Source: Arenicella xantha (GTDB lineage Bacteria > Pseudomonadota > Gammaproteobacteria > Arenicellales > Arenicellaceae). From it: 64,000 bases of DNA. The notes below the pieces were generated by a model. The model did no database searches. It was not told the DNA's origin and was given only the letters and a program-made list of their open reading frames with translations. How positions within the stretch are numbered: the first letter of the stretch is position 1; each line of letters opens with the position of its first letter. Below are positions 1 through 64,000 of the stretch, in pieces. Position numbers and translations under genes: made by a program. The stretch lies in the NCBI RefSeq assembly GCF_003315245.1, contig NZ_QNRT01000006.1, positions 62,001 through 126,000 of the forward strand. Direction: 5' to 3'.

Positions 1-83
1 GCCATAAGAGCCTTCAGCCATTAAGAGCCTTCAGCCATTAAGAGCCTTCAGCCATTAAGAGCCTTCAGCCGTAAGAGCCTTCA
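1..83. repeat. Tandem repeat, 17-bp unit, five copies
   Basis: Five head-to-tail copies of GCCATTAAGAGCCTTCA. The first and last are 16 bp through loss of one base, and the middle three are identical. The array reaches the window edge, so it may be longer. It lies 15 bases past the stop codon of the acyltransferase gene on the minus strand. No coding potential or hairpin is apparent. Similar 14-26 bp tandem duplications flank several other genes in this window. Confidence 0.9.
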
Positions 84-98
84 GCCATCAGCACTTAT

Positions 99-1100
99 TC
101 AGCGCACCGTATCAGCCAACACCACACGCTTCAACCCGCACGGATTCATAATATTATCCGCGAGCTTCCTCGCGTATCGTGAGCTTAATATCGGCAGCAG
201 CGCCAATGAACCAAGCATCAAAACTGATGCCTCCCACTCATTGCGAATATAACCGTAAAGACCCGCGGCGAGTAAGCCCTTCATAACAAACCCATGCAAA
301 ACATATATGTACAAAGACTCTTCTCCGTACATCGTAAAAAAATGTCGATTCTTTTGCGCCAAAGTTAACAACGCCATGCCCACTGAAAAAGCCGCAATAT
401 AGATCAACAATCGATAACCCATACCCAGCCACCATTCAACTCCCAAGCCAGAATAAGACCGGCTTCCGTAGAGCCACCGAACATTAATGTTGTTAGCATC
501 GGGCATAACAATAAGCAGGAGAAGTATTAGCGCAATAAAGCCACCTCCAACCGCCCTACTCATGCGATATGCTTGTATCTTATCCATTATTGACGAATGA
601 CAATAATGCCCAATAAGGAAGAAGGGGAAAAACACGAATGTCCTTGAAAAGGACAAGTTGTAATCGTAGCTATTCAGTCCACAGGCAAGCCCCAGAACAA
701 TGGAAAGTGCGATGGGGAACTTAAACTGCGCGACAATCGGTAATAGCATCCGCCATAAAGCCAAACTAAACAGATACCAAAGAATCCAGTAAGGAATTAA
801 AGGTGATATTACTAAAGCGGTCCTAGAAAAAGCATAATAATCAAATAGTGAATAGACTATTTCTAAACAGACATAAGGAATGACTAGGTTGCCAACGATC
901 TTTCTGAATAAGGAACTATCAATTTTCGATGCCGTTAACACGCCGGATACATAGGCAAACATTGGCATATGAAATAAGTATATGAATACGTATACGGACT
1001 TAAGCCATTCAAACTTATCAATTAACGGCTCAATAGCATGGCCTACCACCACCAACGAAATCAGATAAAATTTAAAATTGTCTAACACTACATCACGCAT
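99..1100 (-). CDS. Acyltransferase 3 family membrane protein (O-acetyltransferase-like)
   Basis: A membrane protein of 333 residues that probably moves an acetyl group onto a surface sugar. About ten hydrophobic segments cover nearly the whole length. The N-terminus has the family pattern: V-V-G-H with the histidine near residue 21, then a second conserved segment F-H-M-P-M-F near residues 43-48. The arrangement resembles the fucose 4-O-acetylase branch of the acyltransferase 3 family. I chose the ATG at 1100 because AAAGGTG sits at good spacing before it; an in-frame GTG lies two codons upstream. No glycan genes are adjacent, so the acceptor cannot be named. Family assignment is fairly safe, substrate unknown. 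Confidence 0.8.
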   Translation of the reverse strand: MRDVVLDNFKFYLISLVVVGHAIEPLIDKFEWLKSVYVFIYLFHMPMFAYVSGVLTASKIDSSLFRKIVGNLVIPYVCLEIVYSLFDYYAFSRTALVISPLIPYWILWYLFSLALWRMLLPIVAQFKFPIALSIVLGLACGLNSYDYNLSFSRTFVFFPFFLIGHYCHSSIMDKIQAYRMSRAVGGGFIALILLLLIVMPDANNINVRWLYGSRSYSGLGVEWWLGMGYRLLIYIAAFSVGMALLTLAQKNRHFFTMYGEESLYIYVLHGFVMKGLLAAGLYGYIRNEWEASVLMLGSLALLPILSSRYARKLADNIMNPCGLKRVVLADTVR

Positions 1101-1132
1101 AAACACCTTTGATGGTTAATATGTTGACCTGA

Positions 1133-1360
1133 CTAACTACCGTCGATTTTGCGCTTATGTTTCAAAGCACAAGATTTGCAAATGCAGGCTTTGTTTTTAG
1201 CGTCGTTTGGCACCTGATTTAACAAGCTATCAGGAAACGCAATATCACTACTAGTGCACCAGCAACCTCCTCCGTCACTACCAGACACTAGGTTCCCGCA
1301 GTAATTCTCGTTACCGCATAGCGGGCATGTTTTTGCCGATACATTTACGTCTAATTGCAA
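1133..1360 (-). CDS. Cysteine-rich CWC family protein
   Basis: A 75-residue cytoplasmic protein with many cysteines: C-P-L-C-G near residues 12-16, a C-W-C triplet near residue 34, and C-I-C-K-S-C near the C-terminus. The spacing matches the cysteine-rich CWC family, small presumed zinc-binding proteins of unknown role. The predicted start is TTG at 1360, supported by AAGGA about eight bases upstream; no in-frame ATG lies before the first cysteine pair. It is 32 bases upstream (in the transcription sense) of the acyltransferase gene and may be co-transcribed with it. Confidence 0.75.
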   Translation of the reverse strand: MQLDVNVSAKTCPLCGNENYCGNLVSGSDGGGCWCTSSDIAFPDSLLNQVPNDAKNKACICKSCALKHKRKIDGS

Positions 1361-1720
1361 AACTGATCCTTAGAAAAAAGTTCGAGTGAATTTCTATATA
1401 GCTTGATAAGATACCTAAAAACTACAAACTTTCCAGCATCACAAACCATCTGAAAAACAACCCATGAACATCTGTTCTTATTTAACTTTTAAGTTCAACT
1501 GCACTCCCGTCGATATCAGCAGTAATGGGTAGTGATTCGTCACGGGACTTAGTAACGAGTATATTTGTTGTTGCCTAACACAGCCGCTAGTAATGCAAGC
1601 ACCAACCTCATTTTGATTATTCAGATACCAAAATCAACGCTCTGCTGTTCAGTTGAAGCACTCGCGATTAATACATCGCAACGGCCATCTGAATTTACCG
1701 CTTGAGTTATTTGCTAATGA
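1361..1720. other. Intergenic region, no gene seen
   Basis: AT-rich DNA between two minus-strand genes. No convincing open frame, RNA gene or strong hairpin was seen. It presumably holds the promoter of the CWC gene and the end of the DUF6868-like transcript. Confidence 0.4.
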
Positions 1721-1969
1721 TTACTGACCCATTATTTTTAAAGCGATATATGGCGCCACAAAAAACACCAATGTCATAACTTTATAATGACTCAGAAAGT
1801 CAAAATACTTGGCATCAAGTTCCTTTGTACCGACCCCAAACACCTTATTGTGGATCGATATTATCGCTCCCCTCATGAAAACAATAACAATAGTCGCCAA
1901 CATAAGATAAGCAATATTGACCAGTGACGCCCAACCTATTAACTCTGTTAACTGTGAAAGTGTCATCAT
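1721..1969 (-). CDS. Small two-helix membrane protein, DUF6868-like
   Basis: An 82-residue protein with two hydrophobic segments, near residues 14-34 and 65-80. Between them is a short charged stretch with H-N-K-V-F-G followed by Y-F-D-F-L-S-H-Y-K. This layout resembles small membrane proteins grouped as DUF6868, whose role is unknown; the match is from memory and only moderately certain. AGGAA precedes the double ATG start at good spacing. There is no operon partner close by. Confidence 0.6.
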   Translation of the reverse strand: MMTLSQLTELIGWASLVNIAYLMLATIVIVFMRGAIISIHNKVFGVGTKELDAKYFDFLSHYKVMTLVFFVAPYIALKIMGQ

Positions 1970-2042
1970 AATTTCATTCCTATCGGTGTAGCACTGCGTT
2001 AAATCTTGTCAGACCTAGTTCAATCTAAACCCGCCAAGATCA

Positions 2043-2819
2043 TTAAGTTTCTTTCTGAAAATAGCTGTTATAAAACTGTTTTGCGGTTCGACCACTTTTA
2101 CTCGCTCGCACTTGTGCAAAACTTAATGCCTCCGCTCTAAGTAACTCTCGGTCTCCTTCGTACTCTTTAAAATAACTCTCTACCACCTCTAAATACGCCT
2201 GCTGATTACCGTGGTAAAAAGATAGCCAGAGACCAAACCTGTCGCTAAGTGATATTTTCTCCTCGACGCTGTCGCCGTAGTGAATCTCGCCATTATGACT
2301 GACGTTTACCGCTTGATTCTCATTTTGATATTCAGGAACCAAGTGCCGACGATTTGACGTGGCGTATATTTTGACATTGTCAGGTGGCGACTCAATTGAA
2401 CCCTCTAAGATTCGTTTGAGTCCTTTATATCCCTTCTCGCCTTCCTCAAAAGACAAATCATCACAAAACACAATGAACTTGTACGGCAAGTCTCTAATCA
2501 CGTCCGATATATCAATCAGATCATCCAGATCTTCTCTGTCTATTTCAATAACGCGCAACCCTTTTGCTGCGTAGGTATTCAACAGAGCCTTGATGAGCGA
2601 AGACTTCCCTGTGCCTCTTGCGCCCCAGAGTAAAACATTGTTGGCTGGCAAATTATTTAAAAATCGCTCAGTGTTTTCGATCAACTGTTCTTTTTGTCGA
2701 TCAATTCCAATGAGGTCATCGAAACAAAGTTTATCTATGTGTTTTACTGGTTTTAGAAACTCTTTTTTAGCGCGCCAAATAGCAGCATAGTCGTTTCGAA
2801 AGTTAATTTTTTGTTGCAT
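2043..2819 (-). CDS. DUF815-family AAA-type ATP-binding protein
   Basis: A 258-residue P-loop ATPase. The Walker A motif G-A-R-G-T-G-K-S lies near residues 66-73 and the Walker B stretch F-I-V-F-C-D-D near 115-121. A sensor-like T-S-N-R-R segment (about 153-157) and an S-D-R-F-G arginine-finger-like segment follow. Order and length match the DUF815 family, which is widespread in proteobacteria and biochemically poorly defined. There is no signal peptide or membrane helix, so it should be cytosolic. The gene stands alone. Confidence 0.85.
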   Translation of the reverse strand: MQQKINFRNDYAAIWRAKKEFLKPVKHIDKLCFDDLIGIDRQKEQLIENTERFLNNLPANNVLLWGARGTGKSSLIKALLNTYAAKGLRVIEIDREDLDDLIDISDVIRDLPYKFIVFCDDLSFEEGEKGYKGLKRILEGSIESPPDNVKIYATSNRRHLVPEYQNENQAVNVSHNGEIHYGDSVEEKISLSDRFGLWLSFYHGNQQAYLEVVESYFKEYEGDRELLRAEALSFAQVRASKSGRTAKQFYNSYFQKET

Positions 2820-3165
2820 TGTTCTCGGCTTGTATTAAGGACTTTTAAAAGCATTGATCTCGATCTAAGCACAAAGCGTGCTCACTTTTGAAGCTGGCGG
2901 CATTTGACTGTCAATATGAATAGTGCAGATAGGCGATGAGATAATTGAATATTCTATGCCAAAATACTCGGCGCGATGAAGTAATTTATCCCCTCAATCA
3001 GAAAAGCCTTAGGGCCTTTAAGACATAATTAGGCAGAGCACGTGCGAATATAAGCGGGCAAAACTTGCCTACGTGGAAGTAATCTCGACTAAAGAGCTTA
3101 TAAACCAGCGTGCTTCACATCACTCCTTAATGCGGCACGCTGGTCTAATTTTAAATAATGTGAAA
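2820..3165. other. Intergenic region with a 10-bp inverted repeat
   Basis: This gap separates the DUF815 gene from the methyltransferase gene. The clear structure is a perfect inverted repeat, ACCAGCGTGC at 3104-3113 and GCACGCTGGT at 3135-3144, with a 21-base loop. It lies just past the methyltransferase stop and may end that transcript, although no long T-run follows. Nothing else recognisable was seen. Confidence 0.5.
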
Positions 3166-3918
3166 CTAGTTTGGCTTACGGAACTTAAGCGTGAATCGGT
3201 CAGTATTCCCTGTGACGGATTTACGCCCTACTTCATAGCGCAATTCGTCATCAGCCTTATAATGCAGGTCAGAAAATGCTACGAATTCGAACCCTGAATC
3301 GAGCGCTTCCTTGATAATCTGCACGGGATCGACTCGACGACGATTCTCACTGCCAAAAGGCTCCATATGGCGACGAGTATGATCAACCACACCGTAAATA
3401 CCGCCTGGCTTTAACGACTTAAACGCCGCGTCATTAATGTTCTTACGACCCGCTGCATCAAAGTTATGCATATTGCGAAATGTCAGAATTGCATCAAATC
3501 CGCTGGCACCAAACTCAAACGCATTAATGGTTCTTAGCCGCGGCTCGGAACCATCGGTGATCTCATACTCGGCGTCGAGAATATTGATTTTGTCCATGCC
3601 GGCTTGAGTGATCAAATTGTCTTTTATCCTTGATGTACCAATCGCCACGGTCAAGCTACCTTCGTCACGCAGTGTCGGCGCAAGCAGCTTGGTATACCAA
3701 CCACCACCAGGAATCAGTTCTAACACCTTCATATTCGGCTCGATTCCGAAAAAACTAAGGGTTTCGACTGGTCGGCGATTAGCGTCTCGCGCTTTTTCAT
3801 CGTCACTCCGTAACTCTGATTGCATCGCAACGGCTAATTTGGTTTCAAATGGCGACGGTTCGTCTTGAGCTTGTGCTGTTAAGCTCATCAATAAAAGTGG
3901 TAAGAGTAAAAATCGCAT
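3166..3918 (-). CDS. Exported class I SAM-dependent methyltransferase-like protein
   Basis: A 250-residue protein with a cleavable signal peptide (residues 1-17, hydrophobic core then A-Q-A). The mature part has a Rossmann methyltransferase pattern: V-L-E-L-I-P-G-G-G-W-Y near residues 64-74 as the SAM-binding motif I, and a later F-D-A-I-L-T-F-R-N-M-H-N segment near motif IV. This matches a family of predicted methyltransferases (COG4798 type) that often carry export signals in proteobacteria; their substrates are unknown. A periplasmic methyltransferase is odd because SAM is cytosolic, so real enzymatic activity is uncertain. Confidence 0.8.
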   Translation of the reverse strand: MRFLLLPLLLMSLTAQAQDEPSPFETKLAVAMQSELRSDDEKARDANRRPVETLSFFGIEPNMKVLELIPGGGWYTKLLAPTLRDEGSLTVAIGTSRIKDNLITQAGMDKINILDAEYEITDGSEPRLRTINAFEFGASGFDAILTFRNMHNFDAAGRKNINDAAFKSLKPGGIYGVVDHTRRHMEPFGSENRRRVDPVQIIKEALDSGFEFVAFSDLHYKADDELRYEVGRKSVTGNTDRFTLKFRKPN

Positions 3919-4008
3919 TAGTGCTCCCTGTAGAAGTATCGGTTTATTGTGGTAGCGAGATTGTACCCATCTGCAAGCGAATCAAGGTGAACATTGAGTG
4001 ACGACGAG

Positions 4009-5133
4009 CTACTTAGCCGCTAATTCAGCAAACAAAATATCTCGCCAAGCGTCTTTACTGAGTAATCCGCGATGATGAAAAAATACAATCTGCGCCACTC
4101 GTCGAAACAAACCGTTCGAAATCATAAAATTGACTAGCGAATCCGGCGCTCCGAATTGATTATAAGCGCTACGTAAACGCTTTTTAACGGGGTAGCGCTT
4201 CACCATAGAGCGAATCTGATCTTGCGGTAACGCTAAGCCATGTCGGAGGTGTGCAGCCACGGCGACGCCTAGTTGCTCGCCGATCTCAATACTCGGATGA
4301 ATACCTCCTGCGGTAAGCGGCGACACCATTCCGGCTGCATCACCGACCAAGCAAACATTACCGTCAGCCCAAGGACTCACTACCCCACCGCACGGAATCA
4401 AGCCACCGCGACCACTCAACATGGTGGCGTCAGATCCAAAGTAACTCTTCAAAAACTCAAAGAACGGACGCAATTTAACGTGCTTACCAGGTTTAACCGC
4501 AACCCCAAGTTGCACCGTTTTTACTCCTTTAAACAACCAACCGATATAGCCTGGCGCGTAGTCGGAGTTGATAAATACATGTAAAAAATCCGCATCCAGT
4601 TCGTCGAACCCGTCAACCTCATACTCTGCGCCACATAACACCTGTTGATTAGTGCCCAAGCCCAACTGCTTCGCCATAGCTGAATTGGCTCCATCAGCAG
4701 CCACTAAATACGAAGCGGCGAGCTCTTGCTCCTCAAGTATTACTTCAGACTCACGACGGGTTACCTCTTGCACCTGAGTAGACGATTCAATATTTGCACC
4801 GGCCTCAACCGCGCGATCAGCCATCCAGGTAAGCACTCGTTGTGTATCTGTCGCCACGAACGAATACCCCGGCGAGCGAAGGTCAATATATTGCATATTT
4901 GGTGCGTAGAGTCTAACCCCTTTGATACGCCGCATAAGCTCGGCCGGAAGCGCCACCATGTCGGCGATCTCTTGCACAAATATGCCGGTACTTTGAGTAT
5001 ACGCGCCCGGGGCTATTTTGCGTTCAAACACACGGGTATCGAGTCCATTCAACGCAGCCTGTCGTGCACAAGCCAAGCCCGCAAAACTACCGCCTACAAC
5101 GGCTAAATCACAACGATCCATCTCTATTCTCAC
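4009..5133 (-). CDS. FAD-dependent oxidoreductase, geranylgeranyl-reductase family
   Basis: A 374-residue flavoprotein. The dinucleotide-binding motif V-V-G-G-S-F-A-G-L-A sits at residues 12-21, with an acidic residue ending the second strand (V-F-E-R-K). The second FAD motif, L-V-G-D-A-A-G followed by P-L-T-A-G-G-I, lies near residues 260-277. This pair is typical of geranylgeranyl reductase and related isoprenoid- or lipid-reducing flavoproteins. The substrate cannot be read from sequence; prenyl or quinone reduction are possibilities. The gene is monocistronic, with a 16-bp tandem-repeat array in its upstream region. Confidence 0.8.
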   Translation of the reverse strand: MRIEMDRCDLAVVGGSFAGLACARQAALNGLDTRVFERKIAPGAYTQSTGIFVQEIADMVALPAELMRRIKGVRLYAPNMQYIDLRSPGYSFVATDTQRVLTWMADRAVEAGANIESSTQVQEVTRRESEVILEEQELAASYLVAADGANSAMAKQLGLGTNQQVLCGAEYEVDGFDELDADFLHVFINSDYAPGYIGWLFKGVKTVQLGVAVKPGKHVKLRPFFEFLKSYFGSDATMLSGRGGLIPCGGVVSPWADGNVCLVGDAAGMVSPLTAGGIHPSIEIGEQLGVAVAAHLRHGLALPQDQIRSMVKRYPVKKRLRSAYNQFGAPDSLVNFMISNGLFRRVAQIVFFHHRGLLSKDAWRDILFAELAAK

Positions 5134-5269
5134 TGGTTCGGATTACTAGGAGATAAGAGCGTAACGCAAGCCAGAGCAATAATATGGCGCTCCACACAAT
5201 GCTCATAGAAACATCATGTATGGTTGTGCCGTGAGATTTAATAAATACGCGCCGCGCTAAAAGCCCGTG

Positions 5270-5421
5270 GTTAACTATTCCCTTAGTTAAATATTCCGAG
5301 GGTTATTTATTCCGAGGGTTAAATGTTCCGACGGTTAACTCTTCATGTAGTCAACTCTTCATGTAGTCAACTCTTCATGTAGTCAACTATTCTTGTAGTT
5401 AACTATTCTTGTAGTTAACTA
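5270..5421. repeat. Tandem repeat array, 16-bp unit, about ten copies
   Basis: Nine full copies and a partial copy of a 16-bp unit, starting with GTTAACTATTCCCTTA and drifting through GTTAAATATTCCGAGG to GTCAACTCTTCATGTA and GTTAACTATTCTTGTA. Neighbouring copies are most alike, as expected from local duplication. The last unit runs into the minus-strand thioesterase gene, so the TTAA of the repeat supplies its stop codon. The units also contain GTTAAC palindromes. Confidence 0.9.
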
Positions 5422-5921
5422 TCGATACTCGTATTTGCTTCGACTTGCACAATTGGCTGGTACAACTCACGAAATTCTCTGGGCATGCGTGCGGGCTTAC
5501 CCGATTTGATATCGATACACACGTAGTCAACTTCTGCTTGTACCAAAACCTTAGCATCGGCAACCCGTACGATTTGAAACTGGCGTGTTATGCGTAACTT
5601 CTTATCATTACGTAATACCCATGCGCCAACCATCAGCGAGTCGCCTTCAAACGCCGCATTAAGATACAGCGCACGGCTTTCACGCACCGCCATTCCCAAA
5701 CCAAACTCAGTCGCCTGCTCACAATCAATACCCACGGCTAGCGAATGCGCGCGAGCACAATCGTCTACCCATTTCAGATACACCGAATTATTCACATGCT
5801 GATAACTATCGATGGCCGACGCATCAACGCGAATGTTTAATATAAATGGATCTGGATAAACCCAATTAGGTTGCGGAACAGAACTCATGGTATCAGGGGC
5901 TTGAATTGTCGATTTAGTCAC
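5415..5921 (-). CDS. Acyl-CoA thioesterase, 4HBT hotdog family
   Basis: A 168-residue single-hotdog thioesterase that should cleave acyl- or aroyl-CoA esters in the cytosol. The key segment D-S-Y-Q-H-V-N-N-S-V-Y-L near residues 38-49 matches the catalytic D-x-x-G-H-V-N-N motif of the 4-hydroxybenzoyl-CoA thioesterase family, with Q in place of G. The predicted start is a GTG at 5921 whose bases overlap the TGA of the upstream MFS gene (GTGA), suggesting translational coupling; an ATG at residue 12 is the alternative. The stop codon lies inside a 16-bp tandem repeat. Confidence 0.85.
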   Translation of the reverse strand: MTKSTIQAPDTMSSVPQPNWVYPDPFILNIRVDASAIDSYQHVNNSVYLKWVDDCARAHSLAVGIDCEQATEFGLGMAVRESRALYLNAAFEGDSLMVGAWVLRNDKKLRITRQFQIVRVADAKVLVQAEVDYVCIDIKSGKPARMPREFRELYQPIVQVEANTSIDS

Positions 5922-7339
5922 AATGTATCTCGTTTAATCAGGCCGACCACTAACAGCAGCAGAGCGACGGCCACCAATAATGCGGCAACAATAAAATACA
6001 CATGCAGCATGCTGTATAACTCAGCGTATAGCGCAGGCACAATCTCGTTACGACCTAAATAGAGACTCATCAGGTACGACACAATGCCGATTCCCACAAA
6101 GCCGCCCATTGAACGTAATCCATTCAAGGTCGCTGAAGCACTGCCTAGCTGCTCATGGCTCACCGAGTTTAACGCGGTATGAATAATTTGGGTATCGACG
6201 ATACCAATAGATAACCCCACCAGCGCCAAGCCGATGATTACTAGCCAAACACTCGACGATTCCCCCAACACAGCAAAGCACAGCATGCCCAGCAACATAA
6301 TGGTAAACCCAATCAACAAGAGGTCTTTAATCTTATAGCGCTCCGTCAACCGTCCCGACATCGGCGCGACCAATGCGGTAAGTAAAGCCTGAGATATCAA
6401 TAGCCAACCAGTGGTCAGCGCATCTAAGCCGAGAATATATTGCAAAAACAAGGTCAGCGTAAACGACAGCGCTAAAATTGCGCTGTAAGCCAAAAAGTTA
6501 ACCGTTCCCAACAACGCAAAAACCGGATTATGCAAAAACAAAGACACCTGCAATAACGGATCTTTGCGCTTGGTTTGAAACCAGCAGAAACCGCCAAACG
6601 CCGCTAGACCAGCAAGCAACATAAATTGCCCGATCAGCGCACCAGTTTTAAAAACCGACACCGCAATTAGACCCAACGACAGCATGTAAAGGCTAGTATC
6701 AAGCCATCGTAGCCGCGTATTTCGATTGCCGTAACGCTCCCATGACAAACACACAGAGCCGATAAAGCCGGTTAACAGTAAGGCAATGCCAGGCAGAATA
6801 AAAACCCAACGCCAATCGGTGTGGGTTAACACATAACCACCAAACAGCGGCCCCACAACAATTCCCAAATAAGCGATGGCGATATAAATCCCCATCACTC
6901 GCGCCTTGTGTTGCGGTGGTGGAATACTGTTTACCAGCGCCAACGCACTGGCGAAAATAAATGCGCCACCAGCGCCCTGCAAACACCGCGCGGCAATCAA
7001 CGAAATTGCAGAATCCGCAAAGCCGCCGAGCAAACAAGCACAGCCTGAAATCAGCGTGCCTATCGAAAAAATCTTGCGTCGACCATAAATGTCCGCCAGT
7101 TTACCGGCCGGCAGCACCATGCAAGCACTGCTTAGAATATGCCCTAGCGTCAACAAACTCACACTCTCAGCGGTTAAACGCAGGTCGGCTGCCATACTGG
7201 GTATCGCCAAAGTAGTTGAGTGCATTAACAACGGTGCGAGAAACGAGCCAGCAAGTATCACCAACAACGACAAACCTTCGCGCGAAATAGGCTCAAGCTC
7301 GGTTGGCTCTGCGCGTTGCGAATTAGCCGACGCAGTCAT
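5918..7339 (-). CDS. MFS transporter, DHA2 (14-helix) drug-efflux type
   Basis: A 473-residue inner-membrane transporter with about fourteen hydrophobic segments. The family signature G-K-L-A-D-I-Y-G-R-R-K in the loop after helix 2 (about residues 78-88) is intact, and the long second half fits the DHA2 subfamily of proton-driven multidrug exporters. Its ATG overlaps the dusC stop (ATGA) and its stop overlaps the thioesterase start, so the three genes form one tightly coupled operon. The exported compound is unknown; pairing with a thioesterase may hint at an acyl or aromatic substrate, which is inference. Confidence 0.85.
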   Translation of the reverse strand: MTASANSQRAEPTELEPISREGLSLLVILAGSFLAPLLMHSTTLAIPSMAADLRLTAESVSLLTLGHILSSACMVLPAGKLADIYGRRKIFSIGTLISGCACLLGGFADSAISLIAARCLQGAGGAFIFASALALVNSIPPPQHKARVMGIYIAIAYLGIVVGPLFGGYVLTHTDWRWVFILPGIALLLTGFIGSVCLSWERYGNRNTRLRWLDTSLYMLSLGLIAVSVFKTGALIGQFMLLAGLAAFGGFCWFQTKRKDPLLQVSLFLHNPVFALLGTVNFLAYSAILALSFTLTLFLQYILGLDALTTGWLLISQALLTALVAPMSGRLTERYKIKDLLLIGFTIMLLGMLCFAVLGESSSVWLVIIGLALVGLSIGIVDTQIIHTALNSVSHEQLGSASATLNGLRSMGGFVGIGIVSYLMSLYLGRNEIVPALYAELYSMLHVYFIVAALLVAVALLLLVVGLIKRDTL

Positions 7340-8343
7340 AAGGTTGCTCCGGTCACCTTAACGGCATGGCTTGGCGCTAAGCTTGGAACCGGCCCATGCT
7401 CAATAGCTTGATCGAGTACTTGAAATACCGCCCCTGCTTCCTTCAAGCGTTTTAGCTGATGAAACACAGCTTTGGCATCGGGGTAATTCATTTGCAAAAA
7501 CACCAGCCACTGCTTCGCGCGGTTGCCAACAAACATCGGATGCTTCTTTTCGGAAACGGCTAAATACTCTCTCAGTAACACAAGGATCTCATTAAAACTA
7601 AATTCATTGCTCGGCCTACCCTCGTCATGAGCAGCGAGGCATGCCGCCAGCTGTGGAAACGACAACGCGCCACGACCCAACATAATATCGCCGCAACCAC
7701 TCTGCTCGCGGGCCTTTAAGGCATCGCTTATCGTCCAAATTTCGCCATTGATTATAACGGGAATACTCAGTTCATCAGACACCGATTTTACCAAGCTCCA
7801 ATACGCCGGTGGTTTATAGCGGTCTTCGCGAGTGCGCGCATGAATGCACAGCTCATTGGCGCCCGCGGACTCGATATGGTGGGCAATCTCCAGCAAGTAA
7901 TCACTGTTGCTAAAACCTAAACGAATTTTAGCGGTCACCGGAATCGCCGGATCAACCGCATCACGCACGGATTTAACAATGTCGGCAATACGTTGCGGTT
8001 CACGCAGTAAGGCCGAACCGCCATCATTGCGATTAACCGTTTTCGATGGGCAACCAAAATTTAAATCTATACCGGCAGGCGCTAGTTGCGCCGCACGTGC
8101 CGCATTAACGCCCATATAATACGCGTTGCCGCCGAGCAGCTGTAGGTAAACTGGAGTTCCCGCTGCGGTTGACCCGCCCTGCTCTAATTCGGGAGCAAAG
8201 CGCACAAATACGCGCTTCGGAATACGCTGCTCAGTGACACGAATAAACTCGGTGACACAGCGATGGTAGCCGCCCAACTGAGTCAACACTGCGCGCATGC
8301 CAGCATCTACTACGCCTTCCATTGGGGCCAGTATCGTGCGCAT
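7336..8343 (-). CDS. dusC: tRNA-dihydrouridine(16) synthase DusC
   Basis: A 335-residue FMN-dependent enzyme that reduces uridine to dihydrouridine in the tRNA D-loop. The N-terminus reads A-P-M-E-G-V-V-D, with the T-E-F-I-R-V segment that marks DusC rather than DusA or DusB. The catalytic cysteine is in N-F-G-C-P-S-K-T-V near residue 97. Other Dus landmarks are the K-I-R-L-G-F segment and the N-G-E-I-W FMN-binding stretch. It is the first gene of an operon with the MFS transporter and thioesterase. Confidence 0.92.
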   Translation of the reverse strand: MRTILAPMEGVVDAGMRAVLTQLGGYHRCVTEFIRVTEQRIPKRVFVRFAPELEQGGSTAAGTPVYLQLLGGNAYYMGVNAARAAQLAPAGIDLNFGCPSKTVNRNDGGSALLREPQRIADIVKSVRDAVDPAIPVTAKIRLGFSNSDYLLEIAHHIESAGANELCIHARTREDRYKPPAYWSLVKSVSDELSIPVIINGEIWTISDALKAREQSGCGDIMLGRGALSFPQLAACLAAHDEGRPSNEFSFNEILVLLREYLAVSEKKHPMFVGNRAKQWLVFLQMNYPDAKAVFHQLKRLKEAGAVFQVLDQAIEHGPVPSLAPSHAVKVTGATL

Positions 8344-8377
8344 AAAATGTGGTCCGGTTGAAGAGTTAGATGAAGGT

Positions 8378-8411
8378 CGTGAAGACTATGGTAACGTGAA
8401 GACTATGGTAA
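8378..8411. repeat. Perfect 17-bp direct duplication
   Basis: CGTGAAGACTATGGTAA occurs twice, back to back and without mismatch. It lies in the divergent promoter region between dusC and the acyl-CoA dehydrogenase gene, 35 bases upstream of the dusC start. It could be a recent slippage product or a doubled regulator site; no dyad symmetry is visible. Confidence 0.85.
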
Positions 8412-8594
8412 GCAGCCGTATGCAACAATAGACGTAACAGTTGAAGAGCCAATAAAAATACTGATGAAACAGTCCGCATTGTACCGAGATTGAATCCGCT
8501 TCGATAGTCGACTGCACCATAGACGTGAGATTTTTGTTACAAGTTGTCCAGCGAATACCGTAGAATTGACGGTTAAGATAAGTAAAACAACCTA

Positions 8595-9833
8595 ATGGGA
8601 AATGATATGACTATGAATCTCGGCGTCACCGATCGGCTACAACCTATCCTTGATAAAGTAACTCGCTTAATGCAGGAAGAAATACTGGCAGCCGATGTCG
8701 AATTTCACGAAGAAGTTGGCAAAGCCGGCGACCGCTTCACCATGACAGCGCGCCAGCACGAAATTTTAGACAACCTTCAAGCCAAAGCTCGAGCGCAAGA
8801 TCTTTGGAATTTTTGGTTAACAGACTCCAAGCGCGGCTATGGTCTATCAACGGTTGAGTATGCTCACCTAGCCGAACAAATGGGTTGGTGTGTGCTTGGC
8901 CCACAAGTATTCAATTGCTCGGCACCGGATACCGGCAACATGGAAGTATTAGAACGCTACGGCACTGAAGAGCATAAAAAACAATGGCTTGAGCCACTTC
9001 TTGAAAGTAAAATCCGATCTGCATATTTGATGACTGAGCCGGATGTCGCCTCCTCTGATGCTACCAATTTAAAGTTTAGCGCCGTGCGTGATGGCGATGA
9101 ATGGGTATTCAATGGCGAAAAATATTGGTCATCTGGTGCTGGTGATGAACGCTGCAAAGTCTATATTTTGATGGCACGCACCGCTGGCGATGAAGCGCCA
9201 CGTCATTCACAGCATTCAATGTTTGTGGTTCCTGCCGATGCCCCTGGTATTAAATCATTACGCGCCATGACTGTGTTTGGTCATGATGACGCACCACACG
9301 GCCATTTACACCTGCGCTTTGAAAACGTTCGCGTACCGGCATCAGCCTTACTACTTGGCGAAGGTCGTGGTTTTGAAGTCAGCCAAGGTCGCTTAGGCCC
9401 AGGACGAATCCATCACTGCATGCGTGCCATTGGACAAGCTGAGCGTGCACTCCAACTAATGTGTAAACGATCATTAAACCGAACTGCGTTTGGCCGCCCG
9501 TTAGCCAAGCTCGGAGCTAATTATGACATTATCGCCGACTGCCGAATTGCCATTGAGCAGGCGCGTCTATTATGCCTAAAAGCGGCTTGGATGATGGATC
9601 AAGGTGACCCGCAGGCCGCAGCGCCGTACATCTCTCAAATCAAGGTTGTAGCCCCGAATATGGCGCTCAAGGTTATTGATGAAGCAATGCAAATGTTCGG
9701 TGGTACTGGCGTGTCGCAAGACACACCGCTGGCGGATATGTATGCGCAAATGCGTACGCTACGCTTTGCTGATGGTCCAGATGCGGTACACCGCATGCAA
9801 GTAGCTCGTAAAGAACTTGCGGCCTACCGATAA
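8595..9833 (+). CDS. Acyl-CoA dehydrogenase, ACAD10/11-like
   Basis: A 412-residue flavoenzyme for the first step of fatty acyl-CoA beta-oxidation. The FAD/substrate motif Y-L-M-T-E-P-D-V-A-S-S-D lies near residues 140-151. R-L-G-P-G-R-I-H-H-C-M-R near 258-269 and M-Q-M-F-G-G-T-G-V-S near 367-376 are also typical. The C-terminal segment A-D-G-P-D-A-V-H carries Asp where classical dehydrogenases carry the catalytic Glu, as in ACAD10/11-type enzymes. In-frame ATGs at 8595, 8607 and 8613 make the start uncertain by a few residues. The gene is convergent with the sulfotransferase-like gene. Confidence 0.88.
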   Translation: MGNDMTMNLGVTDRLQPILDKVTRLMQEEILAADVEFHEEVGKAGDRFTMTARQHEILDNLQAKARAQDLWNFWLTDSKRGYGLSTVEYAHLAEQMGWCVLGPQVFNCSAPDTGNMEVLERYGTEEHKKQWLEPLLESKIRSAYLMTEPDVASSDATNLKFSAVRDGDEWVFNGEKYWSSGAGDERCKVYILMARTAGDEAPRHSQHSMFVVPADAPGIKSLRAMTVFGHDDAPHGHLHLRFENVRVPASALLLGEGRGFEVSQGRLGPGRIHHCMRAIGQAERALQLMCKRSLNRTAFGRPLAKLGANYDIIADCRIAIEQARLLCLKAAWMMDQGDPQAAAPYISQIKVVAPNMALKVIDEAMQMFGGTGVSQDTPLADMYAQMRTLRFADGPDAVHRMQVARKELAAYR

Positions 9834-9889
9834 GCCGGCAATGAAAACAAGCAACGAAAGCCGCTAACTAACCACAGCCAACCAATACT

Positions 9890-9916
9890 AAGCCGACGCT
9901 AAAATGGCGCCGGCTT
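9890..9916. terminator. Hairpin between convergent genes
   Basis: AAGCCGACGC at 9890-9899 pairs with GCGCCGGCTT at 9907-9916 with one mismatch and a seven-base loop. The stem contains the stop codon of the minus-strand sulfotransferase-like gene. With GTTT after it on the plus strand, it is a plausible but T-poor terminator for the acyl-CoA dehydrogenase gene. Confidence 0.55.
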
Positions 9917-10774
9917 GTTTCGGCTGACACCGAGTTCCTCACTTTGGCGCTCGACGTAAGCGTAAGCGGCCTTCCAGTCATCCGCGAAATACTCGCGGAT
10001 GGCTTGGACATGCGAATCAATTAGCAGCGGCTCGTCGTTGAGCCAGCTGTCTGGTGCAAAGCGAATCAAGCGCATCATAATGCCTGACACACGCACCATC
10101 ACCTTCTCCTTCATGCGTTTCACAAACGTGTAGTCCTCAATACCCGTGCCAATTAGCCGAGCATGATCATCTTCTGGCGATAAGGCTTTTTCTGCAAACT
10201 GTCGACGCAAACGCAACTGCTTGTCGCTATACGATTTATGCACCGCACGATGACTCAACTTGGCTTTATCAACGCCACATTGCAGCGCGCTACACAAGGT
10301 GTCGATGTAGAAATCGGGGTCAGCAATATAATCTTCAAAAATAAGCACAATTGGCTTCTGACCGGTGACCTTTTCTACGTGTTCAAACAAACGCATATAA
10401 GTAAAGTCTTCTACTTTGCGCACGCCATTATTGGTTTCCAAATCTAGAAACTTATCAAATCGAAAAGTGTGCCCATTCTTTGCGTACAAGCGATAAGTTG
10501 ATGCCGCAAGTACATCGTGACGACGCAACGAGATAATAATGCGACTACCAAATATCTCATGTACACGATCCACACGATCGAAAATAAACTCCCCTGCTTC
10601 GCGCGACATTAGAATCTTGTCGCCACGAAACCGGCGTTTCTCGCTCTCGCGCACGCGGAAGTTATTTCTTGGAATGTACTGTAAGCCAGTCAGCGCCGGA
10701 AACACCGTCTTTTGCAAAAAGGTAGAGGCGGCTCGAGCATAGCCAATGTGGAAAAACGTTTCAGGTGCCGACAT
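9899..10774 (-). CDS. Sulfotransferase-like P-loop protein
   Basis: A 291-residue cytosolic protein that resembles PAPS-dependent sulfotransferases. Near the N-terminus, F-F-H-I-G-Y-A-R-A-A-S-T-F-L (about residues 7-20) fits a divergent 5'-phosphosulfate-binding loop. R-I-I-I-S-L-R-R-H-D-V-L-A-A-S (about 78-92) fits the 3'-phosphate-binding strand, where R and S are expected. The acceptor is unknown and no glycan or sulfate-activation genes are adjacent. The loop lacks the usual Gly-Thr pair, so activity needs testing. Confidence 0.65.
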   Translation of the reverse strand: MSAPETFFHIGYARAASTFLQKTVFPALTGLQYIPRNNFRVRESEKRRFRGDKILMSREAGEFIFDRVDRVHEIFGSRIIISLRRHDVLAASTYRLYAKNGHTFRFDKFLDLETNNGVRKVEDFTYMRLFEHVEKVTGQKPIVLIFEDYIADPDFYIDTLCSALQCGVDKAKLSHRAVHKSYSDKQLRLRRQFAEKALSPEDDHARLIGTGIEDYTFVKRMKEKVMVRVSGIMMRLIRFAPDSWLNDEPLLIDSHVQAIREYFADDWKAAYAYVERQSEELGVSRNKPAPF

Positions 10775-10900
10775 AAACTTAAAATAGGGTTAACGAGGAT
10801 GACTCAAGCTGATTGCATTAAGCCGATCACTCAGACTGGTTCAAATAAGTGCGCGCGATTATAGCGGTTCACTGACGTACTGCACAGCGTAAAACAACCG

Positions 10901-12331
10901 CTATTCTTCTGGTTCAAGCTCACCAATCACTGCCACGCCGCGCTTTAACTCGACCTCATCACGCTGATGAAGATCATAAAACCGAATGATATCGGTAAAA
11001 ATCTGCACCCGGTCAACGTAATGCTTGGCTTGCCCACCCTTACTAAACGGTTCACCGTAAAGTGTCGGCAGCACCTCACGAACGCTGCGCCACTTTGTGT
11101 TGTCGAGACCACGTTTTTTCGCTTCATGATACGCATTACGAATATGCTTTAAACCCGCGTTATAAGCGCCAATTGCAAACCAAGTTCGCTCCGGCTCCTT
11201 AATGTCGTCCGGTAACTGGGCTTTTAGCTCGCGTACATAGCGTGCTGCCGCATCAATACTCTGCGACATATCCAACCGATCATCGACACCTAAAGAACGC
11301 GCGGTTTCAGTGGTAAGCTGCATAATTCCGCGCACACCGGTGGGCGATTTTGCTTCGTTCGACCAACGCGATTCCTGATACGCCATCGCGGCTAAAAGCT
11401 GCCAATCTAAGCGTCCACGTCGCGCGGCCTTACGAAACGCGAACTCATATTCAGGAAACTCCGTTTTAATTTTTCGATGAATCGCCAACACATCATAAGT
11501 AGACAAACGGTTTGGCGACTTAAAGTAGCTGGTAGCCAGCTTATTCGGCAACTTACGTTCCAGCGCGCCTTCTAAAAACAGGTTGATTCGCTCCAGTAAC
11601 GCCGAGTCATACCGCTTGGGCAGCGCCCACACGACGCCCACCTTCTCCGGCAAAATAAAACTCCGGTTTAAGTACGGCATATAGTGCTTGGCGTTCAGCG
11701 CCCGATAATTGGTACTCAAAACGAATCGTTCTTCGCCCATATCGACTGCCGCGAATAAGTCATATTCAGATCGATAGTCATCCACCAAATTCAGTGCTTC
11801 GAGTTCCTTTAGTTGGTAGTAACGTGCGCCGGCTAAAATCTCCGCTCCTTGCAGGTCTTTAAGATTCTTCGGGCGTTGCGTGCCGCGTTTATAAATCACT
11901 GTGGTCTTAGCCTGATACCACGGAATCGTCGGCTGGCTAACACGATGGACAAAGGGCGAGTCGAGTATGCCACCAACTGCAATATCGCCAGCGCCACTAC
12001 TCAGTAAGGTAAAAAGCTCGCCATAGGGCACCACATCAAGCGAGAGCGTAACGCCCAAGTCGTTTGCCAACTCCGACAACATGTCATACTCAAAGCCAAA
12101 ATGCTGTCGGTTCAACATATACTGCGAATCCGGTTCGTCGGCTATCAATACTCGCAGCTCGCCACTTGCAATGACTTGATCAAGTGACTGCGACTGTGGT
12201 CTCAAATAATACTGAACCGCCGCCAGAAAAATCAGCGCGGACACCAGAATAAGTTCCACATGGCGAAAGAAAAAACGAATCGCGCTTTCCGCCAGACGAA
12301 ACATCTGAGATATAACATTTTTAATTCGCAT
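10901..12331 (-). CDS. mltF: Membrane-bound lytic murein transglycosylase F
   Basis: An inner-membrane-anchored enzyme that cleaves peptidoglycan glycan strands with 1,6-anhydro product formation. An N-terminal membrane helix (H-V-E-L-I-L onward) is followed by a periplasmic solute-binding-like domain beginning at G-E-L-R-V-L. The C-terminal half is an SLT catalytic domain with A-M-A-Y-Q-E-S-R-W; the catalytic Glu is about residue 320 from this start. G-V-R-G-I-M-Q-L-T and A-I-G-A-Y-N-A-G-L-K-H-I complete the SLT motifs. I used the ATG at 12331; a TTG at 12367 adds 12 residues. Neither has a strong ribosome site. Confidence 0.9.
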   Translation of the reverse strand: MRIKNVISQMFRLAESAIRFFFRHVELILVSALIFLAAVQYYLRPQSQSLDQVIASGELRVLIADEPDSQYMLNRQHFGFEYDMLSELANDLGVTLSLDVVPYGELFTLLSSGAGDIAVGGILDSPFVHRVSQPTIPWYQAKTTVIYKRGTQRPKNLKDLQGAEILAGARYYQLKELEALNLVDDYRSEYDLFAAVDMGEERFVLSTNYRALNAKHYMPYLNRSFILPEKVGVVWALPKRYDSALLERINLFLEGALERKLPNKLATSYFKSPNRLSTYDVLAIHRKIKTEFPEYEFAFRKAARRGRLDWQLLAAMAYQESRWSNEAKSPTGVRGIMQLTTETARSLGVDDRLDMSQSIDAAARYVRELKAQLPDDIKEPERTWFAIGAYNAGLKHIRNAYHEAKKRGLDNTKWRSVREVLPTLYGEPFSKGGQAKHYVDRVQIFTDIIRFYDLHQRDEVELKRGVAVIGELEPEE

Positions 12332-12573
12332 AAACAGCAGAATAGCGATTAGTCTAAAGAGTCGCAATAAGCAATTGAACCGCGCTCGATTCTGGTTTAT
12401 CCTGCGCCCCGTTCCATCGTTGCACAGCGCATGCTGACCGTATGCAAACTATCGCAACGCGTAGCACTAAAAACAGCAAAGCGCTGGACGCGCTGCGTTA
12501 GGTACATGTAATAATGTGCTGTCAAAAGGGAGAAAAATGAGCGAAAGGTAAGCCCTTTCCTCAACCTAGAATC

Positions 12574-12986
<413 letters not shown>

Positions 12987-13751
12987 GTGAGAACAATAAA
13001 GGGATTTTGCTGTGTGGCGGTGTTGACCTTGGTACCGTTCAGTTTGGTGAAAGCAGAGACGGATTATGCAGCTTACAGCAGAAAAGGGTTTGATGAGTGT
13101 TTTGATAAAACACTCTCCGGTGAAAAAATAGTAGTACCTTGTGAGCAACCGTCTCCGGAGATGACTCCAGCCGAGATCCAAGAATCTATCGACCAATTTA
13201 GATCATTTGAGGACAGCGACCTTGTCGAGGCTGTTTTTGAGGCAGCTCTGAAGCGGGATGCCCTACCTAAGACCGAAAGCCCTTTTGGTCAAAAAATCAA
13301 ACCTAACGAAAGCGCAAAACAAAAATCGATTCGCATAGAAAGGATTCGAAAACACTTTCAATTTCAGTCTCAGTTTAAGCCCGAAGTCGCTCAAAAAATG
13401 GGAGGAATACGAGACGGCTTGTACTTTGTAAGATTGGTTTTTGTAAACGATGCGGATTTCCCGCCGAAGTATTCCAGAAATCCTGTGTTTATAGAAAACC
13501 AAACAGAAGAATTTGCAGTAAGTTGGAAGGAAACTATATTCACACACTACCTAAAAAGTGACTATGAAAAATTTACTCCTGAGCTCGGAGCCATAGGGGA
13601 GTTTGTTGTTATGACAGTTTTGCTTCGTGGTAGTAATGATTTGCAGCAGATCGTTACGGGTCAGCCTCTACACACAATTTCGCATATCGGCACACCTGTA
13701 TCGAATGATTTCGATGACAGCAGTTATCTCCCCTCAAAAATAAAAGAATAG
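12987..13751 (+). CDS. Hypothetical exported protein
   Basis: A 254-residue protein that I do not recognise. A GTG start at 12987 is preceded by AGGA at good spacing. Residues 1-23 form a signal peptide (basic start, hydrophobic core, V-K-A-E). Two cysteines near residues 37 and 51 could form a disulfide. The middle is strongly charged (E/K/R), and the C-terminal third (G-L-Y-F-V-R-L-V-F-V-N and F-V-V-M-T-V-L-L-R-G) looks like beta strands. No enzyme motif is visible. It is probably periplasmic or secreted and stands alone. Confidence 0.6.
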   Translation: MRTIKGFCCVAVLTLVPFSLVKAETDYAAYSRKGFDECFDKTLSGEKIVVPCEQPSPEMTPAEIQESIDQFRSFEDSDLVEAVFEAALKRDALPKTESPFGQKIKPNESAKQKSIRIERIRKHFQFQSQFKPEVAQKMGGIRDGLYFVRLVFVNDADFPPKYSRNPVFIENQTEEFAVSWKETIFTHYLKSDYEKFTPELGAIGEFVVMTVLLRGSNDLQQIVTGQPLHTISHIGTPVSNDFDDSSYLPSKIKE

Positions 13752-13830
13752 GAGGTAGAGATAAGGCTCCTTCCGGTTTTCATCGGGTAGCGCTCGCCAT
13801 CTCAATGGTGACTGTTAGTCACGCAGCGTC

Positions 13831-13857
13831 AGCAAACAATGAGCAGCAAACAATGAG
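13831..13857. repeat. 14-bp direct duplication
   Basis: AGCAAACAATGAGC is followed at once by AGCAAACAATGAG, abutting the REP-like element that starts at 13857. It is another member of the short tandem duplications seen near gene ends in this window. Confidence 0.8.
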
Positions 13858-13920
13858 GGTCAAGTCTTTGATTTAGGATCAAGGCATTCATAGATCAAAG
13901 ATCTGACCCGCTATATTTCC
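13857..13920. repeat. REP-like element, copy 1
   Basis: An imperfect inverted repeat: GGGTCAAGTCTTTGAT at the left pairs with ATCAAAGATCTGACCC at the right, two mismatches, followed by GCTATATTTCC. The same layout, including the trailing TATATTTCC, recurs at 22525-22586, and partial copies lie near 12829 and 16944. A REP-associated transposase gene at 28886 could be the source, though the link is inferred. It sits downstream of the hypothetical exported protein gene. Confidence 0.75.
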
Positions 13921-14076
13921 CTATATTCCCGAATTTAACGGTGGTTGGCCAAGTCAGATCAAATTTCTATCAGGAGTACCCGTGGTACTTTAGCTTGGTC
14001 TCTCTAACAACAGCTCTAAGCGTCCGAGAACCTACAAAATTCGATGTAGAACCTAATCTTGCGATCGTAGGTCATA

Positions 14077-14634
14077 TTAGAGGCGTTCCGCTGGCATTTC
14101 TATTATCTTCTCCTTACTCTGTTCTGTACCGCGTAATTCTTCACTTCGAAAATTCACCGGCGGGCCAACTTGTATCGGCACCGAAAAACTGCGGCTCCTA
14201 AGTCCATTACCCTGTGCATCAAACTCTTTTGCTGTGACGTTCAGATAAAAAAGGCCATTGGTCGTAGTTTGTACCTGTGCATTCAAATCGCTTGATGTGG
14301 AAGGCAGGTCGATCACAAATAACGGAGCATTCATAAGCGTCATTCCTGTGTCTGCGTTCATTTCAATGCGAAGCTGACCTTCCGATTTATTAGACCTAAA
14401 AGCCAAATTCACGTTAATGGTCTCCCCCGCTGTAATAGTTTCTTGGACTTGATAAGTTAACGCAATCGATGCACCTGGCTTACCATGATTGACCTCAATA
14501 GTATGAACTTTCATAGGCACTGGTTCAGCCACTTGCTGGGGTACGGTAAGTTTCGGTTCATTGATGCCCGCATTCACTGCCAGCATTGAACTGCAAAACA
14601 CCGTAAAAACTGAGGTAATAATAATTTTTCGCAT
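14077..14634 (-). CDS. Exported beta-rich protein of unknown function
   Basis: A 185-residue protein with a signal peptide at residues 1-22 (hydrophobic core ending A-V-N-A-G). The remainder lacks cysteines and alternates hydrophobic and polar residues as in an immunoglobulin-like beta sandwich; segments such as I-A-L-T-Y-Q-V and F-Y-L-N-V-T-A are typical strands. It starts 18 bases after the metalloprotease stop, so the two are very probably co-transcribed. It could be an accessory, inhibitor or chaperone of that protease, which is inference only. Confidence 0.6.
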   Translation of the reverse strand: MRKIIITSVFTVFCSSMLAVNAGINEPKLTVPQQVAEPVPMKVHTIEVNHGKPGASIALTYQVQETITAGETINVNLAFRSNKSEGQLRIEMNADTGMTLMNAPLFVIDLPSTSSDLNAQVQTTTNGLFYLNVTAKEFDAQGNGLRSRSFSVPIQVGPPVNFRSEELRGTEQSKEKIIEMPAERL

Positions 14635-14652
14635 CCGGGTCTCCTCGTGCGG

Positions 14653-16656
14653 TTAAGGTGCAATATCAAGGTAAACATCAAAACAAGCCGTTCCGGCGGT
14701 TACATTATGGTTTTCAATATTGTAATCGGTTATGGTCAACACATAGTCACCTGCGCTCAACAGTCCGTCTGCGTACTCACGATCCACGTCAGCAGTAGAG
14801 CCTGTAAATTTCGACACTCCATTTTGTACCACTTCAAATTCAGGATCGGTATCTCCGTAGCTGATGCCGCTCTGTTCCACGAACACAGAGACGTATTCAC
14901 TGGATGCCAGACTAAAAGTCAAATACCGGTAATTTGACAACTTATTACTGTCGCCTCCGTTGTTGAATGCCGTTGTGGTACACAGATTGACTATGTTGGC
15001 GATGCCGGCGGTGATCGGTGTATAGATAGGTAAAACATTACTGAGGTCAGATGCGTTGTTGGTTTCGCTTGAGCCTGTATCGTCAATAGTCGAGCCGACA
15101 ATAGATTGGCCGCTGACTACCGAACTAATCGCAACGGCTTGTCCAGGAACGTAGTCTTTCAATTCACTAATAAAAGAGAATATGCTGGTGTGTACGGCGG
15201 TGTTTTTCTGACCATTTACCAGCACAGTATAAATTGGCTCTAAGCCTAATGTGACAGCGTCAACTCCGTCATCAACATTGTCGTACAAATCATACAAAAT
15301 CGACTGTACACTGCCCTCGCTATACCAACCAGGGTTACCCCAAGTATTGCTCTCCACATCTATGACAAAGCCTTCAGCCTGATTATTACCGGATGTATCT
15401 ATGTAAATTGGATCATCAAATACCATACCAGATAAGGCATTACCGAAGCCTTCTCCAAAAGCGACTCGCATATCTAGCCGGTCATTATCGCCATGACCAC
15501 CGCCGGGGCTATCAGAGCGAGACAACTTATCTTCAAAATAGTGCCCCCATTCGTGCACAATAATATGACCGTCGAATTCGTCTGTATCACTGTTTTCCTT
15601 ACCGAGGATATAGAGATTGCCATCACCATAGAAGGATGTGCCGATAGCACCAGAAGAAAGGTTTTGTGGGCTGGTAGGCGCATTATTAATGCTCCAATTA
15701 GCCACCAAAGGAGGAAAAGATACGACAGGGTCCACCGCAATAATATCGCCCATTGCTTCATAAATAGAGTCCAGAATGGCAAATGGCGCTGATGCTCGGA
15801 TACTGTTATACGAACTACCACCCCAACCAGATGGCGCATTCAGGTTTCTATTCCCTGTGCCAGTCACTAAGCTGGCCGATGTTTCAGCCAGAGTATAAAG
15901 CGCGTTAGAACTGGTGTTGTCGACTACTTTTACATCATAGACAGCTCCGCTAGTGCTAAGCAATTCAGCACGAACACGCAATTTGACCAAGCCGTTTTGC
16001 GTCAAATCAAAGGCAAACTGACCTGTTGCGTCGGTCACGCTGGTCTGCAACACCGCATTCGTATTATCCAAAAGCTCAATGGTCGCAAAACGCGCAGGCT
16101 TCTGCACTATGCTGGCAAAGTCCAATGCAACTGGTGTCGACGTGGCGGGTATTCTGTCATAAGTTATGGTGCCACTCAGTGAGATAGTTCCAGTTACAAA
16201 TGTCAAAGCGACGGTAGCCGTATCGCTACCCTGAGCATTCGCCGCAAGGATTGTGAATGTAGTTTCTGACTGCGCTCCGATTGGAGTTCCACTAATTTCA
16301 CAGGTTTTCATATCAGCCGATATCTGCAAACTCAGGCCCGCAGGCAAAGGCGGCGAAACCGTACAGCTGGTAAGCGTTGTACCACCAGTGTTGTTGAACT
16401 GTAGCGTTGGAATTGGCGCAGTGGTGCTGTACGTGATTGATTCCGGAAAATCCAGTAATGAAGGCACACCAGAACCAGCATCATCAAGCAATAAAAGAGC
16501 AGTTATCGCCGAAAGCGCATCCTTACCTTGTTGTCCATACGCAGGCCCATGTACAAAAAACGCTGTCGCAATTAGAGTTAGGGTAATTATTTTGGAAAGA
16601 GGCTTATTCTGGTTTCTCTCAATATCAAGAGCACGTTGTTTTATCATAGCTATCAA
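14653..16656 (-). CDS. Secreted zinc metalloprotease with N-terminal Ig-like domains
   Basis: A 667-residue exported protein. After a signal segment (about residues 23-41), residues 65-155 look like a putative-Ig (He_PIG-type) domain, with P-P-L-P-A-G-L-S-L and I-S-G-T-P. Residues 156-235 resemble a carboxypeptidase-regulatory beta domain. The zinc motif H-E-W-G-H lies at 368-372, with a downstream F-G-E-G-F-G-N segment likely giving the third ligand, as in gluzincins. The C-terminal 100 residues form another beta domain resembling pre-peptidase C-terminal modules. The substrate is unknown. It shares an operon with the small exported protein downstream. Confidence 0.75.
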   Translation of the reverse strand: MIAMIKQRALDIERNQNKPLSKIITLTLIATAFFVHGPAYGQQGKDALSAITALLLLDDAGSGVPSLLDFPESITYSTTAPIPTLQFNNTGGTTLTSCTVSPPLPAGLSLQISADMKTCEISGTPIGAQSETTFTILAANAQGSDTATVALTFVTGTISLSGTITYDRIPATSTPVALDFASIVQKPARFATIELLDNTNAVLQTSVTDATGQFAFDLTQNGLVKLRVRAELLSTSGAVYDVKVVDNTSSNALYTLAETSASLVTGTGNRNLNAPSGWGGSSYNSIRASAPFAILDSIYEAMGDIIAVDPVVSFPPLVANWSINNAPTSPQNLSSGAIGTSFYGDGNLYILGKENSDTDEFDGHIIVHEWGHYFEDKLSRSDSPGGGHGDNDRLDMRVAFGEGFGNALSGMVFDDPIYIDTSGNNQAEGFVIDVESNTWGNPGWYSEGSVQSILYDLYDNVDDGVDAVTLGLEPIYTVLVNGQKNTAVHTSIFSFISELKDYVPGQAVAISSVVSGQSIVGSTIDDTGSSETNNASDLSNVLPIYTPITAGIANIVNLCTTTAFNNGGDSNKLSNYRYLTFSLASSEYVSVFVEQSGISYGDTDPEFEVVQNGVSKFTGSTADVDREYADGLLSAGDYVLTITDYNIENHNVTAGTACFDVYLDIAP

Positions 16657-17095
16657 GGTCCAAGGTTTTTACTAAAGTTTTATACATTGCTGACAAAATT
16701 CAACCCGACGGACTGATTGATTAATGATATATGCGAAAAATGCCTGCTGAATATCGAACGCCACCATATCACCAATTCCAGTACCTGGAAGCATAATCAT
16801 ATATTTTTAGGTATTTAGGTGTGAGGGCTTGCCTTTTGCCTCACGACCAAGCTCCGTCGTGATAGCAAAGCAAGGAGGGTCAGTCTCCTCATCTAGTAAA
16901 TGAGCAGTTAGCGTAAGCTAGCTGCAAAGAGGCTGGCTAGAGGATTATCAGGTCTTTAATTTTAAATGGAGGTCGGTCGTATAACTCGAGAATCAGTACA
17001 TGACCTTATTTCGGAGCAAGGCTCGATGCATCAACGCGATACATTCTGTTGGTTTGCATGATCAGTTTTGTTGACCAGCATCGGTAAGGCAGCGG
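16657..17095. other. Gene-free region with stacked hairpins
   Basis: No open frame is convincing. A perfect 7-bp hairpin, TCACGAC at 16841-16847 with GTCGTGA at 16856-16862, is followed by a GGAG/CTCC stem near 16873-16889. ATTATCAGGTCTTTAATTT at 16944-16962 matches the left end of the REP-like repeats. The region lies upstream of the metalloprotease gene, so the hairpins could be in its leader or end the preceding transcript. I could not match them to a known riboswitch. Confidence 0.45.
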
Positions 17096-17419
17096 CTAGC
17101 TCAAATCAAGGTCACACGCACAATCGATGCCGTTGCCGGTGTCGGTTTCGCGCACGTCGCACAATAGCGCCCCGCGGCTACTTGCTTCGGCGTCGCACGC
17201 CGCTTGACAGCTTGTTGCACCAGAAGCGTTACCCGCCAACGGGCCGCCAACCGTAATATCGGTAACACACATACTGGTTTGTGCGTGAGCCGGTAAAACC
17301 ACCGCGTTGATCAGTGGCTTGCTCCACAATGGTGATAGCACCGCTGCGGCCGAGATACCAACAAGGTGACGGCGGCGACGAATGACTTGTTCTGGGCGTG
17401 CTTTGTTTGAGATCTTCAT
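17096..17419 (-). CDS. Small Tat-type exported cysteine-rich protein
   Basis: A 107-residue protein of unknown function. The N-terminus has an arginine run R-R-R-R-H-L-V-G (residues 14-21) before a moderately hydrophobic stretch and A-H-A-Q near residue 46, like a twin-arginine signal peptide. The short mature part holds six cysteines, near residues 52, 71, 75, 87, 100 and 102, probably forming disulfides. The gene begins 18 bases after the stop of the 1509-residue beta-helix protein gene and is almost certainly in the same transcript. No family match was recognised. Confidence 0.65.
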   Translation of the reverse strand: MKISNKARPEQVIRRRRHLVGISAAAVLSPLWSKPLINAVVLPAHAQTSMCVTDITVGGPLAGNASGATSCQAACDAEASSRGALLCDVRETDTGNGIDCACDLDLS

Positions 17420-17437
17420 TATTATTGTTACTCGTTG

Positions 17438-20400
17438 TTATTCGTCTAATAACAACGGCAAGATAGCCGGGAGTGGGAATCGGCGTTGCGGTGTATCCAC
17501 TAGTGCGTCATCCGGAATGCCATCGTTGTCATCATCAGGGTTTGGCACATTCGGGTCGGTCGAAAACTCGAACTCTTCTAAATTAGTAAAGCCATCACCA
17601 TCGGGGTCGGCGTCTCGGTCAAACGAATTACGCGGGTCTAAGCCATTGTCGAGCTCGTATTGATTTGGCATACCATCACCGTCAATATCATTGTCACATG
17701 CGTCGCCTATCCCGTCGCCCTCAAAATCGTCTTGATTCGGGTTAGGCGTGCTTGGGCAGTTGTCAGCATTATCAGCGATGCCATCGGCGTCATCGTCATC
17801 GTCGTCGGTCACCAACAAGTTAGCTGTTACGCTGCCTAAGCCGCTGGCGGCAATGGTGACCAGTTGGTCGGCATCGAGTGTGGTGTTATCGATGCCGGTG
17901 ATATTGAAATTAACAAACGCCGCGCCGACCGGAATCTCAACCGTGGCGGGGATTACTAGTCGAGTCGGGTTATTGCTGCTTAAGCTGACGTTAAGCGCGG
18001 TGTTAGTCGGAGTATTGCGGCTAACAGTCGCCACCGTTATGCCGCTCTCGCTGATTGATGAGCTGTTGAGTGTTAACCCTAAACTGGGCGTTTCGTTGTC
18101 AACGACGGTTACGGTCGCGGAACCAACCACATAGCCAATGGCATTCACCGATATGCTGCTGATGCTATTGCCGTCGGCCAGAGTATCGTCAACCGCAGAA
18201 ATCGCAAACGTGGCAGATGCCTCACCCGCCGGAATCACCACGCTCGTGGGCACCATGGCTGAGCTTAGGTCGCTACTGGCAAGATTAACCTCAAGTGGTC
18301 GGTCAATTAGCACTGAGCGCGTGACGGTGCCTGTACTCGCGCCGCCATTTTCGGGCATGACGTCTGGTGACACTGAAACGCTAAGCGACTGAACCTCAAA
18401 TGCGCCAACGTCGCGCGTGCCGACCGCCGCAAAACCGCGTTGATCTGTGCTGGTGGGGTTGACGCTAGAGCCAGGGTTGATCGCTGGGCTACCACTCATC
18501 AAAGCATGGGTTAACGTGGCGCCGCCATTGTCGGCTAATGGCCCGAGCAGCGGGTCAGCAACGGTCGCGACACTACAGCTTGAGTCATCCACGATGCTGT
18601 CGGTTGCAATCGCTATAGAAACTGTACCGCCACACGCACCACCTGCGGAATTAGCGATGATGCTATTGCTGACACTTATACTTGCGTATTCTCGAGTGTA
18701 CAACCCACCACCAGTATCAGGATAAGCTGAATTACCCGACAATGTGCTATTACCAACGCTGACACTTGCTGAGTCTCGAGCATGCACCCCGCCACCACCA
18801 AACTCTGCCGAATTACCCGACACCGTGCTATTACTGACACTAAGACTAGCGGTGTTTTGAGCGAACAATCCACCACCAAAAGGAGCCCTATTATGCGACA
18901 CCGTGCTATTACTGATACTGAAGCTTGCCGTGCCTCGGGCGTGCAATCCGCCGCCATTGCCAAAAGCAAAATTACCCGACAGCGTGCTATTGCTGATGCT
19001 AACGCTTGCCATACTTGCGGCGTACAACCCGCCGCCATAATATGCCGAATTACCCGACAGCGTGCTATTGCTGATACTGACGCTTGCCGTACCTGTGGCT
19101 TTCAATCCGCCGCCATCCGATGCATCACCACCGCTGATCACCAAATGATCGAGTTGCACGGTGCCGCTAGTAACGCTCATTACCCGTGAGGCTTTGTTGG
19201 CGTCAATCGTGGTGTTAGTGGCGGTGTTAGTGGCGGTGTTAGTGGCGGTGCTAGTACCGGTGTTAGCACCATTCGGGTTAATGCTCACGCTGCGAGTAAT
19301 GGCTAATTCGCCACCCGTCAGCGTGATGGTCTGCCCGGCCACGTTGGGGGCAAATTGAATAATGTGATCATCAGGTTGTGAGCCAATATTAAAACACCCG
19401 TTGTCTAAATCACCCCGCGCGTTGGTGGTGGCGATTGCTTCTCGCAGGGTACACCCAGCGCCGTTGTCGTCGGCGGTGCTGGTGACGGTTAGGTTTAGTT
19501 TGTCATTTGGATCCATAGCACCAAATTCAAACGCGCCAACGTCGCGCGCACCAACCGCCGCAAAACCGCGTTGGTCGGTACTGGTGGCACCCGCTCCGGT
19601 GGCTTGATTAATTGCTGGGCTACCGCTCAGCAAAGCATGGGTTAACGTGGCGCCGCCATTGTCGGCTAATGGCCCAAGCAGTGGGTCAGCAACAACGGTC
19701 GCGCCACTACAGCTTGAGTCATCCACGATGCTGTCGGTTGCAATCGCGATACCTGAACCGGTACACTCATCGCGGCCTGCGGAATTAGCAATGATGCTAT
19801 TGCTGACATTGACGCTTGCATTGTCTAGACTGATCAACCCGCCATGCGTACCAGACGAATTACCCGACAGCGTGCTATTGCCGATACTGACGCTTGCCGT
19901 ACTTGCGGCGTTCAATCCGCCGCCGAAATTAGTAGCGGAATTACCCGACAGCGTGCTATTGATGATACTGACGCTTGCCGAGTCTCCAGCGTACAAGCCG
20001 CCGCCGCGTAAAGGTGCCCAATTAGCCGACAGCGTGCTATTGCTGATACTGACGCTTGACGTACTTGCGGCTTTCAATCCTCCGCCATAACCACCCAGAT
20101 TACCCGACAGCGTGCTATTGCTGATACTGACGCTTGACGTACTTGCGGCGTTCAATCCGCCGCCATTATTTGAGGCATTACCCGACAACGTGCTATTGCT
20201 GATACTGACGCTTGCCGAGTCTCCAGCATACAAGCCACCGCCATTAGATGCGTTACCACCGCTGATCACCAAATGATCGAGTTGCACTGTGCCGCTAGTA
20301 ACGCTCATCACCCGTGAGGCTTTGTTGGCGTCAATCGTGGTGTTAGCGCCATTGGGGTTAATGCTCACGCTACTGGTAATGGCTAATTCGCTGCCCGCCA

Positions 20401-21967
20401 GCGTGATGGTTTGCCCGGCCACGTTGGGCGCAAATTGAATAATATGATCATCGGTTTGTTCGCCAATATTAAAGCACCCGTTGTCTAAGTCACTGAGCGC
20501 GTTGGTGGTGGCGATTGCTTCTCGCAGGGTACACCCAGCGCCGTCGTCGTCTGCGGTGCTGGTGACGGTTAGTCTAAGTCTATCAGGGTTAATACCACCA
20601 AATTCAAACGCGCCAATGTCGCGCGTGCCGACCGCCGCAAAACCGCGTTGATCTGTGTTGGTGGCACCCGCTCCGGTGGCTTGATTAATTGCCGGGCTAC
20701 CGCTCAGCAAGGCATGGGTTAACGTGGCGCCGCCATTGTCGGCTAATGGGCCAAGCAGTGGGTTAGCAAAGGACGCGCCACTACAGCTTGTGTCATCCAC
20801 GATACTGTCGGTGGCAATCGCGATACCTGTACCGTCACACGCATCGCCTGCGGAATTAGCGATGATGCTGTTGCTGATACTGACGCTTGACGTACCTGTT
20901 GCGACCAACCCGCCGCCCACAATTGCTGAATTACCCGACAGCGTGCTATTGCTGATACTGACGCTTGACGAGTGTCGGGCATCCAAGCCCCCGCCAGTAT
21001 CAGCCGAATTACCCGACAGCGTGCTATTGCTGATACTGACGCTGGCCGTGTCTCGGGCGTACAACCCGCCGCCAGAACGAGCCGAATTACCCGACAGCGT
21101 GCTATTGATGATACTGACGCTTGCCGTGTCTTCAGCGTACAACCCGCCGCCAAAAAAATCCGCCGAATTACCCGACAGCGTGCTATTGCTGATACTGACG
21201 CTTGACGAGATTCGGGCATGCAAGCCGCCGCCAGAACCAGCCGAATTACCCGACAGCGTGCTATTGCTGATACTGACGCTTGACGAGTGTCGGGCATCCA
21301 AGCCGCCGCCAGAACGAGCCGAATTACCCGACAGCGTGCTATTGCTGATACTGACGCTTGACGAGTGTCGGGCATCCAAGCCGCCGCCAGAACGAGCCGA
21401 ATTACCCGACAGCGTGCTATTGATGATACTGACGCTTGCCGAGGCTGTGGCGTACAACCCGCCGCCATCAGAATCAGCCGAATTACCCGACAGCGTGCTA
21501 TTGCTGATACTGACGCTGGCCGTATCTCCAGCGTTCAAGCCGCCGCCTCGAGCTGCCCTACCACCGCTAATCACCAAATGATCGAGTTGCACGGTGCCGC
21601 TAGTAACGCTCATCACCCGTGAGGCTTGGTTGGCGTCAATCGTGGTGTTAGCGCCATTGGGGTTAATGCTCACGCTACTGGTAACCGTTAATTCGCTACC
21701 CGCCAGCGTAATGGTTTGCCCGGCCACGTTGGGGGCAAATTGAATAATGTCGTTGCTGCCTAAGGCGTCGTTAGTAACATCAATATTGCAACCGTTGGTT
21801 TGATCAGAGCCACTGTTGACGGTATTAATTGCCTCACGCAAAGTGCAGTTGGTGCCGTCATCAGCGTTTGATGTGACCTCAATGGTGGCGGCCTGCAATG
21901 GCGTGCTCAATGCATGGCCAATCGCCATAGCTAATGCGGTTTTATTAATGCAGTTTAATGGCGGCAT
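17438..21967 (-). CDS. Giant CSLREA / choice-of-anchor Q beta-helix surface protein
   Basis: A 1509-residue secreted protein. A signal peptide (1-26) is followed by three tandem modules, each opening with C-T-L-R-E-A (near residues 41, 479 and 840; the CSLREA motif), continuing as a parallel beta-helix of about 26-residue turns (S-V-S-I-S-N-S-T-L-S-G-N ... G-G-G-L) and closing with a choice-of-anchor Q segment (D-Q-R-G-F-A-A-V-G ... V-G-A-F-E). There are about 9, 5 and 5 main turns. Two Calx-beta-like domains and an Asp-rich thrombospondin type 3-like calcium-binding tail (about 1425-1490) follow. The end, F-P-L-P-A-I-L-P-L-L-L-D-E, could be a sorting tail. Probably a calcium-stabilised adhesin; substrate unknown. 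Confidence 0.85.
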   Translation of the reverse strand: MPPLNCINKTALAMAIGHALSTPLQAATIEVTSNADDGTNCTLREAINTVNSGSDQTNGCNIDVTNDALGSNDIIQFAPNVAGQTITLAGSELTVTSSVSINPNGANTTIDANQASRVMSVTSGTVQLDHLVISGGRAARGGGLNAGDTASVSISNSTLSGNSADSDGGGLYATASASVSIINSTLSGNSARSGGGLDARHSSSVSISNSTLSGNSARSGGGLDARHSSSVSISNSTLSGNSAGSGGGLHARISSSVSISNSTLSGNSADFFGGGLYAEDTASVSIINSTLSGNSARSGGGLYARDTASVSISNSTLSGNSADTGGGLDARHSSSVSISNSTLSGNSAIVGGGLVATGTSSVSISNSIIANSAGDACDGTGIAIATDSIVDDTSCSGASFANPLLGPLADNGGATLTHALLSGSPAINQATGAGATNTDQRGFAAVGTRDIGAFEFGGINPDRLRLTVTSTADDDGAGCTLREAIATTNALSDLDNGCFNIGEQTDDHIIQFAPNVAGQTITLAGSELAITSSVSINPNGANTTIDANKASRVMSVTSGTVQLDHLVISGGNASNGGGLYAGDSASVSISNSTLSGNASNNGGGLNAASTSSVSISNSTLSGNLGGYGGGLKAASTSSVSISNSTLSANWAPLRGGGLYAGDSASVSIINSTLSGNSATNFGGGLNAASTASVSIGNSTLSGNSSGTHGGLISLDNASVNVSNSIIANSAGRDECTGSGIAIATDSIVDDSSCSGATVVADPLLGPLADNGGATLTHALLSGSPAINQATGAGATSTDQRGFAAVGARDVGAFEFGAMDPNDKLNLTVTSTADDNGAGCTLREAIATTNARGDLDNGCFNIGSQPDDHIIQFAPNVAGQTITLTGGELAITRSVSINPNGANTGTSTATNTATNTATNTTIDANKASRVMSVTSGTVQLDHLVISGGDASDGGGLKATGTASVSISNSTLSGNSAYYGGGLYAASMASVSISNSTLSGNFAFGNGGGLHARGTASFSISNSTVSHNRAPFGGGLFAQNTASLSVSNSTVSGNSAEFGGGGVHARDSASVSVGNSTLSGNSAYPDTGGGLYTREYASISVSNSIIANSAGGACGGTVSIAIATDSIVDDSSCSVATVADPLLGPLADNGGATLTHALMSGSPAINPGSSVNPTSTDQRGFAAVGTRDVGAFEVQSLSVSVSPDVMPENGGASTGTVTRSVLIDRPLEVNLASSDLSSAMVPTSVVIPAGEASATFAISAVDDTLADGNSISSISVNAIGYVVGSATVTVVDNETPSLGLTLNSSSISESGITVATVSRNTPTNTALNVSLSSNNPTRLVIPATVEIPVGAAFVNFNITGIDNTTLDADQLVTIAASGLGSVTANLLVTDDDDDDADGIADNADNCPSTPNPNQDDFEGDGIGDACDNDIDGDGMPNQYELDNGLDPRNSFDRDADPDGDGFTNLEEFEFSTDPNVPNPDDDNDGIPDDALVDTPQRRFPLPAILPLLLDE
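20900..21540. repeat. In-gene 78-bp tandem repeats
   Basis: Inside the first beta-helix module the DNA repeats with a 78-bp period, one 26-residue turn per copy. GCCGAATTACCCGACAGCG recurs at 21318 and 21396, and adjacent copies are nearly identical. Such identity favours gain or loss of turns by recombination, which would change the helix length between strains. Confidence 0.85.
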
Positions 21968-22720
21968 GGTAATTTCGGCTGTGTAGTAGATTCATGGCTA
22001 GTTACGCTTGCGCGTTGCAGCCAATTGTCTAATATTTTCAATGCGTGTAATACTACGGCTACCTTTCAGTTGTGGCAATCGTACTTTAGTCTGAGCGTTC
22101 GTTAAGGAAAACCCGCTGGAAAAACCAAAGCCTTTCCTATTTTCGCCGCTGATTACGCAATGATTTGACCGCTCAAGAACGAGTAAAACGCCAGCAAACC
22201 AGATAGGAGCTCTATGTACTCGCTTTATTCGAACCGACCTTGATTGCGAGCCATTATTGTTAGTTACCAAACAAGGGGCTTGGGGCTCGTGCGCCCAACA
22301 ACTAAATCACTATTTACTGAACTCACAAGTAGCTGGTAACAGAGTTAGAGTGATTTCAAACTGAACCGTACCACTGGCTCAAGTAGAGTTTGCGAGCCAC
22401 CGGTGCAGAGAATACCACCGTGGCCCCAACCCCAATTGTTGTGCATAAAGCACCAAGCGTGGCAGGGATAGTCCTTTTGCAAGAATAGGTAAGCGTTGCG
22501 CCAAATGTGTATCAAATAGGCATTATCAGGTCTTTGGTTTAGGACCGAGACCGGCATAGACCAAAGACCTGCCCCGTTATATTTCCAGTCAACGTGTTTT
22601 TGATTCTACCTAATATTAATGCTGTGTAATTACCAATATTGAAGGGCTTGTAGCTGTTGTAAGCTCTATCAGAAGTATAATCAGTTTGATTCATGCGGCA
22701 TCCGCTTACTAGGATTAAAA
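21968..22720. other. Intergenic region with REP-like copy 2
   Basis: No gene is well supported in these 750 bases. A minus-strand frame at 21998-22270 would need a TTG start and shows no family signal. The region contains a REP-like element (22525-22586) and presumably the promoters of the beta-helix protein gene and the dipeptidase gene, which are divergent. Confidence 0.4.
22525..22586. repeat. REP-like element, copy 2
   Basis: Perfect 11-bp arms AGGTCTTTGGT (22528-22538) and ACCAAAGACCT (22560-22570) flank a 21-base centre containing TTAGGACC, and GTTATATTTCC follows. Order and spacing match the element at 13857, with several compensating changes that keep the arms paired, which suggests selection or repeated copying of the hairpin. 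Confidence 0.75.
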
Positions 22721-23824
22721 ATGACAATATCACGACGTGCTTTTATTTCATCATCTTTGATGCTTCCGCTAGGTTTGTCCAGTGTTAGATCTTTCGCAGA
22801 TACTCCAGCTATTAGCAAAATGCGGCAATTCGTTATTAATGGCAATATGGTAATCGGTCCAGAGTTTGGTGAGCCTTTCGATGACGAAACAAAAGCGCAG
22901 CTAGAGAAAACAGGATTAACTGCATTTAAACTTTCATTGGGCGGAAGCCGAGGTAGTTACGAGGAAGTACATGAAGTGCTTGATTCTTTACCCGAAATTT
23001 ATGCCTCCAATCCTGACACATTGATGCACATCAATTCAGCAAGCGATCTACAACGAGCCTACGATACTCGCCGTACAGGTATAATTTATTCGTTCGAAGC
23101 AGCGACAATGCTAGGCGAGCGTGTCGAAAGAGTAGAAGAATTCGCTAATCGTGGAGTTCGCATAATGCAGCTTGGTTATAATCACACGTCGCCATTCGGT
23201 GCTGGTGTCATGTCTACAGACGGGCCACTTGGGTTGTCCAAACTTGGATACGCTGTGATTAAACAAATGGAAGAAAATGAGGTACTCCTAGACCTCAGTC
23301 ACGCCCATGAATTGACCGCTGATGAAGCGCTAAAAACCAGTTCTAAGCCAGTCTCTATGACTCATACAGGTTGCTACGAAATCAATCCTCATCAGAGAAA
23401 TAAGTCAAACAAGACGTTAAGAGCAACCGCAGATTCCGGCGGCATTGTTGGGATTTATGAAATGAGTTATTTGACTGCTGACCTAGAACAACAATCGCTA
23501 GAAGCATTCATGGCACACATAAAACATGCTCTCAAAATATGTGGCGAAGATCATGTTGGGATTGGTAGCGATACTCCTGTCTTGGGTTTTGATACTGGGC
23601 CACAAAGCATGGCTCAATGGAACGAAATAAACCGTCAACGTAAAGAAACTGGCGTAGCCGCTCCAGGTGAAGGACCTCCTCCTTACGTTGTTGGAATCAA
23701 CGGCCCTCACAAGATGGCCGTAATTTCTGAAGAACTTAACGCACGCGGCGTAGCCCCTGCGGTGATTGATAAAATAATTGGTAATAATTTTGCCAGAGTT
23801 CTATCGGATACCTTACCTGCGTAA
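22721..23824 (+). CDS. Tat-exported M19 membrane-dipeptidase homologue
   Basis: A 367-residue protein of the renal-dipeptidase (M19) family. The N-terminus S-R-R-A-F-I-S-S-S-L plus a hydrophobic stretch ending near residue 27 is a twin-arginine signal. Family segments are present: I-I-Y-S-F-E-A-A near residue 120 (bridging Glu), D-L-S-H-A near 190, M-T-H-T-G near 220 and V-G-I-G-S-D near 280. The usual N-terminal D-G-H-x-D metal motif is not found; the matching place reads V-I-N-G-N-M-V. One zinc site may therefore be altered or lost. AGGA precedes the ATG. No partner genes are adjacent. Confidence 0.78.
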   Translation: MTISRRAFISSSLMLPLGLSSVRSFADTPAISKMRQFVINGNMVIGPEFGEPFDDETKAQLEKTGLTAFKLSLGGSRGSYEEVHEVLDSLPEIYASNPDTLMHINSASDLQRAYDTRRTGIIYSFEAATMLGERVERVEEFANRGVRIMQLGYNHTSPFGAGVMSTDGPLGLSKLGYAVIKQMEENEVLLDLSHAHELTADEALKTSSKPVSMTHTGCYEINPHQRNKSNKTLRATADSGGIVGIYEMSYLTADLEQQSLEAFMAHIKHALKICGEDHVGIGSDTPVLGFDTGPQSMAQWNEINRQRKETGVAAPGEGPPPYVVGINGPHKMAVISEELNARGVAPAVIDKIIGNNFARVLSDTLPA

Positions 23825-23847
23825 AAAAATAGTCGCTCAACGTTTCG

Positions 23848-24095
23848 TTGATAGCCTGCCCCCCCAAACCGATTTACATCGCCAAGATTGTTAGTGCGTT
23901 CTCTCAAGATTTTCGCATAGGAGGCATCGGCGCTGTTGGCTCTTTTGCAACCGACTCGATGGATAGATACAGCGACTTAGACCTTGTCATCGCCATTAAC
24001 CCCATGACTATGAAAGTGTCATATCTGAGAGGTTCGCGCTAATAGATCACGCCAACGGCAAAGTGGCGGCATTTGGAAAGTGCATTACCTTGTAG
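23848..24095 (+). pseudogene. Nucleotidyltransferase-fold protein, frameshifted remnant
   Basis: The frame from 23848 encodes G-A-V-G-S-F-A-T-D-S-M-D-R-Y-S-D-L-D-L-V, the G-S-x-x-x...-D-L-D signature of nucleotidyltransferase-fold proteins. After about 24005 the homologous text continues in another frame (D-Y-E-S-V-I-S-E-R-F-A-L-I-D, then H-A-N-G-K-V-A-A-F) and stops at 24093-24095. One lost base explains the switch. The product would be short and truncated, so this is a decayed gene. A C-homopolymer (eight C) lies at 23860, near its start. Confidence 0.65.
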
Positions 24096-24442
24096 ATTCA
24101 ATTAAGGAAGCAAAATAAGGTTGAGATCAATAGGAATACGCAAGAACTTTGCTTAGGCTATTTCAAGTAGGAGCTCCTCGATTAAATGGCATAGTTTGAC
24201 TGTGACGCTCCACACATATTGATCCTCATGAAAAGTTTGGGGTTGAGTCTGTCTTTTAAGTAACCTCGAATGGCCACAAAGAGTTTGCCTGTTTGAAAAG
24301 TCAATGACTGATCACTTCTTGTATTTAAGACCCATTCAATCATGTCAATATGAATGGGTCAAACAGCCCTTAAGAGACATTCAGAAAATCGCATCACCAC
24401 ATTAATTTCGGCCTCCTTATTTTCCAATACCCTTGGGAAATA
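24096..24442. other. Intergenic region with a perfect inverted repeat
   Basis: No gene is seen. The only structure is GACCCATTCA at 24329-24338 with TGAATGGGTC at 24351-24360. The region lies downstream of the M56/M23 gene on the minus strand and may contain its transcription end. Confidence 0.4.
24329..24360. repeat. Perfect 10-bp inverted repeat
   Basis: GACCCATTCA and TGAATGGGTC are separated by 12 bases (ATCATGTCAATA). No T-run follows on either strand, so it is more likely a REP-like or protein-binding dyad than a simple terminator. Confidence 0.7.
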
Positions 24443-25798
24443 TCAACGTAAACTATTTGTATTGAACACTAATTTAGGATCAACTCTTTGGTTGTCCTTA
24501 ATCACCTCAAAGTGAAGATGAACGCCGGTCGCTTTGCCTGTCTCGCCAATTATTCCAATAGCTTGTCCAGCGCTAACCCAAGAACCCACTTTTACGTCGA
24601 CAGATTCTAAATGTGAATACAAAGTTTGATAACCACCTTTGTGCTGAATTAATACGGTGTTCCCATAGTTAGGATGTAAGGTCTTGTTACCTGCAATAAT
24701 TATCAGACCATCAGCAGCAGACAGCACAAAGCTACCGTTTCCCGAAACATAATCAACACCTTGATGCGGTTTGTACTGCCTTATCATGTCTACACTACGA
24801 AATGTTGAGCTTATCGTATGGTCATTTAGGGGTTGTCGCCAATTTAGCTTATCTGTTATCACTGGCTCTTTTAACATCATATGCAGGCTAAAAAGAGCGA
24901 GTATCATCAAAGAAAATTTTAAGGCCAAAGTAAAGGAGCTTTTATTCGTTGAGCATATAATGTTGGTAAGCCTAGTTTTACAGTCATCAGCGTCAAGAAC
25001 ACCTGAATTAAATTGAGCCACTAGATTATCGTTATTAAGTTGAACGCTTCTTTTTAAAGATTGTAGTAATGCTTTGGCATAATCATGTTTATTAATATTG
25101 AAGTCACGTATCGTCAGCCTGTCGCATCTGTGTTCCATTGCTCGAATAAACTGCCACTCCATTTTTTTAACAAATGGGTTTACCCATAAAACGGTACTCA
25201 AAATTCTCCAGAAAAGAACTGCGATATGATCTTTTTTTGAAATATGCATTAGCTCATGTTGAATCAAAATATTTTGTTGATCTTTTTCTAGCAACGAAAA
25301 ATATTGAGGCAATACTATGTGAGGCCTCGCTGTGCCAAATACAAAAGGGCTATGATTTAAAGAGGAAATTGCAACCTTAGTTTTAGCATTAGACAGCTCA
25401 TTAATTGGCTCAGAAGAATTAGATAGCTTTTTTAGTTTTTGCCAAATGGTCAACAATTGAACTAGTTTCAAGAAAGTAAAACAAAAATAGCCGATGATGA
25501 GTGCTGTCGCCAATAAATCAATTTTTTTCAAACTTGCGTGAGTGATACTGGCTTGCTTTACTATTTGTGCTTTTTCCAGATTTGAATTTATATAACTCAA
25601 ATCATTGACTAATATATTCATAGAGTCAGATGAAAAAGAAATAAAGGGTAAAAAGCCAGCTACTAGCGCAGAATACCAAATACTGGGGGAGGTGTTATCG
25701 TGCTTGGTTATATAGGACAAACAGGCATAGGCAATGCCAGAAAAAATAAGCCAAGGGAAAAAGCTCTCTACTATGAATTGAACAACTGAAGAGTCCAT
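24443..25798 (-). CDS. M56 (BlaR1-type) membrane peptidase fused to an M23 domain
   Basis: A 451-residue inner-membrane protein. The first part (1-315) has several membrane helices and a cytoplasm-facing zinc motif H-E-L-M-H at 181-185, as in BlaR1/MecR1 (M56) proteases that cut BlaI-type repressors. After the last helix (about 292-312) comes a periplasmic M23 endopeptidase-like domain with complete ligand motifs: H-x3-D (H345, D349), Y-S-H near 395 and H-L-H at 427-429. In BlaR1 this position holds a penicillin-binding sensor domain. The start overlaps the repressor stop by one base (TAATG). Likely a peptidoglycan-linked sensor that inactivates the repressor; inference. Confidence 0.85.
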   Translation of the reverse strand: MDSSVVQFIVESFFPWLIFSGIAYACLSYITKHDNTSPSIWYSALVAGFLPFISFSSDSMNILVNDLSYINSNLEKAQIVKQASITHASLKKIDLLATALIIGYFCFTFLKLVQLLTIWQKLKKLSNSSEPINELSNAKTKVAISSLNHSPFVFGTARPHIVLPQYFSLLEKDQQNILIQHELMHISKKDHIAVLFWRILSTVLWVNPFVKKMEWQFIRAMEHRCDRLTIRDFNINKHDYAKALLQSLKRSVQLNNDNLVAQFNSGVLDADDCKTRLTNIICSTNKSSFTLALKFSLMILALFSLHMMLKEPVITDKLNWRQPLNDHTISSTFRSVDMIRQYKPHQGVDYVSGNGSFVLSAADGLIIIAGNKTLHPNYGNTVLIQHKGGYQTLYSHLESVDVKVGSWVSAGQAIGIIGETGKATGVHLHFEVIKDNQRVDPKLVFNTNSLR

Positions 25799-26175
25799 TA
25801 GTTTTCTTCTTTCTGCTCAGACAGTTGATTTAGCAGCTGCTCTAATTCATCTATTTCTTCGTTGTCGATTAAACGACTGTCAGCAAACATAGTAACTGGT
25901 AGAGGTGTATCTAATTCTAGAATATTAGTTGCGAACTCCTGCATATAGGACGCTAGCGTCGGTATTTTTTCAAGCAGTGCTTTATATGTTTTTTTGTTGC
26001 CCAGTGTGCCAATTTCTAAGATTCCCTTATTCCCCATTCTTTCCAAGGTTTTGCGGGTAGACGAGTAAGACCACCAATGCTTTGACTCCAAGTGTTGATG
26101 GATTTCTTTAGCTGTTTGCGGCTGCTTTTTCCAAAGAAGCTTTAGTATCTCTAGCTCGGTTGAATTTGGTGTCAT
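25798..26175 (-). CDS. BlaI/MecI/CopY-family transcriptional repressor
   Basis: A 125-residue winged-helix repressor. It opens T-P-N-S-T-E-L-E-I-L-K-L-L-W, the family hallmark, followed by the recognition region W-W-S-Y-S-S-T-R-K-T-L-E-R-M (about residues 34-47). The acidic, hydrophobic C-terminus should dimerise and carry the protease cleavage site. It is translationally coupled to the M56/M23 gene, its presumed inactivator, and diverges from the M1 peptidase gene across 97 bases holding two operator-like dyads. Confidence 0.88.
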   Translation of the reverse strand: MTPNSTELEILKLLWKKQPQTAKEIHQHLESKHWWSYSSTRKTLERMGNKGILEIGTLGNKKTYKALLEKIPTLASYMQEFATNILELDTPLPVTMFADSRLIDNEEIDELEQLLNQLSEQKEEN

Positions 26176-26190
26176 GTAAATATCTTAGTA

Positions 26191-26208
26191 GTGTGACTTG
26201 TGTCGCAC
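26191..26208. promoter_or_regulatory. Operator-like dyad 1 for the BlaI-type repressor
   Basis: GTGTGAC-TTGT-GTCGCAC is symmetric but for one position. It lies 16 bases upstream of the repressor start and shares G-A-C-N4-G-T-C with the perfect dyad at 26239. It is likely autoregulatory. Confidence 0.6.
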
Positions 26209-26238
26209 CTTAACATCATGTATGTTTAAAAACAATTC

Positions 26239-26254
26239 TGCGACATATGTCGCA
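26239..26254. promoter_or_regulatory. Operator-like dyad 2 for the BlaI-type repressor
   Basis: TGCGACATATGTCGCA is a perfect 16-bp palindrome, 18 bases before the ATG of the M1 peptidase gene. Its core ACATATGT matches the A-C-A/T-G-T symmetry of known BlaI/MecI boxes. Two related sites in the divergent gap suggest that both transcripts share control. Confidence 0.7.
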
Positions 26255-26272
26255 TTTTAATTGTGAGGATTC

Positions 26273-27625
26273 ATGGGTTTTTTTACTAAATATGCGATTT
26301 ACTTTGTTTGTTTGAGCTGCGCCACAACAGCTCTCTCGAAAGATATCGTAGATAAATCGAATATCGATTTTGTTCACTACCAAGCAGAGATCACTCCCAA
26401 TTTCATTAATAAATCAATAGACGGCGTTGTTGAAATCACGTTTACGCCGCAGGTGCAAAATGTAAACTACTTAAGCTTTTCATCCGAGTTTAAAAGGATT
26501 AAGTCCGTTTATTTTGACGGAAAAAAGCTCAGCTTCTCAGTTGAAAATGATTTGCTTAGAGTAAAACTACCTGCGTCTTTAAAAACCATCAAAACCCATT
26601 CGGTAAAAATGGATTACAGTGCTTCACCTACTCAGGGCATGAAATTTTATGATGATCATTTGTTTACCGTCTTTCACACTAATAAGTGGTTAATTTCGCA
26701 CAATGACTTATCAGATAAGGCTACCTTTGACTTATCTATTAAGCATGATGTAACTACATCTGCCGTTGGTAATGGAACCTTGGTTTCTAGAAAAAAAGTG
26801 GGTAACACTCTGTTAGTGTCTCGTTGGCAACAGAATACACCGATACCTCTATATACATTTGATTTTGCCGTAGGGAATTTCGAGAAACAATCGATAGACA
26901 CGGATAGCGTTAATATATCGATGCTCTATAGGCAAGAAGTACGATCAGGTTTAAGCGCCGAATTAATAGAAAAGGCATTTAAAGATGTTAGCGATATGCT
27001 GCTATTTTTTGAAAGTAAAGCAGGTTTCACTCTCAAACAAGGCTATACCTATGTTGTTGTGGATGGCTCTATGGCGCAGGAAGCGTCTGGCTTTAGCTTA
27101 GTTGGAGAGATGTTTGTTCATGCGTTGCAAACTGATAAAAATGAAAATTGGTTTATTGCGCATGAACTTGCTCATGAATGGTGGGGCAATAGTATTACTA
27201 GCTCAAATTTTTCTCATTTTTGGTTAAATGAAGGTTTGGTTGTTTTTATGGTCGACGCATACAAGCAGCATTTGTTTGGAGAAGAAGCCGACAAGAATGA
27301 AATGAAAGTAGCGATTGAACGTGTCCAGCGAGCGGTAAAGGAAAACAGAGTTGCCCCAGTTGCCTTCAAAATGGTGATAAGAGAATCAGAAATCAACCAC
27401 ACTATGGCATATAGCAAAGGAGCACTAGTGTTTTATATGCTAAGAGAGAAGTTAGGTGACAAATTGTTTTGGCAAAGCTTAAAGCAATATAGCCTTAGCT
27501 ATCAAGGACAATCAGCGACCACCCAAAACCTAAAATCATCCTTCGAAGAAGTTTCTCAAATTGATTTAACAGAATTTTTTGAACGTTGGGTGTACGGCCC
27601 AGAAATTCCAACCTTAGATTTATAA
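26273..27625 (+). CDS. M1-family zinc metallopeptidase, short form
   Basis: A 450-residue exported peptidase, about half the length of aminopeptidase N. Residues 1-22 form a signal peptide. The N-terminal beta domain (about 30-210) is of M1 type. The zinc site H-E-L-A-H-E-W-W-G-N begins at 297, with the third ligand in W-L-N-E-G about 19 residues later. The usual G-A-M-E-N exopeptidase motif is not seen; the matching place reads A-Q-E-A-S-G. It lacks the large C-terminal helical domain. GTGAGG gives the ribosome site. It shares a divergent regulatory gap with the BlaI gene. Confidence 0.83.
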   Translation: MGFFTKYAIYFVCLSCATTALSKDIVDKSNIDFVHYQAEITPNFINKSIDGVVEITFTPQVQNVNYLSFSSEFKRIKSVYFDGKKLSFSVENDLLRVKLPASLKTIKTHSVKMDYSASPTQGMKFYDDHLFTVFHTNKWLISHNDLSDKATFDLSIKHDVTTSAVGNGTLVSRKKVGNTLLVSRWQQNTPIPLYTFDFAVGNFEKQSIDTDSVNISMLYRQEVRSGLSAELIEKAFKDVSDMLLFFESKAGFTLKQGYTYVVVDGSMAQEASGFSLVGEMFVHALQTDKNENWFIAHELAHEWWGNSITSSNFSHFWLNEGLVVFMVDAYKQHLFGEEADKNEMKVAIERVQRAVKENRVAPVAFKMVIRESEINHTMAYSKGALVFYMLREKLGDKLFWQSLKQYSLSYQGQSATTQNLKSSFEEVSQIDLTEFFERWVYGPEIPTLDL

Positions 27626-27646
27626 AACTATATAAAAAATAAATAT

Positions 27647-28513
27647 ATGAAATTGTCTTTAATTAAAAACTTAGCATTAATTTTTATTCTTTTTCTAGGT
27701 TGCAGCAATGCCATTGCGAGCGAAAATCTTAGTTTTCAAATAGCGAATAGTCAGATAATAACGATTGACTCAAAAGTGCTAGATAGAAAATATGACTTAT
27801 TCATTAAAGTACCTATCGACTACGCAAAAGAAGAGAATAAGTATAAAAGATACCCAGTGTTATATTTAAACGATGGCCCACATACGTTCAAAGTTGCTTC
27901 TGGTGTGACTCATTTCTCACAGATGGATAAGGTAATAGTAGTGGGAGTATCTTTCGCGCACGGAGAAAACGGTCAATATAGCCGAGTACGAGATCTTACG
28001 CCTGTTGTTGACGAGAGTTGGACAAAATATAAAACAGGAGGAGCACCCAATTACTTAAATTTTTTTGAGAAAGAAGTTATTACTTATATAGAAGAAAATT
28101 ATCGGACGAACCCAAACCAAAGAATCCTATCAGGACATTCACTAGGAGGTTCGTTTGGTGCTTGGGTGTTACTCACAAAGCCAGAACTGTTTTCGAGCTA
28201 CATATTAACGAGCCCTTCTCTTTGGTTTAAAAAACATTGGATTTTTGATTTAGAGGATAAATTTCACTTAAATAATAAGTCGTTAAAAGCAAATTTATTT
28301 TTCGCTACTGGCTCTTTAGAAACTATTGGGGATGGGATGTATTATGAAATGGTTGATGATCAGATTAAGTTCGTTCAGCAGCTCCTCTCGAGAGATTATC
28401 AAGGTTTAAATATTCAGGAAGAAATTGTTAATGGCACAGATCACTATTCAACTTTCCCTGTAGGTCTCTCTAAAGGGCTTATGTTTACATATAAACAGAT
28501 GAAGCTACTTTAA
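27647..28513 (+). CDS. Exported alpha/beta-hydrolase esterase, IroE/Fes-like
   Basis: A 288-residue serine esterase of the putative-esterase (PF00756-type) family. An N-terminal hydrophobic segment (about residues 7-24) ends F-L-G-C-S-N-A, which could be a weak lipobox or a simple signal peptide. The nucleophile elbow G-H-S-L-G-G lies near residues 164-169, and late D and H residues (G-T-D-H-Y near 265) fit the triad. Relatives include enterobactin esterases and S-formylglutathione hydrolase-like proteins. It begins 21 bases after the M1 peptidase stop, so is probably in the same BlaI-controlled transcript. Confidence 0.8.
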   Translation: MKLSLIKNLALIFILFLGCSNAIASENLSFQIANSQIITIDSKVLDRKYDLFIKVPIDYAKEENKYKRYPVLYLNDGPHTFKVASGVTHFSQMDKVIVVGVSFAHGENGQYSRVRDLTPVVDESWTKYKTGGAPNYLNFFEKEVITYIEENYRTNPNQRILSGHSLGGSFGAWVLLTKPELFSSYILTSPSLWFKKHWIFDLEDKFHLNNKSLKANLFFATGSLETIGDGMYYEMVDDQIKFVQQLLSRDYQGLNIQEEIVNGTDHYSTFPVGLSKGLMFTYKQMKLL

Positions 28514-28885
28514 CATTTTTAAATAACTCAAAATAGATATGGCATAGACAATGGGCTTTGTCTTCAAATTGTATTACAGTCATTGTCAGATTTTATCGAA
28601 CCTTGATTTTTCAGCTATCAGGTCAAATTTCAACATTTACAGATAATGAGAGTCGTGTGTCAGCGCCCTCTTTTCTACTTCGTTTCTAGGTCTGGTGTAC
28701 TTTTTCGTACTTTATGGTCATTTCCCTGTTCTGCTTTTCTTTTTCTGCCCATGCGGCTTTAAGCTGATTTTCAAACTCACCAATGAATTTTTTGCCAACG
28801 TATGCGGGACACCCACTCACCCCTTGAATTATACGCCACACCATGAGACTCTAATAAACTAAACGGACTGAAACTGGAGACAAGG
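28514..28885. other. Intergenic region upstream of the RAYT gene
   Basis: Apart from the minus-strand coding fragment at 28686-28844, nothing firm is seen. GTATGCGGGACACCCACTCA near 28800 resembles the flank DNA often found next to REP-associated transposases; this is a weak impression. GGAGACAAGG directly precedes the RAYT ATG. Confidence 0.35.
28686..28844 (-). pseudogene. Possible C-terminal coding fragment
   Basis: The frame ends with Lys/Glu-rich text typical of a coiled tail: F-I-G-E-F-E-N-Q-L-K-A-A-W-A-E-K-E-K-Q then N-R-E-M-T-I-K-Y-E-K. It could be read as a 52-residue protein from an ATG at 28844, but the N-terminal dozen residues look non-coding and abut the RAYT element. I interpret it as the end of a gene truncated at the RAYT border. 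No family recognised. Confidence 0.35.
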
Positions 28886-29857
28886 ATGACGCTCCCTCGT
28901 AATCGATTGGTATCGCTCGCCGATACGCCCTACTACCACTGTGTCTCGCGCTGTGTTCGGCGTGCGTATTTGTGTGGCTTTGACCAGCATACCGCCAAGA
29001 GCTATGCGCACCGGCGTGACTGGCTTGAATACAAACTACTCAACACAGCGGATATTTTCGCCATCAAACTCTGTTCCTATGCGGTGATGAGTAATCACTA
29101 CCACGTGGTGCTGCACGTGCGCTCAGACATTGCCAAGGCCTGGTCAGAGACCGAAGTCGTGCAACGCTGGAGCAAGCTATTTAACGGTACACGGTTCTCC
29201 CAGCGGCTACTTAATCGGGAGCCGTTAACAGAAAGTGAATGGACAGTATTACGCCGAGACATCAAGTGTTGGCGCCAACGCCTGACCGATATATCCTGGT
29301 TTATGCGCATCGTTAACGAATCCATTGCAAGGCAAGCCAACAAAGAAGACCGCTGCACGGGGCGATTCTGGGAAGGCAGATTCAAGAGCCAAGCCTTGTT
29401 AGATGAACGTGCCCTGCTCTCTTGCATGGCGTATGTAGACTTGAATCCGATTCGGGCGCACATGGCCAAAACGCCCGAAACCTCACACTACACATCCATT
29501 CACAACCGCCTAACGTTGATCAAAAAGCGCAAAACTCAGTCGACTGGCTTGGAGCAATTCGTTGGCATTCAAGAAGGTGAGATTGGTATACCATTTCAAC
29601 TAAATGACTATCTAGAGCTAGTCGATTGGTCTGGCAGAATCATTCGAGCTGACAAGCGTGGCCATATCAATCAAGAATTACCGCCAATCCTTTCGCGATT
29701 AAGTCTTAACGCCGATGTTTGGAAAATCTTGACCACCGAGTTCGAAAGCCGCTTCCAATGCTGGGTTGGCAGTGAACATATCGTAAAACGTGTGTGCGAA
29801 GACAACGGCTATCAGCGCAAACCTCCAACCCGCGCACACCGAGCGCTGCTAGGTTAA
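28886..29857 (+). CDS. REP-associated tyrosine transposase (RAYT), Y1/IS200-like
   Basis: A 323-residue HUH-type single-strand transposase. The metal-binding H-x-H lies in V-M-S-N-H-Y-H-V-V near residues 68-76. The segment R-F-W-E-G-R-F-K near 162-169 and Y-V-D-L-N-P-I-R-A near 186-194 are signatures of the RAYT branch (TnpA-REP). These proteins act on REP hairpins and are usually single-copy, domesticated or slowly mobile. A strong GGAG lies before the ATG. REP-like elements near 13.9 and 22.5 kb and a hairpin just downstream may be its substrates. Confidence 0.88.
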   Translation: MTLPRNRLVSLADTPYYHCVSRCVRRAYLCGFDQHTAKSYAHRRDWLEYKLLNTADIFAIKLCSYAVMSNHYHVVLHVRSDIAKAWSETEVVQRWSKLFNGTRFSQRLLNREPLTESEWTVLRRDIKCWRQRLTDISWFMRIVNESIARQANKEDRCTGRFWEGRFKSQALLDERALLSCMAYVDLNPIRAHMAKTPETSHYTSIHNRLTLIKKRKTQSTGLEQFVGIQEGEIGIPFQLNDYLELVDWSGRIIRADKRGHINQELPPILSRLSLNADVWKILTTEFESRFQCWVGSEHIVKRVCEDNGYQRKPPTRAHRALLG

Positions 29858-29887
29858 CTCACCGAGAAACTGTCAAAATTATCACGC

Positions 29888-29910
29888 AGGCGTGAGGTCC
29901 GACCTCGCCT
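29888..29910. repeat. REP-like hairpin downstream of RAYT
   Basis: AGGCGTGAGGTC and GACCTCGCCT pair around a single C, with a two-base bulge. Guanine-rich, tight hairpins next to RAYT genes are the usual DNA substrates of those enzymes. Its sequence differs from the AGGTCTTTG repeats, so the element may have two hairpin types. Confidence 0.55.
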
Positions 29911-30050
29911 ACAATCTGCCAAACCTAACCCTGCTTGAACGTTCGATTGAGGTTGGCCGTTGCAGCCCTTGGTTATTTCATAAAATCCCAAACTAAGCTC
30001 AAAAATATTGCGAAATTAGACGAGTGGATGGGGAGTCGACTTTTCTTTAG

Positions 30051-31151
30051 TGTGGCTGTCCATTTCAATTCATCCATGTTCGTGATAGTGATGACGTTCT
30101 ATTAAGTAATACCGTCATAACAAGCAATGTGCGTAATAACAAGGATTTCTCGGCTTTTGGCGGCGGCGGAATACGAATTCTAGATAGTGATAACATTCGT
30201 CTAGAGTCAGTTGTGATTAGCGACAATGAGTCAACGAAGGGCGGAGGCATTGCTATACAGTCTTCAGACAACACCGTTATTGTTGATTCACAGATTATTG
30301 GCAATCACGTTAGCGAACCAGATACGCCCGATTCCGCGGGCATCCCCGATGGAGGCGGTATTAGGGCCACTAGTGTAAGTTTTCTAACCCTCCAAAACAC
30401 CGTTGTATCGAGCAATACTGCCGGCTTTCGAGGCGGCGGTATTGCTTTTTTATCCTCAAGCGATTTGTTAATTGACAGCAGCACCATATCAAAAAATCAA
30501 GCCAGTCGTGGCGGCGGCATATATTTAGGTGCACGTTTTAATACAACTACGAAGTCAGAAAATGTTCAAATTGTTAACTCGACAATTTCACGTAACGTGG
30601 TGAAACCGTTCACGTTTGAATTTCAGTTTTATGGTAGTTACAACGCTCAAGGCGGCGGCATTAGCGCTAAATATATCGACGGCGTTGAGATTATTTCATC
30701 AACCATTAATGGCAACCAAGCATTAGGAGCTAATGCTCAAAGCGGTGGCCTTCATACAGAATCAACAAGTTCGAATATTTCTCTCACCAATAGCATCATT
30801 GCCAACTCCCGTGGCCAAGACTGTGCTGACGGAGCAACCAGCGTAGATACAGTCAGCGTCATTGAAGACGGCTCATGCGGAGCAAGCCGTTCTGGCAACC
30901 CACGTATTTTGGCCTTAACTGCTAATGGCGGCCCCACATTCACTCATGCTCTGGCTGAAAACAGCATCGCACGCAACAGCTCAGTTGGAACTTGCACTGT
31001 GACTGATCAACGCGGCAAAAAGCGCGATATCAGCGATGGTGCTTGCGACGTAGGCGCGTTTGAGTTTATCGAAGGCTTGGATGACGTAGACGACACAAGC
31101 TTCTTTGTGGTGCCTCTTAAGAGCGGCAAATCGGTGATTTTTGGGCTTTAA
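30051..31151 (+). pseudogene. Beta-helix surface protein, 5'-truncated
   Basis: A parallel beta-helix protein lacking its normal start. The repeat text is already present upstream of the only available GTG (30129): H-V-R-D-S-D-D-V-L-L-S-N-T-V-I-T-S-N runs in frame from about 30075, and the frame is closed by TAG at 30048. No signal peptide or CSLREA motif is present, unlike the 1509-residue relative. The helix turns (G-G-G-I motifs) and the choice-of-anchor Q end (D-Q-R-G-K ... V-G-A-F-E-F) are intact. The break lies within 200 bases of the RAYT gene. The tail F-F-V-V-P-L-K-S-G-K-S-V-I-F-G-L resembles that of the 42.4-kb protein. Confidence 0.6.
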
Positions 31152-31194
31152 TAGATAAAGTATGGTGTACAAAGCACCAAAAATTTACGATGAA

Positions 31195-31241
31195 GGTGCC
31201 GGAGCGGTTATTGTTTTTTTAATCTCCCCCGCACCTTTTTT
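31195..31241 (+). terminator. Rho-independent terminator after the beta-helix remnant
   Basis: GGTGC-C-GGAG at 31195-31204 pairs with CTCC-CCC-GCACC at 31224-31235, then six T follow at once. The loop is long and contains a further T-run. It is 43 bases past the stop of the beta-helix reading frame. Confidence 0.55.
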
Positions 31242-31512
31242 CGTATGAGTCCAACGCCCTTAATCGCCTCCTATTCAAACGCTTGGGCAAATCCACACGC
31301 CTTAATCTCTACGTTTAAACTCGATTATTTTTTTACCCAATTGAACCTTTCGTGTCAATTACGACACTAAGTACTAAATGCATAGAAACGGGTTCTGCCA
31401 ATTCTATCTATATATTTAGATGGTGCAGATTCGGTTTGTCAGGGACTTGTCAATAGTGGCAATGGGGTTGCCGACCGTCACCTTAAACTAACTAAATTAT
31501 GGGACAGATAAA

Positions 31513-31599
31513 ATGATTAATAAATTTTTACTTCAACCAAGGCTGACTATCATCGTTAGCTCTGCGACAAGTGGGTGCGATCTTTATGAGTTACGTTAG
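31513..31599 (+). CDS. Possible 28-residue leader ORF before the FHA gene
   Basis: An ATG at 31513 opens 28 codons (M-I-N-K-F-L-L-Q-P-R...) that stop at TAG 31597-31599, overlapping the FHA gene start at 31586 by 14 bases. Overlap of this kind can couple translation. The upstream sequence GGGACAGATAAA gives only a weak ribosome site. No homologue recognised, and it may be non-coding. Confidence 0.25.
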   Translation: MINKFLLQPRLTIIVSSATSGCDLYELR

Positions 31600-32296
31600 A
31601 ATTTATTGTGGCAATGATTTGAGAAAGCAATTTGAGCTAGGTGAAAACGGCGCGACAATTGGTCGCACTGACGATAATGTAATTGTGCTCGCCGATGAGG
31701 GAATCTCTAGGCAGCATGCCGCGATCGAGCATCAAAACGGTGAGTACTTCATTGTTGACCTTGGTAGCAGTAATGGCGTTTTCCTAAATAATGAGAAAGT
31801 TGAAAAGGCGAAGCTCAAGTATTGGGATGAGATACAGATTCATAATTTCGTCATCAAGTTTATGGCGAAGCCTGTGCTCGCAGGAACCAAGGGAGACATA
31901 GATGAGCCCACCGCAGATCTTGAGTCAGATAAAACCAAGTTTTTTAATGTCACCGATGAAAAGCAACTTGATGAATTGCGAAATAAAACCAAGGAGTGCT
32001 TTCTCACGTACAAAGGCCCATCGGGGAAGCTGCGAAAGCTGATTATTAAAAAGCCGCGCATCATCATTGGCAAATCAAATCAAGCTGATATTAAAATTAC
32101 GGGATGGTTCGCGCCGTCAATTGCGGCAACGATTGAACGCCACGGTAGCTCATATGAGTTGGTCCCTACTGAGCGAGGCAAGGTCATTTTTCAGAATCAA
32201 CGAGTCTCAAAATCAGTAAAGTTGATAGATGATAGCGGATTTATAGTTCGAGATATTGAGCTCAAATTTTTTAATCGACTCACAAAAACGAGTTGA
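31586..32296 (+). CDS. Double FHA-domain protein
   Basis: A 236-residue cytosolic phosphothreonine-reader protein. The first FHA domain (about residues 3-90) has the full set: T-I-G-R, then I-S-R-Q-H-A and L-G-S-S-N-G-V-F. The second (about 140-225) is degenerate: I-I-G-K replaces G-R, the S-x-x-H motif is missing (A-P-S-I-A-A), and the N-G pair is absent, so it probably does not bind phosphopeptides. I prefer the ATG at 31586 over the GTG at 31571. It is the first gene of an FHA-PP2C pair and probably reads phosphates set by the kinase encoded at 34547-36673. Confidence 0.83.
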   Translation: MSYVRIYCGNDLRKQFELGENGATIGRTDDNVIVLADEGISRQHAAIEHQNGEYFIVDLGSSNGVFLNNEKVEKAKLKYWDEIQIHNFVIKFMAKPVLAGTKGDIDEPTADLESDKTKFFNVTDEKQLDELRNKTKECFLTYKGPSGKLRKLIIKKPRIIIGKSNQADIKITGWFAPSIAATIERHGSSYELVPTERGKVIFQNQRVSKSVKLIDDSGFIVRDIELKFFNRLTKTS

Positions 32297-32304
32297 TCAT
32301 TGTT

Positions 32305-33093
32305 ATGCCTTGGATCACCTTAGCCGGTTGCAACATCGGCGACCGAGAAGAACAACAAGATCGATATTTGATTGAACATAGCAATGACGACCAAAGCCAT
32401 TTACTGGTTGTTGCGGATGGTGCTGGCGGACACAAAACGGGTGGCTTAGCGGCACAAGCCGCCATAGATTGTGTTCGCGAAAATCTGGCTAATTTGTGGT
32501 CTAACGATGCGCCGGAAATGTTTCTCAATAGGCTGATCAGTGACTGTAATAAGCGTGTGCTTGCGGTAGGCGGTGGTGAGCTTGCTTGTACAACACTGGT
32601 ATTGGCTCTAATTAGGGGCGATGAAGTTTTTTGGGCTCATGTCGGCGATAGCCGTTTTTACTTAATCAGAGATCGGCATGTGATCGTTAGAACAAACGAT
32701 CATTCAGTGATAGAGCTCCAACGTCGACAGGCAGCGCAGAACTCTAGAGTCAGCACCACGCAGTCTAATGAACTCTACATGTGCCTTGGTGCGCTAGCTA
32801 AGACCGCCCCTGATGTATCAAGTAGCCTAGTTCGCGACGGGGATACCTTGCTGCTATGCAGTGACGGACTCTGGGGCCAGATCGACATGAAGCCCATAGT
32901 AGCCGACCTTAGCGAGCGCCCTTTGACCCTTGATCGGCTAAACAACTGGATAACAAAAGCCAAAGTTGCAAAACACAATAACAGCGACAACATCACTCTG
33001 CTTGCCGCCAGGCTAAAGAGTAAGCCTGGTTTTTTCCCTAATCCATCAAAGGCGATTATTAATTTCTTTAAAAATGACAAGTCCATCAACTAA
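32305..33093 (+). CDS. PP2C-type Ser/Thr protein phosphatase
   Basis: A 262-residue metal-dependent phosphatase. The catalytic motifs are all present in order: D-G-A-G-G-H near residue 36, V-G-D-S-R near 112, C-S-D-G-L-W-G near 188 and S-D-N-I-T-L-L near 227. No membrane helix or sensor domain is fused. A TTG at 32293 overlaps the FHA stop in a TTGA arrangement; I give the ATG four codons on. Either way the pair is coupled. It probably reverses phosphorylation by the nearby Ser/Thr kinase. Confidence 0.88.
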   Translation: MPWITLAGCNIGDREEQQDRYLIEHSNDDQSHLLVVADGAGGHKTGGLAAQAAIDCVRENLANLWSNDAPEMFLNRLISDCNKRVLAVGGGELACTTLVLALIRGDEVFWAHVGDSRFYLIRDRHVIVRTNDHSVIELQRRQAAQNSRVSTTQSNELYMCLGALAKTAPDVSSSLVRDGDTLLLCSDGLWGQIDMKPIVADLSERPLTLDRLNNWITKAKVAKHNNSDNITLLAARLKSKPGFFPNPSKAIINFFKNDKSIN

Positions 33094-33175
33094 CTTGTTA
33101 GATGCATTTTGCCTCTCCTAACCGTGAATATTCTTACTCAAAGAAGCAAACCATTTAGAGCCGGCCGAGAACACT

Positions 33176-34537
33176 ATGAACAAAACCTATCACTCTACAA
33201 CGGATACCTTAATGCTATTTAAGTGTATTAGATCACGCACTTCGATTTTGACATTTTTGGCGTTTCTTTCAGAGCCTGTATGGGCCGAGAAGCTGGATTT
33301 ACGCTTCGAAGTAAAAGCGAATTATCGATACAGCCAACAAGCCGATTTTCCTAGCCAGCCGTTCCCCTTTCCGGCAACCGCATTAACCGAAAGCGACAGT
33401 AATGCGTTTATCGAAACGGTTGACGAAGGCAGCCATGGTGAGGTTTCTTTGGTCAGCATGGCCGGCAAGTGGCAATTCGCTGACTCTTGGCAGTTACAAT
33501 TTAAAGTCGATGCAATTGACCTATACGATCGTAACCCGACCTCGACCGATAAAAAAATCGATATTGATTCCTTTGTTCTGCGCTACGGTAACACATTTGG
33601 CGCAACCACAATTCCATCTGAAAATAGCTTCTATGCGCAGTTAGGAAAATTTAAAAAATTTGAGCAGCAACGGGAGCGACGCACAGAAAGTTACGGTGTT
33701 GTTTCAACCGCGTTCAACCGTTTTGAAGACAGCGGGATCGAAACTGGGTTTGATTTGTCTGCTGGCTTCTATGGTCGACTGAGCTATACAACAGGGAACC
33801 CAGTTTTCTTGAGAGACGTTAATGCTCTAGCTGGAGACAATGGCACCGAAGATCTTAGAGTGCCGTCAAACGTTAACTCTGGCTCCAATCTAAACAATGG
33901 CATTGTCACGCTGTACGATGCAGAAGTCGAGGATTTTGACCTGTCCACTTCCCCGGAACTCGGTGTAGGCCTCGGCTATCGTTGGAATTCCGCCAAGCAA
34001 AATCAAAAACTGGATGTTCTGGCTTACCATTATCAAAGAGACCTCTCAGACACCAGAGAGATCAATGGGACATTTTTAGGCGGCGATCTTGATCTGTTTG
34101 ACCTGAGCGAGTTTCCTGGCGCTGAGGGAGTTCGATTACCTTTTACGGGTAAGGAAAAAACCGAAAGTGGTTTGAGCGCGTGGTATTACGCCGGTGATTT
34201 CTCTGTTTTTTCTCAGTACGTTAAACAAGAAGTGGCAAATCTAGACCGCGACGGCTTTGAAATTGAGCTCAGTTATGTGTTCAATACGCCAATCACAATT
34301 ACTCCGGTAGTCCGTTACTCGGAGTTAAATAATAATTTTGTTAGTGACCCAACGTTTTTTACGCCGAGTCTCCAGTGGGACTGGCGAAAAATTGACTACG
34401 GCATTAATTTTGATTTTACAGACAATGTCCGGCTAATTGTTGAATATGCCGACAATGAAGTGCTAAGGGCTGGCCGCTGGGAAAGTCAAAACGAGTTACT
34501 ACTAACGCTCCGCTGGCAGGCCAGTTATAAGCGCTAG
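33176..34537 (+). CDS. Outer-membrane beta-barrel (porin-like) protein
   Basis: A 453-residue exported protein. A signal segment ends near residue 37 (P-V-W-A-E). The remainder lacks long hydrophobic helices and alternates polar and aromatic residues, with many G-Y and R-Y pairs, and finishes with beta strands (E-L-L-L-T-L-R-W-Q-A), as in alginate-export-type or other 16-18-strand barrels. The ligand is unknown. It starts 82 bases after the PP2C gene in the same direction and converges on the kinase gene, leaving nine bases between stops. Confidence 0.7.
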   Translation: MNKTYHSTTDTLMLFKCIRSRTSILTFLAFLSEPVWAEKLDLRFEVKANYRYSQQADFPSQPFPFPATALTESDSNAFIETVDEGSHGEVSLVSMAGKWQFADSWQLQFKVDAIDLYDRNPTSTDKKIDIDSFVLRYGNTFGATTIPSENSFYAQLGKFKKFEQQRERRTESYGVVSTAFNRFEDSGIETGFDLSAGFYGRLSYTTGNPVFLRDVNALAGDNGTEDLRVPSNVNSGSNLNNGIVTLYDAEVEDFDLSTSPELGVGLGYRWNSAKQNQKLDVLAYHYQRDLSDTREINGTFLGGDLDLFDLSEFPGAEGVRLPFTGKEKTESGLSAWYYAGDFSVFSQYVKQEVANLDRDGFEIELSYVFNTPITITPVVRYSELNNNFVSDPTFFTPSLQWDWRKIDYGINFDFTDNVRLIVEYADNEVLRAGRWESQNELLLTLRWQASYKR

Positions 34538-34546
34538 CGGCTTACA

Positions 34547-36673
34547 TTACACGTTACTTAATTGTTCCAACATTTCCCTAACGGTCTGAAATCTGTCGAC
34601 TGGGTCTTTTTCGGTTGCTTTACGAATGACCTGGTCCAGCGGCCCGGTGATAACACCGTCCACACCGTTAATTTCTGGCAACTCTTGGTGCACATGCATC
34701 TCCGCGAGTTTCATATAGTCCGCATGGCTGAACGGCGGTGAGCCCGTTAATAAGGTATACAAGATAATGCCAATCGAGTAAATGTCGGTGCGCTGATCCA
34801 GCTCTTCGTTGAGAAACTGTTCCGGAGCCATATAACGCGGAGTGCCCATTAATTTTGTGTTGTCTTTTGATGAGTTTAATTGCTCTTGATTTGCGACACT
34901 TCTGGCAAGACCAAAATCCATTATTTTTAGGATACCCTGCTGGTTAACCATCATATTTCCGGGCTTGAGATCAAGATGAATCACGCCTTCTTCATGGGCC
35001 GCATTCATGGCTGAGCAAATTTGCCGACCCATTAAAAGCGCAATATATAGATCCTGAGCGCCTCTTCTTTTTAACAGCACATCAAGGTCATAACCCGCTA
35101 CGTACTCCATACTGATATAGGTATAGGCGTCCCAATTGCCCATATCAAACGTTCTTAGAATATTGCGATGCGTGATACGTCGCGCCAGACGAATCTCTTC
35201 TTTGATGCTGATAGCATTACTCTCAGCAAACAGATCTCGAGGTAATAATTTGAGAGCGGTCTTCTCATCCAACTCGCGATCTTCAACCAAAAACACCAAG
35301 CCCATAGCCCCTTGCCCAATGAGCTCTAGTACGTCGTAACGGTCGCCAATTCTCGTTCCAGTCGTAATCATTGACCGAGCTGCCTTAGCCGCCACATTGC
35401 CTTCGTCTAAGACAAGAGCACCAGAGCTGTGAGGTAGGTGTTGTTCGGGCGCGCCTCCCCCCACGATTAAGTCAGCCTCTAAGGCACTGTTCGACAGTGC
35501 CTTATCAACGTTTAATTCATTAGAAATTTGAGCCAAGTAGTTTTCCAACTCAGCCTTCTCCTTTAGGGTATTGCCCATCTCTACGACTGCCCGGTAGAGC
35601 ATCCCAATCTCGTCATTGGATTTTGGCGCGGCACTCTTGTCTGGGAAGTTACCATCACGAATACCACCGGTGACCGATACCAGCTCGATGATGGGTCGAC
35701 TAATTCGTATTGATACAAACCCAGCCAGCATAAACGCGACAACCAGACAGATCCCACCAATAACCAGCACTGTATTCTGGATGCTGGTAAACGGTGCTAA
35801 TAGATCTGCACTGGAACGTAAGATCATCACAAAACCCAATGGGTCGCTGCCGTCATTGCCAACGCGACTAGCAACCGCGAAATACTCTTGATTATTTAGC
35901 GTTGTATGAAAATTTTGCACCGCTGATTCACCATCAAACATCGGCTGCCAGCTTGAAGTAGACTGTTCAAAGTATTCACTTAGCGAGCGTTTAAGCTCGT
36001 GGTCGGTAACGTAGATGTTATTAACCCCATTAACCTGTCGACTCTGGTCGCGAGTAAAGCTAAAAAAAGCAATATCGCTGAATGTCAAAGACACAATCTC
36101 ATTCGCCATATCGCTACTAAATTCATAGGCTAGTGCTACCGTTCCCCGAACCACGTCAGTCGCGACATTATCAAATATCGGCTCAGTGACAATCTGCATT
36201 AAGCGACCTTGGCTCAGAAAATACCCCTGCCCCGACTTACCGGCGAGCGCATCATCGAAAAAATGTGTTTTGCCTGCCATGTTTTGGCCAATCGCTTGTG
36301 GTCGGTCTGAACGCGCTAAGATATTGCCGGAGCCGTCGGTGAAAAATAGAATGTCAAAGTCGAGTTGATTCTTAAACTCCTGGCTCTGATCCTGGAGTGT
36401 TAATACTTCGCTTTCATAGACCAATGGCAATATGCGGCTGTCTCTCGCTACGCTTCTGGCGACCTCTCTGATGGAATTGAAACGGCTTTCGATTTTGGTG
36501 TCTAAAACGGTACTGGACTGCCGCAATGATTGGCCTATGGTTTGGGCGGAGACCAGTTTCGCCTGTACGCCAATTTGCCAGAAGGTGGTAAGAATAAGCG
36601 CGCCGAACCCGACCAAAATAAGAAAGAACAGTTTTTCGCGAATACCGAATCGAATATTAGGTTTTGACATCAA
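34547..36673 (-). CDS. Transmembrane receptor Ser/Thr kinase (sensor-HAMP-kinase)
   Basis: A 708-residue inner-membrane kinase. A first helix (about 13-33) is followed by a periplasmic sensor region of about 270 residues that looks like a double-Cache fold, then a second helix (about 300-325), a HAMP domain (about 326-380) and a short coiled region. The C-terminal kinase (about 440-705) has a glycine loop G-Q-G-A-M-G-L-V-F, a lysine in A-L-K-L-L, H-L-D-L-K-P-G-N with catalytic D568, and D-F-G-L-A-R. Cache-HAMP input is common in chemoreceptors and histidine kinases but uncommon for a Hanks-type kinase. Its start overlaps the lipoprotein stop (ATGA). Confidence 0.88.
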   Translation of the reverse strand: MMSKPNIRFGIREKLFFLILVGFGALILTTFWQIGVQAKLVSAQTIGQSLRQSSTVLDTKIESRFNSIREVARSVARDSRILPLVYESEVLTLQDQSQEFKNQLDFDILFFTDGSGNILARSDRPQAIGQNMAGKTHFFDDALAGKSGQGYFLSQGRLMQIVTEPIFDNVATDVVRGTVALAYEFSSDMANEIVSLTFSDIAFFSFTRDQSRQVNGVNNIYVTDHELKRSLSEYFEQSTSSWQPMFDGESAVQNFHTTLNNQEYFAVASRVGNDGSDPLGFVMILRSSADLLAPFTSIQNTVLVIGGICLVVAFMLAGFVSIRISRPIIELVSVTGGIRDGNFPDKSAAPKSNDEIGMLYRAVVEMGNTLKEKAELENYLAQISNELNVDKALSNSALEADLIVGGGAPEQHLPHSSGALVLDEGNVAAKAARSMITTGTRIGDRYDVLELIGQGAMGLVFLVEDRELDEKTALKLLPRDLFAESNAISIKEEIRLARRITHRNILRTFDMGNWDAYTYISMEYVAGYDLDVLLKRRGAQDLYIALLMGRQICSAMNAAHEEGVIHLDLKPGNMMVNQQGILKIMDFGLARSVANQEQLNSSKDNTKLMGTPRYMAPEQFLNEELDQRTDIYSIGIILYTLLTGSPPFSHADYMKLAEMHVHQELPEINGVDGVITGPLDQVIRKATEKDPVDRFQTVREMLEQLSNV

Positions 36674-37776
36674 TAGAACTCGTCTTCAAACAGTGCAGAA
36701 TTTTTAGAATAGTCTCCACCAAACTTATTTTTGTGCGACTCGGTCTTAAACGCCACGGTATCAATGCGGTCGATCAATTTAACCGTCTCGTTGGCTTTTA
36801 CCTCAACTGTTTGCTTTGCCTCACCGCGAATATTCCAAATGGTGACTTCATAGGTACCAGGGCGTACATCGTCGATTTTATAGCCGCCTTGGTCATCCGC
36901 TTTTACACTCAGTCCTTGTTTGCCGACAGCGACAAACATCGCCATGTCTGCGTGGATATTGCAATAGACTTTTACTATTCCGGGCTCCCTTAAGGTAACC
37001 GCCCGCTTTAAACCCGAGCCATAAGTACCGAGGTCAAACGCATTACTGCCTGATGACGAAAAAACGTTATGTTGGATATTGTCTTTATTCGCAAACACCA
37101 CTTGATCGCCAGCGCTAATGGTTGAGTAGCGTGGTTTATATTCCTTGTCTTGCATGTCAATGACATGCACTTTTGACGGGCGATTTTGCACGTTGCTCAT
37201 GACTGTTTTTGGCGTCAATGTTATCAATGTGCCAGTCGCAGGCAGCGGTTGCCCGTTCTCACCAAGCAGAATAACTTTGCCAGCGATTGCGCCCTGCTCG
37301 ATACCTACCTCTTTATTTTCTGTTTCCGTGGAGATTTTAGGTACCACATTGTTTGGCGATTTGGGTTCGTGTGGTTTAGCGGGTTTCTCTTTCTTGACTA
37401 ACGTTTCTGCGTCACTTTCTTCAGGTGATAAAACCGTGCTCGATTCAGTAGCTTGAATCGCGGGTTTGGTCTCTAGACTTGAAACAAGGCCCGATTTCGT
37501 CTTGCCGGTTGATACTGGCGATTCGCCTATCGGATCAACCAGTGAATCGTTATCAGAAGTTGCGAGAACTGCCTGATCATCCATCGGGAGCTGCTCATTT
37601 GCAGCCACAAGCGGGCCAACTTTCGCCGAACTATCTGAGAACAGGATTCGATCTTGCCCTAGCATATTGCTTGTTGCACATGAGGTCAGCAGTGACAATA
37701 GTGGTAGCACCATGAACATACGCATAACAAAATTAGATTGCCCACGCACTCGGTTTAAATAATTGTTAAACAGCAT
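36670..37776 (-). CDS. Lipoprotein with a type 1 copper (cupredoxin) domain
   Basis: A 368-residue envelope lipoprotein. The lipobox L-L-T-S-C puts the acylated cysteine at 33 from the ATG at 37776; a TTG at 37800 is possible upstream. A long low-complexity linker (about 40-170) is followed by a cupredoxin-like domain with ligands H236, C272, H275 and M278 or M280 (Q-H-N-V, then Y-C-N-I-H-A-D-M-A-M), and a carboxypeptidase-regulatory-like beta domain at the end (G-G-Y-K-I-D-D-V-R-P-G-T-Y). The kinase gene overlaps its stop, so the lipoprotein may present a copper or redox cue to the kinase's periplasmic domain. Function otherwise unknown. Confidence 0.78.
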   Translation of the reverse strand: MLFNNYLNRVRGQSNFVMRMFMVLPLLSLLTSCATSNMLGQDRILFSDSSAKVGPLVAANEQLPMDDQAVLATSDNDSLVDPIGESPVSTGKTKSGLVSSLETKPAIQATESSTVLSPEESDAETLVKKEKPAKPHEPKSPNNVVPKISTETENKEVGIEQGAIAGKVILLGENGQPLPATGTLITLTPKTVMSNVQNRPSKVHVIDMQDKEYKPRYSTISAGDQVVFANKDNIQHNVFSSSGSNAFDLGTYGSGLKRAVTLREPGIVKVYCNIHADMAMFVAVGKQGLSVKADDQGGYKIDDVRPGTYEVTIWNIRGEAKQTVEVKANETVKLIDRIDTVAFKTESHKNKFGGDYSKNSALFEDEFY

Positions 37777-38572
37777 TTTGACTGTTACTCCGTATTTCAA
37801 AGCGACATTGATTCAGGATTTAGTGTCCGACAATTACTTAGTGCCTACTTAGGCCGACTTGGTTCAATCAAAATGAAATAAAATTGAGTTCTTACTGTAT
37901 TCCATGCTTATTTAGGTAAACGCACGAAGCAAATACAAAAGAAAGAGCGAAAAGAAAGGATGCGTGGCCACTGGTTTGGCGCAGCCTTACCTTGAGTGGA
38001 CAAGCCTATTTAGATATGAAAGCAGTTCATTGAAGCTTAATTTATCAAATAAAAACTGTTGTCGTTGATATCAATACTCTCTCAGAGGGTTTATACAATA
38101 AATCAATGACTACTCGAGGATAGCTGTGAGTATTCGCGATCGTAAGCAAGAACCGAAAGACCCCGCTATTGCTTGTGCGAAGTTTCGTGCTGAAAGGATA
38201 TCCTTATTTCAAGTCAGGCGTTCTAATGTTGGGTGTCCCTTCCAATTTCGTCCAAGGTATATCTCAATTGCTGTGTAAGCATCCTGATCTAATTGATCCA
38301 TAGTAGAATTCTCCGTTTTTGGGGACAGCGACTAGCGTAGTCGAAGGTTGCTTCTCCGCTTGAAGCTAGATCCACACTAAGCAATATGTTTATTGCCGCA
38401 AAAATAAGTGCGTTTTGCCGCGTCTCAATGAATAATTGAGTGGTGTTTTTCTATCAAACTAAATGAATGAACGCGTAACAATGGAAGTAGCTTGTGTAGG
38501 TATGGTCTGGGCCACACGTGATGGCCCAAGCCATTTAAGTTTCAAACATTGCTCGCGTTCACAAGTGCGTTT
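37777..38572. other. Long intergenic region with one candidate small ORF
   Basis: Nearly 800 bases with low coding signal. It contains the promoter region of the lipoprotein-kinase transcript at its left end and a candidate 30-codon ORF at 38209-38301 (minus). No repeat, RNA gene or transposase remnant was recognised. Confidence 0.35.
38209..38301 (-). CDS. Candidate 30-residue small ORF
   Basis: An ATG at 38301 follows ACGGAGAATTCTACT, a good ribosome site, and opens M-D-Q-L-D-Q-D-A-Y-T-A-I-E-I-Y-L before a TGA at 38209. The composition (acidic start, aromatic/hydrophobic middle) is protein-like but no family is recognised. In-frame coding-like text continues past the stop (N-K-D-I-L-S-A-R-N-F-A-Q-A-I), so it may be the intact start of a broken gene. 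Confidence 0.35.
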   Translation of the reverse strand: MDQLDQDAYTAIEIYLGRNWKGHPTLERLT

Positions 38573-39055
38573 CTATTTTCCCCAGGTGCCGGTGCCCGTG
38601 GCAACGCCGGCCGCGACGACCAATGCTGCGCCGTGCATAACAACTTTGGGACCAAACACCTGTTGGTCGATCATCAAAGAAATTTGACCAGGATTTGATG
38701 GCGTATTCACAGCAAGGTTGAAGTTCATCCTTTGACCGACAAGTTGGGCGCGTGAGAACCCAGAAATTCCGGCACAGAAGCTGATTCCGCCAGCACCTAC
38801 GATAAGGCCTCCGCCTTCACCTTCAAATTTAATATCTTCACCGTCGATGGTCATTGTCACTATAATCTTGACGTAGCCTACGCCAATGACGGAAAGAACC
38901 ACGTTCGCCGTGATGGGCGAATCTTTTATCGCCTCGATAGACAATTTCTGGTCGCCACCAACGACCTGCAGCATATTCTCTCTTTGTCCTTCAACATACG
39001 TTTTTGCTAATGACTGATAGTGTGAGATGAGTTCAGGGTTGTTTTCTATAGACAT
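38573..39055 (-). CDS. Hypothetical glycine-rich beta protein
   Basis: A 160-residue protein not recognised. No signal peptide is present. Residues 1-45 are polar and probably helical. The rest alternates hydrophobic beta strands with glycine turns (V-V-L-S-V-I-G-V-G-Y-V-K-I-I-V-T, G-G-G-L-I-V-G-A-G-G) and ends G-T-G-T-W-G-K. An AAGGAG ribosome site eight bases before the ATG supports translation. It could be a small barrel or pore-like protein, but this is speculation. Confidence 0.65.
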   Translation of the reverse strand: MSIENNPELISHYQSLAKTYVEGQRENMLQVVGGDQKLSIEAIKDSPITANVVLSVIGVGYVKIIVTMTIDGEDIKFEGEGGGLIVGAGGISFCAGISGFSRAQLVGQRMNFNLAVNTPSNPGQISLMIDQQVFGPKVVMHGAALVVAAGVATGTGTWGK

Positions 39056-39491
39056 GCTTAATACTCCTTGTTAGAGATGGTTTAGTAATTAAGAAGCCGC
39101 CTATGTTGACCAATCAGCCGTGTAACCTGTGTGCCAAGCGTAAAAGAACTCTCCGGAAAAGGTTTTGAGTGGATCCAGTACGTAGGAAGAATCAGTATTC
39201 CGACAATTCGTTCTTTGCTTTGATCTCAAGGCGCTTCCAAGACAAAAGAGTATGAGTCGTCCAACATTTTATTCATATTGGACGAAAGTCCAATTAAATG
39301 GTGCATTTTCAGGAGTTTGGTTTTTTTGTCGGCAAGGCCGACAAAAATATTTTATGTTTGAATCGGTTACAAAGAACAGTCAGCCGCCAAGTGCGCTTCT
39401 GAACTTACTGAATAAAACGCAGCTTCGCACACCGGCTCGAGCACAGCCGCTACCGATGTGGGAACAACCGAAAAGTATAGATTGCTAGCGT
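39056..39491. other. Intergenic region, no gene seen
   Basis: A possible plus-strand frame at 39252-39488 shows no ribosome site and no protein-like pattern. TTGTCGGCAAGGCCGACAAA near 39328 is a tight imperfect palindrome. Nothing else recognised. Confidence 0.35.
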
Positions 39492-39893
39492 CTAAAAGGA
39501 GTAGCTTCCACCACCCGAATTTACCTCGTTCAAGGTGTTAATGGTGCTGTAGCGTCCGTTTTTAGTCGCGTTACTTCTTGAGTAGAGTCCTCAGGCGGCG
39601 TTGGCGTAAATTCCGTAGTTATTGGTACCTGAAGCAGGTACATCGATATCCACATTGTCTAAGACGATGAGACCATTGGCATAGATACCCATGCTACTGT
39701 ATTGCCCAAAACCATCTTGGATATGCGACTGCTTCCACCGCCAGACGTGGTGACGACAGCAGCAGGCAGGGTAGTGGCCCCGTAACCCGCTTCGAGAATG
39801 TTTACATCGACGCCAAAACCTGCGAGGTGGACGTTCGGTTTTACCTGTAGTGGCTGTCCTATTGTGTATTCCACAGCCGGTCATTGGGCGCAA
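39492..39893 (-). pseudogene. Broken beta-helix/pectate-lyase-like surface protein
   Basis: Three minus-strand pieces in different frames read as one ancestral protein. The first (39659-39874) has I-G-Q-P-L-Q-V-K-P-N-V-H-L-A-G-F-G, typical of the start of a right-handed beta-helix. The next (to 39591) gives M-G-I-Y-A-N-G-L-I-V-L-D-N-V-D-I. After a TGA the frame continues N-A-T-K-N-G-R-Y-S-T-I-N-T-L-N-E-V to a TAG at 39492. At least one frameshift and one stop interrupt it, and the N-terminus is missing. Confidence 0.55.
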
Positions 39894-39920
39894 ACTTGCG
39901 CTTAGCGGTCATTTCATTTT

Positions 39921-40562
39921 TCAGCTCTGATGCCTTTGTTCACGGGTTAGAAATACATCTGCAGGAAGCCCGGCGCCGAGAACCATAAAATCTTTAAGAT
40001 CATCATCCAGTATGAAAGTGTCGATATCTTGTCTTTTCATAAAGGCCATTAGGTATTTTTTTCCAGGCGTCATTGAAAAATCATAGTTGAAATGAAGAGC
40101 TAGCCCTTGGGCACTTAATAGATAGCGAATGTCATCGAGTTCTTTTTGAACGCTTAACAATTTCGATTCTGACCGCGCACCTGACTTCAATATTTGTATT
40201 TCCTTTTCTATGGATAGCATCCTCTTCAGAGACTGTTTTTGTGACTGCCGACTGATTTCTAAATCAATAAGATGTATTGGAACTTTTATTTTCAGCACGG
40301 CGGGTACTTCTTCTCCGAAGGTTTGTAAGACCTTATTAACTTTAAAACTCCTCGTAACATATGCACCGCCAGGCATGTTGGCATCATTGATAATTGCCTC
40401 ATTATCAAACGCCTCGAATTCGCCAATGAAAACCCAAATATTGTTCGACAAGATTTTGTCTTGCTCCTCAATATCACTACTGACTGAATCACTAGCATTG
40501 CAAGTAACGCTTGCTATCAAACAGGCAATGAAAACCCACTTTCTACGTATTATTCTTCGCAT
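39921..40562 (-). CDS. Hypothetical exported protein with a coiled-coil segment
   Basis: A 213-residue protein with a signal peptide (M-R-R-I-I-R-R-K then a hydrophobic core, cut near N-A-S at residue 24). The first part of the mature region looks like a beta domain (W-V-F-I-G-E-F-E-A-F, L-K-I-K-V-P-I). Residues about 105-150 form a charged helical or coiled-coil hairpin, and a short beta end follows. The length and domain order are not those of a family I know. Probably periplasmic. Confidence 0.6.
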   Translation of the reverse strand: MRRIIRRKWVFIACLIASVTCNASDSVSSDIEEQDKILSNNIWVFIGEFEAFDNEAIINDANMPGGAYVTRSFKVNKVLQTFGEEVPAVLKIKVPIHLIDLEISRQSQKQSLKRMLSIEKEIQILKSGARSESKLLSVQKELDDIRYLLSAQGLALHFNYDFSMTPGKKYLMAFMKRQDIDTFILDDDLKDFMVLGAGLPADVFLTREQRHQS

Positions 40563-41073
40563 AATTGATACTCTTTTGACTCATGCAACTTAAGCGGGGG
40601 CCGCTGTCCGATCAGCTTACCTTTATTCCAAGGCTGGTGTTTGGCAACAATGTTATCTTCGGCGTTATACATATCTGATACCTCATAGTCAAAATGAGAT
40701 ATCATTATAAATCAATGACTTAAATAGTCACTAGGTTGCCCTAAGCCGACATATGATATCGCGGATTGCCCTGAGGTTATCTAGTTAGAGAGCTCTGAGC
40801 AGGCTAACCTAACATGCCTGTGGACTTCCCAGACCTTAATAGACATTTCCGTCTAGCGCACACCTACCGAATAAAAATAAAACTGTGTTTGCGTTTTCTG
40901 GCATCACGGAACCAACTCCAACAACACTTTGATTGCAGTTCCTCAGCGAAACTAGCGTTATCAGCAAGTCGCCCTTTCTAAAATAAAAATGCGCATTATT
41001 AACCTCGGTTAATTACGTGACTACTTAGCCTCATTACCATGCCGGCACCAAGTAATTTACCAAATAGCACCAA
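40563..41073. other. Intergenic region between divergent genes
   Basis: About 510 AT-rich bases separating the exported coiled-coil protein gene from a membrane-protein gene. No open frame, tRNA or strong hairpin was seen; it presumably contains both promoters. Confidence 0.35.
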
Positions 41074-41655
41074 ATGAACTCTCGCAATTTTATAAATCTA
41101 GTTGGCATAGCCTTGTTACTCACATTGGCTGCGATCATGTCAGTAATATGGCACGGGGAGCATAGTCCATACGTTGTACAGGCCGCTATATCTGGGTTTA
41201 TGGATATACCCGCTGCGGCATCCGGTATGGCTTCACCGCCGGAGCAATACTTTTACTTTGGACGCTTCACCTTATTATTTTATGTGGCAATTTTCCTGAA
41301 TATTATCAAGATCAAACAAGCGATAAGGCCACGGATAGTACTTATTTCCGTGCTGTTCTTAAGCATCGCGCTAATAGGCGATATTGCCACTTATTGGTTG
41401 AGTGATATTTACGGCGCCTACTTGCGAAGGATTGGTTTTTGGTATGCCGAATTTCCCGCATTGATAATATTGTTAGCTTATTGGTTTAGCCTAGCAAGTT
41501 ACCAAAGCATAAAGTCACGAAAACCACAGCCGATGATTTGGCTGTTGCCCTTAACGATTTTAGCGATTGGATGTATTCAATACTTACCGCATAGCTTCCT
41601 ACTAGTGATTCTCATCGTTGTTAGCTTCAAGCCTTTTACGCAATCCTCAAATTGA
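41074..41655 (+). CDS. Hypothetical multi-spanning membrane protein
   Basis: A 193-residue protein with about five hydrophobic segments (near residues 8-26, 62-78, 85-105, 125-142 and 153-185). The loop after the first helix has a charged W-H-G-E-H-S motif and could lie in the periplasm. No family is recognised. It lies 71 bases upstream of the VTT-domain gene in the same direction and may be co-transcribed. Confidence 0.6.
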   Translation: MNSRNFINLVGIALLLTLAAIMSVIWHGEHSPYVVQAAISGFMDIPAAASGMASPPEQYFYFGRFTLLFYVAIFLNIIKIKQAIRPRIVLISVLFLSIALIGDIATYWLSDIYGAYLRRIGFWYAEFPALIILLAYWFSLASYQSIKSRKPQPMIWLLPLTILAIGCIQYLPHSFLLVILIVVSFKPFTQSSN

Positions 41656-41726
41656 TGTGAAAACTCGCTGAAAGCTAGCCACATCCCCATAACAATCACT
41701 ACGATTTACTCACAAGGACTTATATT

Positions 41727-42383
41727 TTGAAAGCCCTATTAAAATTGACGTTAGTATTGGTCACGATCTTTGCATCGACCTTTTTATTGGCAAAATCAAC
41801 CGGCATTATTAGTGTTGAGAAAATCGAGCTTTGGTTAACCACGGCAAAAAATGTCGACGCGCTCTGGCTAGCTTCAGTGATTATTCTACTGCTATTTTGT
41901 GACCTATTCATTGCTGTTCCAACGCTAACCATAATTATCTTAAGTGGCTATTTTCTTGGACATACGGTTGGAGCGCTCACATCAATAACCGGCGTGATGC
42001 TAGCGGGTATTACAGGCTACACCCTAAGTTATTTCTTTGGTGAAAGATTAGAAAAGTTAGTTGTCAAAGATCATCAACAAAGAGTTGAGCTACGAGAGCA
42101 GTTCAAACGTTATGGTTTGCTGATGATCATATTTTCAAGAGCTATGCCGATCTTACCCGAAGTAACCGCATGCTTGTCAGGGCTAACTAAAATGCCATTT
42201 ATGAAGTTCCTATTCGCCTGGTCGGTAAGTTCAATTCCCTACGTAATCATCGCAACCTACTCAGGTTCAATTAGCACTCTAGAAAACCCAAAACCCGCTA
42301 TCACTACGGCGATCGCACTCACTGTATTTATGTGGGCGGCTTGGTTTATGATCAAACGATTAGCTAAGCGAAAGCCAGCTTAA
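41727..42383 (+). CDS. TVP38/TMEM64 (DedA-superfamily, VTT domain) membrane protein
   Basis: A 218-residue inner-membrane protein. The central VTT domain shows G-Y-F-L-G near residue 72, then F-G-E-R-L-E and F-S-R-A-M-P-I-L-P-E near 136-145, the conserved arginine/proline re-entrant motif. Relatives are proposed lipid scramblases or transporters of polyprenyl phosphate. The start is TTG at 41727 with AAGGA eight bases before it; no ATG fits. A specific substrate cannot be assigned. Confidence 0.83.
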   Translation: MKALLKLTLVLVTIFASTFLLAKSTGIISVEKIELWLTTAKNVDALWLASVIILLLFCDLFIAVPTLTIIILSGYFLGHTVGALTSITGVMLAGITGYTLSYFFGERLEKLVVKDHQQRVELREQFKRYGLLMIIFSRAMPILPEVTACLSGLTKMPFMKFLFAWSVSSIPYVIIATYSGSISTLENPKPAITTAIALTVFMWAAWFMIKRLAKRKPA

Positions 42384-42423
42384 GCTAATCGTGATTGTGT
42401 AGCTTATACGCAAGTTCCCTCCA

Positions 42424-43923
42424 CTAGAGGCAAAAGGAAATAACATTTGAGCTTTTACTTTTTAACACAATACACAAGTCTTCGACTTCGAGAGTTTCAA
42501 TGGCTAAGTCATAGTGATTTCGCGCATTACTATAGCCAGCGATACGTAGAAAATAGTCCCCGTCAGCTGGTGCGGTAAATGTAATGAACTCGTTGTCAGT
42601 AGTGCTATCTGAACTGGCTATTTGCACCTGTGAAGCATCAAGCAAATAGGCATCAAGATCGCCAGCATCGTGATTAAACAACACCTCGATGTTAACCTGC
42701 TGCTGACTCCTCAATGGTAGCCGAAAATAATCTACGTCTTGGCTATGAACCTCGTGGTCACCAATATTAAGTTCAGTGAAAGATTCATTCGCTGTGAGTT
42801 CATACGCCGAAAGCAAATCATTATTTGGTTCAAGTACGTCGGCTTTCAAATATTCAAAAGCACCGACATCGGGAGCGTCGAGACGCCGTGAAACGCCTCG
42901 CTGGTCAATAGCATCGATAAAGTTTAATGTACCAGCATCTATTGCTGGGCTCGAAATAGAGAGAGGCACAGTCTCGGTAGGACCGCCAAAAAACCCTAGA
43001 CCAACTAACAAAGGGTCAGATCCAATTTGATTACTATTAGTATTATCAACCAAATCACAGGCACCAAACCCCGTCGATTTAATCACGTTATTGCCTTGGT
43101 CTATTACTTGATCTGAACCGTCAACGACACAGTCATTGGACGCGTTATCAGCGAAGACATTATTGCTTAACGCCACCTTTACATAACCAGGACTAGAACC
43201 GTCTGCGCTGATGCCACCACCAAAACTGGCTGAATTATTATAAAAAGTAGAGCGAGCAATATAGGAAGTCGTGCCTGAATTTCCGCGGATAAATATACCT
43301 CCGCCACGAGTCGCCGAGGAGCCTGCACTATTGTCAACGAAGGTGCTAAATTCTACCGACAAAAAACCATCAGTTGACTTAATCGCGCCACCACCTTGCC
43401 CACCGACGGATGAGTTAGACTTAAACGTAGAGGTGAAAATTCGCAAATCTCCACCGTCATTCCGAATCGCACCGCCATCACCTGCTGTCGCCGAATTGCT
43501 TTCAAACTGGGAGCTGACAACCCCCAGCGTTGCGCCCGCACTTAGCAAAATGGCACCACCTGACGTAGCTCTACCATTTTTAAGAAAGAGGTTCTCAATG
43601 CGAACATTCGAGTTTCCGCTAATAGTCAATATTCTATGGCTAGACGCTCCATCTAACACTTTGGATGTATTCAAAATATCGAAACCCGACACTACAAGAC
43701 GTGGGCTGCTGGACCCATTGTTGATAGCTGTCAACGCACTCGCTAAAGTGATGTTGTCAATCAAATTGATGGTATGAATGCCTGACACTTCATCGTTAAA
43801 ATCGACAATTGCAGCATTGAGTTCAGCCTGGCTACTCACATCCACCGTGAATGCAAATGCCCATTGAGAAGCGCATGCGCAAGCTAACAACGATACCAAC
43901 CTAAACGTCTTCATACTTATCAT
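42424..43923 (-). CDS. Beta-helix (choice-of-anchor Q) protein with PPC domain
   Basis: A 499-residue secreted protein. A signal peptide ends near residue 25. Residues 40-345 form a parallel beta-helix with G-G-A-I and G-G-G-I turns and close with V-G-A-F-E-Y. Residues about 355-470 form a pre-peptidase C-terminal domain (E-P-N-N-D ... V-D-Y-F-R-L ... G-D-L-D-A-Y-L). The last residues, C-I-V-L-K-S-K-S-S-N-V-I-S-F-C-L, resemble the end of the truncated beta-helix at 30051. Surface localisation is likely; the ligand is unknown. It is convergent with the VTT-domain gene. Confidence 0.78.
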   Translation of the reverse strand: MISMKTFRLVSLLACACASQWAFAFTVDVSSQAELNAAIVDFNDEVSGIHTINLIDNITLASALTAINNGSSSPRLVVSGFDILNTSKVLDGASSHRILTISGNSNVRIENLFLKNGRATSGGAILLSAGATLGVVSSQFESNSATAGDGGAIRNDGGDLRIFTSTFKSNSSVGGQGGGAIKSTDGFLSVEFSTFVDNSAGSSATRGGGIFIRGNSGTTSYIARSTFYNNSASFGGGISADGSSPGYVKVALSNNVFADNASNDCVVDGSDQVIDQGNNVIKSTGFGACDLVDNTNSNQIGSDPLLVGLGFFGGPTETVPLSISSPAIDAGTLNFIDAIDQRGVSRRLDAPDVGAFEYLKADVLEPNNDLLSAYELTANESFTELNIGDHEVHSQDVDYFRLPLRSQQQVNIEVLFNHDAGDLDAYLLDASQVQIASSDSTTDNEFITFTAPADGDYFLRIAGYSNARNHYDLAIETLEVEDLCIVLKSKSSNVISFCL

Positions 43924-44263
43924 TTGTAGTTTTCCCTTAATATTAAAATTCGCCTACTAATTCGCTTACTGGAACAGTAGCAGCAACCCTCTGCTATTAA
44001 ATTGTGCGTGGACAATGAAATAGTGTCTTTAGCAAATCAGCCGAACATATGATTCATAGGTACGCAGAATGTGACCAACAGACTTAGCATAGCCAATACA
44101 TTAATTAGGCTTATACCGAATATAATAATTTTGTTTTCTGTTAGTTACAACTGAGCACCTAATAAGTATCTGGCAGACGATTAAGAATGCTGCATGCTCT
44201 TTAACGTAAGCGGTTCAAAATCTATTAACTTGCATTAAAATTAAACGCCCCCAGATTATTTTA
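43924..44263. other. Intergenic promoter region between divergent genes
   Basis: AT-rich DNA with no open frame. It should contain the promoters of the beta-helix/PPC gene and the S41 peptidase gene. No operator or hairpin stands out. Confidence 0.35.
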
Positions 44264-45229
44264 ATGAAAATACTATCTGTGGCCTGCGCGACACTCTTGT
44301 TTTGCGTGATGACGATTGGTGCAAGTAACGCATCAGAGTCAAGCCAAACGCGATTACCCACTGAGGTAATCTCAAGCACAATCACTCAAGTATCAGAGTT
44401 GTTGACCGAGAATTATGTCTACCCTCAGGTCGCCGCGCAAATGCGAGATTTTTTGAATCAGCAATTGCTAGCAGGCAATTATAAAAATAGTCATAGCCTA
44501 AGAGAACTCATTTCACTGATCGAGTCGGACCTACAGAAGGTTAGCAGCGATGGTCATATCAATTTGATGTTAGCTGAAGATTCGACTGATCGTACTTCAA
44601 ACGTTCTGCCAAAAACCAAATCTAGAAAATTGATTACTGCAGAAATAATTTCAACCTCGAGTGATGGGCGCAACATCGGCTACCTGAAGATTAATAGCTT
44701 TAGTGGTCATCCTGAAACTAAAGACCTCCTTATTAGTGCGATGAAAAGCATTGCCAATAGCGACTCATTGATAATTGATCTTCGCGAAAACGGTGGTGGC
44801 GACCCGAATCTAGTTGCGTTACTGAGCTCGTATTTTGTAGAAGATGGCACACCGCTTTGGAATATAATTGATCGCAATGGAAACCCGACATTAGAAGTAA
44901 TCAGCCCAGCGAATCAAGAAAAATTCATGGGTCAACTATGTATTCTTACAAGCTATAAAACCTACAGTGCCGCAGAGGCGTTTGCCTACACGCTAAAACA
45001 TTTGGACCGCGCATACATAGTCGGCGAAGCAACTGGCGGCGGCGCTCACCTCATCGACACCAAACGAGTCAACGACGCAATCGACATGCGAGTGCCGGTG
45101 GTTAGAGCCTACAACCCAATAACTAAGTCAAACTGGGAAGGCCGCGGCGTGATTCCCGCGCTCACGGTGAAGGCATTACACGCCAAGTCGGCTGCCATTG
45201 CATATTTACACGGCGAGACTACTCAATAA
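44264..45229 (+). CDS. Exported S41-family peptidase
   Basis: A 321-residue protein with a signal peptide (cut near A-S-N-A-S, residue 23). Residues 30-95 match the helical N-terminal domain of IRBP/tail-specific proteases (E-N-Y-V-Y-P-Q-V-A). The catalytic core has L-I-I-D-L-R-E-N-G-G-G and the serine in T-Y-S-A-A-E-A-F near residue 235, followed by V-G-E-A-T-G-G-G. No PDZ domain is present, unlike Prc. Probably periplasmic; the substrate is unknown. It stands alone. Confidence 0.82.
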   Translation: MKILSVACATLLFCVMTIGASNASESSQTRLPTEVISSTITQVSELLTENYVYPQVAAQMRDFLNQQLLAGNYKNSHSLRELISLIESDLQKVSSDGHINLMLAEDSTDRTSNVLPKTKSRKLITAEIISTSSDGRNIGYLKINSFSGHPETKDLLISAMKSIANSDSLIIDLRENGGGDPNLVALLSSYFVEDGTPLWNIIDRNGNPTLEVISPANQEKFMGQLCILTSYKTYSAAEAFAYTLKHLDRAYIVGEATGGGAHLIDTKRVNDAIDMRVPVVRAYNPITKSNWEGRGVIPALTVKALHAKSAAIAYLHGETTQ

Positions 45230-45263
45230 GCATCCCACTACTCACTACATAATAGGCACACCG

Positions 45264-45779
45264 CTACTGCTTAAAGATGTAACGCTGCTCCGAGTTATGA
45301 CTTGGCTTATGCTTTGGGCTACGCCACAACGGAGTGTCGAACGTCCATTCGTTAGGAGTATTATTATCTAACGAGCTGTGCTCCTCTCCCCAGCGATGCT
45401 CAAACTCATGGATTCCGGTTTCAGTAATGGCTCTTCCAGCGACGATGCTGGTGGTGAAACCACTCGTGCCATTTTTATATAGCGTAGCGCTTTCTATTAT
45501 GATCTCAGTACCGGCTGGGAGACTATACGCGAGCGTAACACCATCAAATAAAGGCTCATCCGCATCAAGCAATAACAATGGCGTTTGGAAAACAAAGGCG
45601 TCAATATTTCGAACCAAACGCGCATCACTATGCAACACCAAGGTTTGACCAATCAGATGAGAGTACGGCGGCATGTGATGCACCTGCGTAACCTTAGTTC
45701 TAAGCGTTAGATACAAAAGCAGTATGAACAACATGATTGCCGCAACACCAACGGTAAGAACAGTACTTCCAATCTTCAT
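45264..45779 (-). CDS. Hypothetical membrane-anchored protein
   Basis: A 171-residue protein with a single N-terminal helix (about 7-26) and a mostly beta, hydrophilic periplasmic part. The conserved-looking G-I-H-E-F-E-H-R-W-G near residue 122 is histidine-rich, but no metal-protease spacing is present. It is convergent with the S41 peptidase gene. No family recognised. Confidence 0.55.
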   Translation of the reverse strand: MKIGSTVLTVGVAAIMLFILLLYLTLRTKVTQVHHMPPYSHLIGQTLVLHSDARLVRNIDAFVFQTPLLLLDADEPLFDGVTLAYSLPAGTEIIIESATLYKNGTSGFTTSIVAGRAITETGIHEFEHRWGEEHSSLDNNTPNEWTFDTPLWRSPKHKPSHNSEQRYIFKQ

Positions 45780-45885
45780 TTTTTAAGCCGCATTGTTTGA
45801 ATTTGATTAAATTTAGATTAGTAATCCATTAGGCCGCTGCTAGCAGGAACCTGTATTGCTTTGATCGAAGCAAAATTGAGCAAAC

Positions 45886-47748
45886 CTAGAATTCCCAAAA
45901 CATCGGAATTACCAGCACCGCCACTATCAACATAATAATATTCATCGGCACCCCTATTTTTAGAAAATCGGCAAACTTATAGTTGCCTGCGTTATAAACA
46001 TAGGTGTTGGTTTGATAGCCAATGGGAGTTGCGAAACTTGCCGAAGCACCAAACATAACCGCTACAATAAACGGGCGCGCATCCACACCCAGTGTATCGG
46101 CCAACGCGATGGCAATTGGCGTCAATAATACCGCAGTAGCGTTATTGCTCATGACCTCCGTGAGCACCGAGGTTACCAGATACAAAACTGCCAACACCGC
46201 AACAGGCCCCATCAACTGAGCGTAACTCGCTACCCACTCCACCATTCCTCTTGCTAGCCCGGTTTTATCCATGGCGATCGACAACGACAACATGCCGAAG
46301 ATCAGCATCAGAATACTCCACTCGATCGACTCGTAAGCTTTTTGCTGCGTCACACAGCCAGTCAAAATAACTAACGCAGCGGCGGCAATTGCTAAACCAG
46401 CTATTGGCATCACATTTAACGCGGCCAGCACAACAACACTCATCAAGGTGGCAATCGCTATCGGCGCTTTAGCGTGATTGAAGTTAGCTTGAATGAGTTG
46501 CGTCAACGGCATTAGGTCTTCGTGCTCAAACAGCTTCTCTAGTTCATTTTGAGGGCCTTCAAGTAACACCACATCGCCTTGTTGCAAATTTAAGCGGTCG
46601 AGGTTGCCGGTGATATTGTGCTTGTCGCGGTGCACGGCGAGCATATAACACCCATAACGACGGCGCAGGCGCAGCTGCGATGGGCGTAAACCGATAAAGC
46701 TTGAATTTTGTCCGACCACTGCCTCGGTCACAATTGTCTCGAGCGTTCGCACCGGGTCGGTAAGACTCAAGTCGTCGGTGTCGAAGGTCATGCCGATGAA
46801 TCTACGCAGCTCAAGCAGTTCGTTTTTGTGTGTCTTAAACACCAAACGATCTCCGGCTTGTAATGGGATATCGCGCAAAGGTGACGCGCTTTGTCCTTGA
46901 TTTAGCTCACGGGCATCAGTCGCATGGACCAAACGTGCCAACACACTCGGTTGATTACGACTACCCACCTGATTGCGTACTAGGTCAATAATTTCGTAGT
47001 CCTCAGATTCCGTAAACTGAACAGCGTTTAAGGTGTTGCCGATCAGTGGTGAGTCATGTGGCACCATCGCCTCCGCAGTAAATCTTTTGCGCGTGGATTG
47101 ATCGATTAATTGTTCTTCGAGCAGTACCCGTTCCGGCAATAGCTTACGCCCTACTGTAGCCATAAACACACTGCCCACAATCGCCATACATATTCCAGGT
47201 AAGGAGATTTCAAACATACTAAACGGTGCCTGCCCGTGTGCTTGCGCTACGCCGTCAACCAAAATATTGGTTGAGGTGCCAATCAAGGTGCAGGTGCCGC
47301 CTAGAATCGACGCGTAGGAGAGTGGAATTAGGTACTTTGACGGGTAGTCCTTTAATTTACGCGCCACAGCTATCACGACCGGAGCCATAACAATGACTAC
47401 CGGAGTATTATTCATAAAAGCTGACAACAACATGACGCCGCCGAGCAACAGACCGATCGCCAGCACTCGGCTTTTTTCAGCAGTCGCCAAGGCATAGCGC
47501 CCCATCACATCGATCACTCCGGTACGCTCTAGTGCGGCACTCAAAACAAACATACACGCAATGGTGACTGGTGCCGGATTACTGAATACACTCAGCGCTT
47601 CACTAGTACCAATCACTCCCGAAACCAACAGCACCGCCATCGCACTCAAGGCCGTGATATGCGCCGGTAGCACCTCCCTAACGAACAGGTAGAACACACC
47701 GATTAATACCGCCGCCGTTACCAGTGTAGGATACAGTTCTGAGTTCAT
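45886..47748 (-). CDS. SLC13-family permease with two RCK_C (TrkA-C) domains
   Basis: A 620-residue inner-membrane transporter of the divalent-anion/sodium symporter (ArsB/CitMHS) superfamily. The two halves of the membrane domain (about 1-200 and 410-620) flank two cytosolic TrkA-C regulatory domains (about 205-385, with G-D-R-L-V-F-K near 281 and G-D-V-V-L-L-E near 383). N-N-T-P-V-V near residue 114 and N-N-A-T-A-V near 539 mark the repeats. Relatives transport sulfate, phosphate, citrate or arsenite, so the ion is not assignable. Confidence 0.85.
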   Translation of the reverse strand: MNSELYPTLVTAAVLIGVFYLFVREVLPAHITALSAMAVLLVSGVIGTSEALSVFSNPAPVTIACMFVLSAALERTGVIDVMGRYALATAEKSRVLAIGLLLGGVMLLSAFMNNTPVVIVMAPVVIAVARKLKDYPSKYLIPLSYASILGGTCTLIGTSTNILVDGVAQAHGQAPFSMFEISLPGICMAIVGSVFMATVGRKLLPERVLLEEQLIDQSTRKRFTAEAMVPHDSPLIGNTLNAVQFTESEDYEIIDLVRNQVGSRNQPSVLARLVHATDARELNQGQSASPLRDIPLQAGDRLVFKTHKNELLELRRFIGMTFDTDDLSLTDPVRTLETIVTEAVVGQNSSFIGLRPSQLRLRRRYGCYMLAVHRDKHNITGNLDRLNLQQGDVVLLEGPQNELEKLFEHEDLMPLTQLIQANFNHAKAPIAIATLMSVVVLAALNVMPIAGLAIAAAALVILTGCVTQQKAYESIEWSILMLIFGMLSLSIAMDKTGLARGMVEWVASYAQLMGPVAVLAVLYLVTSVLTEVMSNNATAVLLTPIAIALADTLGVDARPFIVAVMFGASASFATPIGYQTNTYVYNAGNYKFADFLKIGVPMNIIMLIVAVLVIPMFWEF

Positions 47749-48255
47749 TTAGTGACCTTCACGATAGATCTATTCGTTTACCAAGCTACGACTGATTCAC
47801 ATACTGCCGATCGCTCGGCAAGCTCCCGACACGCGCGGTATTGCCTAAGCCTGCGTGGTAGTTAATATTCTCGCATGACACCGCACTAAGCTGGGGGCTT
47901 TTTAGTGGTCGAAGCGAAATAGAACAATCATTGACAAACGGCAAGCAAACTTGTTTTCGACCACGCTGACTGATATCGTTTGCATTGCTGTTCCTACATT
48001 CAGCAATTATCGGTATACGTGATAAAGAGGAGCAAACGTGGATCATATATATCGAATGTCAGTGCTTAAGCCAGCTTGGTTATAAATTTTAGTTGAGGAG
48101 CCAGAATTTACCGATGCATAGTTGGCGCAAACGTATCTTGGAGAGATGCGTAGATAGCACTCGTCGTGTTGTTTTATCGCTGTTAAGTAAACGCACGCCG
48201 TATCCTTCGGATGACATGAAAATCATTTAATTTCATTCCACTACAGGAGATTCCT
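47749..48255. other. Promoter region of the permease and cellulase genes
   Basis: About 500 bases between divergent genes. It contains a small candidate ORF (48114-48230) just before the cellulase. AGGAGA at 48245 is the cellulase ribosome site. No clear operator palindrome was found. Confidence 0.4.
48114..48230 (+). CDS. Candidate 38-residue leader ORF before the cellulase
   Basis: ATG at 48114 opens a basic 38-codon frame (M-H-S-W-R-K-R-I-L-E-R) ending at TAA 48228-48230, 25 bases before the cellulase start. GAGGAG lies 13 bases ahead of the ATG, longer than ideal. It could be a regulatory leader or chance. Confidence 0.25.
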   Translation: MHSWRKRILERCVDSTRRVVLSLLSKRTPYPSDDMKII

Positions 48256-50136
48256 ATGCCCTTTTATCAAGCTCGAACCCTACTTTCGAAGCTCGGACTT
48301 ATGTCCAGATTCCTTCGCCCCTTTGCCATTTCGTTGAGTATATTAATCAGTTTCACCGCCTCCGCTGCGGTCGCTCCGTTAACCGTCAATGGGTCACAAA
48401 TCCTTGTTGGAGGTCAAGCCCAAGGGCTCGCGGGAAATAGCTATTTCTGGAGCAATACCGGCTGGGGCGCGGAGCGCTTTTACAATGCCGACGCGGTCGC
48501 ATGGCTGAAAAATGACTGGAAATCTAATATCGTGCGCGCCGCCATGGGCGTTGATGAAGCTGGCGGTTACTTATCAGACCAAGCTGGCAACAAGGCACGT
48601 GTAACAGCAGTGGTCGACGCGGCCATTGCGCAAGACATGTACGTAATTATTGATTGGCACACTCATCACGCTGAAGATTACCGCACAGATGCGGTGGCGT
48701 TTTTTAGCGAGATGGCGCAAACCTATGGTAGCCATAATAATGTTATCTATGAAATCTATAACGAGCCATTACAAGTTAGCTGGAGCTCGACCATAAAACC
48801 CTACGCCGAAGCAGTGATTGGCGCGATTCGCGCCCACGATCCAGATAACTTGATTGTTGTGGGCACACCAACCTGGTCACAAGACGTAGACCAAGCCGCC
48901 GCAGACCCAATCACTGCATACAGTAATATTGCCTACGCACTACACTTTTACGCGGGTACGCATAAACAATGGTTACGCGATCGCGCCGAGCAAGCTATGA
49001 ACGCTGGCATCGCGATTATGGTGACTGAATGGGGATCAGTGAACGCCAGCGGTGACGGCGCGGTCGATACAGCCGAAACCAATGCTTGGGTTAATTGGAT
49101 GGCTCAATATAATCTGACACATCTAAACTGGTCTGTGCATGACAAAGCCGAAGGCGCGTCAATACTTCAGCCCGGCGCATCGAGCACCGGCAATTGGCCG
49201 TCGTCAACGCTAACCGCCTCCGGTGCCTTTGTGCGTGACATTATCCGCGCCTACAACGATGGCACGGACACTGGCGGTGGAGATAACGGCGGTGGAGATA
49301 ACGGCGGTGGAGATAACGGCGGTGGAGATAACGGCGGTGGAGATAACGGCGGCGGCAACTCACCTTGTGACTCGGCCAGTGCTATTGGTCTACCCGGCAC
49401 CGTACAGGCAGAAGACTTTTGCCAACAAAGCGGCATTCAAACCGAGGCAACATCAGATACTGGCGGCGGTGATAACATTGGCTGGATCCAAAATGGTGAC
49501 TCAAGCCAATACCGCGTTAATGTGTCAGCAGCTGACACCTACCAAGTCGAGCTTCGAGTCGCCACTCCGACAATCGGCGGCAGCGTCGATATTTTAGTCG
49601 ACGGCAACAAAGTTGGTAGCATTGCGGTCGGCGATACCGGTGGCTGGCAAAATTGGCAAACCAAATCGACCGACGTACAACTTAACGCAGGCCAACAAAC
49701 TCTGCGCTTAAACTATGTCGGCGGCAGTGATTACCTAATGAATATCAACTGGGCCAAATTCAACCTACAAGCTGATAATGGCGGTGGAGACAATGGTGGT
49801 GGAGACAATGGTGGTGGCAACACCGGAGTGAGTTGCGATTTCATCATCGCCAATCAGTGGAGCAGCGGGTTCGTTGGTGAAGTTAAGATCACAAACAACG
49901 GCACTAGCGCTATCTCAAGCCCTTGGTCAGTCAACTTTGGTTTTAGCGATGGGTCAAACGTCACCAGCAGTTGGAATGGCAACCTGAGTGGTTCTAACCC
50001 GTATACCATCGCACCATTGAGTTGGAACCAAACTATTCAGCCCGGCGGCTCCACCAGCTTTGGCGTACAAGTCAATAAAGGTGCTAGCGGCCAACCCGCA
50101 TCAACGCCGACGGTTGGCGGTTCTATCTGTAATTAA
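48256..50136 (+). CDS. Secreted GH5 cellulase with CBM6 and CBM2
   Basis: A 626-residue endo-beta-1,4-glucanase. A signal region ends near residue 39 (A-S-A-A). The GH5 subfamily-2-like catalytic domain (about 40-335) has the acid/base E170 in I-Y-N-E-P and the nucleophile E258 in V-T-E-W-G. A Gly/Asp/Asn linker of about five G-G-G-D-N repeats (15-bp DNA units) leads to a CBM6 (about 370-510, Q-A-E-D-F start), a second such linker, and a C-terminal CBM2 (about 525-626) with conserved Trp residues for crystalline cellulose binding. AGGAG precedes the ATG. A clear terminator follows. Confidence 0.92.
   Translation: MPFYQARTLLSKLGLMSRFLRPFAISLSILISFTASAAVAPLTVNGSQILVGGQAQGLAGNSYFWSNTGWGAERFYNADAVAWLKNDWKSNIVRAAMGVDEAGGYLSDQAGNKARVTAVVDAAIAQDMYVIIDWHTHHAEDYRTDAVAFFSEMAQTYGSHNNVIYEIYNEPLQVSWSSTIKPYAEAVIGAIRAHDPDNLIVVGTPTWSQDVDQAAADPITAYSNIAYALHFYAGTHKQWLRDRAEQAMNAGIAIMVTEWGSVNASGDGAVDTAETNAWVNWMAQYNLTHLNWSVHDKAEGASILQPGASSTGNWPSSTLTASGAFVRDIIRAYNDGTDTGGGDNGGGDNGGGDNGGGDNGGGDNGGGNSPCDSASAIGLPGTVQAEDFCQQSGIQTEATSDTGGGDNIGWIQNGDSSQYRVNVSAADTYQVELRVATPTIGGSVDILVDGNKVGSIAVGDTGGWQNWQTKSTDVQLNAGQQTLRLNYVGGSDYLMNINWAKFNLQADNGGGDNGGGDNGGGNTGVSCDFIIANQWSSGFVGEVKITNNGTSAISSPWSVNFGFSDGSNVTSSWNGNLSGSNPYTIAPLSWNQTIQPGGSTSFGVQVNKGASGQPASTPTVGGSICN
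49269..49352. repeat. 15-bp linker repeats in the cellulase gene
   Basis: GGCGGTGGAGATAAC is repeated five times in a row, coding the G-G-G-D-N linker between the catalytic domain and CBM6. A shorter set near 49780 codes the second linker. Confidence 0.85.
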
Positions 50137-50156
50137 TGCGTATCTAGATTAGTCTA

Positions 50157-50192
50157 GCCGCTATCCAATTTGATTGGGTAGCGGCTTTTTTT
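50157..50192 (+). terminator. Rho-independent terminator after the cellulase
   Basis: GCCGCTATCC at 50157-50166 pairs with GGTAGCGGC at 50177-50185 (one mismatch or bulge), followed by seven T. It is 20 bases past the stop. Confidence 0.88.
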
Positions 50193-50213
50193 ATCTTTGA
50201 CTTTCTTCCGAAT

Positions 50214-50873
50214 TTACTTGTTCCGCATGGATTTTACGAAACGATTTGACTCAGTAATCGACGCTTCCATTTGCTGAATCAGGTCTTCGACTTGGCTTTC
50301 GATAATCACCACTTCGCCTGAGATACTGGATACGGCACGCGCATTGAGATTGTGTTTTAAATACAAGGTATTATCTTGCAACACACGTAATACTGGCTCA
50401 ATACGGCTCTGCGACACCTTCATTTTTTGATAAATATCGGCATAACGCGCTTTGGTGGTCTGCAAATTTTTCTCGCTAGCGCGCCGCAACGACGAACTTT
50501 GATACTGCCCTAGCTCGTCTTTCCACTCATCAAACAAGTCCTCAGCCACGCGATTTACCGATTGAATGCGCTCATCCAACTCAGCCGCTTTGTCTTCACT
50601 CGCGGCAACCGCTTTGGCCATACGTTTATACTTCTTTTCGAGGCCAGCATCTTTAACATTGATTAGACTCGCCAACTCATCATAAGCAGACCGAAACTGT
50701 TTCTTTGCTTCTTGCTGCGTTTCCGACGTGTCTTCAATACGATCGATCAATATATCGCGTTTATGAACGCCGACTTTTTCAAGTGCAGAGTATTGCGCTT
50801 TTTGAACAGTCCCGCAGGCGCTCAAAGCTATTAACATTAATAAGGTGATAATCGGTTTCATAAGCTTACACAC
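50214..50873 (-). CDS. DUF2959 lipoprotein
   Basis: A 219-residue lipoprotein. The lipobox L-S-A-C puts the acylated cysteine at residue 20. The remainder is almost all charged helix (E/K/Q-rich) with the DUF2959 segments K-V-G-V-H-K-R-D-I-L-I-D-R-I near 33-46 and L-K-H-N-L-N-A-R-A near 172-180. Role unknown; helical envelope protein. A second DUF2959 gene is divergent, 104 bases away. Confidence 0.83.
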   Translation of the reverse strand: MCKLMKPIITLLMLIALSACGTVQKAQYSALEKVGVHKRDILIDRIEDTSETQQEAKKQFRSAYDELASLINVKDAGLEKKYKRMAKAVAASEDKAAELDERIQSVNRVAEDLFDEWKDELGQYQSSSLRRASEKNLQTTKARYADIYQKMKVSQSRIEPVLRVLQDNTLYLKHNLNARAVSSISGEVVIIESQVEDLIQQMEASITESNRFVKSMRNK

Positions 50874-50976
50874 AGCAGGGTTGGCTAAAGGACGAATGCT
50901 AACAAAACAATCGGCCTGAGTATGTTAGACAAGATAAAATGATACCCAAGTTACCAATTACTGCTCGTAAAATAGA

Positions 50977-51690
50977 ATGCCGTTACTTGTCTGCCCTCCC
51001 CCAATCTTCATCTCTAAGTTTATTGCTAGCTATAAACTGTGGGGTAGCTTGCTGGTGTCGATACTCCTTGTATACCAAGCATTCAGCACTACTGGCATTG
51101 GCTCCAAATGGGGAATTCCCAGCTACGACACGTTTTACCAAGCACCTCGCGACGTGCTGATCTCACGTATCGAACAAGCCAGCGCGGCACAACAAGATAC
51201 CGCCGAAGAATTTCGCACCGCACTCGACAAGTTCAAGTCCGTTACCGCATTCAACGGTGGTGATTTAGAGAAACAATTCAATACTCTAAATGACGCATTC
51301 AAAAACAGCGAAGCGGCCGCGCAGGATGTCAGCGCGCGTGTTGAGACGGTAGTTACCGCAACCAACCGTTTGTTGAGCGAGTGGCGCGACGAATTAAACG
51401 ACTACCATGACCCGCAATTCAAACAAAAAGCACAACAGCAATTCGACCAAACACGCCGTCAGTCCGAACAGTTAATCGCAGCCATGCGAGCTACACAAGC
51501 AAAAACCGAACCGGTACTCGGCGCTTTCCGCGATCAAGTTTTGTTTATCAAACACAACCTGAATATGCAAGCGATCGGCTCCTTAAAACAGGAGTCCGCA
51601 ACCATTGAAACCGACGTCGATCTGCTGATTAAGGAAATGGAAGCATCGGTCGCCCAAGCAGAGACGTTTGTCCGTGCCTTATCAGACTAA
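50977..51690 (+). CDS. DUF2959 protein, membrane-anchored paralogue
   Basis: A 237-residue protein similar in plan to the DUF2959 lipoprotein at 50214 (D-V-L-I-S-R-I-E-Q-A near 61; F-I-K-H-N-L-N-M-Q-A near 190) but anchored by an N-terminal hydrophobic segment (about residues 20-38) rather than a lipobox. The mature part is a long helical coiled region. No ribosome site is obvious, so the ATG at 50977 is tentative. Divergent from its paralogue. Confidence 0.75.
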   Translation: MPLLVCPPPIFISKFIASYKLWGSLLVSILLVYQAFSTTGIGSKWGIPSYDTFYQAPRDVLISRIEQASAAQQDTAEEFRTALDKFKSVTAFNGGDLEKQFNTLNDAFKNSEAAAQDVSARVETVVTATNRLLSEWRDELNDYHDPQFKQKAQQQFDQTRRQSEQLIAAMRATQAKTEPVLGAFRDQVLFIKHNLNMQAIGSLKQESATIETDVDLLIKEMEASVAQAETFVRALSD

Positions 51691-51814
51691 AGCACTTCGC
51701 AAATATGAGAATAATGAGGTGAATCACCTCCGAACCGAGTAACTACTATTTATCGCCCTTTAAAATTGAAATGAGCTTGGTCTATCAATTTTAAATTTTA
51801 TGATATGCCAGACT

Positions 51815-53821
51815 TCAAACCTTTGCGCTACTCTTGCTTTTTCGAGGCCGTTTCTTTCGGTACTGTTTTTTTCGATACTGAGCTTTACTACCTAAGCCTC
51901 TAAGCCCATGCGGAACAACGCTGCGACTGTCAACCACCATCGACTTCAATTGAGTTTGTAGTGGCATCATCAACTCTTGGTAGCTACTCAAGCCATCGTG
52001 AATTGCCGTCAAGCGAGACTCCCACAGCGCCGTTAGGTCTGGATGCGTCGCAACGTCGGGTAAGGCATCAACAAATGCTCTGCCCGTTTTCGTCGAGAAA
52101 ATCGTTTTACCTTGTCGGCGTAAGTAGCCCCGCTTAAACAGTAATTCAATAATCCCCGCGCGAGTGGCATCTGTTCCTAAGCCATCGGTGTCACGCAGAA
52201 CCTTCTTCAACTCAGAGTCACTTACATGCGCACTGATGCCGGTCATCGCCGCTAATAGACTCGCGTCGGTATAGTGTTTTGGTGGCGATGTATGCTTTTC
52301 ATCTAGCCTTGCAGCCAGCGATTTCAGGCCTTGCTGAATATGCAAGTTGGGGATTTTTTGCTCGCTCTCTTGATCAGTATTGTCGGCTTCTGCTTTGGGT
52401 TTAGCTGACGGAAACAAACATTTCCAGCCGACCTTAATCGGCTCCTTGGCCTTTGCAAGAAAAATTCCAGTGCCAATGCTTATCTCTGCTTTGACATCGA
52501 AAAACTCGTAGGCCGGTAAAAACTGGGCAAGGTAGTTTCGGCAAATCAGTCTGTAGACTTTTTCTTCAATGGCACTAAGCGTGGAGGTGAGTTTAGCCGC
52601 ATTGAGCTTCTTCTGAGTCGGTATAATCGCGTGATGCGCATTCACTTTAGCGTCGTTCCAAGCACGACTTTTAACACCGATATCAACGCTTTTAAAGGCC
52701 TCACTGTTTGTCCCAAATAAACTCGTAGCAGCCTTGCTTGCGCCAGAGTTAAACGTAATAGCCGCCACGACGAGTTTAGCCTCGGTAAAATGATCCTTCG
52801 GCAGATAACGACAATCAGAGCGCGGATAAGTAATAAGTTTATGACGCTCATAAAGCCCCTGACACACATCGAGTACTTGCTGAGCACTGAGACCGAACGC
52901 CTTACTGGCCTCAATTTGTAATGCCGATAGGTTAAACGGCAGAGGTGCCGCTTGCTTCTTATGCTGGCGTGCTAGCTGCATCACGGTCGCCGGTTGATGG
53001 CTAATACGCTTAATCACATTTTCAGCCAATGGCTTAGATGAGTTCCGACCAGCTTCATCTAAGTACGGTTGACACTGTTTACTTGGCTGCCATTTAGCTT
53101 GAAACCGCTCAACCGGACCATCCTCAGGCAAGGTCTCGAGCTGCGCCCAAACTTCGTAGAAAGGTTGACTGATAAAACTCTCGATTGCTTGATCTCGCCG
53201 CACCACCAATCCGAGCACAGGCGTTTGCACACGCCCCACCGACAGCACACCGTTGTAGCCAGCCTTTTGGCCCTGCAAGGTGTAAGCACGCGTCAAATTA
53301 ATACCATACAGCCAGTCCGCTCGAGAACGCGCTAAGGCCGAGGTAGATAGCGGTATAAACTCTTGATTAGAACGTAGCTTCGACACTGCTTGCTTAACTG
53401 CTTTTGCATTTAAATCACTGATTAAACAACGTTGAACTGCCGCGGTCTTCTCCTTGCTTACTCCCAGAAAATTAATGACTTCGTCGACCAACAACTGCCC
53501 TTCCCGATCTGGATCACCTGCATGTATCAACTGATCGGCCTGCTTAACCAACTTACGCAATACCGCTAACTGTTTTGATGTTTTTCGTTTCGCCACAAGC
53601 TGCCAGCGATCCGGAATAATCGGCAAGTGTTCATGTGACCATTTTTTAAACGCTGGGTCATACACTTCAGGTTCGACCTGTTCCAATAGGTGCCCAATAC
53701 ACCAACTCACGGTATCGCCATTGGCTGCCACAATGTATCCGTCAGCCTTTCGCAACGGTTTTGGTAACACATCAGCAATGGCTCGCCCTAGGCTTGGCTT
53801 CTCAGCTATAAATAAACGCAT
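51815..53821 (-). CDS. topB: DNA topoisomerase III
   Basis: A 668-residue type IA topoisomerase that decatenates and relaxes DNA. The TOPRIM start M-R-L-F-I-A-E-K-P-S-L and D-P-D-R-E-G-Q-L-L are intact. The catalytic tyrosine lies in L-I-T-Y-P-R-S-D-C near residue 335. Length matches the E. coli enzyme (653). The C-terminus ends in a basic tail (R-K-K-Q-Y-R-K-K) with no zinc-finger pairs, as in TopB rather than TopA. It is monocistronic. Confidence 0.93.
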   Translation of the reverse strand: MRLFIAEKPSLGRAIADVLPKPLRKADGYIVAANGDTVSWCIGHLLEQVEPEVYDPAFKKWSHEHLPIIPDRWQLVAKRKTSKQLAVLRKLVKQADQLIHAGDPDREGQLLVDEVINFLGVSKEKTAAVQRCLISDLNAKAVKQAVSKLRSNQEFIPLSTSALARSRADWLYGINLTRAYTLQGQKAGYNGVLSVGRVQTPVLGLVVRRDQAIESFISQPFYEVWAQLETLPEDGPVERFQAKWQPSKQCQPYLDEAGRNSSKPLAENVIKRISHQPATVMQLARQHKKQAAPLPFNLSALQIEASKAFGLSAQQVLDVCQGLYERHKLITYPRSDCRYLPKDHFTEAKLVVAAITFNSGASKAATSLFGTNSEAFKSVDIGVKSRAWNDAKVNAHHAIIPTQKKLNAAKLTSTLSAIEEKVYRLICRNYLAQFLPAYEFFDVKAEISIGTGIFLAKAKEPIKVGWKCLFPSAKPKAEADNTDQESEQKIPNLHIQQGLKSLAARLDEKHTSPPKHYTDASLLAAMTGISAHVSDSELKKVLRDTDGLGTDATRAGIIELLFKRGYLRRQGKTIFSTKTGRAFVDALPDVATHPDLTALWESRLTAIHDGLSSYQELMMPLQTQLKSMVVDSRSVVPHGLRGLGSKAQYRKKQYRKKRPRKSKSSAKV

Positions 53822-54022
53822 AACTTAGTTTGACTGTTTTTATATACAGTATTTTAGTTTTACTCAAGATTCAAGCGCTTCATAAAAAATATATGCCATA
53901 GCAAACAACGAATACAGCTACCGCACCGCGTGCATCTACACGACCTGATACGACAAAGTCGAACTAGTGACATTAAACTCACCAATCAACTTTAGGAAAA
54001 TAGTCCATCGCGGCGCAAACAT

Positions 54023-54056
54023 AAAAAAGGCCGTTGGGGAAACCCCAACGGCCTTT
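54023..54056 (-). terminator. Rho-independent terminator of the TonB-receptor gene
   Basis: AAAGGCCGTTGGGG and CCCCAACGGCCTTT pair perfectly with a three-base loop, and on the minus strand a run of T (A-run at 54023-54028) follows. It is 38 bases beyond the receptor stop and can end transcription from either side. Confidence 0.92.
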
Positions 54057-54094
54057 CTAATTACTACGTTCTGTAACGAACTGACAACAAAAAT

Positions 54095-56410
54095 TTAGAA
54101 GTCAGCTTTAAACGAGATACCAAAGTAACGCTCTGCGTCACGTGGGATCTGATAACGGAAGTTATCTCCACTGTAAGTAGTTACATACGACTCGTCGCCC
54201 AAGTTTTTACCAATAAGCGTAACCACGTACTTTCCTTCGCTGAACGAGAAAGCAACGCTTGCGTTAAACATATCGTAGCCTGGCAATAGAGCGGCAGGGT
54301 TAACCGTGCCATTGTTGCCTGGTAAGTCAGAGACTTGCTCGTCCATGTGTACAAATGAGCCATTAAAAATCACATCCATAGATGCTAGCGGGATCACATA
54401 GCTTGAGCTCAAGGTGTATTTAAGATCTGGCGAGAACGGTACATCTAAACCATTACGGCTAGTACACGCACCAGGCGCTACGTCTAGCGGACAGTTAAAA
54501 CGATCAATCACTGCATCAACATACGCTAAACCACCAGAGAGCTGCCAGTTTTCAGACGCCTGCCAAATGAAATCAAGCTCTAGGCCTTGAGTCGATACGT
54601 CACCAGCATTGGTTAAACGCGTGATAGTAACGCCACTCGAATCATCAAAGTTGTTTGCTTGAAAACCTTCAATATCGGTTTTAAACAGCGCTAGGTTAGC
54701 GAAAAAACTATCAGCCGTTAGCTTGTAACCAATTTCATAGGAGTTCGATGTTTCTTCACCGATCGGTAGAGTATCGCTTTCCGCCATATTGTAAAATGTA
54801 TTGAACGCAGGGCCTTTATAGCCTTGCGAATACGTTGCATAAGCCATACCTGCATCGTTAACCTGCCATTGCAGTCCTAACTTACCCGATGTGTTAGTTG
54901 CGCTGGTTTGATTAGCGAAATCAGTATTGCTGGCGGTTGCTCGAACGCCGACACCTTGGCGACCAAACGGGTCGTTGTTGGTGCGGCGATGATTAAATGA
55001 CACTTCGTCGTCGGTGTAGCGTAAACCAAAGATCAATGACAATGAGTCAGTCAATTCAGCTGAGCCTTGTCCAAACACCGAAAAGTTCTCGAACTCAGTA
55101 TCAAATACTGCAGTCGCAGCAACAATATCGTTGGCAAGACATGTCAAACCTGGGTTTGCTGCCAAAATAGGATCATTGGCGGCCGAAACTTGACAGCTTG
55201 CATCACGTCGAAAGCTACGATCTGATTCAATATTCCAATAGAACAAACCAGCTTGCCATGTGATTCTTTGATCAGATGGAGAAGCAATTCGCAACTCTTG
55301 TGAGAATTGATCCCAGCTCTGAATTCCTAAATCGTGCAATTGAAAGAAGGTGCTGGAGAAATCAACAGGTAACGCAGCATCGCCGGCATTTGACGTGAAG
55401 TCGCCTTCTCGGACTTCAGTATTATCCCACTCTCTCGTCGCTGTAATCGAGGTCAATGTGTAGTCGCCAACCTCAGCTTCAAACTGTACAGAAAAAGCAG
55501 AATGATCATCCACAGTGCTGGTTTCAAGATCGTGATCGACGCGACGTTGATTAAAGTCAATATCGGCAACGCCATTCACGATGCCCTGTGAGTTAGGTGC
55601 TGCTGGCGACGATGGGTTACGACCACTTGGCAAGGCTTCAAGGTCTGCGCAACAGTTGTCTTCGGAGCTATAGTCCTCAGCGATCAATAGTAATTCGACG
55701 CTATCGCTGATGTCCCACTCCAACATGCCACGTAATCCACTGCGGTCATAACCGTTAGTGGTTTGGCCAGTAAAAGTGTTCTCGATATAGCCGTCGAAAC
55801 TGCCATCAAACACAGTAAGACTCGCTCGTGCATTATCAGACAACGGGCCTGCGAAACGACCTTTTACACGACGTTCATTGTCTTCAAAAACAGAGACATC
55901 AACACTGCCAGTAAACTCGTCAGTTGGTCGCTTAGTAGTCATGTTCACTACACCAGCCGACGCGTTCTTACCGAACAACGTGCCTTGTGGACCACGCAGA
56001 ACTTCAAGTCGCTCCAAATCATAGAGATCGGTGAAAGCTTGACCTGAACGACCCAGAACAACGCCATCTACGACCGTAGACACACTCGGCTCAGCGGCAG
56101 TACTAAACGAGATTGTGCCAATCCCACGTACCACAACGGTCGAATTTCGATTAGTGTTACCCTTACGGAATGAAACTGATGGAATCAATTGTTGTAGTCC
56201 TTCGAAACCAATCGCATGCGCGGAATCAATGGTTTCGGAGCTCAGTACCGAAACAGCAATAGGAACATCTTGGACGCTCTCTTCACGCTTCTGCGCAGTA
56301 ACAACAATTTCCTCTAATGCACTCTGTGCAAACGCATTTGGCGCAGCGATCGCTGTGGCCACGGCGCTTAATAAGCACCAACGTAGGTTTGCTCCATAGT
56401 TAATCTTCAT
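54095..56410 (-). CDS. TonB-dependent outer-membrane receptor
   Basis: A 771-residue barrel receptor for energised uptake across the outer membrane. A signal peptide (about 1-29, cut after A-F-A-Q) is followed by a TonB box-like E-E-I-V-V-T-A-Q-K-R. The plug domain (about 40-155) includes R-G-P-Q-G-T-L-F-G-K-N, and the barrel ends in a terminal Phe (I-S-F-K-A-D-F), the outer-membrane assembly signal. I chose the ATG at 56410, preceded by GAGGAG; an ATG 13 codons upstream lacks one. Its position beside GH31 and symporter genes suggests oligosaccharide import rather than iron. Confidence 0.9.
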   Translation of the reverse strand: MKINYGANLRWCLLSAVATAIAAPNAFAQSALEEIVVTAQKREESVQDVPIAVSVLSSETIDSAHAIGFEGLQQLIPSVSFRKGNTNRNSTVVVRGIGTISFSTAAEPSVSTVVDGVVLGRSGQAFTDLYDLERLEVLRGPQGTLFGKNASAGVVNMTTKRPTDEFTGSVDVSVFEDNERRVKGRFAGPLSDNARASLTVFDGSFDGYIENTFTGQTTNGYDRSGLRGMLEWDISDSVELLLIAEDYSSEDNCCADLEALPSGRNPSSPAAPNSQGIVNGVADIDFNQRRVDHDLETSTVDDHSAFSVQFEAEVGDYTLTSITATREWDNTEVREGDFTSNAGDAALPVDFSSTFFQLHDLGIQSWDQFSQELRIASPSDQRITWQAGLFYWNIESDRSFRRDASCQVSAANDPILAANPGLTCLANDIVAATAVFDTEFENFSVFGQGSAELTDSLSLIFGLRYTDDEVSFNHRRTNNDPFGRQGVGVRATASNTDFANQTSATNTSGKLGLQWQVNDAGMAYATYSQGYKGPAFNTFYNMAESDTLPIGEETSNSYEIGYKLTADSFFANLALFKTDIEGFQANNFDDSSGVTITRLTNAGDVSTQGLELDFIWQASENWQLSGGLAYVDAVIDRFNCPLDVAPGACTSRNGLDVPFSPDLKYTLSSSYVIPLASMDVIFNGSFVHMDEQVSDLPGNNGTVNPAALLPGYDMFNASVAFSFSEGKYVVTLIGKNLGDESYVTTYSGDNFRYQIPRDAERYFGISFKADF

Positions 56411-56694
56411 TGAATAACTCCTCTCTTTCTGGTTAGTGTTAGACAGCAAGTGGTCAACATTGACCCTGCTTATTCACCCAATGGCGAAGCTAACATCGAA
56501 TATTCGTTAGATGCCGATTGAGCAATTTTTACTGCGAAAATAAATTGCTTATTTTCGAACAGCATTGCTTAACAGCAAGCTAAACGCCTTCGATGGTGCT
56601 TCTCTTCTTAGCGAACAACCAACCAGAGGATTGATTGTCCAATGTATCGAGCACAATCAGTCTACCGCAGTTCTATTAATTAATACAATAGATA

Positions 56695-56706
56695 TCTTAT
56701 ACAAGA
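56695..56706. promoter_or_regulatory. Candidate GntR-type operator upstream of the receptor gene
   Basis: TCTTATACAAGA differs by one base from the perfect palindrome TCTTATATAAGA at 61559 in the regulator/reductase gap. It lies 285 bases upstream of the receptor start, in the symporter-receptor gap. The -10-like TATCTTATA overlaps it. Binding by the locus GntR protein is inferred. Confidence 0.5.
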
Positions 56707-56748
56707 GTTAAGTAGGCAAAGACTGGTTTTTACGCTTGCTCGTAACGG

Positions 56749-58467
56749 TTAAGGGTTCACAGATATGGTTTTGTGGCGCATCACTGACCACCAACAAACC
56801 ACCATATTAATACTAATTACCGCTATCAATAGCGGCCAAAACCAGTCACTCAAGCCCCCAACTAAGCCAACCGGCGAGAACAATAGGTACACCGCAACAA
56901 TCGCCGCCACCATAGTGGAACTCGCTGCGGTAGCGTAGCGCCAAGGGCTCATATTAACCTTAGAGCGCGGCGTAAAAGACCAGTCGGTATCACGCGGTAG
57001 GTAGTAACCAATAGCTAACATCATGGCAACTTCTATAGCGAACAGCACGGCGTAGATATGAATAAAATTGAGCTCAATATCCAGCACAAACTTGAGCAGA
57101 GCGTAAGCTACCACATGAAAGCAGATTGCGACCTTGGCGGCTAAAGCGGGCACGCGCTTGGTAAACAAGCCAACTAAAACAATAGCAATTACGGGAATAT
57201 TGTAAAAGCCGGTGAAAATTCGAATAATTTGCCACAAGCCCTCTGGGGCGAACTGCAATAACGGCGCAACTATGAATGAAAAGACCGCGATAACGACACT
57301 GGCAATTTTCGCCACTTTGATTAGCTGAGCATCGCTAACCGGCTCCTTTTTAAGCGGCTGGTAAACGTCTAAGCAGAACAGTGTTGCGGCACTGTTGAGC
57401 AATGAGTTAAACGAACTAAACACCGCACCGAGTAACACTGCAAGGAAAAAGCCCGACAAATACACCGGCAACACGTCTTTAACGAGCTGCGGGTAAGCTA
57501 AATCGATCGATAGTAAGCCAGCACCGCCATTCGAGCTGTATAAGTGGTAGGCAATCACACCTGGCAACATCATCATGAATGGCACTAATATTTTAAAATA
57601 CCCGGATAACAACACGCCCTTCTGCCCTTCTGCCAAGCTTGCAGCACCAAGGGTTCGCTGAATTACGTATTGATTGGTTCCCCAGTAAAATAGGTTTGCC
57701 AAAATCATGCCGGTGAAAATTGTGCCAAATGGCACCGGGTCGTCAGCCGCGCCGATTGCATTTAATTTATGTGTATCGGTGGTCAACACCAATTCTAAGC
57801 CCTCGGTAAAACTCCCGCCACCAAGTGCGATCAAGCCCAAAGTTGGCACTAACAGCCCAATAATCAACAAACCAATACCGTTAATAGTGTCTGACACCAC
57901 CACCGCCTTAAGGCCACCAAACACGGCGTATATCGCGCCAATAGAACCCACCACTAACACCGTAACAATGAGCGCTTGCGAATACGGCAGATTGAGTAGC
58001 GACGGCACGTCGAACAAACGTAACACGGCCACCGACCCCGAGTACAGAATCGACGGTATCGTCACAAGTCCATAACCGACCATAAACAACACTACGGTAA
58101 GCCGACGAACGCCATCATCAAAACGTTCCTGCAAAAAACCCGGCAAGGTAGTGAACGCGCCGGACAGGTAGCGAGGCAAAAACACCAAGGCCATAATAAT
58201 GGTTGCAAACCCGGCAGTAACCTCCCAAGCCATGGCGCTCATATTAAAGCCATAAGCCGAGCCATTGAGACCAATTAATTGTTCAGCAGACAAGTTGGTA
58301 AGCAACATCGAACCCGCAATAAAGGTCCCAGTTAAACCACGACCAGCGAGAAAATAGCCATCTTTGTCGTCGACACTGCCTTTGGTTTTTTGATACGAAA
58401 TCCAGCCCACCAATGCCATAAAAAACACACAGGAGAATAACGTGAAGATTAGATCATTGGATTGCAT
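56749..58467 (-). CDS. Sodium/solute symporter (SSS family, SGLT-like)
   Basis: A 572-residue inner-membrane transporter with about 14 hydrophobic segments. G-R-G-L-T-G near 43 and N-L-S-A-E-Q-L-I-G-L-N-G near 58-69 are typical of sugar-type SSS members, and the long C-terminal tail has extra helices. It probably imports the sugar or oligosaccharide delivered by the TonB receptor. It starts 50 bases after the GH31 gene, suggesting an operon. Confidence 0.87.
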   Translation of the reverse strand: MQSNDLIFTLFSCVFFMALVGWISYQKTKGSVDDKDGYFLAGRGLTGTFIAGSMLLTNLSAEQLIGLNGSAYGFNMSAMAWEVTAGFATIIMALVFLPRYLSGAFTTLPGFLQERFDDGVRRLTVVLFMVGYGLVTIPSILYSGSVAVLRLFDVPSLLNLPYSQALIVTVLVVGSIGAIYAVFGGLKAVVVSDTINGIGLLIIGLLVPTLGLIALGGGSFTEGLELVLTTDTHKLNAIGAADDPVPFGTIFTGMILANLFYWGTNQYVIQRTLGAASLAEGQKGVLLSGYFKILVPFMMMLPGVIAYHLYSSNGGAGLLSIDLAYPQLVKDVLPVYLSGFFLAVLLGAVFSSFNSLLNSAATLFCLDVYQPLKKEPVSDAQLIKVAKIASVVIAVFSFIVAPLLQFAPEGLWQIIRIFTGFYNIPVIAIVLVGLFTKRVPALAAKVAICFHVVAYALLKFVLDIELNFIHIYAVLFAIEVAMMLAIGYYLPRDTDWSFTPRSKVNMSPWRYATAASSTMVAAIVAVYLLFSPVGLVGGLSDWFWPLLIAVISINMVVCWWSVMRHKTISVNP

Positions 58468-58517
58468 AAAGTTATTTCAGTTGGAGTTCGGTTAGCGCTC
58501 GTTTAACGTCGGGTTAC

Positions 58518-60674
58518 TTAGTTTGGCCAGATTTGCTCGATCGCGTAATCGTCCGACTGATCACTTGGCATTGCATCGGTATAGTCAGCGACGGCACTTA
58601 GAGGAATACCGACACCGCGTCGAGCAAACACAGCCGTCTCATGTAGCGCCAAACTTAACTGGTGCACTTGTCCACCTTGCCAGACCTCTGGAGCGTCAGC
58701 CGACTCGGGGTCGAATCGAACCCACTCGCCGTGCGGCAAATAACATTCAACGCGACCATTCGGATCAAAACATGGAGCCACTAATAGGTCGTCACCAAAC
58801 ATGAACTGATTCTCAAAGGCCCAAGCCTGCTTTTCATTCGGGAAGGCCAACACCATGGCTCGCTGCACCGGCATACCACTGTGAGTTGCTTGTTGCATCG
58901 CATTGCGCAAATAGTGCTGCAAACGGTAGCGTAGTTTTAACACCGACATGACCGCATCGGCCGCTTCATCTGAATAGGACCACGGTTCGCGCGCGCCAAT
59001 GCCATGCAGCCTAAAATGCGCTGAGAATATTCCCGCTTGGGCCCAGCGCACATACAACGCATCATTACGGGTATCTTTGTAAAAACCACCTACGTCGGTT
59101 GCATAAAATGGTGCGCCACTAAGCCCCCACGCCAGACCACCACGCAAGTTACCCATCATGCCTTCCCAATCAGCTTGAGGATCACCGCCCCACTGACTGT
59201 TAAAGCGCTGACAACCCGTCCAACTTGATCGACTGAATAAAAAGGCACCGGATTGACTGAATTTTTCGGCGGCCTCGAACACACAGCGATTATACAAATA
59301 GGCATAAACATTGTGCAGCGCCAGACCGTTTTCGCCATTTGAGGCGAGCATATGCTCATCTTCCAACTGCTCGCCGAAATCTGCCTTAATCATGTCCACA
59401 CCAAGGTCAAATAGTGGCTTATGAGCGTCACGCCAAAACGCATAAGCGTCAGGGTGAGTAAAATCAACAATGCCAGAATTCGGTAACGGCGTGAGCACAG
59501 AACCGAACGCCTGTTGGTCCCAGCGGTACTCATACGCTTCACCGGTTCGAGAATCACGTAACAGCCAACCTTTTGCGGCAAACTCCTTGAACCAAGGATG
59601 GTCGACCGACACTAGCGGGTATTCCCAAACACAGATTTTAAAGTTCATCTGTTTGAGTTGATCAACAACTAACTTAGGGTCCGGATAGCGCGCAGCATCC
59701 CACTCAAAGGCAAAGCGTGTATTAGTGTCTTGCCAAGCCCGACCATCAAATGTAATCACATCACAAGGCATCCCCTGCTCGCGCACTTCGCGCGCCGCCG
59801 CCAATATCTCATCAGCATCCCGATAGTAAGCCTTAGATAGAATCACGCCACCGCTCCATCGTGGCGGCATGGGTGCGCGCCCCGTTAACTGCGTGTACGC
59901 ACCGATTAACTCAGCGGGCTTATTAACGGCATCATCATCTGTTATTTCTCCACTCGCTAAAAGAACAAATATATCCAGACATTCATCCTCAACCAAACAA
60001 CAGTAAGAGCGTTGTGACCACGGCGCAAACCCAACCGCGTGCGTCACCGCACTGGGCGTATGCGCGAACACTCCCCAGCCTTCGGGGCTCCATCCAAATG
60101 GAGTATTTTTATAGGATATCTCGGCATTCACGCCCAATGCGTCATGATTGAACGAACGAATCAATTGGCCACGCTTATTTAGAGATGACCATTTTTCACC
60201 GAAACCGTACATCGGCTCATTCGAATTTAACGCAAAGCTAATCAGCCAGCCCTCTGCCGTGCGCGCTAACGGAGGGACTCTATTGGTCCGCACAAAATGA
60301 CCGTCGTCCGCCGTTTTAAGCAACAGCTCACCAGACGCATCAAACACGCTTAATGTTAAAGGATGATGCTGGATCACCACACTAAAATCGGTACTTGATA
60401 GCGTCGACAGCCCATCTTCGTTCAGCAATTTCAATGCCATTGGGTCAGGCTCATCGACTATCAAACCGTAATCAAGCGAGCGCTGCGACGTTGAGCACAA
60501 CCGCAGACCTAAATTACTTAACTCCAGAAATAAATCGCCGGAATCTGACTCCAACACAGCCCGAGTCTCTGACACAAGCCGTGGCTCAGCAGTCAATGAT
60601 ATGGCATCAACCTCATTCCAGGCGGGCGTATTGGCAGAATCAAAGCGAAGAGACGGAAGCTGGGTCATGAGCAT
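58518..60674 (-). CDS. GH31 glycosidase, alpha-xylosidase-like
   Basis: A 718-residue retaining alpha-glycosidase. The nucleophile is D432 in M-I-K-A-D-F-G-E, close to the K-T-D-F-G-E of alpha-xylosidase YicI. The acid/base lies in W-G-G-D-P-Q-A-D-W about 70 residues later. The N-terminal segment G-F-G-E-K-W ... N-H-D-A is the GH31 substrate-loop region and also YicI-like. No signal peptide is present, so it acts in the cytosol on imported oligosaccharides. The preferred reading is alpha-xylosidase on xyloglucan or isoprimeverose fragments; alpha-glucosidase is the alternative. Confidence 0.85.
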   Translation of the reverse strand: MLMTQLPSLRFDSANTPAWNEVDAISLTAEPRLVSETRAVLESDSGDLFLELSNLGLRLCSTSQRSLDYGLIVDEPDPMALKLLNEDGLSTLSSTDFSVVIQHHPLTLSVFDASGELLLKTADDGHFVRTNRVPPLARTAEGWLISFALNSNEPMYGFGEKWSSLNKRGQLIRSFNHDALGVNAEISYKNTPFGWSPEGWGVFAHTPSAVTHAVGFAPWSQRSYCCLVEDECLDIFVLLASGEITDDDAVNKPAELIGAYTQLTGRAPMPPRWSGGVILSKAYYRDADEILAAAREVREQGMPCDVITFDGRAWQDTNTRFAFEWDAARYPDPKLVVDQLKQMNFKICVWEYPLVSVDHPWFKEFAAKGWLLRDSRTGEAYEYRWDQQAFGSVLTPLPNSGIVDFTHPDAYAFWRDAHKPLFDLGVDMIKADFGEQLEDEHMLASNGENGLALHNVYAYLYNRCVFEAAEKFSQSGAFLFSRSSWTGCQRFNSQWGGDPQADWEGMMGNLRGGLAWGLSGAPFYATDVGGFYKDTRNDALYVRWAQAGIFSAHFRLHGIGAREPWSYSDEAADAVMSVLKLRYRLQHYLRNAMQQATHSGMPVQRAMVLAFPNEKQAWAFENQFMFGDDLLVAPCFDPNGRVECYLPHGEWVRFDPESADAPEVWQGGQVHQLSLALHETAVFARRGVGIPLSAVADYTDAMPSDQSDDYAIEQIWPN

Positions 60675-60720
60675 ATGTGCAACGGTGTGTTGAACTAGTT
60701 AGGTGTTAAAGAAAACAGAA

Positions 60721-61440
60721 TTACTTCAGTTTATTGGCGTAAACGAAGTCTTGGCTTTGACAATAAGCCTGACTCCACTCAACAATTCGACCATCAATAT
60801 TAATACTGGCGCGTTCAGTCATTAATACTGGGGTATTGGGCTCTAAATTCAGGTGCTTTGCTACTTCCGCATCGGCCATTACAGCGTGCAACTCATCACG
60901 CACCTCAACGATACTGATACCGTATTTCTCTTGATATAGCGTATAAAGCGAGTTTGGCAACTCCGCCTCTTTGTCCAAATCTGGAAAAATTGTAAGCGGC
61001 TGCAACACCGTTTCAAAGATAGCCGGAATATTGTCGATTTTTCGCAAGCGAATCATTTCAACGACTTCAGTGGCTTTCTTTAACCCGAGCCCTTGAGATT
61101 CAACCTGTGTACTCATACGACGCTTGACCGACAATATAGATGTTTCAGGAATAGCATTGTTAGCGCCCGGCTGTCGGTATCTAAAAAATCGAAACAATGA
61201 ACTTTCCTGAGTGTGCTCAGAGACAAAGGTACCTTTACCTTGACGTCGTCGCAGCAACTGCTCTGCAACCAGCTGGTTTATCGCTTTACGCACCGTGCCT
61301 TGACTCACGCCCAACTCATCAGCTAAAGCAAACTCGCTTGGCAAAGGCTCTGACGGTTTCCAGTAACCCTTTACTAGACGCTCCACTAAAACATCGTAGA
61401 CCTGTTTATACAGTGGTTGAAAATTAGTAGATAAACTCAT
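60721..61440 (-). CDS. GntR-family (HutC/UTRA-type) transcriptional regulator
   Basis: A 239-residue regulator. The N-terminal winged helix (about 1-75) has Y-K-Q-V-Y-D-V-L, L-P-S-E-F-A-L-A-D-E-L-G-V-S and G-T-V-R-K-A, the GntR recognition helix. The C-terminal UTRA effector domain (about 90-239) should bind a sugar or sugar phosphate. I used the ATG at 61440, preceded by GGAAG; an ATG at 61533 gives an unlikely 31-residue extension. It heads the GH31-symporter transcript and diverges from the aldo/keto reductase gene across a palindromic site. Confidence 0.88.
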   Translation of the reverse strand: MSLSTNFQPLYKQVYDVLVERLVKGYWKPSEPLPSEFALADELGVSQGTVRKAINQLVAEQLLRRRQGKGTFVSEHTQESSLFRFFRYRQPGANNAIPETSILSVKRRMSTQVESQGLGLKKATEVVEMIRLRKIDNIPAIFETVLQPLTIFPDLDKEAELPNSLYTLYQEKYGISIVEVRDELHAVMADAEVAKHLNLEPNTPVLMTERASINIDGRIVEWSQAYCQSQDFVYANKLK

Positions 61441-61558
61441 GATTCTTCCATCAATCTGCGTTGAAGTTAGGTTGGTCTCCAATTCTAGTCTGTTAAGCAC
61501 GTGCGCGTCAGCTTTGAGGGTCAATATTAGCAAGATGCTATAGACCTATTTATTTATG

Positions 61559-61570
61559 TCTTATATAAGA
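61559..61570. promoter_or_regulatory. Candidate operator of the GntR-type regulator
   Basis: TCTTATATAAGA is a perfect 12-bp palindrome in the divergent gap between the regulator and reductase genes. A one-mismatch copy lies upstream of the TonB receptor gene. Likely the binding site controlling the locus. Confidence 0.55.
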
Positions 61571-61634
61571 TATAATAATTCACATCGAATTAAAACAACA
61601 GTGATTCATCATCACTAACACACGCCGAGACCAC

Positions 61635-62597
61635 ATGACACATTTTGAGAACATACCCCCTATCGGATTTGGCCTATGGAAGATTGACCAAGCAGACTGT
61701 GCGGACAGCGTTTACGCCGCCATTAAAGCGGGTTATCGCCACTTAGATAGCGCCAGCGACTACGGCAATGAAGTGCAAGTCGGCGACGGTATACGCAAAG
61801 CTATAGCTGACGGATTGGTGAAACGAGAAGATTTGTGGGTTACCTCAAAGCTCTGGAACACTCACCACGCGCCAGAACATGTCGCGCTTGCTCTAGAGAA
61901 GTCACTCAAAGATCTGCAGCTTGATTATCTGGATCTGTACTTAATACACTTTCCGATCGCACAAACCTATGTACCCATCGAAGAGCGTTATCCCGCGGGT
62001 TGGATAGCGGATCCTGCCGCAGACAACCCTGCTATGCAGCTGGCTAAGGTGCCATTGATTGACACTTGGCGCGCGATGGAAGCTCTAGTCGAAACTGGCA
62101 AGACTCATCGGATTGGCGTTTGCAACTACAACACCGGCCTGCTTAACGATTTACTCAGCTACGCCAAAATTAAACCGGCGATGCTACAAATCGAGTCTCA
62201 CCCTTATCTTACGCAAGAGCGACTAATCAGACTGTGCCAGATGAACGACATACCTGTAACAGCATTTTCGCCACTTGGCGCGCTGTCGTATCTCGAACTT
62301 GATATGGCTGATGCTGGCGAGTCGGTACTACAACAACAAGTTGTGCTGGATGCGGCCAAACGCACCGGTCGTACCCCAGCTCAGATTGTTTTGCGCTGGG
62401 GTATTCAACGCGGCACAGCGATCATTCCGAAGACATCCAAGCCAGAGCGCATGCTCGAAAATGCAGATATCTTTGATTTCGAGTTAAGCCAAAGCGAAAT
62501 GGAAGCTATCAACGGCTTGAATCAAAATCGCCGATTTAACGACCCTGCTGTGTTTTGCGAAGCCGCATTTAACCGCTTTCATCCTATCTATGACTGA
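61635..62597 (+). CDS. Aldo/keto reductase, xylose-reductase-like
   Basis: A 320-residue NAD(P)H-dependent reductase. The catalytic tetrad is present: D38, Y43 (S-D-Y-G-N-E), K72 (S-K-L-W-N) and H105 (I-H-F-P). The text resembles yeast xylose reductase at many points, including A-I-K-A-G-Y-R, V-P-I-E-E-R-Y-P and the late I-P-K-T-S-K-P-E-R-M coenzyme motif and R-F-N-D-P end. A bacterial member beside an alpha-xylosidase gene suggests it reduces freed xylose to xylitol; other aldoses are possible. A palindromic GntR-type site lies in its promoter. Confidence 0.85.
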   Translation: MTHFENIPPIGFGLWKIDQADCADSVYAAIKAGYRHLDSASDYGNEVQVGDGIRKAIADGLVKREDLWVTSKLWNTHHAPEHVALALEKSLKDLQLDYLDLYLIHFPIAQTYVPIEERYPAGWIADPAADNPAMQLAKVPLIDTWRAMEALVETGKTHRIGVCNYNTGLLNDLLSYAKIKPAMLQIESHPYLTQERLIRLCQMNDIPVTAFSPLGALSYLELDMADAGESVLQQQVVLDAAKRTGRTPAQIVLRWGIQRGTAIIPKTSKPERMLENADIFDFELSQSEMEAINGLNQNRRFNDPAVFCEAAFNRFHPIYD

Positions 62598-62644
62598 GTT
62601 GGCTGTAGCACCTTTACGACTAAGTTGGCAGTAGCACCAAACCA
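62593..62644. repeat. 26-bp imperfect direct duplication at a gene end
   Basis: ACTGAGTTGGCTGTAGCACC and ACTAAGTTGGCAGTAGCACC start 26 bases apart. The first copy contains the stop codon of the reductase gene (TGA at 62595-62597). This resembles the 16-17-bp arrays at 1, 5270 and 8378. Confidence 0.75.
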
Positions 62645-62678
62645 CTAAAATATTAACCGTTACGCGAGGTATTCGACC

Positions 62679-63656
62679 ATGACACTTCCCTTACAACAGC
62701 TTGCAGGTCAATTGACGTTTGAATCAGGCGCATTTCCGAGCGTGGTTAGCAATAGCGCTTCGCTTACCGACTTAGACTCAGTCTGCACTTGGGTCAAAGA
62801 CAATCTAGCCGACATTGAGGAACAACTAGCTACCACCGGCGCTATTTTATTCCGTGGCTTTCCGGTGTCTGATGCTGAATCATTTGATACCTTTTCGGCG
62901 GCGTTCGGTTATCCAAGTTTTACCTACAAGGAATCGCTATCGAATGCGGTGCGCATCAACTTTACCGAGCGCGTTTTTACGGCCAACGAAGCGCCCAAAG
63001 ACGTCGAAATATTCTTGCATCACGAAATGGCACAAACGCCAGTATCGCCAGACAAGTTATTTTTCTTTTGTAAATCTGCGGCTGAAAGTGGCGGAGCAAC
63101 ACCTATTTGTCGGTCCGACCAACTGTTCTTAGCATTGCAAGCCGAACTACCCGAACTTGCCCTGGAGTTCGAACAAAAGGGCTTAAAGTACACTACCCAC
63201 ATGCCGTCCGCCGACAACCACGAGTCCGGTCAAGGACGTAGTTGGCGCAGCACATTAAGTGCCGAGACAGTCGAAGAGGCCGAAACCAAGCTGAGTCATC
63301 TAGGGTATAGCTGGAAATGGGGCGATGACGGCAGTTTACGCGCGATTACGCCAGTACTACCGGCAGTACGGACCTTAAGTAATGGCACCAAAGTGTTCTA
63401 CAACCAACTCATTGCCGCCTACCTTGGCTGGCATGGCGTTAAAGAAGATCCCTCAGTGGCCATCACCTTCGGCGATGGTAGCAAGCTGCCAGTCTCTGGG
63501 TTAGAGAAAATTGTCGAACTAGCTAAGCAGTTTACCTTCGATGTGCCATGGCAAGCCGGTGATGTTGCCCTGATTGACAACAAGATGACCATGCATGGCC
63601 GACGTCCGTTTAACGGCGAACAAAAACGTCAAGTATTAGTCGCTCTCGCGGCTTAA
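62679..63656 (+). CDS. TauD/TfdA-family Fe(II)/2-oxoglutarate dioxygenase
   Basis: A 325-residue non-haem iron oxygenase. The iron ligands are H114 and E116 in L-H-H-E-M-A (an H-x-E variant of H-x-D) and H306 in M-T-M-H-G-R-R-P-F; R317 should bind 2-oxoglutarate. It resembles the SyrP/clavaminate-synthase-like branch, so the substrate could be an amino acid or small metabolite rather than taurine. It follows the reductase gene by 81 bases and may be co-transcribed; its link to sugar use is unclear. Confidence 0.83.
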   Translation: MTLPLQQLAGQLTFESGAFPSVVSNSASLTDLDSVCTWVKDNLADIEEQLATTGAILFRGFPVSDAESFDTFSAAFGYPSFTYKESLSNAVRINFTERVFTANEAPKDVEIFLHHEMAQTPVSPDKLFFFCKSAAESGGATPICRSDQLFLALQAELPELALEFEQKGLKYTTHMPSADNHESGQGRSWRSTLSAETVEEAETKLSHLGYSWKWGDDGSLRAITPVLPAVRTLSNGTKVFYNQLIAAYLGWHGVKEDPSVAITFGDGSKLPVSGLEKIVELAKQFTFDVPWQAGDVALIDNKMTMHGRRPFNGEQKRQVLVALAA

Positions 63657-63687
63657 CAAAAGACACGGCATTACGGAACGATATTCT

Positions 63688-64000
63688 ATGAAAGACACGA
63701 TTGACCGATTAGCACCAGGCGTTGGCGTGTCTGTAATTTGTGGTTTAGCGGCATTATTTTTGAGCGAGCATTACGCCACACCAGTGATGCTGTTGGCGCT
63801 GTTATTAGGCATTGCCGTGTCATTTTTATATGACGAAACACGTTGCCGAGCCGGCATTGATTTTGTCGCCTCGCACGTGCTCCGAATCGGCGTTGCGTTA
63901 ATTGGCTTGCGCATCGCATGGTCCGACCTAACAAGTCTAGGATGGCAAACCCTAGCGGTGTTAGCGGTCGGGGTCTTGTCTACCATCACCTTTGGCTACG
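63688..64000 (+). CDS. YeiH/UPF0324-family transporter, partial
   Basis: The gene starts at 63688 and runs off the window, giving 104 residues so far. Helical text V-M-L-L-A-L-L-L-G-I-A-V-S-F-L and V-L-R-I-G-V-A-L-I-G-L-R-I matches the UPF0324 (YeiH) family of predicted ten-helix membrane proteins, often annotated as putative sulfate exporters. It begins 31 bases after the dioxygenase stop and is probably in the same transcript. A link to a TauD-type enzyme is suggestive but unproven. Confidence 0.75.
   Translation, partial: MKDTIDRLAPGVGVSVICGLAALFLSEHYATPVMLLALLLGIAVSFLYDETRCRAGIDFVASHVLRIGVALIGLRIAWSDLTSLGWQTLAVLAVGVLSTITFGY

Follow-up and report, generated by a model that had tools for sequence, protein, structure and literature searches.

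To our knowledge, few signals have been assigned to bacterial receptor Ser/Thr kinases other than those of the PASTA group. The YfiBNR system is made up of an outer-membrane lipoprotein, a periplasmic regulator and an inner-membrane GGDEF receptor. Control of a membrane signalling enzyme by an extracytoplasmic protein has precedents in HmsC acting on HmsD and in the arginine-binding protein ArtI, the partner of the dCache receptor STM1987 (PMC8846402). The T6SS threonine phosphorylation pathway comprises the TagQ lipoprotein together with PpkA, PppA and Fha1 (PMC5995506, PMC10482370).

Here we describe a locus in a 64-kb stretch of DNA (the window) from the marine bacterium Arenicella xantha, whose genome is 4.4 Mb in size and 99% complete. 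Five genes occupy 31.6-37.8 kb of the window: those encoding an FHA protein, a PP2C phosphatase and an outer-membrane barrel lie on the plus strand, and converge with the genes for a kinase and a cupredoxin lipoprotein on the minus strand (Table 1). A preliminary description of this DNA had treated them as a phospho-signalling island. Our results show that they do not stand alone but are one output variant of a module that consists of a cupredoxin, a barrel and a dCache-HAMP receptor and mostly has a GGDEF-EAL output. The kinase is a rare variant of this widespread, apparently unnamed sensor module, which usually makes or breaks cyclic-di-GMP.

Table 1. Genes and domains of the Arenicella xantha locus (positions in the window).
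Feature	Position	Strand	Remarks
FHA reader, 236 aa	31586..32296	+	FHA 1 intact, FHA 2 degenerate
PP2C-type Ser/Thr phosphatase (Stp1-like)	32305..33093	+	Metal and phosphate motifs conserved in 5 orthologues
Outer-membrane porin-like beta-barrel, 453 aa	33176..34537	+	16 predicted strands
Transmembrane receptor Ser/Thr kinase	34547..36673	-	Conserved ATG 36670, TTG 36673
Double Cache sensor of kinase (predicted), periplasmic, residues ~36-300	35774..36568	-	
HAMP domain of kinase, residues 320-371	35561..35716	-	
Hanks-type kinase domain, residues 446-696	34586..35338	-	GQGAMG, K475, E493, HLDLKPGN, DFG, APE
Cupredoxin lipoprotein	36670..37800	-	Lipobox, long linker, cupredoxin domain, C-terminal tail
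Cupredoxin domain	36928..37188	-	Ligands H244, C280, H283, M286; C-x2-H-x2-M spacing

Gene and domain content of the locus

The five genes named in the preliminary description are all present where it placed them, with the FHA, PP2C, kinase, HAMP and cupredoxin domains scoring above their profile cut-offs and the barrel recognized by modelling. The kinase domain matched the Pfam Pkinase profile at 172 bits (cut-off 31.7) and carries the intact motifs previously read from it, namely the GQGAMG G-loop, H-L-D and D-F-G. An HLD catalytic loop (residues 566-568, window 34970-34978) occurs only in the five Arenicella kinases; nine other related kinases have HRD. Profile searches found no PASTA repeats in the window kinase, whose match to the PASTA kinase model NF033483 (263 bits against a cut-off of 450) covers the kinase domain only. 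A HAMP domain follows the second transmembrane helix (27.4 bits, Pfam cut-off 25). The periplasmic sensor scored 36.6 bits against Pfam dCache_1, under the cut-off of 45, and its relatives passed the cut-off of dCache_3. An AlphaFold2 model of the sensor (pLDDT 75) matched solved dCache/Cache sensor domains in Foldseek at E-values of about 1e-7 to 1e-8, among them those of Tlp3, KinD and DctB, and its structural neighbours include amino-acid and carboxylate receptors. By prediction, the fold is a double Cache; the modelling thus upheld the proposal of a Cache-like periplasmic sensor joined to HAMP.

The cupredoxin domain matched Copper-bind (PF00127) at 26.0 bits against a cut-off of 21.2, which by profile indicates a plastocyanin/azurin-type fold. 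The H-C-H-M set predicted to form type 1 copper ligands is present in the window protein, as had been noted, and is invariant in 75 of 75 paired cupredoxins. The lipobox reads L-T-S-C41 with Ala at +2, and an Ala after the lipobox Cys generally favours the outer membrane. A linker of ~120 residues, rich in Ser, Glu, Lys and Pro, precedes the cupredoxin domain, and the protein ends in a tail of the form HKNKFGG...FEDEFY. Most kinase-type cupredoxins carry a long region at the N terminus, and a lipobox Cys is seen in several, although the long linker is missing from some of them (e.g. L060, L062); most other cupredoxins are ~220 aa long and have no lipobox Cys. The C-terminal H-x-N-K tail was found in all 14 kinase-type cupredoxins and is absent from the cyclase and histidine kinase types; in most Arenicella-like kinase-type proteins it ends in E-F-Y. 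This tail is a candidate docking element, and part of it may be constrained by the ribosome-binding site of the kinase gene.

An overlap of four bases had been reported between the lipoprotein and kinase genes. The overlap itself is real, but it measures four bases only if the kinase starts at TTG; with the conserved ATG it is a single base (TGATG in the window, TAATG in four congeners), and this arrangement is present in all five Arenicella copies. The convergent kinase and barrel genes have stop codons 9 nt apart. The PP2C gene probably starts at ATG 32305, 8 nt past the FHA stop, with TTG 32293 as the alternative. Elsewhere in the window, a Y1/REP-type transposase-like gene lies near the module (28886-29857; a weak Pfam match, below cut-off). 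The window also encodes a set of beta-helix-type repeat proteins (17438-21967, 30129-31151 and 42424-43923), one large and repeat-rich and two smaller, of which the copy at 30129-31151 was checked with Pfam.

The FHA protein scored 79 bits against Pfam FHA (cut-off 20.7). In its first domain the phosphothreonine-binding G-R, S-R-x-H and N-G motifs are intact in five orthologues, whereas they are lost in the second, to which it is joined by a conserved Thr-containing linker; the alignment agrees with the reading of one intact and one degenerate domain. The phosphatase matched PP2C_2 (62 bits, cut-off 24) and reached 131 bits against the Stp1-type model NF033484, under the equivalog cut-off of 230. 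Its PP2C motifs, described earlier as complete, are kept among the orthologues.

A lipoprotein, a membrane kinase, a PP2C phosphatase and an FHA protein also make up the T6SS threonine-phosphorylation pathway, of which the locus could be a copy with a PpkA-like kinase, a PppA-like phosphatase and an Fha reader. We consider this highly improbable, since VipA/TssB (PF05591) was not found in the window's genome (G000) or in three of the four other Arenicella genomes carrying the unit, and the FHA protein fails the TagH/Fha1 model TIGR03354 at 53 bits against a cut-off of 120. Divergent T6SS aside, the lack of VipA led us to reject this pathway for the A. xantha genome.

Conservation in Arenicella and distribution of the kinase variant

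Of 18 Arenicella genomes, 5 carry the complete five-gene set with relative order and orientation unchanged. Aligned identities of the four congener copies to the window are 76-79% for the kinase, 65-67% for the barrel, 61-65% for the FHA protein, 52-54% for the cupredoxin and 51-52% for the PP2C phosphatase. Three flanking contexts can be distinguished (the window, G001 with G008, and G010 with G017); those flanking genes of the window that were tested were not matched next to any of the four congener copies, and a single unrelated gene is inserted between barrel and kinase in both G010 and G017. Because the genes have been kept together while their flanks changed, they are not chance neighbours, and the neighbourhood comparison bears out the view that they form a unit. 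Kinase modules occur in 5 and cyclase modules in 3 of the 18 genomes, none of which has both; mutual exclusion of the two within the genus is not significant (P 0.35).

Genes for FHA and PP2C adjoin the kinase in five of five Arenicella copies. None was seen beside the kinase in nine non-Arenicella loci, for some of which the fetched stretches are short, and the FHA and PP2C homologues at other sites of those genomes are distant. The expectation that the five families co-occur in other genomes therefore holds for the set within Arenicella, but not for FHA and PP2C beyond it. We accordingly rejected these two as core parts and regard them as lineage-restricted additions, which makes the reader and eraser steps lineage-specific at best.

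In total, we found 14 loci in which a cupredoxin is paired with a Ser/Thr kinase. Besides the five in Arenicella, there are two in one other gammaproteobacterial family group (G225 and G340, the latter a Methylococcales MAG), two in further groups of the same class (G227, G472), one each in Cellvibrionaceae 1162T.S.0a.05, Alteromonadaceae NORP12 and an unplaced gammaproteobacterial MAG, and two in MAGs labelled Verrucomicrobia; binning errors may lie behind such MAG labels. In a quick tree with SH-aLRT supports and without bootstrap, the sensors of all 14 kinases form one clade (99) that is sister to a cyclase clade (81). In the two kinases that branch earliest (L061, L062), HAMP and kinase domains are separated by ~200 additional residues, and in L062 (7814-10417, residues ~390-600) part of this stretch resembles a degenerate class III cyclase, with an E-value of 1.4e-6 against a cyclase profile in a small set and of 0.026, below cut-off, against Pfam Guanylate_cyc; reading the sequences by eye, its second metal-binding Asp appears to be lost. 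Since the sister clade is a cyclase and an early-branching kinase keeps this cyclase-like stretch, the sequences suggest that a cyclase receptor acquired a kinase by fusion and that its cyclase then decayed. In L059 (10757-11473) and L162 (6441-7157), an opposite-strand gene matching Csm2 and Cas10 palm domains lies between cupredoxin and kinase, where components of a type III CRISPR system would not be expected.

The window barrel matched no Pfam family. Its model has 16 long strands at modest confidence (pLDDT 62) and resembles the general porins PorB, OmpC and OprP in Foldseek (E 1e-12 to 1e-10), which supports the outer-membrane barrel proposed earlier. A homologous barrel is found in 8 of the 14 kinase loci, Porin_5 barrels in two more and an Alginate_exp-type barrel upstream in L164; in some loci (e.g. 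L060, L166) none was recognised within the fetched stretch. It had been proposed that the module controls the porin or the envelope; a porin so controlled would be a target and no part of the sensor. Such control would fit the position of the barrel gene, which continues the row of FHA and PP2C genes and converges with the kinase gene. We nevertheless find it improbable, as barrels of several families accompany the modules irrespective of output type, and the Cellvibrionaceae barrel gene comes after those for cupredoxin and kinase on the same strand, as expected for part of a unit. Because barrels of differing families go with the variants, an input or structural role is more likely for the porin.

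The wider cupredoxin and dCache-HAMP module

Searching with the cupredoxin profile, we recovered homologues from 54 of 369 genomes across the class and from 58 of 399 across the phylum, in samples that are unevenly distributed. We chose 72 cupredoxin loci without reference to the receptor and scored the next gene on the same strand. A signalling enzyme came next in 54 of these independently sampled loci (46 GGDEF/EAL, six class III cyclase and two histidine kinase), with a median gap of 1.5 nt between cupredoxin and receptor; in several of the remaining loci the next gene is barrel-sized, and a GGDEF/EAL gene or a long gene of receptor size lies upstream. The output labels of single partners come from BLAST seeds, with Pfam tallies as a check: among 44 receptor partners, dCache_3 was matched in 34, HAMP in 34, GGDEF and EAL in 33 and cyclase in five. 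An outer-membrane barrel is usually near the pair. Distances between cupredoxins correlate with those between sensors (Mantel r 0.82 overall, 0.76 within GGDEF-EAL and 0.92 within kinases; 0/500 permutations, species phylogeny ignored), and barrel type follows both trees, so that cupredoxin, receptor and barrel type are inherited together.

The cupredoxin might nonetheless serve electron transfer or copper handling, with the receptor sensing a small ligand such as an amino acid, organic acid or amine without contact between the two. Linkage would then arise from genes that answer the same condition; direct binding of small ligands is usual for dCache domains, amino-acid and carboxylate receptors are among the structural neighbours of the sensor, and the neighbours of weaker cupredoxin homologues include cytochrome-like and radical-SAM genes (ORFs judged by reading). 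However, the linkage persists over four output types at near-zero spacing, and cupredoxin-sensor co-variation exceeds what a shared condition needs, which makes this account unlikely.

On annotated plasmids, the homologous cupredoxins are named 'methylamine utilization protein' or 'carboxypeptidase regulatory-like domain-containing protein', and the gene that follows is named 'EAL domain-containing protein'. In two of the three annotated plasmids examined, this pair is accompanied by adjoining genes for DUF3034 and a group 1 truncated haemoglobin, which recur with the cupredoxin and GGDEF-EAL receptor elsewhere (e.g. L084, L107, L116, L142, L191), DUF3034 in 37 loci and the globin in 36, while most of the rest have other barrel families. 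We found no description in the open-access literature of this four-gene cluster, nor of a cupredoxin with a c-di-GMP enzyme or a Ser/Thr kinase. The presence of the globin in the cluster at 36 loci of the wider module would suit a version of our preferred explanation in which the cupredoxin is a redox-active adaptor and the cue is nitric oxide, oxygen or another redox signal rather than copper. Such a cue is possible, though we lean against it: the globin was not found beside kinase or cyclase variants, and the cue may therefore have changed with the output.

A putative trans-envelope receptor and its relatives

We favour, with a probability of roughly 60%, a trans-envelope receptor unit in which porin, cupredoxin and receptor act together, the signal passes through threonine phosphorylation, and the mark is read by the FHA protein and reset by PP2C. 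A dedicated porin-like barrel would sit in the outer membrane, the cupredoxin lipoprotein would reach through the periplasm on its long flexible linker, and the dCache-HAMP receptor would span the inner membrane. The state of the cupredoxin (its copper content, redox state or ligand occupancy) may then determine a putative contact with the dCache sensor, from which HAMP would relay the signal to the cytoplasmic kinase. The kinase would phosphorylate its own Thr residues, those of the FHA protein and/or those of further targets, and the FHA protein and PP2C would respectively read and erase the mark. Control in this direction is what the arrangement suggests to us: barrel, cupredoxin and receptor stay together whichever output is present, and the most likely role of barrel and cupredoxin is therefore on the input side. 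We give even odds to the broader proposal of an unnamed three-layer receptor class whose outputs have been exchanged among c-di-GMP turnover, class III cyclase, histidine kinase and Ser/Thr kinase, with the kinase branch arising by cyclase-kinase fusion and cyclase decay and Arenicella adding reader and phosphatase.

Compared with the T6SS pathway, the Arenicella unit likewise has a lipoprotein input, a transmembrane Ser/Thr kinase, a PP2C eraser and an FHA reader, but it has a cupredoxin instead of TagQ/TagR and a dCache-HAMP sensor. With PknB/Stk1 PASTA kinases accompanied by Stp1 and FHA proteins it shares the Hanks-type kinase domain, the Stp1-like phosphatase and the FHA reader, differing in having dCache and HAMP in place of PASTA repeats. 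YfiBNR and HmsCDE resemble it in envelope sensing and in the control of a membrane signalling enzyme by an extracytoplasmic protein. In the Arenicella unit this partner would be a cupredoxin and not YfiR (profile searches found no YfiR-family match among the module proteins), the output is a Ser/Thr kinase and the set includes a porin-like barrel.

In the GGDEF-EAL cluster of Comamonas, Caballeronia and Novosphingobium plasmids, a dCache-HAMP receptor gene comes immediately after the gene for a homologous cupredoxin that shares all four ligands, and an outer-membrane barrel-type gene is usually present. This cluster differs from the Arenicella unit in its output, c-di-GMP turnover as opposed to threonine phosphorylation, in being without FHA, PP2C and the long lipoprotein linker, and in often having a globin. 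Many genes annotated as 'methylamine utilization protein' thereby gain a likely true role as the periplasmic half of a receptor, and the signal of the module could be studied in many bacteria. As the kinase shares its sensor family and extracytoplasmic partner with many c-di-GMP enzymes, the cue could be sought in the most easily grown organism and the result then transferred.
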